Assembly: GCA_030710605.1 (NCBI GenBank)
Contig: CP092879.1
Span: 45,756,626 to 45,820,625, forward strand
DNA: 64,000 nt
DNA from: Cordylochernes scorpioides
Lineage: Eukaryota > Arthropoda > Arachnida > Pseudoscorpiones > Chernetidae
Reading direction: 5' to 3'
Shown here: positions 1 to 64,000 of the stretch, piece after piece
Layout: each line of letters begins with the position of its first letter
How positions within the stretch are numbered: the first letter of the stretch is position 1
Notes under the pieces: generated by a model
Told to the model about the DNA's origin: nothing
The model's database searches: none
Seen by the model: the letters and a program-made list of their open reading frames with translations, nothing else
Made by a program: the position numbers and the translations under genes

Positions 1-322
1 TAATTGTGTGTATATAGGACAACTTAGGTGTATACAGGACAACTTAATTACAACAATTAATCACAAACACGCGGATTGGGGTACAGTAAATCTTAGGAAA
101 AGGCAAAAAGAAAAGAAATAAAATTTGGATGTTTTATAGCTTCCAAATCACTAACCCTCACTGTTATCACACCTACCCCGGTAAATCATACACATTCTGT
201 ATGAATTACTTCACTACTCTACAATAAAGTTTCTTTAAATGGCAAGATTTCGAGTATTAAGAGCTCATCTCTATGGAGAGACCTATTTAAATAAATTAAA
301 AAAACTAGTAAAGATATATAAA
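1..322. other. AT-rich non-coding sequence
   Basis: No gene recognised. Two near-identical short copies of a TATANAGGACAACTTA motif lie in the first 50 bases; the rest is unremarkable AT-rich DNA. Confidence 0.5.
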
Positions 323-531
323 TACACTCACTGACAAAACTTAAGAAAGTTGTACCTTTTACCATGTGTATCGGGATTCAGACAATAACTCTGAAGGATA
401 TTTGATACACAGTGACTTTATTGAAGATACACGAGATAACCGAGTGTGAACAAAATTGTCCCAGTCTCCAAGTTAAAAACAGACTACCTATCAAAGACTT
501 TCCACTTTCTTAAGTTTTGTCCATGAGTGTG
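323..531 (+). mobile_element. MITE-1 copy (Tc1/mariner-like ends)
   Basis: About 210 bp with inverted ends: left end resembles ACACTCATGGACAAAACTTA (here with CACTGACA) and right end is its reverse complement. No coding capacity. At least twelve more copies lie in this window. Inside, every copy has the same order: a GTACCTTTTA block, a GGGATTCAGACAATAACTCTG block, TTTATTGAAGA, and a poly-A/T tract near the right end. The short matching ends and flanking TA suggest a non-autonomous Tc1/mariner-type element; the superfamily is inferred. Confidence 0.75.
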
Positions 532-885
532 TGTAATCGGAAGAAAATTGGGATATACTTTTATAAAAATATCTAAAAACCTTACGCAATAAGTTTCTCT
601 CTCTCTCTCACTTTATATATATAGAAGTTTTTAGATATTTTAATTAAAGTGTATGTAATATATAATTGTGGGGATAGAATAAAACACTCCAGAGGTTAGA
701 AGTGGCATGGGAGGCTACGGTCCTAGAAAATAGGTGCTGGCGCGGCTCGAGCAATGAGATTGTCCAGTGCGACGACATCTCGTTTGACATCTAAACCCAA
801 CTGTCGTTAACATCGTCCTCTTTCCTTAAAGCTAATTGACCAATAGATAGGATCTTAACTGTCTTTAACAAGCCCCTCGCTCTTT
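532..885. other. Non-coding, CT microsatellite
   Basis: A (TC)n tract at about 598-611. The part from 690 to 885 is less AT-rich but shows no usable reading frame and I do not recognise it. Confidence 0.4.
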
Positions 886-1176
886 TTATAGCCGACGTAA
901 ACTAGCGGCCTCGGGTCGGTGACAAAGCCACAACACCAGCTTTGGCAAACTGAGAAGCATCCACCTGGAGATCATTGTTTCGGGGTAAAGGCCCTTATCA
1001 GTTCGGGGTAGACTTTATTCTATGAGATCCATAAGGGATCTAATGGTATTTTCGCAATCCGTCAAAGAGGTGTTTAGTTGTAGACCATGGTCTCCATATG
1101 GACGCTTCTCAGTTTACCAAAGCTGGTGTTGTGGCTTTGTCACCGACCCGAGGCCGCTAGTTTCCGGGGACTGTCA
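886..1176. mobile_element. Foldback element F1, inverted pair (hammerhead family)
   Basis: Two arms face each other: the left arm (about 900-1000) and right arm (about 1095-1170) are reverse complements built on GGTGACAAAGCCACAACACC and CAGCTTTGGCAAACTGAGAAG. The left arm carries, on the minus strand, a decayed hammerhead core (CTGATAA, GGGC/CCCC stem, GAAAC); the right arm keeps only the 3' half (ACCATGGTC) on the plus strand. Same family as the intact motif at 12423-12477. Confidence 0.65.
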
Positions 1177-1770
1177 ATAGATGGCGTCTAGCTACCATGT
1201 ACAAAACCGCAACTTTATGTTGTATATTTATATGTACCAAATGACAGAATATGAACAAAGGAATAAACATATAAAACAGGTAGTCCAGAACACGACCATT
1301 TTCCATGTTTTATACTTTCAAACGCAGTATGTAAATAAATGTGACCCTAAAGGGATTCAGGTATGACCCCCACGTCATGAAGTAATACCTCTAATGAGGC
1401 ACGAAGCGGTTTTACTACCATTAGCTTCCCCGCGTATCTATAAAGTTCCGTTAAAAAAATTAATACTGTTGTGATTTGCATAGAGGACACGGTGAATTAT
1501 ATTTACATATAGGAGTGTTTCACTAAATGAGGTTCCCAACTCGGGACTTACACAACATGTGTCAACGTTGCCTGATGATACAGCAGTTTTGTGTTACTCT
1601 GTTTTTTTTTTTTTTTTTTACAACCGTCGTCTGGAAGTTCCCACTACCTGCTTTAACTCGTCTGTCATCGCTTCAGTGAGATTCCTGTGTGTGTACCGTA
1701 CAATACCTATTCATGATAAAAGTGTGAAAAACGTTTTAAAATATTTTCTCACAATGAGTTTCTTTTTATC
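1177..1770. other. Non-coding
   Basis: No gene recognised. A homopolymer T tract lies at about 1600-1618. Short open frames here have no protein-like composition. Confidence 0.4.
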
Positions 1771-1945
1771 TTAAAACGCTAGCTTTCAAGCGATAATCGC
1801 TCTTCAACAGGCTTAATTAAAAAACATCGACTATATCTTACAAGAACTATTCACAGATACATGCGTTCCCAGAGTATGTATTTGTAAATATTTCTTGTAA
1901 GAAGCCCGTTGAAGAGCGATTATCACTTGAAAGCTAGCATTTTAA
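1771..1945. repeat. Foldback element F7 (inverted pair)
   Basis: Arms 1774-1815 and 1903-1945 are inverted copies (AAAACGCTAGCTTTCAAG... and ...CTTGAAAGCTAGCATTTT). Each arm ends in a GAAAGCTAGC motif preceded by a GTTGAAGAGC stem segment, the decayed hammerhead-like signature also seen near 21.2, 22.1, 41.4 and 61.8 kb. Another GAAAGCTAGCATTTT piece lies at about 14941. Confidence 0.5.
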
Positions 1946-2430
1946 AATTTAAAAAAAATATTTGTGAGAAATGATTTTTATATTTTTAAACTGTACAATA
2001 CCTCTTGATCTTGGTACATGTTAACTAATCAATTAATTGAACGGTGTACTGAGAAACGACGCTGTAGGGTGAGATGGGTTATAGAGAAAATTGTTCTGGC
2101 TCCAACCCCAAGAATCCACTTTTGGAACGGCAGATCTGTTTTTTTCCCCAACTGTACCAGACAAGTTCCAGGAAGTTTTTAGAGCAAAAAATGGAATATT
2201 TTCTAATAATTATATCAAGGATAAAATTTGGTTATTAATAAATAAAGAATAACTTATATAAATGATATATACAATGCACATGGCACCTTTGTCCCCGCTG
2301 CAGAGTTTGATGGAGTATCGCCAGTGAGTTTCTCATATAAAAGAAAAAGTTATTTTAAAACAATTGACAAAACTCTCTTTCCTGGAACCTATCATTAGAC
2401 ATAAAAGGTTACATTACCCAAACAAGAATC
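1946..2430. other. Non-coding
   Basis: AT-rich; nothing recognised apart from what may be decayed upstream parts of the LINE fragment that follows. Confidence 0.35.
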
Positions 2431-2433
2431 ACT

Positions 2434-2712
2434 TTGACTTTACTAAGAGAAAGTCACATTCAAATAATTAAAAAGGAAGATGTAATTTGTAAATTCTGCA
2501 AAACTGAAAGCATAGAAGAAATGACCCACTACATCTCTGAATGCACTATTGTTAACGAGGAACGGAATAAGATCTTAAAGAACATTATCCAAGTCTACGT
2601 GAACCCAGTTCAGCTAATCAGAATAATGTCCGAAAAAAAATATATAGCGATAGAATTCTTTAACTTTCATAAAGCGTTAGAGAACAAGGTAATCTCTAAG
2701 AACAAAAACTAG
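2434..2712 (+). pseudogene. LINE reverse-transcriptase C-terminal remnant
   Basis: A 92-residue frame contains a Cys-x2-Cys ... His ... Cys cluster (CKFCKTESIEEMTHYISEC), the knuckle found at the C-terminus of many non-LTR retrotransposon polyproteins. It is followed at 2855-2880 by a short AATAAAGCTGTTGTTGTTG tail, the kind of 3' end such LINEs carry. Upstream RT motifs are absent, so this is a 5'-truncated dead copy. Clade not assignable from this length. Confidence 0.55.
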
Positions 2713-3012
2713 AACAATTTCCTTCCATAGTTAATTTGTATAGTTATGTTGAATACTTTGATTTCCTTTTCATTTTCCCTTCTCTCCTTTGTTTATGTTT
2801 TTTCCCCCTTTCTCCATGAAAATGATGTATGGCGAGTTCTTACAGGACGGAAATATCCTAATAAAGCTGTTGTTGTTGACAAAGCTCTCTATGTATTATT
2901 TAAAATATCAACTATAAAACTAATAAGGCATTTACTATTCATAAATCGAAAAATGAAATAATTATCCCCTCTAATAAAACTAGTTATTTTTAAACAAATA
3001 TAATAAGTTATT

Positions 3013-3237
3013 AACTAATAGACAAAACTTAAGGATGTGAAAAGTCTTTGATATCGCCGGTCCTCTTTTATTTATTTTTTTTTTTTTAAGGAGACAGAGG
3101 CAATTTTGTTTACACTCGGTTATCTCGTGTGTCTTCGATAAAGGTTACTGTATATCAAATATCTTTCAGAGTTATTGTCTCAATCCCGATATACATGCTG
3201 AAAGGTACAACTTTCTTAAGTTTTGTCCATGAGTGTA
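3013..3237 (-). mobile_element. MITE-1 copy
   Basis: Starts at AATAGACAAAACTTAAGGA and ends at TTAAGTTTTGTCCATGAGTG; internal blocks run in the minus orientation relative to the copy at 323. About 225 bp, non-coding. Confidence 0.8.
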
Positions 3238-3362
3238 CTTTAAGGTAAAATGTTTCTTATTTTGCAACATATGTGAACAAGATTTCTGTGTTTGAAGAAG
3301 CCTTTACCCAAGAGTAATACTATTTCTATCAATCAATATATCTCTGAGGGTGAATATAATAT

Positions 3363-4070
3363 TGCCACGTGGAAAATTAGGGAAGACAAAAACTTCAGGA
3401 GGAAACAAAATTTATTTCAGGGAAGGACAAACTATCAAAGGTAAACAAAAGATAAGCCACGAGGGAAATTTACAGAGTCGCAAGATATAAAACATAAAAA
3501 TGACCACTCTGTTAAATAAAAAATAATAAAATTAAGAAATAATATGTTACATAGCTTCTTCCCTATGGGAGCTGTGACCCACAGCTAGCAATTTTTGTAG
3601 ATACTGACGTGGATTTGACGTGCTTCTGCCAAAGATTCCATCGAAGTCTTGGAACTTTGTCCCTAGTACCTTTGCGTCCATTTTCTTGCGGCGTGAAGAG
3701 CGGCTTTGTCGTCGTATCGTCTATAGGGACATCGTCATCTTCGAGGGAAGTCTTGGCTTTAGCACGGCGGTGGAATCCTGATGTCAGTCTCCGAAAATGT
3801 AGATCACAGCACCCATGGCTTCAAGGTCTTCTCGGCGATCTTCAGTTTTCTTCCCTAACTTACCCAGCATCTCCACCAAAATGCCACGTGGAAAATTAGG
3901 GAAGACAAAAACTTCAGGAGGAAACAAAATTTATTTCAGGGAAGGACAAACTATCAAAGGTAAACAAAAGATAAGCCACGAGGGAAATTTACAGAGTCGC
4001 AAGATATAAAACATAAAAATGACCACTCTGTTAAATAAAAAATAATAAAATTAAGAAATACTATGTTACA
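3363..4070 (-). mobile_element. Miniature LTR retrotransposon (TRIM-like), with LTRs, PBS and PPT
   Basis: Two direct repeats of exactly 189 bp (3363-3551 and 3882-4070), each TG...CA, flank only 330 bp. On the minus strand the 5' LTR (4070-3882) is followed after 3 nt by a primer-binding site (3878-3863, reading TGGTGGAGATGCTGGG) that fits the 3' end of a tRNA-Ala type acceptor (GCAUCUCCACCA) over 12 nt. A purine-rich AGGGAAGAAG tract lies just before the 3' LTR. A second partial LTR end extends to 4099, and ATAT flanks both sides. The internal part keeps decayed coding in sense. The two LTRs are nearly identical, so the insertion is fairly recent. A solo LTR of the same family is at 15389-15726. 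Confidence 0.75.
3552..3881 (-). pseudogene. Internal coding remnant of the TRIM-like element
   Basis: On the minus strand a short frame opens with ATG at about 3868 and stops after 28 codons. A second frame then runs about 90 codons (stop at about 3572), rich in Lys, Arg, Asp and Thr, including PLFTPQENGRKG and RLRWNLWQKHVKS. It looks like fused scraps of a longer gag-pol ORF after large internal deletion. No RT, protease or integrase catalytic motif is visible. Confidence 0.4.
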
Positions 4071-4124
4071 TAAATAAAATTAATAAATACTATGTTACAA
4101 TATGCTACCAATAATCAATTTATA

Positions 4125-5792
4125 TACACTCATGGACAAAGCTTAAGGAAGTCGTACCTTTTAGTATGTAAATCGGGATTCAGACAATAACTCTGAAAGA
4201 TACACTCATGGACAAAGCTTAAGGAAGTCGTACCTTTTAGTATGTAAATCGGGATTCAGACAATAACTCTGAAAGATACACTCATGGACAAAGCTTAAGG
4301 AAGTCGTACCTTTTAGTATGTAAATCGGGATTCAGACAATAACTCTGAAAGATACACTCATGGACAAAGCTAAAGGAAGTCGTACCTTTTAGTATGTAAA
4401 TCGGGATTCAGACAATAACTCTGAAAGATACACTCATAGACAAAGCTTAAGGAAGTTGTACCTTTTAGTATGTAAATCGGGATTCAGACAATAACTCTGA
4501 AAGATACACTCATGGACAAAGCTTAAGGAAGTTGTACCTTTTAGTATGTAAATCGGGATTCAGACAATAACTCTGAAAGATACACTCATGGACAAAGCTT
4601 AAGGAAGTTGTACCTTTTAGTATGTAAATCGGGATTCAGACAATAACTCTGAAAGATACACTCATGGACAAAGCTTAAGGAAGTTGTACCTTTTAGTATG
4701 TAAATCGGGATTCAGACAATAATTCTGAAAGATACACTCATGGACAAAACTTAAGGAAGTTTTACCTTTTAGCATGTATATCGGGATTCCGACAATAACT
4801 CTGAAAGATACACTCATAGACAAAGCTTAAGGAAGTTGTACCTTTTAGTATGTAAATCGGGATTCAGACAATAACTCTGAAAGATACACTCATAGACAAA
4901 ACTTAAGGAAGTTGTACCTTATAGTATGTAAATCGGGATTCAGACAATAACTCTGAAAGACACACTCATGGACAAAACTTAAGGAAGTCGTACCTTTTAG
5001 TATGTAAATCGGGATTCAGACAATAACTCTGAAAGATACACTCATGGACAAAACTTAAGGAAGTTTTACCTTTTAGCATGTATATCGGGATTCAGACAAT
5101 AACTCTGAAAGATACACTCATAGACAAAGCTTAAGGAAGTTGCACCTTTTAGTATGTAAATCGGGATTCAGACAATAACTCTGAAAGATACACTCATAGA
5201 CAAAACTTAAGGAAGTTGTACCTTATAGTATGTAAATCGGGATTCAGACAATAACTCTGAAAGATACACTCATGGACAAAACTTAAGGAAGTCGTACCTT
5301 TTAGTATGTAAATCGGGATTCAGACAATAACTCTGAAAGACACACTCATGGACAAAACTTAAGGAAGTCGTACCTTTTAGTATGTAAATCGGGATTCAGA
5401 CAATAACTCTGAAAGATACACTCATGGACAAAACTTAAGGAAGTTGTACCTTTTAGTATGTAAATCGGGATTCAGACAATAACTCTGAAAGATACACTCA
5501 TGGACAAAACTTAAGGAAGTTGTACCTTTTAGCATGTAAATCGGGATTCTGATAATAACTCTGAAAGATACACTCATGGACAAAACCTAAGGAAGTTGTA
5601 TCTTTTATCATGTATATCAGGATTCAGACAATAACTCTGAAAAATATTTGATACATAGTGACCTTTATTGAAGAAACACAAGATAACCAAATATAAACAA
5701 AATTGTCTCTGCCTCCTTAAAGAAAAAAAAAATCAGACGACCATCGACATCAAAGATTTTCCACTTCCTTAAGTTTTTCCCATGAGACTGTA
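4125..5792 (+). mobile_element. MITE-1 copy with its left end expanded into a 76-bp satellite
   Basis: Twenty tandem copies of a 76-bp unit run from 4125 to about 5640. Each unit is exactly the MITE-1 left end: ACACTCATGGACAAAGCTTA, GTACCTTTTAGTATG, GGGATTCAGACAATAACTCTG. After the last unit the sequence continues through the MITE's middle and right end to 5792. Units differ by a few bases (AAAGC/AAAAC, GTCGTACC/GTTGTACC) in a pattern that repeats in blocks, so the array grew by duplication of multi-unit segments. Confidence 0.9.
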
Positions 5793-5799
5793 ACCATGT

Positions 5800-6235
5800 C
5801 GAGAGGTGAAATATAGTGTAGAATTTCCATAGAGGATTTAAAAATGAATTTACATCAGGTAATTGGTAGAACGAGGTTTGAAATTTTTGCTGCAGATGTT
5901 TCTTTTGAATGAAAAATCGTAATTTATTTTAAGGATAAATAACGACTATTTCTATCCTTAGGGATGAAGTATGAAAGGATGAATTGTGAAGGGTAATGAT
6001 AAACGGAAAAATAAAAGTGTCCAGGGATGGGAAACGAACCCACAGTGTTTCGCTTACCGTTTTATCAATACTCTTCACAATTCATCCTTTCATACTTCAT
6101 CCCTAAGGATAGAAATAGTGGTTATTTCTCCTTAAAATAAATTACGATTTTTCATTCAAAAGAAACATTTGCGGCAAAATTGTCAAACCTCGTTCTACAA
6201 TCATAAGTCGCATTATATTGTATTATAAGTTGGTA
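5800..6235. mobile_element. Foldback element Y with long inverted arms
   Basis: Arms of about 110 bp (5870-5990 and 6065-6200) are inverted copies containing TAAGGATAGAAATAG and GATGAATTGTGAAG. The loop (6018-6060) holds GGGATGGGAAACGAACCC, half of the tRNA-like insert seen complete at 50969-51037. Outer ends include TATAATGCGACTTATGATTGTAGAACG. Other copies: 11590, 17417, 27130 and 50771. Confidence 0.7.
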
Positions 6236-6439
6236 ATCAAAATATACAAGTATCTTATATAAACTATAAGTTATATTTATTGGAATAAATATTCCATTGC
6301 ACATAGTATATAATGCCCAAATACCACAATCTTTAATAGATGTTTTCAGGTATAAGAATTTTGCTATTTACTTTTATAAAAATACTCGAAAAATCTATGG
6401 TAATGTTTCTATTGCATAAGGTTTTTGTAATAAAGAAAC

Positions 6440-7640
6440 ATATTGCGTATGTAAACATCAGCAACTTTCAGTTGCACGATAAGGAGATGCCTTTTTTCAT
6501 AATTTATGCACCTTATCCCAGTACAATATCACATCTGTACTATTTTTTCACATTGTGTCACGGTCTCACGCAATTCTGGCCTTAACTACCCGTTTCATGA
6601 TTTTTCAGGATGCCTTAAATGACCAGTTTTTTGGTCGTTGAGGTACAGCTTGCACCACGCTGATGAGGGCCAACAGCCCGAAACGCGTACGTGGTTAGCT
6701 TTTCTTGATTAATCAAGAATGGGTAATTGGCCAATTCTGGAATAATTAGAAATCAAGGAGAATAGTTGATATTTATTCCGATAGATGGCGCAAGCCATCA
6801 GCAACTTTCAGTTTCACGATAAGGAGATGCCTTTTTCATAATATTACGTAAGGTTTTTCAATTAAAGAAAGGTATTGCAAAAGGTTTTTCGATTTTTTTA
6901 TAAAAGTAAAAATCGCAAATTTCTTATATCTGAAAAAATGAACCCAAAAAACTTCGAATTTTTTGGAATATTATAGAATGAAGCTGTATAAGAAATCCCT
7001 TTGTCTGGCTAGATGGAGAAGTAAATAAAGAAAAATTTTCCACGTAAGTGAAAAATAGTACAAAAGTGAATTTTTACTTGGATCAGATGATAAATTGAGA
7101 AAAGGGGCATTTTTTGATTGTGAAATTAAAAGTTGCTGATGGCTTGCGCCATCTATCGGAATAAATATCAACTAATTGTTGATTTCTTTATTTATTCCAA
7201 AATTGACCAAAAATACCGTTTCTTGATTAATCAGAGAATTTAAAAATATTGGAAAAATCGACGATTAGTTGATATTTATTCCGATAGATGGCGTAAGCCA
7301 TCCGTAACTTTTAGTTGCACGATCAGGAAATTCCCCTTTTTCTCAATTTATCTACCTGATTCAAGTACAAATTCTACTTTTGTACTATGTTCACCTACTG
7401 AATGTGTTTCTTTATTTACTTCTCCATCTAACCAGACAAAGGCATTTCTTATACACGATCAGGGAATGCCTTTTTTTCTCAATTTATCCACCTGATTCAA
7501 GTACAAATTCTACTTTTGTACTATTTTCACCTACGGAATATGTTTCTTTATTTACTTCTCCATCTAACCAGACAAAGGCATTTCTTATACACGATCAGGA
7601 AATGCCCCTTTTTCGCAATATTACGTAAGGTTTTCGAATA
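6440..7640. repeat. F2 repeat array (hammerhead family)
   Basis: A block of rearranged copies of one family. Recurrent pieces are ATAGATGGCGCAAGCCATCAG, GCAACTTTCAGTTGCACGAT, GGAGATGCC, and TTGATTAATCAAGAA. Pieces occur in both orientations (7100-7190 inverted to 6780-6850), and 7318-7610 contains a direct tandem duplication of about 140 bp. One unit (6590-6770) carries an intact hammerhead-ribozyme motif. Fragments of the family recur at 13255, 24150, 25650 and 27700. Confidence 0.6.
6655..6694 (+). ncRNA. Hammerhead ribozyme motif, type I, short stem III (F2)
   Basis: All conserved core positions are present. Stem I is CCACG (6655-6659) with CGTGG (6690-6694). The CTGATGA box is at 6660-6666. 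Stem II is GGGC/GCCC with a CAACA loop (6667-6679). GAA is at 6680-6682. Stem III is AC/GT closed by GC (6683-6688), with H17 = A at 6689, so cleavage is predicted after position 6689. Outside stem I, GCT (6649-6651 region) and AGC (6697-6699) can extend the pairing. A two-base-pair stem III is the form known from Penelope-like elements and animal retrozymes. Activity is inferred, not shown. Confidence 0.72.
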
Positions 7641-7958
7641 TTTTTATAAATAGATGTTTTAACAAAGAGAACCAAAAAGGTAATAAATCGTCACGTAGAA
7701 TTGTGAAGGATCCCGTCAGAAAAGAATAACAAGTTAGAAGAAAACGAGAATTTCCCACCCCAAGAGGCCGCTAGCAGGGTAAATATTGGATTGGCCCAGA
7801 AATTGTTCTTCTTTCTCCCTTCTGGTTGCTATAGCAGCTCCTCGACATGTCAGTTCTGGGTGTTTCAAACTTATTTATTAGCGACTATAGCTGAATGAAC
7901 CCGTGTACTACCCGAGTGGGTGTTCTCCCAACCAATATTGCTTTAACAAATGTGATTT
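7641..7958. other. Non-coding
   Basis: No feature recognised; no protein-like frame. Confidence 0.4.
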
Positions 7959-7959
7959 A

Positions 7960-8872
7960 TTAAGAAGTTGTACCTTTTAGTGTTACACTTATAGATAAAA
8001 AAGAAGGAAGTTGTACCTTTTAGTGTATGTACACTTATGGACAGGACTTAAGGAATTTGTACCTTTTAGTTTATTTACACTTATGGACAGAACTTAAAGA
8101 ATTTGTACCTTTTAGTGTATGTACACTTATGGACAGAACTTAAGGAATTTGTACCTTTTAGTGTATGTATACTTAGGGACAGAACTTAATGAAGTTGTAC
8201 CTTTTATTGTATGTACACTCATGGTCAAAACTTAAGTAAGTTGTACCTATTTGTATGTACACTCATGGTCAAAACTAAAGGAAGTTGTACCTTTTAGTTT
8301 ATTTACACTTATGGACAGAACTTAAGGAATTTGTACCTTTTAGTGTATGTATACTTAGGGACAGAACTTAATGAAGTTGTACCTTTTATTGTATGTACAC
8401 TCATGGTCAAAACTTAAGTAAGTTGTACCTATTTGTATGTACACTCATGGTCAAAACTTAAGTAAATTGTACCTATTTGTATGTACACTCGTACACAAAA
8501 CTAAAGGAAGTTGTACCTTTTAGTGTATTTACACTTATGAACAGAACTTAAGGAATTTGTACCTTTTAGTGTATGTATACTTAGGGACAAAACTTAATGA
8601 AGTTGTACCTTTTATTGTATGTACACTCATGGTCAAAACTTAAGTAAGTTGCACCTATTTGTATGTACACTCGTATACAAAACTAAAGAAAGTTGTACCT
8701 TTTAGTATGTATATCGGGATTCAGACAATAACTCTGAAAGATATTACAGTGACCTTTATTGAAGACACACGAGATAACAAGTGTGAACAAAATTGCCGCT
8801 GTCTCCTTAAAAAAAAATAGATTACGGCGACATCAAAATACGAAGTTCCTTTAGTTTTGTCGATGAGTGTAT
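7960..8872 (+). mobile_element. MITE-1 copy with a second, ~46-bp satellite expansion
   Basis: About fifteen units of roughly 46 bp (7975-8690) consist of ACACTTATGGACAGAACTTA or ACACTCATGGTCAAAACTTA followed by GTACCTTTTAGTGTATG. This is the outer half of the 76-bp unit seen at 4125. The array again runs into the single-copy MITE middle and right end, ending CGATGAGTGT at about 8870. Array period, unit boundary and variants differ from the 4.1-kb array, so this is an independent expansion. Confidence 0.85.
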
Positions 8873-9060
8873 ACAGTATATATGCACGTATATATGTATG
8901 CATGTATTTGGGGATTGTATTTTATTCGTGGGATAAATAACCAGCTGGTTCAACACTGTTTTCCTTGTTCATGAATAACTTTCTAATAAAGCCAGCTGTT
9001 ATTGCTTGTGCCAGCTGTACTCTGCCTGAAAAAGTATGCCATAGTTTAAAGAAGAGGCTG
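8873..9060. other. Non-coding
   Basis: Short AT-rich stretch with a TATATGCACGTATATATG repeat; no gene recognised. Confidence 0.3.
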
Positions 9061-9074
9061 GTAAAGACTTTGAT

Positions 9075-9238
9075 ATGGGAATTCGAAACTATTATAGACG
9101 CGTATGATTCTTTTAAAAATCAAACAATTTTCTACTGCCTTACTGCAATGAAAAATTAATGGGAGGGCCTGGTTCATCAGTGGTGAACCCTCCCAGCGGT
9201 TTCGCCTGTTTAATCTAGCATACCGCTGTTATATTGCA
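9075..9238 (+). mobile_element. Element Z, one arm
   Basis: Carries the Z-arm blocks in order: TTCGAAACTATTATAGACGCG, ACTGCCTTACTGCAATG, GGGAGGGCCTGG, CATCAGTGGTGAACCCTCCC, AGCGGTTTCGCC and CCGCTGTTATATTGCAT. The minus strand reads GAAAC ... CTGATGA, a type II hammerhead-like arrangement (see findings). Confidence 0.6.
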
Positions 9239-9240
9239 TT

Positions 9241-9890
9241 TCTCGGTTTACCTTTTATACTGATATGGGTAATAGGCAAGATAAATGAAAATTTTGTAAG
9301 AATTTGAAATGTATATCTGGAAAATATAGGTAAAAATAAGATTGTTTTTGACTGGATCAGGAATGAATAAATCTTAATACGTTTGAAGTCTTTTGAAGAT
9401 GCCCAGAAAAGACAGAAACATTGGTCATCTATTAAGAAGAAATGGATTGAGAGAAAGAGATGAAGAATGCTCAGGAGTGTAAACTGAAGAGAACTGTTGA
9501 CATCAGAAGACACAGTATTTTGTCAAACACAGACAAACTATCAAAGGTTTGCGACACACCATCGTTGACATTTTTTCACACAAATATTGGCAGGAAGGTA
9601 GACGTGTGGTTGAGACAGACAGGAAAGTCCGTACTGTCTATCTTTGGATGGCGTACTAAATATTCCTTCTCATGTCGACAGTTTTCGAAAGTTGATCTTA
9701 TTCATCTTGGTCTCAAGACATGCTATGATGGCATTGGCTTGTGACCTGAGGTCGTTTTATTAGATATTTCTAATTTGGAATTAGGAGACAACTCTTTCCA
9801 GCAGCCTTTATATAACCATACGCTCACTATTAGAGAAACTAAATTTATACAAAATGAAATGATTTAAAAACACGAATATTTCTTTAATAC
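9241..9890. other. Non-coding
   Basis: A 94-codon plus-strand frame (9460-9744) has no recognisable motif and overlaps an equally long minus frame; I do not support it as a gene. Confidence 0.35.
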
Positions 9891-9892
9891 AC

Positions 9893-10075
9893 ACAATACA
9901 AACTTCTACTGTCCTTACTGCGATGAAAAATTATATTGGGAGGGCTTTGCTCATCAGTGGTGAACTCTCCCAGCGGTGGAATCACAGAGGGTTCACCACT
10001 GATGAGCCAAGCCCTCCCAATATATTTTTTTCATCGCAATAAGGACAGTATAAGTTTGTATTGTGTATAAAAGAA
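9893..10075. mobile_element. Element Z, palindromic copy
   Basis: Two inverted arms meet near 9975: left arm GGGAGGGCTTTGCTCATCAG, right arm CTGATGAGCCAAGCCCTCCC. Ends match TACTGTCCTTACTGCGATG and its complement. Confidence 0.65.
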
Positions 10076-10139
10076 ACATTCGTGTTTTTAAATCCTTTCA
10101 TTTTGTATATATAGATGGCGCGTTATTGCTTTGTGTTAA

Positions 10140-10392
10140 TTTATGCCAAACTACATTTATATATTTCTTGAAAATGAAGATACTTCGGCCAGTGAATCTT
10201 TTTATTACCTCGACGTTTCGACAAAAATCTTTTGTCCTCGTCAGGAGCAAACAAAAATTAAACATTCAGCAAGGCGTAATTATCGTAAATATTGAGGCTG
10301 CCTGGCCGGTATATTTCTTGAATTATCGTAAATATTGAGAAATATTAAGAAATATGAATGCCGGCCAGGCAGCCTCAATATTTACGATACAT
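10140..10392. mobile_element. Element F5 with hammerhead motif and palindrome
   Basis: Contains TTCGGCCAGTGAATC, an AAGATTTTTGTC-type hammerhead on the minus strand (10208-10249), then an inverted repeat whose arms (10293-10312 and 10362-10385) read TTGAGGCTGCCTGGCCGG and CCGGCCAGGCAGCCTCAA. Fragments of F5 recur at 28915-29005 and 61460-61500. Confidence 0.55.
10208..10249 (-). ncRNA. Hammerhead ribozyme-like motif (F5)
   Basis: Minus strand: CTC before CTGACGA (10244-10238). An unpaired G precedes stem II, GACAAAA/TTTTGTC (7 bp, tight loop). Then GAAACGTC (10219-10212) and GAGG, which pairs with the CTC. The core CUGANGA/GAAA is intact. Stem III would be only the palindrome ACGU without a loop, so a monomer may not fold; dimeric hammerheads with palindromic stem III are known. 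Moderate support. Confidence 0.45.
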
Positions 10393-10454
10393 TTATATAT
10401 GCATAAATACTATTTTGCATATCAACAATATTACATTTAATCTTCATTAATATT

Positions 10455-10667
10455 TACACTCATGGACAAAACTTAAGGAAGTTGTACCTTTTACCATGTA
10501 TATTGGGATTCAGACAATAACTCTGAAAGATATTACAGTGACCTATATTGTAGACACACGAGATAACCAAATGTGAACAAAATTGCCTCTGTCTCCTTCA
10601 AAAAAAAAAATATACGACCGACGACATTAGACTTTCCACTTACTTCAATTTTTTTCCGTGAATGTTT
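10455..10667 (+). mobile_element. MITE-1 copy
   Basis: About 213 bp with left end ACACTCATGGACAAAACTTA and a decayed right end (CCGTGAATGT). Single-copy left unit, no expansion. Confidence 0.8.
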
Positions 10668-10799
10668 ATATGAAATCTAAGATGATGCTTAACAAATGAA
10701 CTTCTATATTCTCAATAAACACGTTTTACTTTATTTCAATGCTTATGAAACAATAATACAAAAACATCTAGAACATCATCCGAAAATTCTTTATTTCAC

Positions 10800-10872
10800 A
10801 CACACAAACAGATTTATTAAGACCACCGGTCTTATACAGATTCACCATAGGAAGAAAGGAAGCATAGATGGA
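10800..10872 (-). repeat. LINE 3' end fragment, family R
   Basis: Shares ACACACAAACAG, TTATTAAGACCACCGGTCTT and ATACAGATTCACCA with copies at 18765-18905 and 54250-54412. Read on the minus strand it looks like a LINE 3' UTR: hairpin AAGACCGGTGGTCTT, then AATAAA and a TG-rich tail. Confidence 0.5.
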
Positions 10873-10904
10873 GCAAAATTCTTAATTTCATTAATATTTC
10901 CAAT

Positions 10905-11275
10905 ATCAAAATTCGAAACTATTATAGACGTGTATGATTATTTTGAAAATAAACAATTTCTACTGTCCTTACTGCAATGAAAAAATTAATGGGAGGGCCT
11001 GGCTCATCAGTCGTGAACTCTCCCAGCGGTTTCGCCAGTTTACCATACCGCTGTTATATATTGCATTATTCATAGTGTTATAAAAGGAAGATCGAAAAAT
11101 GCAATATAACAGCGGTATGGTAAACTGGCGAAACCGCTGGGAGGGTTCACCACTGATGAGCCAGGCCCTCCCATTAATTTTTGTCATTGCAGTAAGGACA
11201 GTAGAAATTATTTTTATTTTATTTTTTTTTCAAAAAAGAATCATACGCGTCTATAATAGTTTAGAATTTTGATAA
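10905..11275. mobile_element. Element Z, full palindromic copy
   Basis: Outer ends are TTCGAAACTATTATAGACG (left, 10914) and its complement (right, about 11265); arms of about 150 bp meet near 11080. Flanked by the GCGCCATCTGTTATCAAAATT-type sequence common to this family. The best preserved copy of Z in the window. Confidence 0.7.
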
Positions 11276-11589
11276 CAGATGGCTCGCTAATGCATTATAC
11301 TATTTCCAATATCTGAATATCTTGTATTAAATTACAACAAGGTGTAAATTCTGGAATTCCAAGGGCCTCCATAAACTCGCCACGTTGTTGAATAAAAATT
11401 TGGCGTCTTGCCAATTGACATATTGGCAAATTAAACCTAAATTTTGATGGGACTCCAGATAGAATTCTGATTGATTACTCGTCAAAATAGAATCCTTATT
11501 TGAAGTCTGGTCATGCATCGGTACAACTACACTAAAATGGGAGAAGACGAAAACTTTTTAAAACGTGATTTGAATTTTAAAGTGGTACT
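11276..11589. other. Non-coding
   Basis: No gene recognised. Confidence 0.35.
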
Positions 11590-11965
11590 GTCTCTCTCAT
11601 TATAACATTATACTACACTATAATGCGACTTATGATTGTAAAATGACGTTTGACAAGTTTTACTGCAAATATTTCTTTAGAACGAAAAATCGTAATTTAT
11701 TTTAAGAAGAAATAACGACTATTTCTATCCTCAGGGATGAAGTATGAAAGGATGAATTGTGAAACGGAATTGATAAACGGAAAATAAAAGCTGTCTTCCC
11801 ATCCCTGGGCACTTTTATACCCTTCACAATTCATCCTTTCATACTTCATCCCTAAGGATAGAAATAGTCGTTATTTCTTCTTAAAATAAATTACGTTTTT
11901 TCGTTCTAAAGAAACATTTGCGGAAATACTTGTCAAACGTCGTTTTATACCATTATATATTAGCG
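11590..11965. mobile_element. Foldback element Y
   Basis: Arms 11620-11760 and 11820-11950 are inverted copies (GATGAATTGTGAA, TAAGGATAGAAATAGTCG). The loop retains only TTCCCATCCCTGGGCAC, so the tRNA-like insert is largely deleted here. Confidence 0.7.
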
Positions 11966-12009
11966 CGCCATCTGTTATGAGAAACTATTTTTGAGGCGTA
12001 TGATTCTCT

Positions 12010-12170
12010 TTGAAATAAAATAATTATAGCGGTATGGCAGATTAAACTAGCGAAAATGCTGGGAGGGTTCACCACTGATGAACCAGGCCCTCCCATTAGG
12101 TTTATCATTACATAAGGGCAGTAAAAAATTGTCTCATATCAAAAAGAATCATATGCGTCAAAAATAGTAT
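12010..12170 (-). mobile_element. Element Z, one arm
   Basis: GAAAATGCTGGGAGGGTTC, CACTGATGAACCAGGCCC and ACATAAGGGCAGTA, ending in CATATGCGTCAAAAATAGT. Mutated in the stem flanking CTGATGA. Confidence 0.55.
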
Positions 12171-12284
12171 CAATTTTTCAATGATTCTCGTTACTATCTC
12201 TACATATATAGTATCTGTAGTATTTTAAAAATATAGTTCAAAATTTACATATATACTGATAGATGATAAATTTGCCAGGAGGAA

Positions 12285-12562
12285 ATTGATCCATAGAAGC
12301 ATAGGGCGCCTCTCCCGTCATAATAAACGTCAAAACCTGACGCCATCTATTGACCGTCGCCGCAACTAGCGGCTTCGGGTCGGTGACAAAGCCACAACAC
12401 CAGCTTTGGCAAACTGAGAAGCGTCCACCTAGAGACCATGGTTTCGGGCTAATGGCCCTCGTCAGTCTAGGGCGGACTTTATTCCATGAGATCTACAAGG
12501 GATCTAATGATGACGTCAGGTTTTGACGTTTATTTTGACGGGAGAGGCGCCCTATGCTTCTA
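12285..12562. mobile_element. Foldback element F1, short copy
   Basis: Terminal inverted repeats of about 50 bp: 12290-12342 (AGCATAGGGCGCCTCTCCCG...) and 12510-12562 (its complement). Inside is one F1 arm with an intact hammerhead on the minus strand. Neither strand codes. Confidence 0.7.
12423..12477 (-). ncRNA. Hammerhead ribozyme motif, type I, complete (F1)
   Basis: Minus strand, 5' to 3': outer stem I GTCC, inner stem I CCTAGA, box CTGACGA (position 7 is free to vary), stem II GGGC/GCCC with CATTA loop, GAA, stem III ACC/GGT with AT loop, C17, then TCTAGG and GGAC closing stem I. All invariant core residues and the canonical GUC cleavage triplet are present, and ten stem-I pairs form with a small internal loop. 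Related but damaged copies: 22518-22572 (+), 19460-19515 (-), 955-1005 (-). Confidence 0.78.
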
Positions 12563-12771
12563 TATACTGATAGGCAAAAATTAAAGAACACAATTATTTT
12601 ATTGAATTTGAAAAAAAAAAAATACAATATCGTAAAATGGCTTTCATGCGTTAAAGTTAAAGATTTTGAATGATTTTTTTTTTTAAGCAACCTATCTCCC
12701 TGGAAACCTGATTCAGCCATATTTTTTTAGGATATAATCTCTCATGGGAGACTCTGTCTCAACTGTATATT

Positions 12772-12990
12772 TACCCTCATGGACAAAACTTAAGGAAGTT
12801 GTACCTTTTAAGCATGTATATCGGGATTCAGACAATAACTCTGAAAGATATTTGATACACAGTGACCTTTATTGAAGATTAACGAGATAACCAGGTGAGA
12901 ACAAAATTTCCTCTGTGTCTCCTTAAAAAAAAAAAAGATAACCGGAGACATTAAAGAATTTCCACTTCCAAATGTTTAGCATATGAGTGG
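12772..12990 (+). mobile_element. MITE-1 copy
   Basis: Left end CCCTCATGGACAAAACTTA, internal GGGATTCAGACAATAACTC block, decayed right end ATATGAGTGG. Confidence 0.78.
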
Positions 12991-13322
12991 ATTTATTATA
13001 AAATGAAGAAAGTGACGCCGACTGGACAGACATTCTGTTTGTCATCGCTGACGTCATTTGTCTACTAGGTCAACAAGTCTGTCGTGCCGTGACAGAAAGC
13101 CAGAGTTTAGAAGACACGTGAAAATTGGTTTTTAAAAAAAGTTAAAATTGTAACATATACACACAACACACACATTTAACACTGTTAGCTCATGGATCTG
13201 TATATTGAATCGATATTAAGTGATATTCTTTTTTTTATAACCTATTCAAAAAACATCTACTGATCATACAATTGAAAGTTGCTGATAGCTATCACCATCT
13301 ATCGGAATAAATATAAACTATT
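12991..13322. other. Non-coding with F2 fragment
   Basis: 13258-13320 carries AATTGAAAGTTGCTGATAG and ATCTATCGGAATAAATAT from family F2. The rest is unrecognised. Confidence 0.4.
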
Positions 13323-13502
13323 CGCCGATCGTTTTTTTTTTTTTTTTTTTAAGGAGACAGAGGTAATATTGTTCACACTTGGTTATCTCGTGTGTCTTCA
13401 ATAAAGGTCACTGTAATATCTTTCAGAGTTATTTTCTGAATGCCGATATACATGCTAAAAGGTACAACTTCCTTATGTTTTGTATGTTTTGTCCATGAGT
13501 GT
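13323..13502 (-). mobile_element. MITE-1 copy, truncated
   Basis: Keeps the poly-T tract, GAGACAGAGG, TCTTCAATAAAGGTCACTG and right-hand GTCCATGAGTGTA; about 25 bp of the other terminus is missing. Confidence 0.75.
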
Positions 13503-13850
13503 AGTTGTAGCTCAGGTCTGGAATTGGTTAACCTAATAAATACAAAAAAAAAAAAAGAGAGAAACCATGTATTTCTAATCCAGTAAAACTTGAAGTTTGC
13601 TTCTACCTTCGAGTTGATGCCAAGATAATGGCCACTTAGAGCTCTCACAGTGTCAATAACATGCAGGAACTTGGGTTCCTGTAGGTAAACCAGGTAAAAC
13701 TTGGTAACTTTTTTATTAATAAGAAGCTCGTTATCTCCTTATTTTCTTCATTTCCTCAAAGAATCTCCTGAATATCGATGTTTCCACCAATACCATTTCT
13801 TCATTCCCTCAGCTGCATATTTCCTTTATTTGCATATTACCTATCTCTCC
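13503..13850. other. Non-coding
   Basis: No recognised feature. The open frame running into 13701-14045 crosses the start of the Helitron and is not a gene. Confidence 0.35.
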
Positions 13851-13852
13851 AA

Positions 13853-14438
13853 TCCCTATATATATAAAAGTCAGTGTATATATGTATGCATATTTGTCGG
13901 CTATACACGTCCGCAATTCGTAACTAATCTGGCTGAAATTTTAACAGTATATAGAGTTGAATCTGGAAAACCTTTTTTTTTTATATATAGACAAATTTCC
14001 AGGCTTCTTTTTCGAATATTCTTAAAGTTATTAACAAATTATTAACAATTTTTCTCTATTTGCCGCCTCACTGCGGTAACTTCGAGAAGTAAAGTTGAGG
14101 AAGCATGGACCACGTGGGGCGACAGAGATTGGGGAGCGGGACGTTTCACAAGAGTGACCTTGAGTGACATAATGATGGTGTAGGGGCAAGAAATCACTTG
14201 CTATAATTTAATATCAAATTTAAAATATATTCATATAAAAATCAAAACAATACAATATTCAAATATCGTTCTGAAGATTTCCATTTTTATTTTTAAATTT
14301 TAAAAACACACAAAGTTTGGAGCGGGACATTTTACAAGAGTGACATCCACAGCGCCAATTTATAATTGTAACAAATAGTATTTGAATAAAAACATTTAAT
14401 CGGGTAAAACCCGGGGGTTGCCCGGGTCATTCGCCTAG
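13853..14438 (+). mobile_element. Non-autonomous Helitron
   Basis: Begins TCCCTATATATATAAAAGTC and ends with a GC-rich hairpin (GGGTAAAACCCGGGGGTTGCCC region) about 10 nt before CTAG, followed by T; a 5' TC and a 3' hairpin plus CTRR are the Helitron hallmarks. The start motif AAAAGTCAGTGTATATATG and TCGGCTATACACGTCCGCA fit a common invertebrate family. No Rep/helicase coding. Same 3' end at 38372 and, diverged, at 41130. Confidence 0.7.
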
Positions 14439-15199
14439 TCCTCTAATAAAATGGGCGCGCGTTAATGTATCATACTAATTCTTGTACATATTTCAAATGA
14501 TCTCTCTTATTTCAATATTTAGTTTACCTCTAAAGTACAAGTGTCACTAGTGGGACACTCTAAGTCTAAATAAATAAACGGGGCGGTGAACTTCTCTGAA
14601 GAGACATTTTATGACCAAATTTATGACCAACAAATCCCAGCTACATACCTCGAGAGATAAAAGATAATTTTACTTTTTTAGTGCAATGTTTAAAGTGGAC
14701 TGTTGTATTCAAGATTTCATTTAGATCGTGTAACATTTGTACATAGTATATCGTTGACATTTTCCTATATCTGCTCCCCGCGGTTTTAAATTTCCTCGAG
14801 ATTTGCATAACCTTTTGATTTACATATATTAAGTATTCCTTCACATTCTTTAACCGAGAAGTAGACCATAAAACAAATGTCATTAACCCCACAGTGACGA
14901 TTTTTAGGATCGGGTAATCCGGCGGTTACAAAAATTCCTTGAAAGCTAGCATTTTAAAATAAAAAGAAAATCATTGTGAAAAAATATTTTTGTATTTTTT
15001 AAACGTTTTTCACAATTTTATTATGAACAAAAATTCCTCTTCAGTGGAAAGATACATCAATAGATTTGCTTTAATAAGTTTATTTCTTTTTTAAGTCTCG
15101 AGGTGAGGAGTTCAGGAGTTCAGTCTATAGGAGAATTCTTTGTCGATGGGAGAGTCTTCTAGGCTGTGATATCATGTCTTAGATTTGCTGGTTTTCTGT
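14439..15199. other. Non-coding
   Basis: No gene recognised. A GAAAGCTAGCATTTTAAAAT piece at 14941 is shared with the F7 element at 1.9 kb. Confidence 0.35.
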
Positions 15200-15358
15200 A
15201 TTTATGAAGGAGACAGAGGCAATTTTGTTCACACTTAGTTATCTCGAGTGTCTTCAAATAAAGGTCACTGTGTATCAAATATCTTTCAGAGCTATTGTCT
15301 GAATCCAGATACACATGCTAAAAGGTACAACTTCTTTAAGTTTTGTTCAAGAATGAAT
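15200..15358 (-). mobile_element. MITE-1 copy, truncated
   Basis: Retains GGAGACAGAGGCAATTTTG through AAGTTTTGTTCAAGAATG; the other terminus is missing. Confidence 0.72.
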
Positions 15359-15388
15359 ATATAAATTATTCTTATATATATAAATATT

Positions 15389-15726
15389 GTCACGTGGAAA
15401 ATTAGGAAAGACAAAAAACTTCAGGATGACATAGCAATTTATTTAACGCCAGAACAAACTATGACGAAAAATGACAACAACTATAAAAAGACTTAGAACA
15501 AAACACTATAAAGGAATGACAATACATTCAGATGGCACAAGAACCTATAGGACATGCAACAACTGTCCTGGTGTGGAACTAACACCTAGAGATGTATGGA
15601 GACATCTGAGGCTCTTCGTTGGACACGACAACAACAACAAACTATGAATGATAAAATAAAAAAAGATGAGCAATGAGGGAAGGTTACAGAATATCAATCG
15701 TGTATAAACATAAAAATATTGTTACA
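15389..15726. mobile_element. Solo LTR with a LINE 3' end inserted
   Basis: Outer parts match the 189-bp LTR of the element at 3363: TGTCACGTGGAAAATTAGG at the start and ATATTGTTACA at the end. Between them, about 15503-15653 is a copy of the same LINE 3' end seen at 20.3 kb (GGAATGACAATACATTCAG ... GAGGCTCTTCGTTGGACACG, then a CAA-rich tail), with an internal deletion that removes the middle of the coding part. Confidence 0.6.
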
Positions 15727-16155
15727 TCATGTTTAATGCGCCCCTCTATTCAAAATATTAACTATGTATGACACAAGAGGGTTCATATAATAAAATTTAA
15801 GAACGAAAGAGAAATGTTTCTTTTATAATTAAGAAATATATCTATATATACCTCGAATTTACCGTGTAAGGATATACCGGTGTCGTTTAAATCTACACGG
15901 AACTACCATTTGTAAACAAAAACCAAAACTGAAAGTAAATATATTGTTTAACAATCTTGTTTTGGTTTCACTTTAAGGTGTTAAGTGGTCACATCCGCCT
16001 TTACTTCAATGGTAGTCTGGTCATATCTTGCTCTTTATACAAATTCCTAGATGTTCAATTTATAATATTGTCTAAGGTTATTCTAAGAAAACGAAAGGGC
16101 TCTCGAAACGGTACAATTTTATTAACAGGCACGATTTGGATTATAAATTAGAACT
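15727..16155. other. Non-coding
   Basis: No gene recognised. Confidence 0.35.
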
Positions 16156-16660
16156 ACAATATAATAAGACCAAATCTAAATAAATAAATGGTGCGTAACA
16201 CTTCAGTAACAACGTTGTTATTGATAGGTCATACACTCTTTATTTAGATATGGTCTTATTACCTTGTAGGTATAATTTTATGCGAATTTCGAAATCTAAA
16301 ATACAGAAATTGAGGAATTAATCTTTAAATGTATCATTATTGTTGTATATACATTAATTAATTGTTACCACAGAGTGTGTGTAAGCTCACAGGTAAATAG
16401 GCGCTAACCGAAAGAGAAAAAAAGTTCCTTTGTTTAATATTAGATTCCCTTTTATATTTTGATCTCTCTCTTGTAAATCAATAAATATAATGTTTAATTA
16501 ATAATTCTTGGAATCAGTTTCTTTAAAAATTCTAAGCAAAGTCAACAACTCTTTATTTAGATATGGTCTTATTACCTTGTAGGTATAATTTTATGAGAAT
16601 TTCGAATCTAAAATACAGAAATTGAGGAATTAATGTATAAATGTATTATTATTTTTTAAA
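16156..16660. repeat. F3 family fragments
   Basis: AAGACCAAATCTAAATAAATAAATG and its complement (16235-16262) form an inverted pair around AACAACGTTGTTA. The block TTTAGATATGGTCTTATTACC to GAGGAATTAAT is repeated directly at 16235-16325 and 16553-16640. Fuller F3 copies are at 41945 and 42800. Confidence 0.5.
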
Positions 16661-17045
16661 AAATTAAGGTGATTTATTTAAAGGTAAAAAAAAAATGTAC
16701 GTAAAGCTATCATTTTATCTGTTGATAATGTAGAAGTGATCGCAGGAAGTTTCGCTAGTGAAGCGTAGTTACGGGCGGAAGGCTGGGAGAGAGAAAGTTG
16801 GCTGAGAAAGAGAGAGTCAATAACCCGACCCAGTTGAGACCAGTCTGGTGAAGTGGACCGGCCACTACTTGTCGGTCACTTCCCACAATGCTGAAACTTG
16901 CCACCTATAACCGCCGCTTCACAACTTTCTCTCATAAACAACCATCAAACATTTCTACTTAATGTATTAACTTCTTGTTATATTCATTCTTTATTTCGAC
17001 TTAGCGCTATGTCCCTCTAGGGACACTTGCACTTTGAATTTTATA
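16661..17045. other. Non-coding, partly GC-richer
   Basis: 16740-16900 is less AT-rich with purine repeats (GAGAGAGAAAG). From 16895 a CTTGCCACCTATAACCGCCGC block begins that recurs at 17170 and 17745. Confidence 0.35.
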
Positions 17046-17416
17046 TTTTTCTTACTCTGCATACTTGCCTTTTATGTACAGTAGAACTTCCCTTTAGCGG
17101 ACACCCTGCTAGCCGACACTTCTCTACAAAGGACAGCTTTTCATTTGCAAAATTACCATTTTTACTATTTAAACTTGCCACCTATAGCCGCCGCTTCATA
17201 ACTTTCTCTCATAAACAACCATTATGAACTTAGATTGTGAAATAATTACAAAGGATTTAAAACGATATATCAATCGAAATAATTACAAAAAGTTTCTTTA
17301 TTCAATAAAAATGGCAAGTTTTCAAGTGTTACTTCATAATCTGGCCAATTGTTTCGTAAATTCCTACAATATATTTAGAGGTGTAGGAAGTATTTTTACA
17401 TACATTAACTTATAAT

Positions 17417-17560
17417 GCAATATAATTCGGCTTATAATCGTAGAACGACATTGAAAATTATCCCGCATGCGTTTCTTTTGTGAACGAAAAAACGAAATTC
17501 ATTTTAAGGAGAAATAACGACTATCCCTAACCTTAAGGATGAATTGTGAATTCTAGTTAT
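17417..17560. mobile_element. Foldback element Y, partial
   Basis: One arm only: TGCAATATAATTCGGCTTATAATCG, TTGTGAACGAAAAAACG and AAGGATGAATTGTGAA. Confidence 0.5.
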
Positions 17561-17854
17561 ATTGTAGCTAAATATTTATAATTTATAAACTGGTTATTAA
17601 TTTATATATTTCCATACTGTGCATACTTGCCTTTTATATACAGTAGAACCTCCCTTTAGCGGACACCCTGCTAGCACTCTCTACAAAGGACAGTTTTTCA
17701 TTGCCAAAATTTCCATTTTTACTATTAAAACTTGTCACCTATAAGCGCCTTTTCACAACTTTCCCACATAAACAACCATCAAACATTTCTACCTATTGTA
17801 TTAACTTCTTGTTATATTGTAGAGAGAGAAATATTCAGTAATTTATAAACAAAT

Positions 17855-18034
17855 TATTAATTTTGATATATTTCCATACGGAACGGAAATATCTTTATTT
17901 ACGGGCTGCTAACCAGAATGGATGATTTTTGAGCCCTGATGGACAAAAAAATTATCCATTCTGTGGTTAGCAGCCCCGTAAATAAAGATATTTCCGTTCC
18001 GTATGGATATATATCCAAAATTAATATCTAAATA
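17855..18034. repeat. Long near-perfect hairpin
   Basis: Arms 17858-17933 and 17952-18032 are inverted copies (CCATACGGAACGGAAATATC, CTTTATTTACGGGCTGCTAACC) with an 18-20 nt loop. Such a young-looking palindrome with a tiny loop lies inside one of the composite units above. Confidence 0.7.
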
Positions 18035-18479
18035 TTTCCATACTCTGCATACTTGCCTTTTATGTACAGTATAAACTCCCTTTAGCGGACACCCTGCTAT
18101 CACTCTCTACAAAGAGCAGTTTTCATTGCCAAATTTGCCATTTTTACTATTTAGTAACTCTCTGGAAAGAGGACATCTCTCCCTAAAGGACACTTTGGCT
18201 TTGCAATTAGATGTTATCTTTCACAGTTAGGTTCTACTGTATTTTATAAATTTTAGTTTGTTCTTATATTAAATAAATTTCTTATAATTTAATTATGAAG
18301 GAATATATTGGATCAAAATATCATTTATTTCACCAATATCTTATAATAAATTGCTGTGTCATCCTGAAGTTTGTCTTTACTAATTTTAAACGTGACAATA
18401 TATGTATGTGCGCTAAATGGCATCTATGACTTTTAATAAATGTATTTAAAATATTTTTAGAACTTCTCAGAACGCGCTG

Positions 18480-18620
18480 TGTAATTTGGTTTCGAACTAT
18501 CCGCTTATCAGTACAGGAATTTCATAACATCCTACGGAAGGAAACCATGGTATACAAATAGGATTTGTTCAAATTTTCCACAAACCTGGATTGATCTGAC
18601 TAAATCTGTTTAAAGAAGAT
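18480..18620. repeat. F1-type inverted pair, second subfamily
   Basis: 18490-18515 (minus) has CTGATAAGCGGATAGTTCGAAAC; 18540-18556 (plus) has GGAAACCATGGTATACA. These are the two halves of a hammerhead-bearing F1 relative, facing apart and decayed. Confidence 0.4.
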
Positions 18621-18764
18621 TTGAAGAAGTTTAGTTGCGTTCAATAAGCATAAACTAATAAATGTACAAACTTTATGCATTTATTAAAGGGGAGAGGTGC
18701 CTCTTTCCGCACATGAATACCATACGTTTTTATAAGGTATATACACACACAAAAATCCTTATTA

Positions 18765-18905
18765 AGACCACCAGTCTTATACAGATTCACCACAGGAAGA
18801 AATAATAGATGGAGCTCCTATACTCCAGGCAGCGCAGCACCCAACAACAGTCTCCAGGTCCGACACATGTCCAATGGCCACACGTTCCTTTGTGCATACG
18901 TCATG
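18765..18905 (-). repeat. LINE 3' end fragment, family R
   Basis: Same blocks as 54250-54412: TTATTAAGACCACCAGTCTT, ACAGATTCACCACAGGAAG, CCTATACTCCAGGCAGCGCAG, AACAACAGTCTCCAGG and CATGTCCAATGGCCAC. Confidence 0.5.
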
Positions 18906-18999
18906 GTTTTTACAAGGTATTTATGTAATATAAAGTTGTAGGAGGATGATATTCATGTACCTAGAGGGGTACCTCTCCCTTTAATTATGCAAGGATACT

Positions 19000-19180
19000 A
19001 CTAAGGGGATACAAGCTTCTAAGACCAAAATATTTACCAAAAAGGTGTTAGGAAATCGAAGCCGCCCCTGTATTGACAAGGGCCATAGCCCGAAACCATA
19101 GTATACAGGTTGGATTTTGGTCTGAATTTTCCAAAACTGGTGTGGAGGCTCATTATTTATCATTACTAGCAACATGCATC
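19000..19180 (+). repeat. F1-type copy with degenerate hammerhead
   Basis: Plus strand: CTGTA, TTGACAA (decayed box), GGGC/GCCC hairpin, GAAACC, ATAGTA, TACAG. Stem I (CTGTA/TACAG) still pairs although the box has lost two core bases. Followed by CCAAAACTGGTGTGGAGGC, the family's flank. Confidence 0.45.
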
Positions 19181-19369
19181 GTTAATCATAACGATGGGCT
19201 ATGGCCCTTTGAAGAGTGATTGAGATAGTCACCCTTGGCGAGGAGGCGCCGCAAGAAAGCTGTAAAGTAGAAAATAACCATAATACTGCCAAAAAATAAC
19301 AATTTAAAACTTCCTATTGTATTATTTTCAATATTGAGTCGATAATATTAAAATATTATAATTCACCTC

Positions 19370-19765
19370 TCTCGTCAAAACTAGACGCCATCTATTGACC
19401 GTCGCCGCAAACTAGTGGCCTCGGGTTGGTAACAAAGTCACAATACCAGCTTTGACAAACTGAGAAGCGTCCAACTGAAGACCATGGTTTCGGGCTAATA
19501 GCCCTTTTCAGCTCCAGGACGGACTTTATTCCATGAGATCCACAATGGATCTAATAGAATATTCACAATCCGTAAAGATATGTTTAGCTGCCAGAGTGGG
19601 CCATTAGCCTGAAACCATGATCTCTAGGTGGACACTTTCTCAGTTTGCCAAAGCTGGTGTTGTAGCTTTGTCATCAACCTGAGGCTGCTAGTTTGCAACG
19701 ACGGTCAATAGATGGGGTCTAGTTTTGACGTCTATCTTGACGGGAATGGCGAACTTTGTTTTTAT
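19370..19765. mobile_element. Foldback element F1, full inverted pair
   Basis: Ends CTCGTCAAAACTAGACGCC (19374) and its complement near 19720 form the outer arms, followed inward by GTCAATAGATGG and the GTGACAAAG/CACAATACCAGC block. The left arm has a minus-strand hammerhead with CTGAAAA (one core change, G8 to A). The right arm (19595-19645, plus) has GGGC/GCCT, GAAACCATGATC and a destroyed first box. Confidence 0.65.
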
Positions 19766-19825
19766 AGATCAATTTCCTACCGTCAAAATATTTCCATCTA
19801 TTAAAAGATTGGGTGTAAGATTTGA

Positions 19826-20217
19826 AAGAGAAGTGGTGGAGATTGAGATTGAAACTACTTTATTACAATGTCCATGTAAGATTATATAAGGTTAAATACA
19901 GAATAAATATGATTATATAATGATAAATATATGAATAAATAGATAAAAATAATTGATAAATATACATATTTATAAAATATATATACAAGTCGTCATTGGT
20001 GGCGCCCACCGCGGGAAAGACTCTTCCACCGATGGACTGCGAGAGTTCTCTCCCACAGAGTGGGCAGGTCTTGGTGTTGGCTGGCGTTGCCCACCTCAAG
20101 ACCAAGATGGTACTTGTAGATGGTAGCCTTCGCCACGCTGGTGAAGTGGTGGAGAGGAAACATGAGTGGAATGAGGACGACGCAAGAAAACTCACCAGGG
20201 TGCATGCAACCCTCTAG
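19826..20217 (-). mobile_element. Retroelement 3' part with C-terminal coding remnant (copy 1)
   Basis: Repeats 49985-50340. On the minus strand a frame ends KATIYKYHLGLEVGN... and ...LAVHRWKSLSRGGRHQ-stop at about 19993. Copy 2 keeps the same frame and stop with mostly conservative changes, so this is the real reading frame. An AT-rich 150-bp 3' UTR-like stretch follows, ending GAGATTGAGATTGAAAC at the far side. Element class not recognised; no RT motif here. Confidence 0.45.
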
Positions 20218-20332
20218 ACGGCCCTACTTGTAAAATATCTATAATTCATTGATTTAAATCTCCTGGAAATTAATTAAATAATTAGAAAGGTTTCTGGAGA
20301 TGAGTTTCTTTTTATTTTATCAACGCAGTATC

Positions 20333-21182
20333 TATATATAAAGGAATGACAATACATCCAGATGGCACAAGAACCTACAAGACATGCAACAACTGTCCTG
20401 GTGTGGAACTAACACCTACCCACTTATGCTCATGCCCAGCAATGGCCGCAGCCTTGCAGAAAATTGACATGGACCCAGAGCAGCAGCTTTACATACCCAA
20501 GATAGTAGACATTGCGACTGCTGTGATAGAGATGTATGGGGACATCTGAGGCTCTTCATTGGACACGACAACAACAACAGAAAATTGACATGGACACAGA
20601 GCAGCAGCTTTACACACCCAAGATAGTAGACATTGCTGCTGCTATGATAGAGATGTAGGGAGACATCTGAGGCTCTTCATTGGACACGACAACAACAACA
20701 GAAAATTGACATGGACACAGAGCAGCAGCTTTACACACCCAAGATAGTAGACATTGCTGCTGCTGTGATAGAGATGTAGGGAGACATCTGAGGCTCTTCA
20801 TTGGACACGACAACAACAACAGAAAATTGACATGGACACAGAGCAGCAGCTTTACACACCCAAGATAGTAGACATTGCTGCTGCTGTGATAGAGATGTAG
20901 GGAGACATCTGAGGCTCTTCATTGGACACGACAACAACAACAGAAAATTGACATGGACACAGAGCAGCAGCTTTACACACCCAAGATAGTAGACATTGCT
21001 GCTGCTGTGATAGAGATGTAGGGAGACATCTGAGGCTCTTCATTGGACACGACAACAACAACAGAAAATTGACATGGACACAGAGCAGCAGCTTTACACA
21101 CCCAAGATAGTAGACATTGCTGCTGCTGTGATAGAGATGTAGGGAGACATCTGAGGCTCTTCATTGGACACGACAACAACAA
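20333..21182 (+). mobile_element. LINE 3' end amplified as a 121-bp tandem array, with target-site duplication
   Basis: Bounded by the perfect 12-bp duplication CAACGCAGTATC (20321-20332 and 21183-21194). The insertion starts in coding sequence and ends in a CAA-rich tail. The last 121 bp (from AGAAAATTGACATGGAC to ACGACAACAACAAC) is present six times in tandem, at about 20458, 20580, 20701, 20822, 20943 and 21064. The first unit has the intact stop context; units 2-6 share a new TAG (GATGTAGGGA) and so derive from one mutated unit. Confidence 0.85.
20346..20549 (+). pseudogene. C-terminal end of a LINE polyprotein
   Basis: Sixty-seven codons ending at TGA 20547-20549. Visible are the Cys/His cluster (CNNCPGVELTPTHLCSCP) that follows the RNase H region in I/Jockey-type LINEs, and a hydrophobic tail (IVDIATAVIEMYGDI). 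RT and RNase H catalytic parts are absent because the copy is 5'-truncated. Confidence 0.6.
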
Positions 21183-21345
21183 CAACGCAGTATCAAGCTT
21201 TCGAGCATCTCTGCGCCCTTCTACAGGAGAACATATATAAAACGAATAAAACGCCTCCTGATTTATTCGTTTTATATATGTTTTCCTGTAAAAGACCAGA
21301 GATACCCGAAAGCTTGAGTCTGCGTTGATAATATAAAAAGAAACC

Positions 21346-21948
21346 TGTTATGTACTCTTCTACCTAATATTCAATAATCTTAGGTAGTGTAGTTTTTATT
21401 AAAAGATATTGTATGCTACTGAAAAGTTATATATTTGCATAATATCTTACTATTACAGAATTATCATAAGAACTAAAAACATGAATATCTCACGCTATAT
21501 ATTGATTAAATCACACAACAACAACCAAGTCCTTGGTCAAAACCATATATACATATTATATATTACAAAACTCATCTTCAGAAACCTTTTTAATTATTTA
21601 CTTAAAGTATCTATAGTGTGTAAGTATAAAATCGAATTGCATCTACAGTGGTAGACGTGTACTTACAGCAAACTCCTACCCAACATGTGATTTCAAGGTT
21701 ACTTGACATAATTCGAACAAAAAGTAGACGCCAAGTGTTTAGTATTGAAAGAGGCGTTCAGCCACCAGTTGCCATCTCGCTCTATAAATACATGTTTCCC
21801 TGGCTCTCCTATAAATACATGTTTTCACTTCGGAGAAATGGATTTATAAATAGGGAATATCGCTTTTTGTTGTTGATAGAAGGGCGCTCTATAGTTGAAA
21901 TCGGGAAACCCCCTCTGTACATATATAACATATTCTATAAAATAATCC
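21346..21948. other. Non-coding
   Basis: No gene recognised. A short direct repeat (CTCTATAAATACATG / CTCCTATAAATACATG) lies at 21779-21820. Confidence 0.35.
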
Positions 21949-22262
21949 CTTGCATTGATATTGAGTAAAATTAATCATTCCTCCAGGGAAATGTGTCTTT
22001 TCAATCAATATTGAGTAAAATTAATCATTCCTCCAGAGATAGGTGTCTTTTCAAAACAATTTTATTATTCTCTAGCTTTCAGGCACGGACACCCTTCTAC
22101 AGGAGAAAACATGGTATAATAATTCGCCAATAGAACACGAGTTAAATATAATCGGATACTATTTTACATATTTTTATAAAATTATAAGGGCGTTCGTGCC
22201 CGAAAGCTAGAGAATAATAAAAATGTTTTGAAAGGACATTTTCCCTAGAGGCCTGATTAATT
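21949..22262. repeat. F7-type palindrome with internal direct repeat
   Basis: TTGATATTGAGTAAAATTAATCATTCCTCCAG is present twice in tandem (about 21956 and 22008); its inverted partner is at 22228-22262. Inner arms 22075-22110 and 22188-22215 carry CTAGCTTTCAGGCACGGAC and CGTTCGTGCCCGAAAGCTAG. Again the hammerhead-like CTGTAGAAG ... GAAAGCTAG pattern (minus strand). Confidence 0.55.
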
Positions 22263-22282
22263 TTACTTAATATATAACATAT

Positions 22283-22390
22283 ATACAGTAGAACCTCCCT
22301 GTAAAGGACAGCACCTAATTGCAGAACCAAACTGTCCTTTGTGGAGAGGTGTCCTCTAGCGGGGTATCCGCTAAAGGGAGGTTCTACCAT
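22283..22390. mobile_element. Pogo-type MITE, short
   Basis: CAGTAGAACCTCCCTGTAAAGG at left and the complementary AAAGGGAGGTTCTAC at right. About 108 bp; the middle is deleted. Confidence 0.7.
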
Positions 22391-22419
22391 ATATGTATCT
22401 AAAGAAAGAAGCACCTCTC

Positions 22420-22815
22420 CCTTTACTTATACATCAGAACCATACATTATGTACATCATCCTGGTAAAAAAACTACTAGTGATGATAAAAAATGAGCCAC
22501 AACACCAGTTTTGGAAAGTCCGTCCTAGGCTGACGAGGGCTATTAGCTCGAAGCCATGGTCTCTAGACGAATGCTTCTCAGTTTACCAAAGCTGGTGTTA
22601 TGGCTTTGTTACCGACCCAAGGCTGCTAGTTTGCGGCGAAGATCAATAGATGGTGTCTAGTTTTGACGTCTATGAATATCCTCCCGGAAAATTTCCATAT
22701 AAGAGAAAAACACCAGTTTTGGAAAATTCAGACAAAAGGCTTACAACCTGGTTTCGGGCTATGGCTCTCATCAGTACAGGGTCGGCTTCGATTTCATCCT
22801 ACAAAAGAGGTTATG
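22420..22815 (+). repeat. Two F1 units in tandem
   Basis: Unit 1 (22490-22665): CACAACACCAGTTTTGG, hammerhead 22518-22572, CTTTGTTACCGACCC, GTCTAGTTTTGACGTCTATG. Unit 2 (22705-22810): ACACCAGTTTTGGAAAATTC, then the other subfamily's inverted hammerhead half with a perfect CTGATGA on the minus strand (22773-22767 region) but deleted stem III. Confidence 0.5.
22518..22572 (+). ncRNA. Hammerhead ribozyme motif (F1), one core change
   Basis: GTCC, CCTAGG, CTGACGA, GGGC/GCTC hairpin, GAA, GCC/GGT with AT loop, C, TCTAG. Same architecture as 12423-12477, but A15.1 is G (a wobble with U16.1) and the outer part of stem I is weakened. Probably slow or inactive. Confidence 0.55.
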
Positions 22816-22979
22816 ATATCGGTCGAATTTATCAATCAGGTGTTTAAGCTGGTGAATTGGCAAAGTTACGGGAGGACGTAATTGTAGCAAAGTATTTATT
22901 ATTTTATATACACTTTTGATATTTTCTACACTCATTACTTATATTTTTAATAAATTTTAATTTGTTTCACATCATAAAT

Positions 22980-23040
22980 AAATTACCGTATCATTCTGAA
23001 GTTTGTCTTTTCTAATTTTCTACGTGACAATATTCTTGTA
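22980..23040 (-). repeat. Fragment of the TG...CA LTR family
   Basis: CATTCTGAAGTTTGTCTTTTC and TCTACGTGACAAT match the LTR of the 3363 element on the minus strand. A similar fragment is at 18357-18404. Confidence 0.45.
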
Positions 23041-23099
23041 ACTAAAAAGGCATTTCTCCCTTTAATTATATAATAATAAAATGAATATAAATTTATATA

Positions 23100-23310
23100 T
23101 AAAAGTTGATGTCCATAGTTTAGTTGAATACCATTTCTATGATTCCACCCTTCAGTGTAGCATATATAAGCGGAATTATCCAATACAGTATTAGAGCTCT
23201 AAAAAGCGATCTGGTAGATTAAATTGACGAAACCGCTGGGAGGGTTCACCACTGATGAGTCAAGCCCTCCCAATATATTTTTCATCGCAGTAAGGACAGA
23301 AGTGTTTTTT
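23100..23310 (-). mobile_element. Z-related element, arm A of an inverted pair
   Basis: CCACCCTTCAGTGTAGCATATATAAG, CAATACAGTATTAGAGCTC, then the Z core TTGAC-GAAAC ... CTGATGA-GTCAA. The inverted partner lies at 23700-23945. Confidence 0.55.
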
Positions 23311-23414
23311 AATGTTTAGAAACTTGTGTGCTTAAATCTTTTCCTTTCTTAAATAGAAATTTAATAATAGGTGGATATATGAATATCTCATCCTCCCGTA
23401 ACTTTATGTTTATA

Positions 23415-23593
23415 TACAGTAGAACCTCTATGAGAGGACACTCACGCTAGAGGACACCTCTCTATAAAGGACAGTTTACATCGCCAAAATTACCATTTTT
23501 ACTATTTAGCAACTATCCGGTAAGAGGACATCTCTCCCTAAAGGACACTTTGGCTCTGAAATTAGGTGTCCTTTACAGGTAGGTTCTACTGTA
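23415..23593. mobile_element. Pogo-type MITE
   Basis: About 179 bp, CAGTAGAACCTCTATGAGAGG to GTAGGTTCTACTG, flanked by TA. Interior reads as two back-to-back copies of a GGACACCTCTC / CCTAAAGGACAC block. Confidence 0.8.
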
Positions 23594-23689
23594 TATAAAT
23601 AACGAAATTATGTAAAATGTAAGGTTATAATATGTTATGTTCAGTTATATAACAAACTCTATGTTAGTCTCTCCCTATTCATATAAAAT

Positions 23690-23945
23690 AAAAGGATTCA
23701 AAAGCGCGAATGTTTCTTTTATACAAATACAAACTTCTACTGTCCTTACTGCGATGAAAAAATATATTGGGAGGGCTTGGCTCATCAGTGGTGAACCCTC
23801 CCAGCGGTTTCGCCAATTTAATCCACCAGACCGCTTCTCAGAGCTCTAATACTGTATTGGATCATTCTGCTTTTATATGCTACACTGAAGGATGGAATCT
23901 TAGAAATTGTTTTCAAGTAAACTATGGACATAAGCTTATAGGACA
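23690..23945 (+). mobile_element. Z-related element, arm B
   Basis: Inverted copy of 23100-23310: TGTCCTTACTGCGATG, GGGAGGGCTTGG, CATCAGTGGTGAACCCTCCC, GAGCTCTAATACTGTATTGG, GCTACACTGAAGGATGG. A further copy of the outer part is at 38380-38460 and 38880-38945, split by a SINE-2. Confidence 0.55.
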
Positions 23946-24149
23946 GTAGAATTACATTCAAATATTTGCTTCGAGCAATGCTCTTCAGCAAACTATAAAG
24001 ACAAGGCCAGTTATGCATAAATTAAAACAAAGCAATAACGCGCCATTGCTCTCCCTATTGCTGTTATAAGTAACTATAGCTGTTTTTGCTTTAAAAGAGC
24101 ATAAAAGCGGAGATCAGGATGAAAGAACATCTGGTTATGCAACTAATTT

Positions 24150-24372
24150 TTTTTTGATGGCAAAGCGCCATTTATCGGAATAAATAACTTGACATTGATT
24201 TTTATTTATTTCCGTGGAAATGGGCCAATTTTTTTCTTCTTCTTCTTCAAGAAGTAGTAACATCTTCCTTGGCGAGTTGTTAATGTACAGCTTGCACAAC
24301 GAAGGCTTGGAACCCGAAATGCGTAGGTGGTTGGTCTTTCTTATTATTTCAGTTGATATTTATATATTCAAA
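24150..24372 (+). repeat. F2 copy, decayed
   Basis: GTACAGCTTGCACAACG, GAACCCGAAATGCGTAGGTGG and TGGTCTTTC align with the hammerhead unit at 6643-6700, but the CTGATGA box is destroyed. Confidence 0.5.
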
Positions 24373-24461
24373 TAGATGAGACTCCGTTATTAGCAACAGT
24401 TAGTATGATGATAAAGAGATGTTCTTTCATTATATATAACTGTATATTGTTTTTTTTTAAC

Positions 24462-24600
24462 TGCACTGGCGAAACCGCTGGGAGGGCTCACCACTGATGA
24501 GCCAGGCCCTCCCGTTAATTTTTCCATTGCATTAAGGACAGTAGAAATTGTTTATTTTTAAAAAAGAATCATACCCTTCTATAATAGTTTCGAATTTTGA
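24462..24600 (-). mobile_element. Element Z, one arm
   Basis: CACTGGCGAAACCGCTGGGAG, CTCACCACTGATGAGCCAGG, then ATTAAGGACAGTAGAAATTG and TAGTTTCGAATTTTGAT. Confidence 0.6.
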
Positions 24601-24614
24601 TATATATATTATAT

Positions 24615-24791
24615 ACAGTAGAACCTCCATGAGAGGACACTCACGCTAGAGGACACCTCTCTACAAAGGACAGTTTTCACTGGAAAATTACCATTTTTAC
24701 TATTTAGCAACTCTCCGGTAAGAGAACACCCCTTCCTAAAGGACACTTTGGCTCTGCAATTAGGTGTCCTTTACAGGGAGGTTCTACTGTA
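24615..24791. mobile_element. Pogo-type MITE
   Basis: CAGTAGAACCTCCATGAGAGG to GGGAGGTTCTACTG with TA flanks. A right-end fragment of the same family is at 24915-25021. Confidence 0.8.
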
Positions 24792-25145
24792 TATAAATGT
24801 GAAACGTGTTAGAAAGAATTGTTTTTCAATCAAATCTGTAGTGGTATAATGAAGTGAGTTTGCAACAGTGCTCTGCAACCGATCTTCTGCAATATGCAGT
24901 GGTATTGACGTTTTCATTTGCAAAATTACTATTTTTACAATTTAGAAACTCTCTGGTAAGAGGACACCTCTCCCTAAAGGACACTTTGGGACTGCACCTT
25001 TACAAAGAGGTTCTACTGTATATAAATGGAAAACGCATTAGAAAGAACTATTTTTCAACTCTGTAGTGGTATAATGAAGTCAGTTTGTTCAACAGATCTG
25101 CCGCTGTATGCAGTGGTGTTGACGCTAGCGGGAGAGAACCGATGT

Positions 25146-25455
25146 TTTTTGTTTTTTTTTTTTTGCTTATCCCTAGTACACTTGGCACCGGCCATGATGA
25201 TCATGGTGGATAGAGGTTGACGACTGCTTTTACTGTAAGTGCACCACATGTCTACACATGTGAAAAGAAGTTCGACTTTTCACTTAAAAATGTGCCAGAG
25301 CCCCGTTTGGTTACTTGCACTCGCTGGTGGGGTTGGACTTTTGCAAGAATCGACCGCCATTGGAGCATTTTTAAAAAAGTGCCCAATGCGGGAATCGAAC
25401 CCGGGTGGTAGCGGTCGAAAACTAACGGTTTAGACCATCCTTCCACCGACCCCAT
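25146..25455 (-). mobile_element. tRNA-derived SINE-1, full length
   Basis: Thirteen-base target-site duplication AGAGAACCGATGT (25133-25145 and 25456-25468). On the minus strand the head starts GGTCGGTGGAAGGATGG and contains a B-box-like GGGTTCGATTCCC; the body holds GTCCAACCCCACCAGCGAG and GGTGCACTTACAGTAAAAGC; the tail ends TAAGCAAAAA. No coding. Confidence 0.85.
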
Positions 25456-26090
25456 AGAGAACCGATGTAATTACAATAAGAGGATCCACTAGAAACCATT
25501 TCTATGAAGATTTAGAAGCTAACAGCGACAAGTTTCTTCATTGAAAAGGCATAAGCTTGGTGAGCTTTCGGTCAATAACGTCCTTTAACATGCTGAATTT
25601 ATATATTTTTAAATAGTACGAATGTGATATTGTACTGGGATAAGGTTCATAAATTATGAAAATGGGCATCTCCTGATCGTGCAACTGAAAGTTGCTGATG
25701 ACTTGCGCCATCTATCGTAATAAATATAAACTATTCGTTTATTTATATTTATTCCAGAATTGACCAAATACCCATTCTTGATTAATCAAGAAAAGCTAAC
25801 CATGTACGCGTTTTCTTTTCTGAATTTTGATTGTTCGAAAATTCGCCAAGCTTATTCCTATTTAATAAAGAAACTTGTAGCCGTTAGCTTTTATCTCTTC
25901 TTAGATGTCTCATTAAAATACCAAGAAAACTGAATTGGATAAGTTCATATGCCAAGACATGATAGCTTTTACGTAAAGATTGATTGGAGGCACTAGAGGA
26001 GGTACTCTTAATACATTTAGGGACCTACTGTGATAAGACACCAAGACAACGTCTTACACCACCAGTTAAAAACTATGGATCTTGGAGACA
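25456..26090. other. Non-coding with F2 fragment
   Basis: 25650-25830 holds F2 pieces (GTGCAACTGAAAGTTGCTGATG, TTGATTAATCAAGAA, and GTACGCGTTTTC, the 3' half of its hammerhead on the minus strand). The rest is unrecognised. Confidence 0.4.
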
Positions 26091-26094
26091 TTAT

Positions 26095-26250
26095 CTTATG
26101 AAAATTCGAAACTATTATAGACGCGTATGATTCTTTTGAAGGCCCTCCCATTAATTTTGTCATTGTAGTAAGGGCAGTAGAAATTGTTTAATTTTCAAAA
26201 GATTCATACGCGTCTATAATAGTTTCGAATTTTCATAACAGATAGCGCGC
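26095..26250. mobile_element. Element Z, shortened palindrome
   Basis: TTCGAAACTATTATAGACGCG (26106) and its complement (26208-26233) flank GGCCCTCCCATTAAT; the hammerhead-like centre is deleted. Confidence 0.55.
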
Positions 26251-26287
26251 TAATGCATCATATATATATATATATAATTATCTTAAC

Positions 26288-26293
26288 TTTATT
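26288..26293 (-). terminator. Poly(A) signal of the terminal exon
   Basis: AATAAA on the minus strand (plus strand TTTATT), about 90 nt after the TGA at 26383. Confidence 0.6.
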
Positions 26294-26382
26294 GACACTC
26301 TCAGTCAACAATTGGAACAAAATATTGGGGGAAAAAGTAAATAATCAGAATTAAATTAAAATATATATAACAGACTGATCCC

Positions 26383-26731
26383 TCAATGAAAGGACGTCTG
26401 GAATTCAGTTTCACAAGCCGTCCTGATTTCGGACAGCTTCTGGCTTATATAGTGGTTACTGTCCCCAACACTCGCTATTGCACGGTCGAGGAACGCTGCG
26501 AGAATTATCTTTTCCTCGGGTGTAAGGCTGACCAGGGCATCCTCCCTTTTTTGGCTGTAAAAAACCGCCAATACTAACATCTGTGTGTCATGACTAAGGG
26601 GACGCAGGACTGAGCGAAAGCACAGTTTATAAAAAAAAAGCCCTTTGGCCATATCCTCAGCGAACTGAGGGAGGCTGTTCAGATGGATCTTGGAGAAGCC
26701 TGATTGAGGAGACACACCAGACTTGGGACTG
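26383..26731 (-). CDS. Terminal coding exon of an unrecognised gene
   Basis: The minus strand is open from a likely splice acceptor (GAATCAG, about 26732, after a T-rich tract) to TGA at 26383, about 115 codons. The translation reads as a helical globular domain: IHLNSLPQFAEDMAKG, LFFYKLCFRSVLRPLS, LTPEEKIILAAFLDRAIASV, LSEIRTACETEFQ. Composition and GC content differ from nearby AT-rich DNA, no repeat covers it, and an AATAAA signal follows. An in-frame TGA just upstream of the acceptor shows it is not intronless. I found no upstream exon between here and the prothymosin gene with certainty. Function unknown; it could also be a captured retrogene. Confidence 0.5.
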
Positions 26732-26938
26732 ATTCAGCTAAATAATAAAACTTATCACGGCAACTGAAGATAACGGGGACACGGTACGGGAGGAAAAATC
26801 GAGATGGCCTACTGATGAACCAAGCGCCGCCCCCAATATTTTTATCGTCGTCGTAGAGCTATTAGAAAATTGATGCATTATATAAAATCAGCAGTAAAAA
26901 CTTAATTCATGCAATACTTTAGCAAACCAAATCGCAAA
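26732..26938. other. Non-coding
   Basis: Includes a CTGATGAACCAAGCGCCGCCC piece resembling element Z. Confidence 0.3.
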
Positions 26939-27150
26939 TACCTACTATGAATATCATAACATTTTACTACAAGGATTTTCTATCAACAAGTAAATAATCA
27001 ACTAAAAAGATGTTCGGTAGCATACAGAGCTATAGTTCCGTTTCTTGAAGATTAGATGTTTAATGAAGAGTTTAATGGTAGAAGCACCATGTTTAAAATC
27101 ACACACACACACGTTGTTTTACATAACCATATATAATACAATATAATGCG
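26939..27150 (+). repeat. 210-bp repeat, copy 1
   Basis: Nearly identical to 50580-50785 (ATGAATATCATAAC, AAAAGATGTTCGGTAGC, GATTAGATGTTTAATGAAG, CATGTTTAAAATCACAC). In both places it is followed directly by a Y foldback element, so the two form one mobile unit. Confidence 0.65.
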
Positions 27151-27310
27151 GCTTATGATTGTAGAACGAAAATTGCAATTATACCGCGAATGTTTATTTG
27201 AACGAAAAATCGAAATTTATTCCAAGGAGAAATAGTCGTTATTTCTCCTTGAAATAAATTTCGATTTTTCGTTCAAAAGAAACATTCGCAGTATAATAGC
27301 ATTTTTCGTT
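27130..27310. mobile_element. Foldback element Y, arms only
   Basis: TATAATGCGGCTTATGATTG, CGAAATTTATTCCAAGGAGAAATA and its immediate inverted copy; the centre including the tRNA-like insert is deleted, giving a near-perfect hairpin at 27180-27300. Confidence 0.65.
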
Positions 27311-28540
27311 CTACATAACCATATATAAAAAAGGATTTATTTTACTATTGTTTAACCAAGATAGGCGTTGTTAGAGAGAATTCACTTATTTCAAAGATAA
27401 CCTCTGAAATAAGTAATAATTATTTATAGATAGAAAAAGCACTTTGGCGTGTGAAACTTTTTTAAAAACATTATTTCTATTGTGTGACATTCCTCAACTC
27501 AAACGTTTGTCATCGGGATAAATACAAAACAAATATTTGTCAAAGCGCTAAAGTACTCTGAGTGTTTTGACGCAATGGTTCGAATTTACAAAACATCAGT
27601 CAAACTGCCTTGTGTGTAAATATGTTGTGTACTTGGCAGTCGCTAACTACTCGCATGAAAAAGTCACTGATATATATTTTAAAATGTTAAAAAAAAAAAT
27701 TAAACATAGAAAAAAGGCATCTCCTTATCCCTATCTCCATATAAGGAGATGCCTTTTTCTCTTCTTAATTTATGAACCTTATCCCACCCAAAAACACATT
27801 GTACATGTTGTAGATCTATATCAATTTGTAAATAGCAGAGATAATTATCATAGATTTAACTATTTTTGTAAATATATTTATGATTATCTTTCAAACTTGA
27901 AAGGTTCAGGTTCCTAATATATATTATTGTTTCTCTTTTAATTTTGATTACTTTTAGTTGTATAATATGTTTATAACTGTTTCTGTTTAAAAAAATGTAA
28001 ATTAACGCAATTATCCCTAGACGGGATATCGCGTTTTGTGTGTTGAAATAAATAAATATCACATTTGTACTATTTTTTTACATAGAAAAAAAAAGGTCAG
28101 GATATGCCATTTTTGTTTTTAATATTTTAAAATATTCCGAAAAAATAACAATAATTAACCATCGAACAGATTTTAGTATCTTGTTTAAATGTTTGTTTTC
28201 ATTCAAAACAAACAACAGAGTTTTTGTCCACACGTTGATAGAAAGATTTCACGGCCGAAGTGACATCTTTATATGCGTGGCACCCAAGCAAGTCTAGCTT
28301 TAAAATAACAATTGCAGTGGAAAATCCCCACGCCACCCGGCACCACGTGGCTGAGAGAGAATCTCAACTGAGCCAATTAGGCGTAAGAACGAACTCTATT
28401 GTTTACATAACTTTTGTTTTCCATTATAATTCTAAGTTGGAATAAGTCACAACACTTTTTTATCCCACCTTATAAACATATTAAAATATAAAAAATATCG
28501 TTTAATTCCAACTAGAGCCAACTATTAAAAAAATGCCGGC
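27311..28540. other. Non-coding with F2 fragment
   Basis: 27705-27760 has two inverted copies of AAAAGGCATCTCCTTAT (F2). 28250-28390 is locally GC-richer with CACCACGTGGC. No supported gene. Confidence 0.4.
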
Positions 28541-28790
28541 GTATAGAAAGGTGCCACGTTGCACGCCGGTACATGGCGACCACGTGGTGAGAACCAATAT
28601 GGCTGCCCAGCGCTACGACAATGGAAGCGGCACACACAGTGTGCGTTGATTAGGTACTGAGGGGGGTTGAGGCTTCCGTAAGGGGACGGGCTGCCATTGT
28701 GTAAAGGCGCGCCAACGGTCGAGAGAGGCCACCTGCAACCAACCATCTGCCACGTAATTGGTCCCGTCGTCGTCTTTACTTCAGGTGCTG
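28540..28790. promoter_or_regulatory. GC-rich island, candidate promoter
   Basis: A 250-bp stretch well above the local GC level. It has CACGTG (28580-28585), a CCAAT at 28592-28596, an inverted CCAAT (ATTGG, 28757-28761), GGCGCGCC (28706-28713), and an ATG in good context (AATATGGCTGCC, 28599 region) opening only a 17-codon frame. Open frames on both strands are short and may be chance. Could be a first exon plus promoter or a GC-rich repeat. Confidence 0.35.
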
Positions 28791-29370
28791 GCTGTAACCA
28801 CCTCTTTCCACACTTTTCCATTGATTTATTAATGTCAATTATTCATATCTTCAACTTAGAGATAACAATTTTTAACGCCTTGCCAAATGTTTTATTTTTA
28901 TTTATTTCTCCTTACAAAAGATTTTTGTTGAAACGTTGAAAAGATAAAACTTTAACTAGCCGAAATGTCTATTTTTTTAAAAAGAAATATGAATGCCGGC
29001 CATGCAACTTCTATCTTCAAAATCAATTTAAGTTACTTATCATTCTAAAAAATGACAATAATATGTATATATATAAATTTTTAAACTTAAAAACAAGTAA
29101 AAATACGATAGTTGCTTGTACAGGTCAGTGGAGGCAGTGTTAATAGGTTAGCAGATGCCCGATGAGTCAAGGAAGAAAGTGAAAATGGGAACAATGTCGC
29201 GTATTTTTCCATCAGCCTGAGCTATTCATAGTAAGAAACGACGCACTCCCTGTCATTTACGTAGACTTATTCGACGTAGGAAACGTCACTGCTCTTCCAA
29301 ATAAATACGAGTCACACTTCTTGTAAACTTGAATTCATTACAATACATCTAGCCTTTTTATTATAGGACA
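28791..29370. other. Non-coding with F5 fragment
   Basis: 28918-29005 contains GATTTTTGTTGAAACGTTG and AATGCCGGCCATGCAAC, matching F5 (10.2 kb). Confidence 0.4.
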
Positions 29371-29373
29371 TAT

Positions 29374-29523
29374 ACAGTAGAACCTTCCTGTAAAGGACAC
29401 CTAATTGCAGAGCCAAAGTTTCTTATAGAGAGAGGTGTTCTCTTACCAGAGAGTTGTTTAATTTTGCAAATGAAAACTGTCCTTTGTGGAGATGAGTCCG
29501 CTAAAGGGAGGTTCTAATGTACT
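29374..29523. mobile_element. Pogo-type MITE
   Basis: CAGTAGAACCTTCCTGTAAAGG to GGGAGGTTCTAATG. Confidence 0.72.
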
Positions 29524-30110
29524 GATTATAAAACCTTTAAAAAATGGAAAGTTGATACAATAACTAGGTCATATTAGTAAAGAAAAATCAACATACTAGA
29601 AAAACGGTCTAAAATATTAATCCAAAAACAAAATTGTTACAACTTGGTTTGAAAACAAACAGAGCTTCAAATATATTAAGTCCAAGATAAAAAAAAAAAG
29701 CAGTAAACAATGATGTTGTTTACTTTACCAATCAAGCTTGAACATATACAAACACCATTATGATGCACACAGACAATGGTTATTACAACACAAACTATAA
29801 TGCCATTCTCTTTTTTTTTTGCTTTCTCTCTTAAAAAGCCTATTTCCCAAGGCCCATATTTGGGACTATTGGAATTTTGTGACCTGTTGCCTTAGTTTTT
29901 AAGACTTCCTAGTTTCTCACTTTTCTTGAACATGTCCTAGTCTCTATGTTTCTCTATTTCGAGCTCTCCTATGGCTTCTTCCCACATTCAGTACATTAGT
30001 CAACCATTCTCTTTACCCCCTAGTCTTCCTTCAGTCAATTTTCCTTCAATATATGAATATCTAATCTTTCTTATCTCCACTCAATCATATTTGGGTATCA
30101 ATCTTGTAGA
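29524..30110. other. Non-coding
   Basis: AT-rich; no gene recognised. Confidence 0.35.
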
Positions 30111-30192
30111 GCTTGATGGTGTGAGTGAAGTAGAATGTGTCTGCCTTTGTCATTAAGACTGGGAGCACTACTCAGTGGCAGGCCGACTTAGC
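30111..30192 (-). repeat. SINE-2 fragment
   Basis: GAAGTAGAATGTGTCTGCC, TGTCATTAAGACTGGGAGC, ACTACTCAGTGGCAGGCCG match the SINE-2 family at 59408. Confidence 0.65.
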
Positions 30193-30519
30193 TGTAATCT
30201 AATGAATATATATTACAAGGTAATATAACCAAATTCAAATTAAGTAATTTGCACATTTGATAATATCATTATTACCATCATCATACCAAATTTGCTGAAG
30301 ATTTTCAACTGTAAAAAAAACCAAGGCATCTTTGTCTTCTTTCTTAACAAGAAAGAAGACTAAGACATCACATATAAAAAGTTATATATAATTATTATCT
30401 ATAATCTAAAATATTTACTTATCACTAGACTTGATGAAAAAAGTTCTGGAATTGAATGGTGAGAGAGAAAGCTGAAATAAACTGATGGACTTTGATATTT
30501 TTAATAGCACAAGTAAATC

Positions 30520-30801
30520 GGAGGGTCGGTGGTCTAAACCGTTGGTTTTCAACCACTACGATCCGGGGTTGAATCCCACATTGGGCACTTTTTCTAATAA
30601 AAAAAATGTTTCAATGGCCCCCGATTCTTTCAAAAGTCCAACCCCACCAGCGAGTGCAAGTAACCAAACAGGGCCCTCGCACATTTGTAAGTGGAAAGTT
30701 GAACTGCTTTTCACATGTGGTGTACTTACAGTAAAAGCAGTCGCCAAATTCTACTCACCATGACCTATACCACATGTACTAGAGATAATAAAAAAAAATT
30801 T
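30520..30801 (+). mobile_element. tRNA-derived SINE-1
   Basis: GGTCGGTGGTCTAAACCGTTGG head, GGGGTTGAATCCCAC B-box, GTCCAACCCCACCAGCGAG body, ends in A-rich tail. Internal deletion of the TGTCTACACATG segment. No clear target-site duplication. Confidence 0.78.
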
Positions 30802-31480
30802 TAAATTAATTAGAAAAGAAAAATGAAATGTTAAGTGTCAATGTAAACTAGCAACTTTAATGAACTCAATGACAAAACACATGTTTTCAGATTAATACCA
30901 GGTTCTTTATATAGCATGCAACTTTTACCTCTTTTCTACCCAAGTTCCTGAATATGGAGATAAGAGTGCTACTTCCTGGAGTGTGGAAGTTTCCTTTAGC
31001 AAACTTATCTCCCGACCACCGGCAGATAAAGTCTGCTCCATCCAGTATTTATAGATGCAGGCACACACACACCTTGGGCTACCTAACTGATGAATTTGAC
31101 GGCCATTCTGCTATACAGTGACCACTTCTTTAACTAAACAGGCTGCTACTGGAGACAAGATTCCAAGGTTACAGGTTGGCACAAGGCCAACTGATGTAAC
31201 TTGAAGTCATAAAATAGGACAATAAAATATATATCTACATCCCTGTTATTAATATATAACTCTACAAAGTTTAGTGTGCCTAGTATCAGAAATATCGTAT
31301 CAACCAACTTTTGTTTTTAAATACAAGCTAATAAGACCAAATCTAGTTACAGAGCAGGAGGGACAAGCACAGGTTCTGTCCTCCCAAGAGAACAAGTCTT
31401 TGATTTCCAGAATGGTTGCAAGGTTTTCCCACTATGTACTAAGTGCAATTCTCAACCTGCAACCCTAAAACACATTATTG
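30802..31480. other. Non-coding
   Basis: A 64-codon frame at 31274-31468 has no recognised motif. An F3-like ATAAGACCAAATCTAG piece is at 31331. Confidence 0.35.
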
Positions 31481-31484
31481 ACTC

Positions 31485-31582
31485 ATCCATTGATGAGCTC
31501 TACTCATCCCCAGCAGACACCATCAAAAGTCTCAAGCTTTACACCCTAATATAATTGAGTGGAGATAAGAAAGAAGACCATT
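31485..31582 (+). repeat. SINE-2 tail fragment
   Basis: GATGAGCTCTACTCATCC, AGACACCATCAAAAGTCTCAAGC, GAGTGGAGATAAGAAAGAAG; also at 41268-41330 and 44633-44710. Confidence 0.55.
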
Positions 31583-31984
31583 ATTGTTACAGAAACGTTA
31601 CACACTTATTACCTTGTATCTATATAATCCAAATTATGCCTTATCAACTCTAGTCTTGTTCAACTTCTCATAGTGTGTGTTTATTTTAAGAGATAATATT
31701 TGAACAGCTTCTTTTAAAAAGTGGTATATCAAGACAGAAGAATCTTTGTAAATATTCCAAAGCACAATAAAAAGAAATAACTAAGGCTCTGTTTCTCTTA
31801 CATAAATTATTTTTTAATTAGATTTATTTCGATTATTTATATACTTAGAACTTAGAAGTGAGCTACAACAAAATAGAATTTAAAAAGGCCTAGCAATAAG
31901 GACACTTGTTTATATCTTGAACTAAAAACTTCTTTTAATAGCTCAATTCCATTCATTGTTTTTTGAAATGCCTGTTTAATATAT
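31583..31984. other. Non-coding
   Basis: AT-rich; nothing recognised. Confidence 0.35.
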
Positions 31985-32128
31985 ACAGTAGAACCTCCCT
32001 GTAAAGGACAACACCTAATTGCAGAGCCAAAGTGTCCTCTTACCAGAGTTACTAATTAGTAAAAATGGTAATTTTAAATGAAAACTGTTCTTTGTAGAGA
32101 GGTGTCGGCTAAAAGGAGGTTCTACTGT
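31985..32128. mobile_element. Pogo-type MITE
   Basis: CAGTAGAACCTCCCTGTAAAGG to AGGAGGTTCTACTG; short by about 40 bp inside. Confidence 0.75.
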
Positions 32129-33650
32129 ACAAAACCTAATTTTGATGCAAAATTTAAAAAAAATCACCAGAAAAATATATGAATATCAAGTTGATAAGAG
32201 GCAGTAAGAGAACAGCTATTTTTATTTCTAAAAATAAACTAGCACCTTTTAGCTCTGTTTAAAAAGAAGACTTGATAGCTTATGTACCTAAGTTTTCAGA
32301 CTGTCTATCAAAAATAATTTGTAAACAAAGTACTCATAACAGGGAAAAAGCGCAATCTTAAATTTATCTATAAATTACCATCTCCCCAAGTCCATGTTCC
32401 AAATGGTCTATTACCCTTATTAGGGAAACATTCTAAAGTTTGTACAGCCGATAACATATCTCTGAGATATTTGTACCTCTACCTGATAAGAATTATCAAC
32501 GAAAATATAAATGTAACAGGTTTATCATTTTTAAAATTCTTGATAGTGTTGGCTTCACGTATAATTCCTCAAGTTTTTCCACAAAAATCAATATCCTATT
32601 TTTGATACAAAAAATTGTTCCTTGGCCCTTGACAGAATATGTAAAAAGAAAAGGTGATATATCCAAGTACCCCTGACAATTTTCTCATATAGTATAACTA
32701 CGTTTTCAAAGTTTGGATTTAGCGACTAAGATTGTGAATATGTATATGATAAACACAAGGTAATGATACCAAATGTAAATAATTGGTGATGTTTTGGTAA
32801 CAGCGTTGTTATAGTGCCTTATCATATTGTCTTGTTATCTCAGTCTAACTTTTGGTTTCAGTAGCATCTTTGTTGTCAATAAACAACACTACCTCAGGAG
32901 TAGAAAGAGATTTCTATTTAGCATTCTGAGAAACTATTACACAAACATTTACATGAAATGTCCCTTGTATATAAATTTATATTGAAAAAAAAAAAAAAAA
33001 GTATTGCTAATTTCATTCTAACAAATTCCTTATCAGCCAATGAGAAACAAGACAATACTCCTTATAACCTGTCCCAAGTTTACAAGTGGTTATTAACAGC
33101 CAATCACTGTTTACATAAGGTCCAACAAATCCCAGTAACTTTGTATGAAACTAGGTTTGTTTTGGTTAATTTCTGTCATACTTCAAATCTAAAATAACAT
33201 GTTTATACCTAATGTCTAAATGATAAATGTATATTTAAATAAACAGTAGTTCTAAAAAAGTATCCTAAAATCCTATTTATTGCCAAATTGATAAAGTACA
33301 AATTAGATTAAAATCACAAGTCAAATATACAACTATATATTACTACTATAATTATAAATATACTAATAAACTACTTCTATTTGTGTTGATTTGATCTAAA
33401 TATTTATAAGCTATTGTTCCTAGTGACCTACTTTAACTAAGAGAGCACTATTACTAAACAATGTTATCTCAGTTAATATTATGAAAGAATCTACTCTTTA
33501 AAAATTGACTGTAAATAAATATGGTTCAAGATAGACAAGTCTAACCAAAACTTGAATTAAAAACAGAATAAACCTAGTCTAAACAATGTGTGTAAGCGTA
33601 GTGGTATGTTAAATAATAAAAAGAGATAAAGCATTGTGATATGATAAAAT
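32129..33650. other. Non-coding, downstream of the prothymosin-like gene
   Basis: AT-rich without a supported gene. 32740-32850 holds an F3-like piece (GGTAATGATACCAAATG, TTTTGGTAACAGCGTTGTTA). Confidence 0.4.
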
Positions 33651-33651
33651 G

Positions 33652-33657
33652 TTTAAT
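33652..33657 (-). terminator. Poly(A) signal (ATTAAA) of the prothymosin-like gene
   Basis: ATTAAA on the minus strand about 78 nt beyond the TAA at 33735. The variant hexamer is common in animal genes. Confidence 0.5.
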
Positions 33658-33734
33658 GACCACCCAGTGGAGAAAGGATAAAATTCCAAAACATTATTTG
33701 GAAAAAGAAAAAAAAATGCTACAAAAAATGGAAT

Positions 33735-33862
33735 TTATGCAGAAGCCTCAACTTCAGTCTTTTCTTCCTCTTGGACCACCTCATCTACTTTAGCTTTCTT
33801 CTTGGGACTAGACTGCTCAGTTACATCAGCCTTCCTCTTGGAGCTCTCCTCCTCATTCTCAT
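33735..33862 (-). CDS. Prothymosin-like exon 4 (nuclear signal and stop)
   Basis: Acceptor GCTGCACCCAG, 128 nt, stop TAA at 33737-33735. Contains the basic SKRK and PKKKAK clusters. Confidence 0.85.
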
Positions 33863-35245
33863 CTGGGTGCAGCCAAAGAATGATTAGTTGCCAGAAAATA
33901 TTTTTTTTTCTTTTGATAAATTAATGGGGTTAAAGATTAATCTTACCTTTTACAGCATCTCCATTTGATACACCATTCTTCTCTTCAGTGTTTCCATTTG
34001 TTGCAGGTGCATCCTCTGGTTTGGCTTCTTCTTCAGGCTCCTCAGTATTTTCTGAACTTTCCTCTACCTTTTCCTCTTCCTCCTTAGCCTCTCCATTAGA
34101 TTCAGCATTCTCCTCTTCTACGACCTCTTCTTCTTCCACTTTCTTTTCAGGGGTCTCCTGAAAATTTTCATTACTTTTAAAATCAAATATTAACTGTCAC
34201 ATATTTAAACTAAAACTAATATTTTAACATATAGAACAAGAAAATTTTATTTTATTATATATATATAATATATTTATTTTACATATTCTATATAAATACT
34301 ATGATCAATTTATATATATATATATAAAACTATTTTAAAAACTAACACTATATATAATTTTAAGATCATATTTCCTCTTTAAATATTTCGTCTGTTTTTA
34401 CAAAAGTTACTTTTAAAAATAGAAATGGATATTTTTTTGGATATATAATTATAAAATTAAATGAAATATATATTTAACATAAAATTATTGTATAGTATAC
34501 ACTTTCTTAAATAACATCGATATTATAAAGAAAAAAAATGTGATAAAAGTTCCACAAATTATAACTTTTAAAAATAAATTACTAGGTCTTACTCTACTAC
34601 TTATCATTTCATTTTTTTTTTTTTCATTTAAGAAAATTAAAATTGATAAAATAACGATTTTTTTTTAATAATTATTTTTGTCAGTTTAAAATATATTTTA
34701 CAAATGTTGAAAACGCGAAAATTAATAACGTGTTACTTTAAATAAATTATTTATAATTAAAAGTGTTATTTTTTTAAAATGTAAAACAAGCTGCTTAAAG
34801 AAAAAGAAAAACGTTATGCTTGAATAAATAGCATACCAAACGATTGAGGCCGCGTGTGCGCGGTCTTTTGACATCCGGCTTGTTCAACCGGTATATTCTA
34901 TGCTAAATTTCTAAAGGCGCTGTTAGGATATATAAGTTCCATGTATATGGTAACATCAATTATTTGTAACTAGAGCTATTAAAATTACGAAAATATATAT
35001 ACTACACTTACCTGAATCTTTTCTTCGTCTGCCACCTTCTCACCTTCGAGGCTATTACACATATTTACATAAAATTACAAATTGTATAATTTAAGATACA
35101 TTAACGCTAAATAGCTACAGGTTTAAAAGTTTCTTATGCGTTAATAATTTTTAAAATATATATACACACACTTGTTTTAATTACGGGAATTTCTTCAGAA
35201 ATATAAATATTTATAAACCCACCTCTTGCTCCTGGTAGACGGCAT
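33735..35245 (-). CDS. Prothymosin/parathymosin-like acidic nuclear protein, four coding exons
   Basis: Spliced coding parts 35245-35223, 35051-35012, 34157-33947 and 33862-33735 join in frame (402 nt, 133 aa), all with GT-AG borders. The N-terminus is MPSTRSKSLEGEKVADEEK. The centre is almost entirely Glu with Asn, Lys and Pro. The C-terminus has a bipartite basic nuclear signal, SKRKADVTEQSSPKKKAKVD, then an acidic tail. Vertebrate prothymosin alpha is about 110 aa with the same plan: disordered, no hydrophobic core, basic KKQK-type signal at the end; it is nuclear, binds histone H1 and acts in chromatin and growth. The function is taken from that family. Low-complexity acidic proteins align poorly, so another acidic chromatin protein is possible. 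Confidence 0.8.
33947..34157 (-). CDS. Prothymosin-like exon 3 (acidic core)
   Basis: Acceptor ATTTTCAG, 211 nt, donor GTAAGA. Codes for 70 residues, about half of them Glu. Confidence 0.85.
34158..35011 (-). other. Intron 2 of the prothymosin-like gene
   Basis: An 854-bp, very AT-rich intron. One GC-rich patch at about 34843-34890 (GAGGCCGCGTGTGCGCGGTC) stands out; no known element. Confidence 0.7.
35012..35051 (-). CDS. Prothymosin-like exon 2
   Basis: Acceptor TGTAATAG, 40 nt, donor GTAAGT. Encodes SLEGEKVADEEKIQ. Confidence 0.75.
35223..35245 (-). CDS. Prothymosin-like exon 1 (coding part)
   Basis: ATG at 35245-35243; 23 nt to the donor GTGGGT (35222 downward). Encodes MPSTRSK plus two bases. 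Confidence 0.75.
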
Positions 35246-35259
35246 TATTCAAACAAAAT

Positions 35260-35470
35260 AAGGAACGAATTAAATTTGAATTTAAATTTATTTTACAAGG
35301 GAAAGTTTTAGCTCACACGAGACAAAGGAAAACGATGAACGCGTACCGGCGGTGAAAGAGAGGACGAAAAATCACCAACCCGCACGTGACTCGAAGGAAC
35401 CAATCAGGTAAAGGGTTGGCCGTTTATCATCACCTGAGCCAATCAACGAATTTTATTTACGCGCCTTAAA
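35260..35470 (-). promoter_or_regulatory. Promoter region of the prothymosin-like gene
   Basis: Upstream of the start codon and GC-richer than its surroundings. Two CCAATCA boxes (35400-35406 and 35439-35445) and a canonical E-box CACGTG (35383-35388). No clear TATA box. Vertebrate prothymosin alpha is a known MYC target through a CACGTG E-box in its first intron; here the E-box is 5' of the ATG. Confidence 0.5.
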
Positions 35471-37470
35471 AATAACCGACACGAGATAAAAAAGATTTAA
35501 ACAGAGATAAGAAAAAAAAAAAGAGTTGAGTGCGCTTATTGATACATTTATTTTAACGCAGATCTAATTGATACTTGTATTAAAATATTCTCATAATAAT
35601 TGTCGTAGTTTTAAAAAAACAGTTTATTACATAACTACTTGTTTTAGATATTATTCAATGAATTAGGTACGAAAATTTTTTAAAGTAATTAATATTCGAG
35701 TTTAAATATTTTTAAAATGTTCTGTGTGTTTATGAACGAAAATGAAATATGTATTTTTAAAATGTGTCAACATGAGTGTCCATGGTGATAAATATTTCTT
35801 TAAATTATTTAAAATAAAAGCAATCCTCAATTATTCTCTTTAAATTATTAATAGCACATAGTGCTTAATACAGAACGTTAAAAATATGCAGTGAGCTTGG
35901 GCTGCATATATATATATTTTTAAATTATACTCAACCACTTGTACACAAAATAAATATTCTATATATAGCTTATAAAAATTATTCTTCTAATATATATATA
36001 TTATATAAATCATAAATACTTATTCTTTCCAAAATATTTTCTCTATCAAGATAAAAAAAATTAGTATTCCTATCAATAACTTTTAAAGGTTAACTACAAA
36101 ACAGCCTATATTAGAGTTCTCATATTACGATGTGCGCTTAAATTATTTTTGCATGGAAATTCGTAAAATTAATAGCAATTATACTTATTGAACAATTTTA
36201 GTTTTGTCTTAGAAAAACATGAATTAATTTTTATACATTTAAAAGGGAGATTGTTGATGGTTGAGGAATTCCAAGTCTAATCATTTTAATAAAAACTGTG
36301 TGTGTGAATTAAACAAAAATCAAAGGAGAAGGCATAGTGTTAAATCTGTATACTTCGCTATAAACATATATATTAATAACTTTTCGAAACTGTGTTATAC
36401 AAAATGAAGAGCTTCTAGTACCACTTCATAAAATATTGCTCTTAAAGTTGATTATTCTTTGGAGTATTTAAGAAACAAATGTATTGACTATGGAACAAAT
36501 TGTATGTGACCGTCTTTGGCTAACGCTATTCACCTAGGAATAAAAATCAAAAAGTGAATAATCATGCAGCACTTAAATAAACACAAAAATATAAAAAGCG
36601 GCAACGATTAAAATTGGAAAGACTTAAGTTTTTCCCAGGTGTAGTTTAGTTCCATTAACTATCCTATTAATTTTTGTAGTCAATATTCTCATTAAGGATT
36701 TAAATTAAACATAAGTGTTGCGAACATTGGGCTAGCTAAGTGAGGCTTTGCTGAAACCATAATTTAATAGAAATAAATAGGCCAAACCACAACATAGAGG
36801 ATACTGACGTGCTTTTTTGAAAATGTTGTGTGAATATTATTTAATAATATTATATATTTCAGCTTCTTGATTTTCTAGATGCATAGCTTTGAGTTAGCGG
36901 TGGAGCCAGTAAAAGAGTGGAATGATATTGTTGAACTTGGTGAAGAAAGTCATTTATCAAGTTAGTAATGAAATATAGATTTAGTAATTGGGGCCTAATC
37001 CAATGTGCTTTATCATATGCGAAATTCACATGATGATTTATGCCAGGTGTTGTTTAATTCCTTCTCTCTCTGGCCATTATTTCAAGCAACAACAGGTCGT
37101 GATGAGGTGGAGCCTCCTCTCATAATCTAAGAGCCTACTTTCCCCCACTAGTTGCAAAAAAATGTTATTCTTAGGTTTCTAAAGGAGGTTTTCAAAAGTT
37201 TTTTTTAAAACAAAATATGAATTCAGTTTGAGAGTTTATATTTTCATATCAAAAATGTCATTTTGTATATAGGATTCTATATATATTCCTAGATAATATA
37301 TTTCAAGAAGGTAGAAGAGAAGGAATGTTAACCTAGAAATTGCACCCACATTGACCTATGTGAATTCCTCTTCACCCTAGTTGCCATTTCAGAAGAGAAG
37401 GATTGTTACTGATACACACAAACTTTCTATTTTATAATAGAGAAGTCATTTATACTGCAATAATGGACGA
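35471..37470. other. Non-coding intergenic DNA
   Basis: Two kilobases of AT-rich DNA with no gene or repeat recognised. Confidence 0.45.
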
Positions 37471-37472
37471 TC

Positions 37473-37686
37473 TACACTCAAGGACAAAACTTAAGGGAGT
37501 CGAAAGTCTTTGATGTCACTAGCAGTCTATTTTTTTAAGGAGATAGATGCAATTTTGTTAACATTTAGTTATCTTGTGTGTCTTCAATAAGGGTCACTGT
37601 ATATCAAATATCTTTCAGAGTTATTGTCTGAATCCCAATATACATGCTAAAAGGTACAACTTTCTCAAGTTTTGTTCATTAGTGTA
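37473..37686 (-). mobile_element. MITE-1 copy
   Basis: Left ACACTCAAGGACAAAACTTA, right TCTCAAGTTTTGTTCATTAGTGT, interior in minus orientation. Confidence 0.8.
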
Positions 37687-37838
37687 TATAAGAAATAAAA
37701 CCATTAAGTATTTCTTTCTCAATGAGTGAAGGGCTACAGAAGCTCTCCAAATAATTTTCTCACTGCAGTCAGGATAGCAGTAAGTTTGTTTAATGATTTT
37801 ATTTTTTATATATAGTTGACCTACTATTGCCTTATAAA
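37687..37838. other. Non-coding
   Basis: Ends in a piece resembling element Z flank (CTCACTGCAGTCAGGATAGCAG). Confidence 0.3.
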
Positions 37839-38372
37839 TCTATATATATAATTGCCTTATTCTGTCTGAAGCTCACGGATAGAATGCGCGCCCATTGGCT
37901 GCCGGCGAACACGTGTCCTCCCTGCCCCCCTCTAGACAACCCTGTTATCAGCTGTGTGATACATACACCTGTCTATAGCGGCCATTCTAGACAACCCTGT
38001 TATCAGCAGTGTGTTACATCCACCTGTCTATACAGACCACCCTGTCTATAGCGACCACTGACCACCCTGCCTATAGCGACCACTCTAGGCAACCCTGTTA
38101 TCATCAGTGTGTTACATTCACCTGTCTATACAGACCACCCTGTCTATAGCGGTCACTTTAGGCAACCCTGTTATCAGCAGTGTGATACATACACCTGTCT
38201 ATACAGACCACCCTGTCTATAGCGGCCACTCTAGACAACCCTGTTATCAGCTGTGTGATACATACACCTGTCTATACAGACCACCCTGTCTATAGCGACC
38301 ACCCAAGACAACGTTTTTAAAATATATTCGCACTCGGGTAAAACCCGGGCGTTGCCTGGGCCATTCGTCTAG
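37839..38372 (+). mobile_element. Non-autonomous Helitron with internal minisatellite
   Basis: Starts TCTATATATATAATTGCC, ends with CGGGTAAAACCCGGGCGTTGCC hairpin and CTAG before T (38369-38372). Between 37935 and 38310 are tandem repeats built from CTAGACAACCCTGTTATCAGC, GTGTGATACATACACC and TGTCTATAGCGACCACC, with composite units of about 90 bp and shorter ones. Central tandem repeats are typical of Helitron/Helentron-related elements described in bivalves. Confidence 0.72.
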
Positions 38373-38379
38373 TGATTTA

Positions 38380-38945
38380 TAACTGGCCTTGTCCTTATTG
38401 TTTGCGAAAGAGCATTGCTCAATGCAAATTATTGTATGTAATTCTACTGTCCTAGAAGCATTTCCATAGTTTTGTCCCTTCTTTCTTTCTTATCTCCATT
38501 CAATCATATTAGGGTATCAAGTTGTGACTCTTGATGGTGTCTGTTTGACAACCATCATGGCTGGGTGAAGTAGAATGCTCTGCCTTTGTCATTATGACTG
38601 GGAGCACTACTCAGTGGCAGGCCGACTTAGCTCCAAAAGAAATGATGACCGCCTCTGACATGAGGAACAGATGCCATGTGCAGCCGCTCCTAACATGGAG
38701 TACAAACACTGCTCATCCTGTATCCCTGGATTAGGAGCCCTTACATGGTACTATCAGCCGGCCAGCTGAGCCCAGGTTTTTTAGTGAGCTTGTTACTGCT
38801 CCCCTCCTCCTTTTTCATCCTGGCAACGGGCAAAGGCGGAGTTTATTGTTTGCTTAAATTACCTAACTAACATTCCATCCTTCAGTGTAGCATATATAAG
38901 CAGAATTGTTCAATACAGTATTAGAGCTCTAAAAGGCGATCAGGT
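38380..38945. mobile_element. Z-related element split by SINE-2
   Basis: 38380-38480 (AACTGGCCTTGTCC, GAGCATTGCTC) and 38870-38945 (CCATCCTTCAGTGTAGC, CAATACAGTATTAGAGCTC) match the element at 23.7-24.0 kb. The SINE-2 copy lies between, about 38487-38846 (CTTCTTTCTTTCTTATCTCC to GGCGGAGTT). Confidence 0.6.
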
Positions 38946-39232
38946 GAATTAATATCTTGAGAAGTTATACCACTGAAGTGAGCTAAGTTTTCTTAATAAT
39001 TTTTCATGACAGTAAGAAAGTTTATTTTGTGTGAAAAATAAAAAAGTTAGGTTCAATGATTTTATTTCTTATAATGGAGAACTTGGTAATAAAGTCACAC
39101 CTCTCTAAGGTGGTCACACCAAAATCTTCCAATATTGGCTATTTGACATATTGGATGCTTTCTGAAGGTAAAGTTTTATTGTAAAGATCAAGAAGCTTAT
39201 ATATGAAAAATAAAGCAGGGTATAAACATATA

Positions 39233-39456
39233 TTCACTCATGGACAAAAAAACATAAGGAAGTTGTACCTCTTAGCATGTATATATCAGGATTCAGACAC
39301 TAACTTTAAAAGATATTTGATACACAGTGACCTTTATTGAAGACAACATGAGATAACAAAGTGTGAACAAAATTGACTCTGTCTCATAAAAAAAAAAAAT
39401 AGACAACTGGCGACATAAAAGACTTACCACTTTCTTAAGTTTTGTCCATGAGTGTA
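39233..39456 (+). mobile_element. MITE-1 copy
   Basis: CACTCATGGACAAAAAAAC to TTAAGTTTTGTCCATGAGTGT. Confidence 0.82.
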
Positions 39457-39510
39457 TTTGTTGCATATAGGTTAAAATATAGTTTACTTTGTAGAGAGCA
39501 GAATAAAAAA

Positions 39511-39673
39511 TTAGACCTGTCTATAGCGCCCCTTCTAAATAGCGCCTCCCTCTCTTTAGCTCCCGATTTTAAATACGTAGTACAATGCGATTTACATTAA
39601 AAGTGACCTGTCTATAGCACCCCCTCTCTATAGAACCCATTTTGGTGAGTCCCAAGAGGGGGCGCTATATTTA
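39511..39673. mobile_element. MITE with CTGTCTATAGCG ends (M5), copy 1
   Basis: GACCTGTCTATAGCGCC left arm, GAGGGGGCGCTATAT right arm. Copy 2 at 60107-60267 is better preserved. Confidence 0.65.
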
Positions 39674-40344
39674 AATTTAAAAAATGTATGAATTTTGAGG
39701 TTTGAATTTAAAAAATGTTTTCATGAGAATATATATTTAGTTTTTGTTTTCAAATAAATCTTTTTTTTTTTTAATGCAAGGCACAATTTTTCTCCATAAG
39801 ATTTCAAGCACTCTCTTTCAGATAGTCATATTTTGTTCATGATATTCTAAATATCCCTCTTTCTACTTTATTTGGGTGGTTCCACAATTTGTTGTTGCCT
39901 TCAATAATTTTTCCTAATTCTTTACTTTTGATAACTCTTCAACATATTCTTTACAATTGAATTGTCTGTTCAAAATAGTTAATTGACACGAAAAAAACTT
40001 TTAGTGAATATTGTAGCACAAGGTAAAATAGAAATTTGGATAAAATTGACTTAAAAATAGAAAAGCAAACAAGTTCTTTAACAAAGCCGAAATGTGATCG
40101 CACAAAAATTTACTGAGTCAAAAGCAAAATAGATATAAAAGAAAAAAAAAACTAAAAGAAACACTTTCAAGAGGTCAACAAATTTTTTTTTTTTTAATTT
40201 TCTTTTTGGGATAAAAAAAAAAGGTCGCTTTGTAGAATAAAATGAACCAATCATTTAAAAAAAAAGTGATCACTTTAGAGAAGAAGTTGCCCTTAGGAGG
40301 GATCCTTTTCTGAAGGTTTGAATGTACCATCATATTGAAAAATT
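39674..40344. other. Non-coding
   Basis: AT-rich with A/T homopolymers; nothing recognised. Confidence 0.4.
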
Positions 40345-40357
40345 ACACACAGTTTAT

Positions 40358-40672
40358 GGGGGTCGGTGGAAGGATGGTCTAAACTGTTGGTTTGGGACTG
40401 TTATGACATGGGTTCGATTCCCACATTGGTCACTTTTTTCTGATAAAAAAATGCTCCGATGGCCCCCGATTCTTGAAAAAGTCCAACCCCACCAGCGAGT
40501 ACAAGTAACCAAATGGGGCTCTGGCACAATTGTAAGTGTAAAGTCAAACTGCTTTTCACATGTGTAGATATGTGGTGCACTTACAGTAAAAGCAGTCGCC
40601 TACTTCTACCCACCATGATTATCATGGCCTGTACCAAGTGTACTAGGGATAAGCAAAAAAAAAAAAAAAAAC
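40358..40672 (+). mobile_element. tRNA-derived SINE-1, full length
   Basis: Thirteen-base duplication ACACACAGTTTAT (40345-40357 and 40673-40685). GGGGTCGGTGGAAGGATGG head, GGGTTCGATTCCC, central body, and a tail of about 18 A. Confidence 0.88.
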
Positions 40673-40744
40673 ACACACAGTTTATTGGGTATCTTTTGTT
40701 GGAAGGACATGATACAATTTGGATTGTAGATGAAAATCTTTTTT

Positions 40745-40982
40745 TTATTATTATCTTTAGTACATGATAATCATGGTGGGTAGTTAGCAACTGCTTTTAC
40801 TGTATGTGCACTACATGTCTACACATGTAAAAAGCAGTTAGACTTTTGCACATACAAATGTGCCAGAGCCCTGTTTGGTAATTTGCACTCGCTGGTAGGG
40901 TTGGACTTTTGCAATAATTGGAGTCCATTGGAGCATTTTTTTTTTTTTAATTAGAAAAAAAATTGTCCAATGCGGGATTCCA
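40745..40982 (-). mobile_element. SINE-1, truncated head
   Basis: GTACATGATAATCATGGTGGG to CAATGCGGGATTCC on the minus strand; the tRNA-like head is lost. Confidence 0.7.
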
Positions 40983-41059
40983 ATTACCGAGGGAACCAAT
41001 TAATATTGATTTTATTCAACTTATCGAGTATTTTTCAAGGGACCGGGAAAAAATGTTCA

Positions 41060-41130
41060 CTTTATCGAGAGATTCGTTAGACAGACCTTTACTCGCGTAA
41101 AACCTGGGCGAAGCCGGGTACGTCCGCTAG
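41060..41130 (+). mobile_element. Helitron 3' end, diverged
   Basis: CGTAAAACCTGGGCGAAGCCGGGT hairpin, then CTAG (41127-41130) before T. The 5' end was not found. Confidence 0.45.
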
Positions 41131-41364
41131 TTATCTATAAATTAATGTATATTTCATCCCATTATAATATCTAATATTTTAGCTGTAAACCGTTTGATGC
41201 ACGCCCATGAGAGCACATACCAATAACACATTTTTCAATTATTACTGTATGGCAGACACTATCAAAAGTCTCAAGCTTTACAAGCTTGATACCTTAGTGT
41301 GATTGAGTGGAGATAAGAAAGAAGAATTATTACTGTACAAAGTTCATCTTGATATTGTATATAG

Positions 41365-41416
41365 AAGTATATGTCCGTTGAAGAGCAGAAATTTTGCTCG
41401 AAAGCTTGCGAAAATC
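41365..41416 (+). repeat. F7-type hammerhead-like fragment
   Basis: GTCCGTTGAAGAGC, hairpin with AGAAATTTT, GCTCGAAAGCTTGC. GAGC/GCTC pair exactly around the loop. Lies just beyond the COMMD9 poly(A) signal. Confidence 0.35.
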
Positions 41417-41470
41417 AAAATTAAAAGAAACCCTTTACCTTAATATTGTTTATTCTTTCTTTTTCGAATA

Positions 41471-41476
41471 TTTATT
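41471..41476 (-). terminator. Poly(A) signal of COMMD9
   Basis: AATAAA on the minus strand, 52 nt beyond the TAG at 41528. Confidence 0.65.
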
Positions 41477-41527
41477 TAAAACAGAAAATCACATTAAATT
41501 ATTTGAACATGGGGTTTTAAGAAGAGG

Positions 41528-41650
41528 CTAGGACTTGGCAGCTACGGCAGCAAGCTGGTCCCGGATCCGACCAAGTCCGGACAACATGGTTTCCACCATT
41601 TCTTTGCCAACTTCAACATGGACATGTTGGCTCTCACCCTTGTCTTGTAC
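41528..41650 (-). CDS. COMMD9: COMMD9 exon 5 (C-terminus)
   Basis: Acceptor TTTGTCACAG, 40 codons, TAG. Ends in EMVETMLSGLGRIRDQLAAV, the final COMM-domain helix. Confidence 0.93.
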   Translation of the reverse strand, partial: VQDKGESQHVHVEVGKEMVETMLSGLGRIRDQLAAVAAKS

Positions 41651-44600
41651 CTGTGACAAAACATCTTTAGGACAATCATCATTGTAAGTTAGTGACAAAT
41701 CTAATGGTTCATTTTTTATTTATGAAGTAAATCTGAGACAAAATCCACCATTTCTGATATAAATCAAGAAATACCAACTATGAACATTTTTCTAGTTATT
41801 AGTCCTTTATTAGAGCTATAGGTAATCTCAGCCAAATACACCAAGAGTGTATTTGACTACACTTTCAGTTAGATAATTCTAGCCAGCTTGAGAATCCATG
41901 TTGTCTTGGGTGAAAATTGGGTTTTTGACTTCAATAGAAAGTATAAACACAATTATAAGACCAAATCCAATAAATAAATTGTATGTGATGTTTCGGTAAC
42001 AGCATTGTTGCCATTCAGTACTTTTGTCTGAAGGTGGTAACAAGGCTCTGTTACTGAAATGCCATACACTTTTATTTATTTGGATTTGGTCTTATTACCT
42101 TGTGTTAATATCCTATAATCCAAATTGTGCCTTATCAATAGAAAGTATAGTAGAACTTTGTGAGCAGACACTCCAAAATTACATCACCAAAATTACCATT
42201 TTTAATCAATTAGCTCATCTGTGGTAAGAGGAGAAATCTCTCTATATGACACTTTGGTTGTTGTTGTTTCTTATCCCCTTGTGTCAAGATTACACGAATT
42301 CCATGATCTCATGGAATGGGGTGTAGGGGTGCAGCTTTCGTTGATCATGGCACTATGATCCAGGCACACTTTGGTGAAAGTCTGACTTTGCCTGTAGTTT
42401 GAGGCCGTTCCTAACATGGAAGCAGATGCCTTTGCTGCCGACTCTAACATGAGTACAGACGCAGATCCTCCGTATCCCTGGAGTTGGACCCTTGCTGAGG
42501 TCTATCAACCAGGTCAGTTGAACTCAGGATTTTTAAAGAGGTCTACTCCTCTTCTAAAAATGCTGCTGTTGGTCCGTGACTGCTTATTCGTCAGAGTTAT
42601 TCTGCTTGTTTTGCAGCTGGCCTTCATATCTGAAGGTCGTTTCCCTATCTGCCACCTGGGGACGCGCCCTATAGCAGTCAGCTCTGCCAAGGGTGACACT
42701 TTGGTTCTGCAACTAGGTGTTTTACTTTAGAGAGAGGTAGTTCCTCTGTATATGTTGAGATAATGGAACACAATTTGGATTATAGATTAGAAACATAAGA
42801 TAATAAGACTACATCCATATTAAAGAAATGTTCATGACATTATACCTGGAAGCCTGCTGACATGCTTAGTGGACCAATTAAAGGAACTCACTGGCTTAAC
42901 GGTCGCTGAAATGGTACATCGAGCTCAATACAGAGATGGCTGGCGTCACATCGTGTTTGGGATGTAATACATACAGTGGGTTAAAATGTTCGAACGCAAA
43001 TAAAATGATTTATATATTATGATATTTCTGTAACAGCGTTGCTACCATCTTTAGACAAAAGTACTGAATGTACTTTTTCTGATTAAATCTTAGTATAGGG
43101 GCAAGTCAATCAATCTCTAATTTTCCCCCTTCTTAGGCCACCAAAGTTACCTGATAGATGAAGCCAGAGTAGGGGAGAGATTGGTATAAAATGATGCAGA
43201 ACCAAAAGTTGTTGTTTCTTATCCCCTTGTAAAAAGTTTACACGAATTCCATGAGTTCATGCTCTTTGAGCTATTTTATGATAATCAGTGGACTCTCCCA
43301 GAGGTAGAACCAAAAGTAACCACCTATGGACAAGCCAATAAGGCAAGTTAAAACTACCTAGGACATCCAACGACGGCAGATATACGAGACACAATGAGAA
43401 GATTATGAATAGAAAAACAAAATTCAGAGAAACAGTAGAACCTTTCTCTCACCTCCACTCATGGACAAAACTTAAGGAAGTTTCATATTTTGATGTTTCC
43501 GGTCATCTATTTTATTAAAAGAGACAGAGGTAATTTTGTTCACATTTGGTTATCTCTTGAGTCTTAAATAAAGGATAGTGTATCAAATATCTTTCATAGT
43601 TATTGTCTGAATCCCAATATACATGCTTCTTCTTCTTTCTTATCTCCACACTGGGTGAAGTAGAATGCATCTGCCTTTGTCATTAAGACTGGGAGCACTA
43701 CTCAGTGGCAGGCCGACTTAGCTCCAAAAGAAATGGCCGCCTCTGACATGAGGAATAGACGCCATGTGCAGCCGCTCCTAACATGGAGTACAAACGCTGT
43801 TCATCCTGTATACCTGGATCAGGAGCCCTAACAGGGTACTATCAGCCGGGCCAGCTGAACCCAGGTTTTTTTAGTGAGCTTGTTACTGCTCCCCCTCCTC
43901 CTTTTTCATCCGGGCTTGGGACCAGCAAAAGCGGAGTTCATGCTAAAAGGTACAACTTCTTTAAATTTTGTTGATGAATGTAGTTTCAGAGACAAAGTGT
44001 TCTTTAGAGAGAGGGGGAGGAAAATTATTATTTGAGAGCAGCTAATTGGCAAAAAAAAAGTTAATTTGGGCAATGAAAAACTGTCCTTGTAGAGAGGTGT
44101 CCTCTAGCAGGAGTGTCCACTCATGGAAGTGTGTTCTAGTGAATGTATCATTGGATTATAAGGAAGGCATTGAAACAGAACTAGAGGAGAGAAAGGAAAA
44201 TTATTAATAAGAATCCTATTTACACATTTATTTTCATTTTTTTTTTTGCTTATCCCTAGTACACGTTATACAGGCCATGATAATCATGGTGGGTAGAAGT
44301 AGACAACTGTATTTACTGTAAGTGCACCACATGTCTACACATGTGAAAAGCAGTTCGACTTTGCACTTACAAATGTGCCAGAGCCCCGTTTGATTACTTG
44401 CACTCGCTGGTGGGGTTGGACTTTTGCAAGAATCGGGGGCCATTGGAGCATTTTTTTATATATTGGGAAAAAAAGTTAATTTGGGCAATGAAAAACTGTC
44501 CTTGTAGAGAGGTATCCTCTAGAAGGAGTGTCCTCTCATGGAGGTGTGTTCTAGTGAATGTTTCACTGGATTCTAAGGATGGCACAGAAACAGAACTTGA

Positions 44601-47600
44601 GGAGAGAAGGAAAAATTATTAATAAGAATCCTATTGATGAGCTCTACTCATCCACGGCATACACCATCAAAAGTCTCAAGCTTTAGAAGCTTGCTACCTT
44701 AATATTGTGGCGAAGAAATATTTTATTATTTAATTTAATATTATTCAATGAAAATATATTCAACAGAATAAAAAAATATATATTAATCTGTATTTGTGAA
44801 ATCATCTTTAAAATATTTCTTTGCTTGCTTGCTTAAGATTCTCTAGCTGTAAATAGTTTTGGGGGCTGACCTGTTAATAATTGTCGACTCGTCGCTGTGA
44901 CATCATCAATAAATACTTTTACACCTTAGGATATTTCAAGGCTTGATTTCTACGTTACAATATGATTAAGTGAGATAAGAGAGAAGAAGATTTATTTTCA
45001 TTTAATCATAGTACCCTTGTTAATATATAATAGATAAAATGTTGTAATGTTAATTTATCGGACGTACAATGGATTTGAAACGAAGCAATCGCTACAAAAA
45101 ATATCAATATCTTAGGTTAAACCTGCTTTCTTTTTTATCTCTATGTGGAAGACTACCGAATAGTTTGGGGGGGGGGGGTTGGGGGGTAACTTTAGATCAA
45201 AGAATATATATTATAACCCATAACCCATTGTTGCGAGGTGTGGATTGTTGAGCTAAAAGGAAATGAGAGAAAGAGCTCTGAAGGCTGTTGTAGAGATGAC
45301 CTTGATAAGACAGCTATGTCATAAACTAGATGGGAACATTCTGTAGCAATCTACTCCTGTGATGAATATTGAATGCTGCAAAAACCAAATTCATGGTCTT
45401 CAACTTTGGAAAAGAAGTTCTGAAATGTCTAATATTGTAAAATAGATCATTCAAGACTTTCTTCATTGTCAGTAGAAAAGGAACTCTTCTAATCAGCGAA
45501 GATTTCTTTTCCTTCTTCAACACAGATTATATCATTCAAGTCTTCTGTTGCATACAAACATCAATGATCATTCAATACTTCTGTTGCATACAATCATCAA
45601 TGATCATTCAAAACTTCTGTTGCATACAAACATCAATGATCATTCAATACTTCTGTTGCATACAATCATCAATGATCATTCAATACTTCTGTTGCATACA
45701 AACATCAATGATCATTCAATACTTCTGTTGCATACAAACATCAATGATTATTCAAGACTTCTGTTGCATACAAGCCTCAATAATTATTCAATACTTCCGT
45801 TGCATACAAGCATCAATGATCATTCAAGACTTCTTTTGCATACAGCATCAATGATCATTCAAGTCTTATGTTGCATACAAGCATCAATAATTATTCAAGT
45901 CTTATGTTGCATACAAGCATCAATAATTATTCAAGACTTCTGTTGCATACAAGCATCAATGATCATTCAAGACTTCTGTTGCATACAAGCATCAATGATC
46001 ATTCAAGACTTCTGTTGCATACAATCATCAATGATCATTCAATACTTCTGTTGCATACAAGCATCAATAATTATTCAAGACTTCTGTTGCATACAATCAT
46101 CAATGATCATTCAATACTTCTGTTGCATACAAGCATCAATAATTATTCAAGACTTCTGTTGCATACAATCATCAATGATCATTCAAGTCTTCTGTTGCAT
46201 ACAATCATCAATGATCATTCAATACTTCTGTTGTATACAAACATCAATGATCATTCAAGACTTCTGTTACATACAATCATCAATGATCATTCAATACTTC
46301 TGTTGCATACAATCATCAATGATCATTCAAGACTTCTGTTGTATACAAGCCTCAATAATTATTCAATACTTCTGTTGCATACAAGCATCAATGATCATTC
46401 AAGACTTCTTTTGCATACAGCATCAATGATCATTCAAGTCTTATGTTGCATACAAGCATCAATAATTATTCAAGACTTCTGTTGCATACAAGCATCAATG
46501 ATAATTCAAGACTTCTGTTGCATACAATCATCAATGATCATTCAATACTTCTGTTGCATACAAGCATCAATAATTATTCAAGACTTCTGTTGCATACAAG
46601 CATCAATGATCATTCAAAACTTTTGTTGCATACAAGCATCAATGATCTTTCAAGACTTCTGTTGCATACTAACATCAATGATCATTCAAGACTTCTGTTG
46701 CATACAATCATCAATGATCATTCAAGTCTTCTGTTGCATACAAGCATTAATGATCATTCAAGACTTCTGTTGTTTACAAGCATCAATGATCATTCAAGAC
46801 TTCTGTTGCATACAATCATCAATGGTCATTCAAGTCTTCTGTTGCATACAAGTATCAATGATCATTGAAGACTTCTGTTGCATACAAACATCAATGATCA
46901 TTCATGACTTCTGTTGCATACAAGCATCAATGATCATTCAAGACTTTTGTTCCGTACAAGCATCAATGATCTTTCAAGACTTCTGTTGCATACTAACATC
47001 AATGATCATTGAAGACTTCTGTTGCATACAAACATCAATGATCATTCATGACTTCTGTTGCATACAAGCATCAATGATCATTCAAGACTTCTGTTGCATA
47101 CAAGTATCAATGATCATTCAAGACTTCTGTTGAATACAAACATCAATGATCATTGAAGACTTCTGTTGCATACAAACATCAATGATCATTCATGACTTCT
47201 GTTGCATACAAGCATCAATGATCATTCAAGACTTCAGTTGCATACAAGTATCAATGATCATTCAAGACTTCTGTTGCATACAAGCATCAATGATCATTCA
47301 AGACTTCCGTTGCATACAAGTATCAATGATCATTGAAGACTTCTGTTGCATACAAACATCAATGATCATTCAAGACTTCTGTTGCATACAATCATCAATG
47401 ATCATTCAAGTCTTCTGTTGCATACAAGCATCAATGATCATTCAAGACTTCTGTTGTTTACAAGCATCAATGATCATTCAAGACTTCTGTTGCATACAAT
47501 CATCAATGGTCATTCAAGTCTTCTGTTGCATACAAGTATCAATGATCATTCAAGACTTCTGTTGCATACAATCATCAATGGTCATTCAAGTCTTCTGTTG

Positions 47601-50600
47601 CATGCAAGTATCAATGATCATTCAAGACTTCTCTGTTGCATACAAGTATCAATGATCATTCAAGTCTTCTGTTGCATACAAGTATCAATGATCATTCAAG
47701 ACTTCTGTTGCATACAAGCATCAATGATCATTCAAGACTTCTGTTGCATACAAGCATTAATTATCTTTCAAGACTTCTGTTGCATACAAGCATCAATGAT
47801 CATTCAAGTCTTCTGTTGCATACTAGTATCAATGATCATTCAAGACTTCTGTTGCATACAAGTATCAATGATCATTCAAGACTTCTGTTGCATACAAGTA
47901 TCAATGATCATTCAAGACTTCTGTTGCATACAAGCATTGAGGTAGGAACCTGTATATTCATCATGTTTCATGATACTCTACTATTTCCTTCTAGGTGAAA
48001 AACTTTTCTATTTACACCAGTAGCTGATTTCGAAGCAGATGTTTCCATTTTTCACTCCATAGACTGAGCATAGTGTCCTTTCTTTCTCATTGTGTCTATG
48101 ATAAAGGAGGCCAGAACTTCATTTCTCTATAGCATTATTATGGGAGGATATATCTCACACATGAGATTATAATAGGGATTAATATTTTATATTTTTGCCA
48201 GAGACAAATCAACCAGATTGGGCCAACTGATGGTACAGCACAACCTTGTTGTCACTTGATTGGGAGGGCAACAAGATAGGGCTTTGCTATTTAGGAATGT
48301 TCCAAATAAATTATGGAACATATGGCAGGACTTTAAAATACAGTAAAATCTTGGTATAGCGAACATAAAATGAGGTTGAACTTTTGGTTTTCACTATATC
48401 CCCAATTCACTATAAGGTATCATTAATATTGGCAATTATTTTAGATTTATTATATAAGGGAGAGAAGAGAATTAAGAGAAGATGGTACAAATTCCAACGT
48501 TACAGTATTATACAGATTTTTTTTCTAGATTTACATTCTTGGACAGAACTTGAGAAAATTGTACCTTTTAGCATGTATATTGAGATACAGAAAATAACTC
48601 TGGAAGATATTTGATACACAGTGATCATTATTGAAGACATGAAAGATAACCAATTGCCTGTCTTCTACAAAAAAAAAATGATGGGCAACATAAAAGATTT
48701 TCCACTGTTGGAATCCGGCCAACGGCTTCTGTACATATTATGAAAAAATATATATTCAAATATATATTTCTCTGAATAGTTTTTTGTTTAATTATATTCG
48801 GCAAAATTGTAATTGCTGTATATTTAGAACTCTCGTTTATTTTTGTAGATGTAGTTTTGTAGAGGTAGAGAGAGTTTGCTGCTATTTGTGGTATGTAATG
48901 TTTTTGTTTTAAAATTTCTATTAATGTATTTTTTTGCTTATCCCTAGTACATGTGGTACAGGCCATAATAATCATGGTGGGTAGAAGTAGGCGACTGCTT
49001 TTTACTGTAAGTGCACCACATATCTACACATGTGAAAAGCAGTTCGACTTTGCACTTACAAATGTGCCAGAGCCCCGTTTGGTAGAATTTGAAATTTGAA
49101 AGAATCGGGGGCCATTGGAGCATTTTTTTTTTAAATCAGAAAAAAGTGCCCAATGCGGGAATCGAACCAGGGTCGTAGCAATCGAAAACCAACGGTTTAG
49201 ATCATCCTTCCACCGACCCCCCTCTATTAATGTAAAATAGATTAATATGTAAAAATGTTCCATTCTGTTATAAAATAAATATGTTAATCTAAGATGATTC
49301 TGAACGTAGTCAAGTAAGAATATACCCTAACATCGATCTACAGAAGGATATTTTGACACTAGATAAATATTTGAAAATACCATCATTCAGTTCCTTAAGT
49401 TTTGTATATTCAAGTTTAATACCAATTATTTGACAAGACACTTGATCTCCTTTCGGGAAAATGGGTGGTATCGTTTTGGTAGCTGACAAAACCTGGTATT
49501 TAAAAATAGAGTAATCCATAAATAAATCTTTAATTAAAAAGGCATATATTGGATCAAAATATCATTTATTTTACCAATATTTCAGTTGCAAGTTGAATGT
49601 TATAACACCTTGATAAAGGTTGGCCATCAGCCAACTGAAATATTGGTAAAATAAATGATATTTTGATCCAATATATGTCTTTTTAATTAAAAAAAAAAAA
49701 AAAAACTGGTATATACGGAGGTAAAGTCATCATTGAAACACACGTCCAATAAGAGATAAGAGACAAACCTCAAAGTGGAGGTGGCAGACAGGTTGACTGA
49801 GTCTGGCCACATTGTCCGCACTCATGCTGACGTCCACTTGGTGGTTGACATCTACCAACATGGGCCAGCTTACTGCACAAACCTCATTGTTGGGAGACAG
49901 ATTGTCATTTTGGAATGTGTGGAAATACAACTATACCATCAATATCAGTGATAATTACAGTGGAACATTGCTTATAACAGCCTCTTTTGTAGGAGAAGAA
50001 ACACAAGTCAGGGAGAGAGAGATTGAGATTGAAACTGATTTATTACAATGTCCATATAAGATTATATATGGTTAATTACAGAATAAATATTATGATGAAT
50101 AAATATGATTATATAATGATAAATATAGGAATAAATGGATAAAAATAATTGATAAATATACATATATATATAAAAATATATACAATTTGTCATTGGTGAC
50201 GCCCACCTCGGGAAAGACTCCGCCATCGATGAACTGCGAGAATTCTTTCCCACAGAGTGGGCAGGCCTAGGTGTTGACTGGCGTTGTCCAACTCAAGACC
50301 AAGATGGTACTTGTAGATGGTAGCCTTCGCTACATTTGTTATTTTCACTGCCTCGGGATGGAGGCCAACGCCGAAGAGCCAGGCCTGGAGATCCAGGGGG
50401 AGAGAGAGAAGAGCTTTATAAAAGAAAATGATCGTACAAGCAATTGGACAAGATGTCCTTCTGTGTAGTGTACCCGTCCTTCTGTGTAGTGTACCTGTAG
50501 AAGGACATCTTGCTCAACATCTTGTACAATAGCTTTCTTATATAAAGAAGCTTTTTTCCCTGTCGTATATTTCTTCCTCTATACCTACTATGAATATCAT

Positions 50601-53600
50601 AACACTTTACTACAAGGATTTTCTATCAACACAAGTAAATAATCAACTAAAAAGATGTTCGGTAGCATACAGAGCTATAGTTCCGTTTCTTGAAGATTAG
50701 ATGTTTAATGAAGAGTTTAATGGTAGAAGCACCATGTTTAAAATCACACACACGTTGTTTTACATAACCATATATAATACAGTATAATGCGGCTTATGAA
50801 AAAAAAAAAATGTAGAACGAAATTTGACAATTACACCACAAATGTTTCTTTTGAACGAAAAATAAAAAATTATTTTAAGGAGAAATAACAATTATTTCTA
50901 ACCTTAGGGATGAAGTATGATAGGAAGAATTGTGAAGAGTAATGATAAACGGAAAAATAAAGTGTTCAGGGATGGGAAACGAACCCACAGTGTTCCGCTT
51001 ACTGGGCAGATGCCATGTCCACTAGGCTTCCCATCCCTGAATACTTTTATGTTTCAGTTTATAATTACTCTTCACAATTCATCCTTTCATACTTTATCCC
51101 CAAGGTTAGAAATAATCATTATTTCTCCTTAAAATAAATTTTGATTTTTCATTAAAAGAAACATTTGCAATGTAATTGTCAAATTTCAATTATCAATGTC
51201 TTAAGCTGCTTTTGTAATAGCAACTTGTGTATCATCATAATTCTAAAGTTCCAAGTTTTAAATACCAATTGTGGTTATAGCAACATAAATTCTTGGAAAC
51301 AATTGATTCTGTAATTATGAGTTTTTACTGTATTTTGCTCCAGTTTTATTAAAATCCTTAGAACCACTAAATGAAAGATGAGCCCTCCTAATATTTTTTA
51401 TCTTCCATTTAGCGTGGTTGTAGCAATTTTGACTCTTTTAAAATAAGATTATATAAAAGGACGTATCTGGATCTGTAGAACAAAAAAAAAAAAAAAAAAA
51501 AATTTTCTCAAAATATTTCGAGAGATTGCTCCCTCTTTATCAATTTATTGAGGGAGAGGGAGCAATCTCTCGAAATATTTTGAGAAAAAAATGTTTTTTT
51601 TTTTTTACAGATCCAGGTACGTCCTTTTGTATAAACTTATTTGATGGATCGCCTTTTGACTCAAAAAATCTTTTAAAATAATTAGAGGAAAAAAATAAGT
51701 GACTGATAATATTGATAAATTTACATTTTTAAAAACAGATAGATAGTGCTGTATGTGTGTTGTGTTCAATTAAAGAAATATTTAAAAAGTTTTCAGATAT
51801 AAATTATGACAAATACATTAGAACAAACTCCCTGTAAAGGACATCTAATTGCAGAGCCAAACTGTCCTTTAGGGAGAGGTGTCCTCTTACTGGAGAGTTG
51901 CGAAATAGTAAAAATGGTAATTTTGCAAATGAAAACTGTCCCTTATAGAAAGGTGTCCTGTAGCACGAGTGTCCTCTCATGGAGGTTCTACTGTATATGG
52001 AGACGCCGGTTATGTAAATTTCTATTTTTGCTTATTCAGCCAGAAGATTTACATATTTGTAAATATAATTGTGTATATAAGAATGTGAAAGTTTAATAAA
52101 AGTATGTCAGTTACAATCGGGTGTTGGTGAATCATTAGTGTCATCAGGGTAGCCTTTCTGGTATTGTGGGCACTTTTGAGGAAGCATATAGGCTTCAATT
52201 CGGTTGGAGACAAGAAGAAGTCTGGCAAGAAGATACAGAAGCTCTGCCACAACTATTTAAATAGGCCAGACATAACCAGGATGCGGCAAGCTTTCCGAGC
52301 TTTGTGAGTGAGGCAGTGATCGCATCCGAAACAGTATATGATGGTAGGACATTAAATGATATATTTACATTTTGAGAGAACAATAGTTGTGATGAAGTGC
52401 CGTCTCTGATAAGGAGACATGGAATGTTATTTTACTTTCAATTAATGAAACTTTCTATGATGTGACTGAAGAGGCCAATACTGTCTGTGTAAGAGACCCT
52501 ATAACCAAATACAATAGAACATATTCCATGAGATGACACCTCTTTACAAAGGACAGTTTTCATCACTAAAATTGCCATTTTTACTACAGTAGAATTTGAA
52601 TAATTCGAAAGTCATCAATTTGAATATTTATCTTGGTCCCTAGAATTACCGTTTTTAATTTGAAATATTTGGATAATTCAATTTTTTTTTTCGTCCCTTG
52701 GGCTTTGGATTATCCAAGTTCGACTGTATTTAGAAACTCTCCGGTAAGTGGACATCTCTCCCTAACTAGGTGTCCTTTACAGGGGTTCTACTGTACAAGT
52801 TTTTACGCATTACATAGTCAAATGTTTTTTTTTTTTTTTTGCTTATCCCTAGTACACATGGTACAGGCCATGATAAATATGGTAGGTAGTAGAAGGCGAC
52901 TGCTTTTACTGTAAGTGCACCACATGTCTACACATGTGAAAAGCAGTTCGACTTTGCACTTACAAATGTGTCAGAGCCCCGTTTGGTTACTTGCACTCTC
53001 TGGTGGGGTTGGACTTTTGCAAGAATCGGGGGCCATTGGAGCATTTTTTTTTAAACAGAAAAAAAAAAAAGAGCCCAATGCGGGAATCGAACCTGGGTTG
53101 TAGCGGTCGAAAACCAACGGTTTAGACCATTCTTCCACTGACCCTCATATAGTCAAATGTACACATGCTGGACATATGTGATATCAATCAATCTTCACAC
53201 AACTCTTGAACAATGGTCTACCTTGGCTGGCAATGGTACAGCTCCTCCACTGGGGCAGGAGTTCCATCAACACCTTCACCAACAGGTCCTTCAGGTTGCG
53301 GTGGAAGTCTGCGGGAAACATGGACCTCAGGGCTTCTGCTGTGGAGTGGCCGGCAAACAAGGCCTCGCGGATCAATGCTGCTAGGGCAGTGAGGACCTGT
53401 GCAACCATTCCTTTCTTTCTTTAGGGTACAGTCGAACCTTCTTCTTTCTTCATGACTGAGTGAAGTAGAATGCATCTGTCTTTGTCATTGTTGTTGTTAC
53501 TTATCCCCTTGTGTAAAGATTACACGAATTCCATAAGTCCATGCTTCTCGAGCGCCTTTGTCATTAAGAATGGCAGCACTACTCAATGGCAGGCCGACTT

Positions 53601-56600
53601 AGCTCCAAAAGAAATGGCCGCCTCTGACATGAGGAACAGGCGCCATGTGCAGTCGCTCCTAACATGGAGTACAAACGCTGCTCATCCTGTATCCCTGGAT
53701 CAGGAGCCCTTACAGGGTACTATCAGCTGGGCCAGCTGAGCCAAGGTTTTTTAGCGAGCTTATTACTGCTCCCCTTCCTCCTTTTACATCCGGGCTTTGG
53801 ACCAGCAAAGGTGGAGTTTCTTACCTTACATTCCCCAAGAGGTGTAGCTGGGTCTAGATTTAAAGGAAACTTTTAAATTGGAAGATTTGAATCTCAACTT
53901 CATAATGAAAGATTAAAATTGGTATCAGGCTTCATATTTTTTCAGCATTTTACAATCTCCACAAGAAAAAAGAACAAAATTAACAAGATTATAACATTGT
54001 TTTCATTATCCCACCATTTATTCATGTTAAAAGGCAAATTTAAAAAGAAGCTGTAAAGGTGAGATAAGGCACAATTTGGATTATATATAGTCTGCTAGTT
54101 TGTTTACATACTTGATAACAGTAACTATTTAAAACATTCTTTGATATATTTTCTCATTTAGTACTGTCTGATAATGGTAACAACACTGTTACCCAAATGT
54201 CACACACTATTTTTCTTTATTTGGATTTGGTCTTATTTTTACACACACACACATACAGATTTTTTAAGACCACCGGTCTTATACAGATTCACCACAGGAA
54301 GGAAGCATAGATGGAGTTCCTATACTCCAGGCAGCGCAGAGCCCAACAACCTCCAGGTCCGATCCATGTCCAATGGCCACAGAACCCACAATGCATAGGT
54401 TAGCGTATCACTGAAAAGGCAAGTGTGGAATCAGCAGCGTTTCAGTCTTCGCTTTCCTCATCCAAATGGACCACAACATTCAGCAATTCTATTAATCACC
54501 TCCGAACGGTGACTCCAGTATTTTAGAATTTATATAAACCAAAGAGAAGACCTTGATCAATAATTTTATTCATCCATTTGATCTTATTTGTATGGTGTTA
54601 TTTATGCCTTGTTATAAAAAAGGAAATACTCTTACCATAAGGATTTATATCGCTTAGTTTTATTTATTTAACTATTTACAAGGCAACATTATCTAACTTA
54701 TAACAATCACAGCTATGCCGGAACTTCCACCAGCCTAAGGTAAACAAAAACAGTAATGATGATGATCACCTTACCGATAAATCCGCCAGGTTGTCAGATG
54801 GTAACTTATTCTCAACACATTATTATCTTGTGTTTAAGCTGTAATGGGGTTTTCACAATTCAACCTTCATTTCAAGGAAAGGGCATCCCTAACAACAAGG
54901 AGATGTAGACATGAATTCTCTATTCATAATGTGGGTGTTAGAATCGTGGAGAGAGAAGGAGTTAACTCTTCCACCTAACACTTATACAAGTACAGTATAA
55001 CCTTGTTAATTCGACACACCCCAATTCGACACTCGGCGATAATTCGACCATGTTCCGATGTCCCGACCTCCGGCCTATCAAATAACAAACCGTAATTCGA
55101 CAGTATCGATAATACGACAGTTCCGATAGTTCGACCATTTTAAAATTCGAATTTCGACAGTTGAATGTTATTTTACATGCAACTTTACCGCTAAACGGTA
55201 TTACGGCGGCGACGATCGGCATCGGCGGGCGCCGATACGATCGCACCTGCGCACTTTTGGTTTCTGGTTAGTTTAAGTTTCACTTTGCAGTGCCGTTGCG
55301 CAATTTCGCGATGTTATTGTTGTTTTTTTTTTACGCGGGAATTTCGGCATCATGCGCTAACTAATAATAATTTTTATTTTTTTATTTTTAACATTGAAAT
55401 ATTTTAGCTATTTTTAAATTTATAAATAATTTCTTTTTAAATAAATAAATCTTTATAAAATGATCCAACAATGATTATGATAACATTTTAATAACCCCAA
55501 GGAGAATCCTCTGTAAGACCTGTGTGTCTTAATAAAGGCTTTTGTGTGTGTGTGTGTGATAACATTTTAATTCAATATTCTGTGTTAATTTGAATAAATG
55601 AGTGGGGCAAGAATGTCAGGTTCTGCCAAAAAAAATTGGAAACGTAGTCAGTATCACCAGCTCACTTATGTGGAAAAAATGAAAATTATAGAAGAAATAG
55701 AACAAGGAAAATCACATAGTCAAGTTTCCAGAGAGAGAAATATTCCACGGTCCACCATTAGCACAATTTTTTAAAATAAATTCGCCATAAAATCTGCCTT
55801 TTTAAAATCTAATTTTAGCTCTACCTTGAAACGTGATCGTGACGGGAAATTCCCAGAGATTGAAGAAGCCCTGTTTAGGTGGATAAGGCAGGCAAATGCC
55901 ATGAAACTTGCCATAAATGGCAATATCTTGAAAGAAAAGGCTATACTCTTGGCCTTGAAAAAAAATGGGTCAAGATAATTTTGAAGCTAGCAATGGCTGG
56001 CTAGAAAAGTTTAAGGCCAGAAGGAATATTGCTTTTAAACGACTTCATGGAGAAGCTGGAAGTGTGGATGCCAATGCTGATGAAACAGGGTTATTTTATA
56101 AACTTTTGCCTAATCAAACAATGACTATCAGAGGTGAGAAATGTGAAGGGGGTAAGAAGTCTAAAGAGAGAATTACAGTGTTGGTATGCTGTAATATGGA
56201 TGGAAGTGAAAAACTGCCTTTACTTTATATTGGGAAATATAGAAGACCACGATGCTTCCATGGCATGAATATTCCCTCAAATTATCATTTTAATAAAAAA
56301 GCCTGGATGACTGGGGCAATTTTTACGGATTGGCTGAAAAAATTGGACCAAATATTCAAAAGAAGAGAAAGAAAAATTTTATTAATTTTAGATAATTGCC
56401 CAGCCCACCAAATACCTGAAGGGTTACAGAACATTGAAATAAGATTTTTGCCCGCCCTAACTACAAGTGCATTACAACCCTGTGATATGGGTATCATTAA
56501 AGCCCTAAAAGACCAATATAGGAAACGAATGATAACGTATCTTCTCACTTGCATGGAAGAAAAAAAAAATGCTCAAGTGCATTTACTCTTTGCAATTAGC

Positions 56601-59600
56601 TGGCTAGAGGCTGCATGGGTTGGGGTTAGTTCTTCCACAATAAAAAATTGTTTTTCTCATTCAGGATTTGTGATGGATGAAGCAATGGAAGAAGTTGTTG
56701 AAGAAGAAATGAACAGATGTTTTGAGGCATTAAAAAAACATCAAGCCATTGATGTCAACTATATTGACTTCTTGGAAGTTGATAAAGATGTGCAAGTTGC
56801 TGGGGAACAGTCCATTGAAGAAATTGTAAAGGAGGTAATGGGTAAAGAAGAAGATGAAGAGGTAGAGCCAACAGAAAAAGATTTAAACAAAACATCAATA
56901 ACACCTGCAGCAGCAGTGGATGCCTTTAATACAATAAAAACTCTTTGCTATTTAAAAGACATTTCTGAGGAAGAAAGGCATGCATGTCTTTTAAAAATAG
57001 ACTATCTGGAATACATCCTGAATAGGATTTCAGAGAAAAAACAGACATCTATAAAAGATTTTTTTTTTTTAATCTTGATTATTTTCAAATAATATTTTTT
57101 AATTTTCTTTTTATTTTCCATATTTATTTTCTTTAAACTATTATTCACACAATTGGAATAAAATATTATTTGTTTCGAAAATATGTATTATTGCCATTTT
57201 GTCCCAGATACTAAAAGTTATTCATGAAAATAAAAAATAAATATAAAAAAGTACACACACAATGGTTTCAATTAATATCATTAATTTATATTACAAAGCT
57301 ATTTATAAAAAAATATTCTTTTTAAATAAAACAATTTCTACTGTCCTTACTGCAATGGAAAAATTAAAGGGAGGGCCTGGCTCATTGATAACAGATGGCG
57401 CGCTAGTGCATCATAAAAAAAATATATATATTATTTTAGCTAGTTAGATGATTAGCTAATCATCTAACCTTAATTCAACACTTCCTTTAATTCAACCGAA
57501 AGCTCTTGGGGTGTTGAATTAAAGAGGTTCGACTGTATTACACATGGGAGTCCTCACCTGAGCTGCCTCGGAAGATTCCACACTTAGGACTTCAGAAACT
57601 TTCTTGAGAGCCACATCAGGATAGACTTTGTAGGTCCGGTAGAGGAATCCGGACTTACAGAGCTCAACCACCTGGAGCTTGGAGGTTGCCTGGAACATTA
57701 CAAGATGGTGGTGATGCAAACAGCCGTGGATCTAAATACCATTTGATATACAGTAGAACCACCCTGTAAAGGATAATACCTAATTGCAGAGCCAAAGTGT
57801 CCTTTAGGGAGAGGTGTCCTCTCACAGGAGAGTTGCTAAATAGTAAAAATGGTCATTTTGAAAAACTGTCCTTTGTAGAGAGGTGTCCGCTAAAATGAGG
57901 TTCTACTGTATATAAATAAAACATTACTAAAGCTACAATAACTCAGTTACACAGCTCTTAGTCTTGCCTGCTGTAATATGCATTGATGTAATATGTATGC
58001 TCCAGTAACATGGGATAATAAAGGCATATGCAATAGGGGTGGACATATTTTTCTATATAAATAAAACATTACTCAATCTTGCAATAACTCCGTTACACAG
58101 CTCTTAGTCTTAACTGCTGTAATATGCATTGATGTAATATGTATGCTCCAGTAACATGGGATAATAAAGGCATATGCAATAGGGGTGGACATATTTTTCT
58201 ATATAAATAAAACATTACTCAATCTTGCAATAACTCTGTTACACAGCTCTTAGTCTTAACTGCTGTAATATGCATTGATGTAATATGTATGCTCCAGTAA
58301 CATGGGTTAATAAAGGCATATGCAATAGGGGTGGACATATTTTTCTATATAAATAAAACATTACTCAATCTTGCAATAACTCTGTTACACAGCTCTTAGT
58401 GTTGCCTGCTATATTTATCTTGATGTAATATGTATGCTGCAGTAACATGGGTTAATAAAGGCATATGGACTATGTGTAGACCTGTTTGATATATTAATAA
58501 AAAATTACTCAATCTTGCATCTCGCTTCTCGGCCTTTTGGCTAAGATCAAAGTGATGTACTCAATGATGTACTCAATCTTGCAATAACTCAGTTACACAG
58601 CTCTTAGTTTTTAATTTAAAAGGCATATATTGGATCAAAATATCATTTATTTTTTATCATTTTACCAATATTTCAGTTGGCTGAATGCCAACCTTTATCA
58701 AGGTGTTATAACATTTTAAAGTGTGTCAACAACAAACTCCTGTTAAATTTTATAACACCTTGATAAAGGTTGGTGTTCAGCCAACTGAAATATTGGTAAA
58801 ATAAATGATATTTTGATCCAATATATGCCTTTTTAATTAAAGATTTATTTATGGATTGCTCTATTTTCAAAACAGCTCTTAGTGTTGCCTGCTGTAATAT
58901 GCATTGCTAAAATATGTACGCTCCAGTAACATGGGTTAATAAATTTGAGACTCATAGAGAGGAGGCATGATATCACCTCAATGATGATTGCACCAAGGAC
59001 CATCATGGAGGCAGGAAATCTTGTGTACATCACACAAGGTACCTCTGACAGCTCTTTACGTATTCAAGGAACAATCCTGGGGTTTATGATTTTGTCATTG
59101 TGAAAGTTGTGACAGCAACCTTTTCTGTTATTCTTCATGGCCTCAGTCTTCTACTGGCCTTTCCTAAAGGCATAGGACTTGAGACCAAGGCCTTCATGAA
59201 CAGTTCTGTCAATTGTCATTTGGTCAATTTCCACTTCCTTATGATGGCTTTCATTCTCTTTCCTAAGGAATTTGCTAATATTCTTCTTAACATTTTGATA
59301 AATCTTTGTCTTTTAACCTGTCCAATAAATTCAAGGTGTTTTCTCTTTGATAAGGTACAATTTAGATTATAAACACAAGGTAATAAGACCAAATCCAAAT
59401 AAATAGTCCTCTTCTTCTCTTTCTTATCATCACTCAATCATATTAGGGTGTCAAGCCTGTAGAGCTTGAGACTTGACAACCATCATGACTGGGTGAAGTT
59501 GTCTGCCTTTGTCATTAAGACTGGGAGCACTACTCAGTGGCAGGCCGACTTAACTCCAAAAGAAATGGTCGCCTCTGACATGAGGAACAGCCGCAATGTG

Positions 59601-61072
59601 CAGCCGCTCCTTACATGGAGTACAAACGCTGCTCATCCTGTATCCCTGGATTAGGAGCCCTTACAGGGTACTATCAGCCGGACCAGCTGAGCCCAGGTTT
59701 TTTAGTGAGCTTGTTACTGCTCCCTCTCCTCCTTTTTCATCCGGGCTTGGAACCAGCAAAGACGGAGTTCAAATAAATAGTGTGTGACATGATCAATGAT
59801 ATTTATAAATATGCTTTTAATTATATCTTTAAAAAAAAGTGGCTTTTTTACACTTTTAATTCTATGAATAATATTTTAGGTTTCTCAGAAAACTATTTTC
59901 TTCTCATCTGCTATATCTTGTTTACACACTTCATAACAGTACTAACTATTTAAAACATGCTGTGGTATTTTTTTCTCCCGGTTTTCGGCATCTTTTTTCA
60001 TACACTTTGGTTAGTAACCCATAAAACAATATTCTCTCTTTTCTTTTTCATTAAGCACTTTTGTCTGAAGATGGTAACAACGCTGTTACTGAAACGTCGC
60101 ATACAACAGTTAAACCTGTCTATAGCGCCCCCTCTAAATAGCGCCTTCCTCTCTATAGCATCCGATTTTAAACATTAAAATGTAAACCTTTTACATTAAA
60201 AGTGACCTGTCTATAGCACCCTATTTTGGTGAGTCCCAAGAGGTGGCGCTATAGACAGGTTTAACTGTATTTATTTGGTCTTACTACTTTGTGTGTTTTC
60301 TCTTTGTTACTGTTGGCCTTGTCAACTACATTTTGATACAATAAAATATGGTTTTTGGCAGTTTAAGAAATTCCATTATCTACTTGGGACTTTTGCAACT
60401 GTGCAGAGCAACAATGATAGCTGCTGAAGTATCATATTTTCAATTTGTAATCATGAATATACTGTATACATTGTAATGTTACACTTTACATGAATAGAAA
60501 TATAAAAGAAAAAAAAAAGATAAATATTAATATACAAGATTTTATTTATTTTTATGTTCTGCCAAATTTTTCGTTCCAATTTTCTTGCTTCACCCTTTAT
60601 AAAAAAAAATTTTAAAGATGCTTTATATAAAAAGGTACTATTTCTTCTTTTTTTCTTATTTGACCACACGCTTTTTTTTTTTAAATCAAAACATAAAACA
60701 ACTATTTGCAACATTAGACTACTGAGCTTGTGGGAGATGTGGGTTATAAATCTCTCTCTCTCAACATTTGATTCAAATCGTTTATTTTATATTAATGATT
60801 TTTGGTTTTGAAAAAAAAAAAGGTAAATTTTGTGGCATATATACCACTTGTGAAAATTATCTAAAATAGCCAAATTTTAGGAATAATAGGATCGGCCCCC
60901 TCTTATGAATAATCATATGAAAGAGAAGCTACCTTCCTATTGTTTCACTACAAGTTCTTTAGCCATTAATATTGGACAAAAAAAAAACAATCAAAATTTC
61001 TAATATATTTTAAATTTCCTTTACCTTTAATAAAAGATTTAACGCCTCAAAATTACTCGAAGAAACCATCAT
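41528..61072 (-). CDS. COMMD9: COMM domain-containing protein 9, five coding exons
   Basis: Exons 61072-61025, 57689-57558, 53396-53222, 49872-49769 and 41650-41528 join in frame (582 nt, 193 aa; human COMMD9 is about 198 aa) with GT-AG borders and phases 0, 0, 1, 0. Recognisable parts: NFEALNLLLK and ATSKLQVVELC (start of the helical N-terminal domain), MFPADFHRNLKDLLVK, VSWPMLVDVNHQVDVS (start of the COMM domain), and the C-terminal GLGRIRDQLAAVAAKS. COMMD9 is part of the ten-member COMMD ring that with CCDC22/CCDC93 forms the CCC complex, which works with Retriever and WASH in endosomal recycling of membrane receptors; COMMDs also modulate NF-kB. That role is family knowledge. Introns total about 19 kb and are packed with repeats, yet every exon is intact, so the gene is likely functional. 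Confidence 0.92.
41945..42125. mobile_element. F3 element, inverted pair with hammerhead-like core
   Basis: ATAAGACCAAATCCAATAAATAAA (left) and its complement ending TTGGTCTTATTACCTTGTG (right). In the right arm (plus) CTGAAGG (42028-42034), TGGTAAC/GTTACT hairpin, GAAATGCC; in the left arm (minus) GGCAAC/GTTACC, GAAACATC. Flank TAATCCAAATTGTGCCTTATC recurs in other copies. Confidence 0.55.
42140..42730. repeat. Mixed repeat fragments
   Basis: Pieces of a pogo-type MITE (AGTAGAACTTTGTGAG at 42150, GGTGACACTTTGG at 42690), a GTTGTTGTTTCTTATCCCC ... ACACGAATTCCATG module (42258-42320), and a diverged SINE-2 body (TTCCTAACATGGAAGCAG, TATCCCTGGAGTTGGACC). The 104-codon frame here is made of repeat sequence. 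Confidence 0.5.
42790..43100. mobile_element. F3 element, split copy
   Basis: AATAAGACTACATCCATATTAAAG at left; CTGTAACAGCGTTGCTACCATC (minus hammerhead-like half) at 43030-43055. The middle (42860-42960) is unrelated sequence, perhaps another insertion. Confidence 0.45.
43101..43450. other. Non-coding with a repeat module
   Basis: 43210-43262 is the TTGTTGTTTCTTATCCCC ... ACACGAATTCCATGAG module also at 42258 and 53488. Confidence 0.4.
43454..43980 (-). mobile_element. MITE-1 copy with SINE-2 inserted
   Basis: MITE-1 runs 43454-43627 and resumes 43939-43980. The SINE-2 copy between them (43628-43938) is flanked by CATGCT on both sides (43622-43627 and 43939-43944), a short target-site duplication. 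Confidence 0.75.
44058..44635. repeat. 160-bp direct duplication flanking a SINE-1
   Basis: 44058-44220 and 44474-44635 are nearly identical (GTTAATTTGGGCAATGAAAAACTGTCC ... TTATTAATAAGAATCC). Between them lies a SINE-1 fragment on the minus strand (44237-44455, GCTTATCCCTAGTACACG to CATTGGAGC). The copied unit begins in a pogo-type MITE. Confidence 0.65.
44636..45535. other. Non-coding, COMMD9 intron
   Basis: A run of ten G at 45165-45176. No exon or known repeat apart from the SINE-2 tail at 44633-44710. Confidence 0.4.
45540..47945 (+). repeat. 36-bp minisatellite, about 66 units
   Basis: Units read AAGACTTCTGTTGCATACAA + GCATCAATGATCATTC with scattered variants. Because 36 is a multiple of 3, long open frames (up to 421 codons of a 12-residue repeat) occur in several phases. 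They shift at single-base indels (the GCATACAGC units near 45840 and 46415) and are not genes. Blocks of 16 units (about 577 bp) and 19 units (684 bp, TGTTGTTTAC variant at 46768 and 47452) are repeated, showing higher-order duplication. Lies in COMMD9 intron 4. Confidence 0.92.
47946..48340. other. Non-coding, COMMD9 intron
   Basis: No feature recognised. Confidence 0.4.
48341..48425. mobile_element. Pogo-type MITE, half
   Basis: CAGTAAAATCTTGGTATAGCG and CCCCAATTCACTATAAGG; right end not found. Confidence 0.4.
48531..48710 (+). mobile_element. MITE-1 copy, right end lost
   Basis: CATTCTTGGACAGAACTTGAG start; ends at TTTTCCACTGTTGG. Confidence 0.65.
48929..49222 (-). mobile_element. tRNA-derived SINE-1
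   Basis: Twelve-base duplication TCTATTAATGTA (48917-48928 and 49223-49234). Head at the right end (minus strand), GGTTCGATTCCCGC B-box present. A short internal segment (CACTCGCTGGTGGGG) is replaced by GAATTTGAAATTTG. Confidence 0.85.
49537..49690. mobile_element. F4 foldback element
   Basis: Outer arms AAGGCATATATTGGATCAAAATA and complement. Inner right part (49608-49647, plus): CCTTGATAAAGGTTGGCC, CATCAG loop, GCCAACTGAAATATTGG, a decayed hammerhead-like arrangement with paired stem. Confidence 0.6.
49769..49872 (-). CDS. COMMD9: COMMD9 exon 4 (COMM domain start)
   Basis: Acceptor GTTTGTGCAG, 104 nt, donor GTTTGT. The split codon joins exon 3 to give the Val before SWPMLVDVNHQVDV, aligning with the PxLVDLDWRVD motif of the COMM domain. 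Confidence 0.9.
49985..50340 (-). mobile_element. Retroelement 3' part (copy 2)
   Basis: Pairs with 19826-20217. Minus frame ...KATIYKYHLGLELDN...LAVHRWRSLSRGGRHQ-stop kept open; AT-rich stretch, then GAGATTGAGATTGAAAC. Confidence 0.5.
50405..50545. repeat. Inverted repeat around AAGATGTCC
   Basis: GGACAAGATGTCCTTCTGTGTAG and CTGTAGAAGGACATCTTGCTC face each other; outer parts AGAGCTTTATAAAAG / CTTTCTTATATAAAGAAGC also pair. CTGTAGAAGG is the F7-type box. Confidence 0.45.
50580..50785 (+). repeat. 210-bp repeat, copy 2
   Basis: Near-identical to 26939-27150, including the step into a Y element. Confidence 0.65.
50771..51195. mobile_element. Foldback element Y, complete, with tRNA-like insert
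   Basis: Arms 50790-50945 and 51055-51185 are inverted; the loop is a 70-nt tRNA-like segment on the minus strand. Confidence 0.72.
50969..51037 (-). other. tRNA-like segment in the loop of element Y
   Basis: Minus strand: A-box-like TAGTGGACATGG, a possible anticodon stem TCTGC/GCGGA, and B-box-like GGGTTCGTTTCCC. The D-arm (GCC/GGC) and T-arm (GTGGG/CCCAT) can form. The terminal GGGATGGG/CCCATCCC pairing overlaps the T-stem, so a regular cloverleaf is not possible: it is a tRNA relic, most like tRNA-Arg in its GCCTAGTGGAC part, not a working tRNA gene. Confidence 0.45.
51470..51635. repeat. Long hairpin element
   Basis: ACGTATCTGGATCTGTAGAAC, A-tract, TTTTCTCAAAATATTTCGAGAG, GATTGCTCCCTC and the complementary arm, with a tiny loop at 51540. 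About 80 bp per arm. Confidence 0.65.
51815..51995. mobile_element. Pogo-type MITE
   Basis: CATTAGAACAAACTCCCTG to GGAGGTTCTACTG. Confidence 0.72.
51996..52510. other. Non-coding, COMMD9 intron
   Basis: Short open frames on the minus strand (52049-52383) have no recognised motif. Confidence 0.35.
52511..52794. mobile_element. Pogo-type MITE with a second pogo-type MITE nested in it
   Basis: Outer element reads CCATTTTTACTA up to 52586 and resumes TATTTAGAAACTCTCC at 52727, as in uninterrupted copies. The inner element 52587-52726 starts CAGTAGAATTTGAATAATTCG, ends GGATTATCCAAGTTCGACTG, and is flanked by TA on both sides. Confidence 0.85.
52826..53148 (-). mobile_element. tRNA-derived SINE-1, full length
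   Basis: Twelve-base duplication ATAGTCAAATGT (52814-52825 and 53149-53160). Complete head, body and A tail. Its tRNA-head end lies about 70 bp past the splice donor of COMMD9 exon 3. Confidence 0.88.
53222..53396 (-). CDS. COMMD9: COMMD9 exon 3
   Basis: Acceptor GTTGCACAG, 175 nt, donor GTAGAC. Encodes VLTALAALIREALF ... FHRNLKDLLVKVLMELLPQW, the segment most similar to vertebrate COMMD9. Confidence 0.93.
53443..53821 (-). mobile_element. SINE-2 with a nested insertion
   Basis: Standard SINE-2 blocks, interrupted at about 53490-53570 by the GTTGTTGTTACTTATCCCC ... ACACGAATTCCAT module, which is bordered on both sides by CTTTGTCATT, a 10-bp duplication. Confidence 0.72.
53822..54055. other. 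Non-coding, COMMD9 intron
   Basis: Nothing recognised. Confidence 0.3.
54060..54245. mobile_element. F3 element
   Basis: GATAAGGCACAATTTGGATTATA, CTGATAATGGTAACAACACTGTTACCC, TTATTTGGATTTGGTCTTATT. Confidence 0.5.
54250..54412 (-). repeat. LINE 3' end, family R (longest copy)
   Basis: Minus strand: CCATTGGACATGGATCGGACC, CTGCGCTGCCTGGAGTATAGG, AACTCCATCTATGC, GGTGAATCTGTATAAGACC, hairpin, TG-rich tail. Fits a LINE 3' UTR; coding part not present. Confidence 0.5.
54413..54990. other. Non-coding, COMMD9 intron
   Basis: No exon or repeat recognised. Confidence 0.35.
55493..55557 (+). mobile_element. Very short LINE 3' end insertion
   Basis: Sixty-five bases, CTCTGTAAGACCTGTGTGTCTTAATAAA plus a (TG)n tail, between two copies of the 14-base GATAACATTTTAAT (55479-55492 and 55558-55571). 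It landed after the Tigger element did. Confidence 0.82.
55598..57092 (+). pseudogene. Tigger-type transposase, frameshifted
   Basis: The frame opens at ATG 55598 with a CENP-B N-terminal helix-turn-helix (QLTYVEKMKIIEEIEQGKS ... SQVSRERNIPRSTIS). It shifts at a T/A run (about 55770), continues through the second DNA-binding domain (EIEEALFRWIRQANAMKL), shifts again in an A run (about 55960), then is open to the stop at 57090. The DDE_1 catalytic core is readable: DETGLFYKLLP (first Asp), LLILDNCPAH (second Asp), LQPCDMGIIKALK (third Asp). Compared with the family about 35 residues are missing between GEAGSVD and ADETG. An acidic C-terminal tail follows. Two frameshifts plus the deletion make it inactive; catalytic residues look intact. 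Confidence 0.85.
57558..57689 (-). CDS. COMMD9: COMMD9 exon 2
   Basis: Acceptor TGTTCCAG, 132 nt (44 codons, phase 0 both ends), donor GTGAGG. A Tigger transposon ends 22 bp beyond its 3' border. Confidence 0.9.
57751..57908. mobile_element. Pogo-type MITE
   Basis: CAGTAGAACCACCCTGTAAAGG to GAGGTTCTACTG, TA flanks; 62 bp upstream (gene sense) of COMMD9 exon 2. Confidence 0.78.
58519..58570 (+). pseudogene. Truncated U2 snRNA retrocopy
   Basis: Starts at the U2 5' end (ATC, one extra T, CGCTTCTCGGCCTTTTGGC, TAAGATCAAAGTG) and departs from U2 after about 37 nt. Perfect 12-base target-site duplication ACTCAATCTTGC (58507-58518 and 58571-58582). The 5' end of the RNA is kept and the 3' part lost; it cannot function as U2. 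Confidence 0.85.
58613..58850. mobile_element. F4 foldback element, both arms complete
   Basis: AAAGGCATATATTGGATC at left and complement at right. Both inner arms carry CCTTGATAAAGGTTGG, hairpin, CCAACTGAAATATTGG, on opposite strands (left arm minus, right arm plus). Confidence 0.7.
58945..59370. other. Non-coding, COMMD9 intron 1
   Basis: A plus frame (58960-59100) and a minus frame (59216-59437, with RKHLEFIGQVKRQ) read somewhat like protein. The latter resembles LINE RT C-termini but is too short to call. Confidence 0.3.
59408..59769 (-). mobile_element. SINE-2, complete (362 bp)
   Basis: Twelve-base duplication CAAATAAATAGT (59396-59407 and 59770-59781) defines its limits. Minus strand: starts AACTCCGTCTTTGCTGG, has GGATGAAAAAGGAGG, CTCAGCTGGTCCGGCTGATAG, CTGCACATTGCGGC, and ends with GATAAGAAAGAGAAGAAGAG. 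No A tail but a purine-rich end, like a LINE-mobilised element. Six further copies or fragments in this window. Confidence 0.82.
60065..60100 (+). ncRNA. Hammerhead ribozyme-like motif (F3)
   Basis: CTGAAGA (60065-60071), one extra T, stem GGTAAC/GTTAC(T) with AACGCT loop, GAAACGTC (60091-60098). The core CUGANGA/GAAA fits; stem II has an extra base and stem III is the loop-less palindrome ACGT, as in F5. Stem I is weak. Confidence 0.4.
60107..60267. mobile_element. MITE with CTGTCTATAGCG ends (M5), copy 2
   Basis: CAGTTAAACCTGTCTATAGCG at left, GCGCTATAGACAGGTTTAACTG at right; 21-bp near-perfect inverted ends, CAGT-type like pogo. Confidence 0.8.
60268..61022. other. Non-coding, COMMD9 intron 1
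   Basis: AT-rich; nothing recognised. Confidence 0.4.
61025..61072 (-). CDS. COMMD9: COMMD9 exon 1 (coding part)
   Basis: Tandem ATGATG start at 61072, with an in-frame TGA directly upstream that fixes the start. Sixteen codons ending LLLK, donor GTAAAG. Matches the vertebrate N-terminus in length and in the F..L..LLK pattern. Confidence 0.85.
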
Positions 61073-61345
61073 TCATATCATAAATCGGAACAACAATAAA
61101 AGTTTGTCAACATAATTTTAGTCAAAAATATATTTTAAAAATTAGAATAATGATATTATAATAAAATATAGGTTATTTATCATCTGTTGGAGAATTACTC
61201 TAGTATTAAATTTTTCATAGAAAAATCAATATAAATTACTTACTAAAATTATTCAATCATAAGTTCAGAAATGTTTAATTCTAAGACAGCATTTGATTCA
61301 AGGCGTTTATCCCACCAATCAGGTTTACTCTTTCTATTGAATGAT
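61073..61345 (-). promoter_or_regulatory. Upstream region of COMMD9
   Basis: A CCAATCA on the plus strand (61315-61321, an inverted CCAAT box for the gene) lies about 240 bp upstream of the start codon. No TATA box or GC-rich island evident. Confidence 0.3.
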
Positions 61346-61439
61346 TGCCCGAAGAAAAATGGTAGCTGTTCCCTCCAGTTGAAAAGAATCGAGCTATTCT
61401 TCCGCTAAATAATATCTTTCATCTATCATAAAGATAGAG

Positions 61440-61515
61440 GTTGACTGGCAGGCATTCATATTTCTATGAAAAATAGACACTTCGGCCAGTGAGAGTTTTT
61501 TTTTTTTCATCTTTC
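61440..61515. repeat. F5 fragment
   Basis: GGCATTCATATTTCTATG, ATAGACACTTCGGCCAGTGAGAG match F5 at 10.2 and 29.0 kb. Confidence 0.45.
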
Positions 61516-61774
61516 ATCTAATATTTCATCTAATCAATCGCATGTCACAATCTTTTCACTTCAAAATTAATGTATAATCTTATAATATTTATCCCCAAAA
61601 TTAAACATCAGCTCAAAATTAGCTATAGATTTTTAAATATTCGCTTTTTTTTTTTTTAAAGATAGAACCTTATTTTCAACTACTTTCTGTTTTAAAAAAA
61701 GAATAGAAGCTCTTTTTAACTAATATTGAATTATCAATTCAATAGATGTGAATCTCCTGTATATGAATTAAATA

Positions 61775-61910
61775 ATGCAACAGGTTCTGGAGATAAGTTT
61801 CTTTACATTTTTATTGCAATCTCAAGCATCGCGGTAATGCCTGAAAGCTTGAGATAGCAATAAAAATGAAAAGAAACTCATCTCCAGAAACCTGTTGTAT
61901 TATTTAATAT
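61775..61910. repeat. F7 foldback element
   Basis: CAACAGGTTCTGGAGATAAGTTTC and its complement enclose TCTCAAGCATCGCGGTAATGCC, then GAAAGCTTGAGA. The outer sequence equals the arms at 20.29 and 21.33 kb. Confidence 0.6.
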
Positions 61911-61999
61911 CGAATCGTGCCAACATGGCACTAGGTAATCGAGGTATTAAAGAATGAATAGGTTCCAAAGAAAATTTAAATTTACATAATAAACAATGG

Positions 62000-63180
62000 A
62001 CGCAAGAAAATACAAATTTGATTGCGTCGAAAAATAAAGAAATTGAAAATTGGACAAATCATTTAAAAGTTTTCGAAAATAAGTTTTTTTCTCAACGTTG
62101 GCAAAGCCCAAAACTCCATAAACAAAAGGCCTGGGATTTCCAGTCCAGTCAGCAAAAATCACGCAGACTGATTCCTTCGCAGCCAGGCCATCTCAGAAAC
62201 CAAGGAAGAAAACAAAATATGTTGTTACAGAGGTCAGAAGCACCAGCAGCAGAATCTAGTCAAGGATATGTCGGCAGCGGCGACATTCGACCAGAGCTGC
62301 TTTATCGAGTGAAGAGCGGACTTCCACCAAGTCCAATATATGATGGCACTGGGACAGATGCTGGGCAAGTTATCAGTGTACCAGCTAACAAAGCTGTCTG
62401 ATCAGCGTCGAATTGGTAGAGCGCCTGGTTAAGGAGAGCCTCATCATTTAAACCACCCTACTGAAAGCTTTTCCATATAGTAAAAGGGCAGAAAAGATAA
62501 TAATTAGGAATCTTCCACTTACCATCAAAAGCGAAAACGTCATCGCGGCGCTGCGGTCTAATTGCAGGGTTGTCTACCCGACACACGAAATTGTGTCCAG
62601 CGACGGGTACACTTAGATCACTGACAACAGGAAGGTCTTCCTCCTTCTGAATGAATGACTGAAACTTCACCAGCTCCCTGCCAAGCTGAGATCATCTCCA
62701 AAGGAGAGTCTACACACGGCCTACATTACCTAAGGCGTTGAGTGTAGCAAATGCCACCGAAAGACCACCGACGAGCCCCCTGTTATTTGATAACTCACAG
62801 AAGTGGTTAAGCTCATCTCCAGGACACCCAGTGTCAACCGGTGTCGACGCCTACATTCCCTCAGCCTATGCCTTCCACAAATACGCAGCATCTACATCGG
62901 CTGCGGGGGTTCTGACATAATCGAGCAGATCCCTGTGATACCTTATAGCCATATCGCCTCTTCGCCCACGGCGAACCATTCCGTTTCTCCCCAGGAGACT
63001 CCAGCTACCAAGGCATCTTCTCCGGCGCCGAGCACCAGCCCGTTGCCGTTACATCCAGAGTCTTCCTCAACCATTACTGCACCAACAACAGACCCTGCCA
63101 AAGAGATCTAGGTCAAAGCTGCACCAACCAACCAATCTTCTACTTCCAAACCCCAAAAGAAACAGCCTCCCCAGATCACG
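62000..63180. pseudogene. GC-richer decayed coding region, unrecognised
   Basis: Clearly higher GC than its flanks. Plus strand: 62018-62401 is open in one frame, and a second frame reads MSAAATFDQSCFIE, stop, then YMMALGQMLGKLSVYQLTKL, as in a damaged helical protein; 62940-63111 encodes a Ser/Pro/Thr-rich stretch. Minus strand: 62680-62521 reads GRELVKFQSFIQKEEDLP ... NPAIRPQRRDDVFAFDG up to a consensus donor GTAAGTGG. I cannot tell whether this is an old retroelement gag-like region or a host exon; phase 1 at that donor excludes it from COMMD9. Confidence 0.35.
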
Positions 63181-63265
63181 TTACAACAGGTTGAGGGGCT
63201 GTTTGAGATATTTGATACTAACTCCTTTCTAGAACCCCTATATAGAAAATTTTCAATGCACGAAA

Positions 63266-63436
63266 TAGAAATCGCCGGTCTTTTTTTTTTTTTTTTATGA
63301 AGTAGAGACAATTTTGTTCACACTTGGCTATCTCGTGTGTCGTCAATAAAGATCACTGTGTATCTTGTGTATCATTGTCTGAATCCCTATATACATGCTA
63401 AAAGGTACAACTTCCTTAAGTTTTGTTCATGAGTGT
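63266..63436 (-). mobile_element. MITE-1 copy, truncated
   Basis: CGCCGGTC, poly-T, AGAGACAATTTTGTTCACAC, ending AAGTTTTGTTCATGAGTGT. Confidence 0.78.
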
Positions 63437-64000
63437 ATGTATTTTAAGTAACAAAAGAGTAAAATTAGGAATTTTGACAAATGATTCATGGGTAGATCGA
63501 AAATCTCCATTCATCCTCTTCATATTCATAGAAAAAACAGCGCATTTTATCCAACAGATATAGAAACTTGGAAGAGGGAATGATGCGATTTAATAACGCG
63601 TGATTAACGTTTTACATTATCAATTTTACAGCAACAATTACATTATAAAACTTTAGTAATATCTAACACGTACATGTGTAATTCTATAAGAAAATCCTCT
63701 AGAATGGTGTCAGTTTGTCGTCGGAATATATTGACTTTTACTTTGTCTGCGGTCATTTTCTTTTGAGAAAGTAGTTTAAAATACTCATTGCTTTCTGCTG
63801 TCAAGATGTGTGGAGCATACCAATTCAGCATGCCAATTGGCAACCAATTTTGAACTAATTGAACACCTCACTTCAGTTGTAGTCTTTGCACTAAAACACT
63901 GAAAGAATGGTACAGAGGTGAAAAGAGAGCAATGAGCAATAATTTAGCGAGAGCCCACTGATCAATCGAATAACTGCTACTTGTGAATGACGGACCCTTA
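63437..64000. other. Non-coding or unrecognised
   Basis: A minus frame (63843-63643) reads HILTAESNEYFKLLSQKKM and KVKVNIFRRQTDTILEDFL, protein-like but without a known motif; it may be the end of a coding sequence lying to the right of the window. Confidence 0.3.

What the first reader, a model, noticed from the sequence alone, without database searches (positions are those of the whole stretch)
12423..12477. Complete hammerhead ribozyme in a foldback repeat (family F1)
On the minus strand every invariant hammerhead position is present: CUGACGA, GAA, A15.1-U16.1 and a GUC cleavage site. Stem I has 6+4 pairs, stem II 4, stem III 3 with a two-base loop. Related copies at about 960, 19490, 22518 and, in a second subfamily, 18500, 19090 and 22770 show graded decay, so the motif is ancestral to the family. 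Hammerheads with very short stem III are known in Penelope-like elements and animal retrozymes. No Penelope RT is in the window, so these would be non-autonomous relatives.
Basis: partly seen in the sequence, partly recalled or inferred. Interest (0 to 1): 0.88.

Follow-up and report, generated by a model that had tools for sequence, protein, structure and literature searches.

The report
Hammerhead retrozyme inserted like Penelope elements
This is a real self-cutting RNA motif (by sequence) inside a small mobile element of about 320 bases, present in many thousands of copies in this animal genome, and the way its copies sit in the chromosomes points to Penelope-type retrotransposons as the machinery that moves it.

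Summary
The hammerhead at 12423-12477 (minus) is real as a motif and not chance. It belongs to a ~320-nt repeat found as head-to-tail or permuted copies in the window's own 2.62-Gb genome: 16,928 exact core matches, reversed-pattern control 0. In size, tandem layout and type I ribozyme it matches the animal retrozymes of Cervera & de la Pena 2020.

The foldback is an insertion product, not a separate transposon type. Of 47 foldbacks mapped, 47 have the sense 3' ends outward. In 38 one outer end lies near monomer position 177 and the other near 142; 9 have an end outside these bins; none has two equal ends. A shared flank of 9 nt or more is seen in 17 of 38 (7.1% of mismatched pairs), in AT-rich sites. 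Two Penelope-like foldbacks of this genome show the same layout: a tail of 22 or 32 nt on one arm and 12-13-bp duplications. Inserts run through the cleavage site, and breaks there show no peak, so templates were circles or uncleaved multimers.

The papers read name Penelope elements only as likely movers; this is direct structural evidence. Cleavage, circular RNA and the partner enzyme remain untested.

The parts
12423..12477 (-). type I hammerhead ribozyme; predicted cut between 12434 (C17) and 12433
12250..12262 (.). left copy of the 13-bp target site duplication TATATACTGATAG
12561..12573 (.). right copy of the 13-bp target site duplication
12259..12509 (-). first arm of the retrozyme insertion (sense on minus strand), monomer positions R176 back round to R245; outer end is site A (overlaps the duplication by 4 nt)
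12509..12563 (+). second, inverted arm, monomer positions R88-R142; outer end is site B
12263..12292 (-). tail: monomer sequence between site B (R142) and site A (R177), present on one arm only
881..1188 (.). older foldback copy of the same family; hammerhead 959-1014 (-) has lost G8
19373..19801 (.). older foldback copy with two hammerhead remnants on opposite strands, 19469-19525 (-) and 19586-19633 (+)
22515..22673 (+). partial copy with a nearly intact hammerhead 22517-22572 (A15.1 to G)
19060..19115 (+). hammerhead remnant of a second family (stem I CCUGUA/UACAGG, GUA cut site)
22732..22787 (-). hammerhead remnant of the second family
18471..18524 (-). weak hammerhead remnant of the second family (14.8 bits, E 0.04)
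6647..6700 (+). intact hammerhead of a third family (stem III ACGCGU, GUA cut site); 26,554 exact pattern matches in the genome
10203..10244 (-). minimal hammerhead of the Penelope-element type (stem III ACGU)

Best explanation
The motif is the ribozyme of an animal retrozyme: a small, non-autonomous retroelement with a ~320-nt monomer. Transcripts of tandem copies would be cut by the hammerhead into monomers and closed into circles (inferred from the family; not shown here). A Penelope-type enzyme (reverse transcriptase plus GIY-YIG endonuclease) cuts both strands of an AT-rich site, about 9-13 bp apart. Each target strand primes copying of the RNA at one of two internal start points 35 nt apart: one strand at R177 (tail), the other at R142 (no tail). 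The two cDNAs grow towards each other along or round the RNA, past the ribozyme cut site, and are joined, often at short overlaps. This gives the foldback flanked by a target site duplication. Shown by sequence: the ribozyme motif, the monomer, the two preferred ends, outward arms, duplications in a good part of the copies, passage through the cut site, and the same layout in Penelope-like elements of this genome. Inferred: cleavage, circles, and that a Penelope enzyme acts in trans.
For: Ribozyme: two descriptor hits against 0.01 expected; 5 of 6 stem I pairs changed on both sides between families, 90.1% of cells paired against 18.9-41.0% for slid partners; 16,928 exact core matches, control 0. 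Retrozyme: 320-nt monomer head to tail; blocks longer than 320 nt in 26 of 43 and 13 of 40 insertions, though some low-identity ones are overextended. Ends: of 66 sense 3' ends in 41 insertions, 38 fall at R171-184, 23 at R139-150, 5 elsewhere; the 16 sense 5' ends are spread from R7 to R301. Pairing: 47 of 47 foldbacks face outward; 38 with one end of each type, 0 equal, 9 with an end outside the bins. Duplications: shared flank of 9 nt or more in 17 of 38 against 7.1% of mismatched pairs; flanks 75-76% AT, window 65%. Same layout in two Penelope-like foldbacks with arms 100% identical over 577 and 541 nt: tail 32 nt with 12-bp duplication, tail 22 nt with 13-bp duplication. Published parallels: a purified Penelope protein cleaves and extends both strands, starts internally, and its tail is the stretch between two start sites (PMC11167929, main text); an inverted pLTR pair with a 31-bp tail on one (PMC3846280, passages).
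Against: No end-sequence similarity was found between this retrozyme and the Penelope loci fetched, so the partner is not identified. A shared flank of 9 nt or more was seen in only 17 of 38, and a few of those are pure TA runs (L038, L039, L078). The core is only slightly better conserved than other positions among 51 copies (1.1% against 2.0% departures). In the published Penelope system hammerhead mutants did not affect insertion in vitro. The end bins were set after seeing part of the data, and 9 of 47 foldbacks do not fit them at one or both ends. Some loci are segmental duplicates. No RNA data.
Confidence: 0.8

Rival explanations
1. The ribozyme is a passenger: uncleaved multimeric transcripts are the templates, and neither cutting nor circles are needed for movement. 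(Compatible with Penelope-type insertion; a rival only for the role of the ribozyme.)
For: Breaks at the cut site are not enriched: 40 places, against 84 and 11 at two control positions. In the Anolis Penelope element hammerhead mutants still inserted. Core conservation only slightly higher than elsewhere.
Against: Pairing kept through compensatory changes across three families, and two matched stem II variants in 91 of 100 listed copies of the third family with no mismatched mixture of the two (my count). Published retrozymes form abundant circles (PMC7229834, abstract, part of the results, discussion).
Confidence: 0.25
2. The retrozyme is moved by a LINE-type enzyme, and the foldbacks come from LINE twin priming.
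For: LINEs can also give inversions and variable target site duplications (recalled, not tested).
Against: Both outer ends lie mostly at two internal start points with the sense 3' ends outward; LINE twin priming leaves one 3' end and an internal inversion (recalled). The one-tail layout is that of Penelope elements here and in print.
Confidence: 0.08
3. The foldback is a DNA transposon (MITE or foldback element) that captured a hammerhead.
For: Terminal inverted repeats of 55 nt and a direct repeat at 12250/12561.
Against: The two ends differ by a 35-nt tail; inserts are permuted, tandem and of variable inner extent; 17 of 40 sampled loci have no inverted arm; shared flank length varies. No transposase-bearing relative was looked for beyond the window.
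Confidence: 0.03

Closest known systems
Animal (non-LTR) retrozymes, Cervera & de la Pena 2020 (PMC7229834; abstract, part 1 of 3 of the results, discussion and search passages seen)
   Same: Type I hammerhead with short helix III, monomer within 170-400 nt, tandem copies, target site duplications longer than 4 bp, thousands of copies.
   Different: There described as tandem repeats; here 23 of 40 sampled loci are foldbacks with two preferred ends 35 nt apart. The words 'inverted' and 'foldback' have 0 occurrences in that paper's main text.
Penelope-like elements (PMC11167929 main text; PMC3846280 passages)
   Same: Two internal start points, optional 30-40-bp tail, inverted pLTR arms, duplications of about 8-13 bp, AT-rich targets, a hammerhead in the pLTR.
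   Different: The 320-nt retrozyme is too small to code for reverse transcriptase and endonuclease, has a full type I ribozyme rather than the minimal one, and its tail shows no similarity to those of the Penelope loci fetched.
Small dimeric hammerheads of Penelope elements (Luense et al. 2017; seen only as a reference entry, otherwise recalled)
   Same: Self-complementary stem III that could pair between two RNAs.
   Different: Here stem III can also close in cis (3 bp, 2-nt loop) and stem I is long with an internal loop.

Membership tests
Hammerhead ribozyme, type I | Invariant core, three helices, stem III closed by a loop, NUH cut site | tested here: met
Hammerhead ribozyme, type I | Reaches an Rfam gathering score | tested here: not met
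   the search of the genome with RF00163 gave 0 matches, but it also rang in 0 of 14 control genomes
Hammerhead ribozyme, type I | Loop-loop tertiary contacts | not tested
   an internal loop in stem I and a 5-nt loop II are present; contacts were not modelled
Hammerhead ribozyme, type I | Self-cleavage | not testable with these tools
   no bench data
Animal retrozyme | Monomer of about 170-400 nt in tandem copies | tested here: met
   320 nt; third family five copies at 338-bp steps
Animal retrozyme | Monomer carries a type I hammerhead | tested here: met
   36 of 51 copies fully intact
Animal retrozyme | Target site duplication longer than 4 bp | tested here: met
   clear only in part of the copies
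Animal retrozyme | Expressed as circular RNA | not testable with these tools
   no RNA data
Penelope-like element | Codes for RT and GIY-YIG endonuclease | tested here: not met
   monomer of 320 nt; no match of seven Penelope protein pieces in the window
Penelope-like element (insertion mechanism) | Outward inverted arms, tail on one of them, duplication | tested here: met
   same in two Penelope loci
DNA foldback transposon or MITE | Equal termini and fixed duplication length | tested here: not met

The most novel reading that the evidence does not exclude
Retrozymes and Penelope elements share an obligately asymmetric double-start reverse transcription: on a circular (or multimeric) RNA the two target strands always prime at different internal start points, one with and one without the tail, so that the paired enzyme must be coordinated on the template; foldback retrozymes are the frozen record of this.
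Probability: 0.4. Interest if true: 0.8.

Novelty: new variant of a known kind. Interest (0 to 1): 0.68.

Why it matters
Which enzyme moves the very abundant animal retrozymes is open; the papers seen here name Penelope-like or Terminon elements as likely candidates from shared features and co-occurrence (PMC7229834; PMC7761336, passages). Here the insertions themselves carry the Penelope layout, with start points that can be tested in a reconstituted reaction. The 38-to-0 rule of unequal ends is a quantitative constraint on how a Penelope-type enzyme uses both target strands; in vitro the published protein showed no difference in start site between strands.

Tried and rejected
Rfam: no hammerhead at gathering score; only HH9 at 6644-6709, E 0.21, in the permissive search. 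Viral contigs: a 27-base pattern of the ribozyme had no match. The first genome pattern had the wrong loop length (15 N); it still gave 36 places of diverged relatives, control 0; its loci L040-L069 are left out of the end counts. Search for a peak of breaks at the ribozyme cut site failed: 40 places against 84 and 11 at two controls; part of the 40 look like two-base deletions rather than breaks, and only two control positions were tried. Breakpoint listing: of three apparent ends at R1, two come from overlapping BLAST blocks (L028, L070). Selection on the core: inconclusive. A shared end sequence with a Penelope partner was not found. L119/L120 lie inside coding sequence and gave no ends. 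DNA transposon origin rejected on unequal ends. The host was not identified. Pfam on L118:2370-3899 gave no family although the genome search scored GIY-YIG there. The fold of the 6640-6705 segment is hardly better than its shuffles (z -0.58).

Full report
Observation. The minus strand at 12423-12477 reads as a complete type I hammerhead. A descriptor scan (stems I and II of 3 bp or more) found two hits in the window, this one and 6660-6689 (+), both with a 6-bp stem I; 100 simulated sequences with the same dinucleotide frequencies gave 0.01 hits each at the same setting. A core-only pattern is not significant (14 matches, 9.74 expected), so the stems carry the evidence. The minimum-energy fold of the 55 nt is better than most shuffles (z -2.71) and has stems I and II, but pairs core and cut-site bases rather than stem III; a 3-bp helix with a two-base loop is weak. 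Stem III, ACCAUGGU, is a perfect palindrome and could form 8 bp between two RNAs.

Structure support. Eleven ribozymes of three families (seven places in the window; L048, L052, L057, L065) were aligned. With the hammerhead structure 90.1% of cells pair, against 18.9-41.0% when partners are slid, and 5 of 6 stem I pairs change on both sides between families. MAFFT used no structure, but the sequences were chosen as hammerheads, so this is support and not an independent discovery. In the third family two stem II variants (GGGC/GCCC and GCGC/GCGC) make up 91 of the 100 places listed; 9 depart, and none mixes the two (my count; the pattern itself fixes the inner bases).

The element. A DNA search with 12263-12563 gave 98 matches (40 of 3823 candidates scored). 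Neighbouring copies show a monomer of 320 nt, head to tail in L028. I number it from the first base after the cut (R1); the core begins at R289. The exact pattern CTGANGA-N13-GAAACCATGGT has 16,928 places, control 0. The monomer RNA folds far better than its shuffles (z -5.75). Of 51 ribozyme copies in L001-L039, 36 are fully intact.

Ends. In 41 insertions of at least 85% identity from L001-L039 (duplicates included), 66 sense 3' ends fall at R171-184 (38), R139-150 (23) or elsewhere (5), while the 16 sense 5' ends are scattered. That set was chosen by similarity to a query that includes the tail. I therefore took the first 40 loci in coordinate order on contig 1 from the ribozyme pattern list (fetched): 23 are foldbacks, all in minus-plus order, 17 with one end of each type and 6 with an end outside the bins; of 17 single inserts 8 end at the R142 type, 6 at the R177 type, 3 elsewhere. 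This sample requires an intact core. Over both sets, after dropping one exact duplicate (L029), 47 of 47 foldbacks face outward, 38 have unequal ends, none equal, 9 have an end outside the bins. The bins (165-195 and 135-158) were set, and a few loci are likely segmental duplicates (L004/L008, L034/L035), so I take about 36 events as independent. The loci (L040-L069) and the window's own copies were not counted. My hand counts of opposite-strand neighbours in the listed places (capped lists): within 1 kb, 11 of 11 minus then plus; within 1 kb, 7 of 8; Penelope hammerhead, within 2 kb, 10 of 10; GIY-YIG matches, within 4.2 kb, 11 of 11.

Duplications and junctions. Among 38 foldbacks with both end types the longest shared flank string averages 9.2 nt against 6.1 for mismatched pairs, and is 9 nt or more in 17 of 38 against 7.1%. 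Clear cases are 11-13 nt; a few long ones are pure TA runs. Flanks are 75-76% AT; the window is 65%. The window's own element has TATATACTGATAG on both sides. Inner junctions of 32 foldbacks: 20 with an overlap of at least 1 nt, 1 exact, 11 with 1-9 extra bases.

Template. Blocks longer than one monomer occur in 26 of 43 and 13 of 40 insertions; some low-identity blocks are overextended by BLAST, but clean ones reach 639 nt at 98% and 749 nt at 92%. A linear RNA cut by the ribozyme would give at most ~177 nt of cDNA from these start points. Breaks exactly at R1 are not enriched (40 places; 84 at R318, 11 at R8). So templates were mostly continuous through the cut site: ligated circles or uncleaved multimers. 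This does not show that the ribozyme cuts.

Penelope elements in the same genome. GIY-YIG matches are abundant (150 scored of 17,015 candidates). L091, L093 and L094 carry minimal hammerheads; Pfam confirmed GIY-YIG in the L091 and L093 pieces tested. The exact pattern of this hammerhead has 6,842 places. L118 holds a reverse transcriptase segment (RVT_1, E 1.1e-15). Of three foldback Penelope-like pairs fetched, two show their ends: one arm flush and the other with a tail of 32 or 22 nt, and duplications GATTCAGGTAAT and CAAATTATGCTAT; the third lay inside coding sequence and gave no ends. L091 also has a tail on one arm only, by eye. This is the retrozyme's layout.

Known work. The purified Anolis Penelope protein cleaves and extends both strands, starts internally at two sites, and the tail is the stretch between them; hammerhead mutants still insert; its strands did not differ in start site (PMC11167929, main text). 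In rotifer Penelope, one of the inverted pLTRs may carry a 31-bp tail, with 8-10-bp duplications (PMC3846280, passages). Animal retrozymes are described as tandem repeats, with Penelope elements proposed as movers from shared features and co-occurrence (PMC7229834: abstract, part 1 of 3 of the results, discussion, passages; PMC7761336: passages). Full-text searches for retrozyme with Penelope and inverted and for three of hammerhead ribozyme, inverted repeat, retrozyme, target site duplication (8 of 11 listed) showed no paper on foldback retrozymes by title or abstract start; most subscription papers are not held, and Cervera & de la Pena 2014 could not be read.

Conclusion. The thing is a retrozyme family of an unnamed animal, and its foldback form is best read as insertion by Penelope-type double-start priming. 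The partner enzyme, circles and cleavage remain to be shown.

Noticed in passing
6647-6700 (+), direct repeat 6456-6496 / 6796-6836: A further retrozyme-like family with an intact hammerhead (stem III ACGCGU) and a 41-nt direct repeat 340 bp apart; 26,554 exact pattern matches in the genome, including five copies at 338-bp steps.
   Followed up: partly
10281-10389: A 32-nt inverted repeat made of the Penelope tail sequence (..GCCGGCCAGGCAGCCTC..), next to the Penelope-type hammerhead at 10203-10244.
   Followed up: partly
about 28880-28990 (+): A decayed Penelope-type hammerhead and end, seen only in a fuzzy scan.
   Followed up: no
L090, L095, L118: Long open frames with a GIY-YIG-like domain upstream of a further region that looks reverse-transcriptase-like by eye, as in Naiad-type Penelope elements with permuted domains (recalled).
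   Followed up: no
18682-18720, 18946-18987, 22340-22430 against 12300-12330: The families seem to share a GGGAGAGG(T/C)GCC-like motif, in the first family close to the no-tail end; it may be a binding or start signal. Seen by eye only.
   Followed up: no
58521-58670 (+): Start of a U2 snRNA fused to other sequence (Rfam U2, 39.9 bits, below gathering score), possibly a U2-headed SINE.
   Followed up: no
55959-57092 (+): Open frame of 377 aa that looks like a Tigger/pogo-type DDE transposase (by eye, recalled).
   Followed up: no
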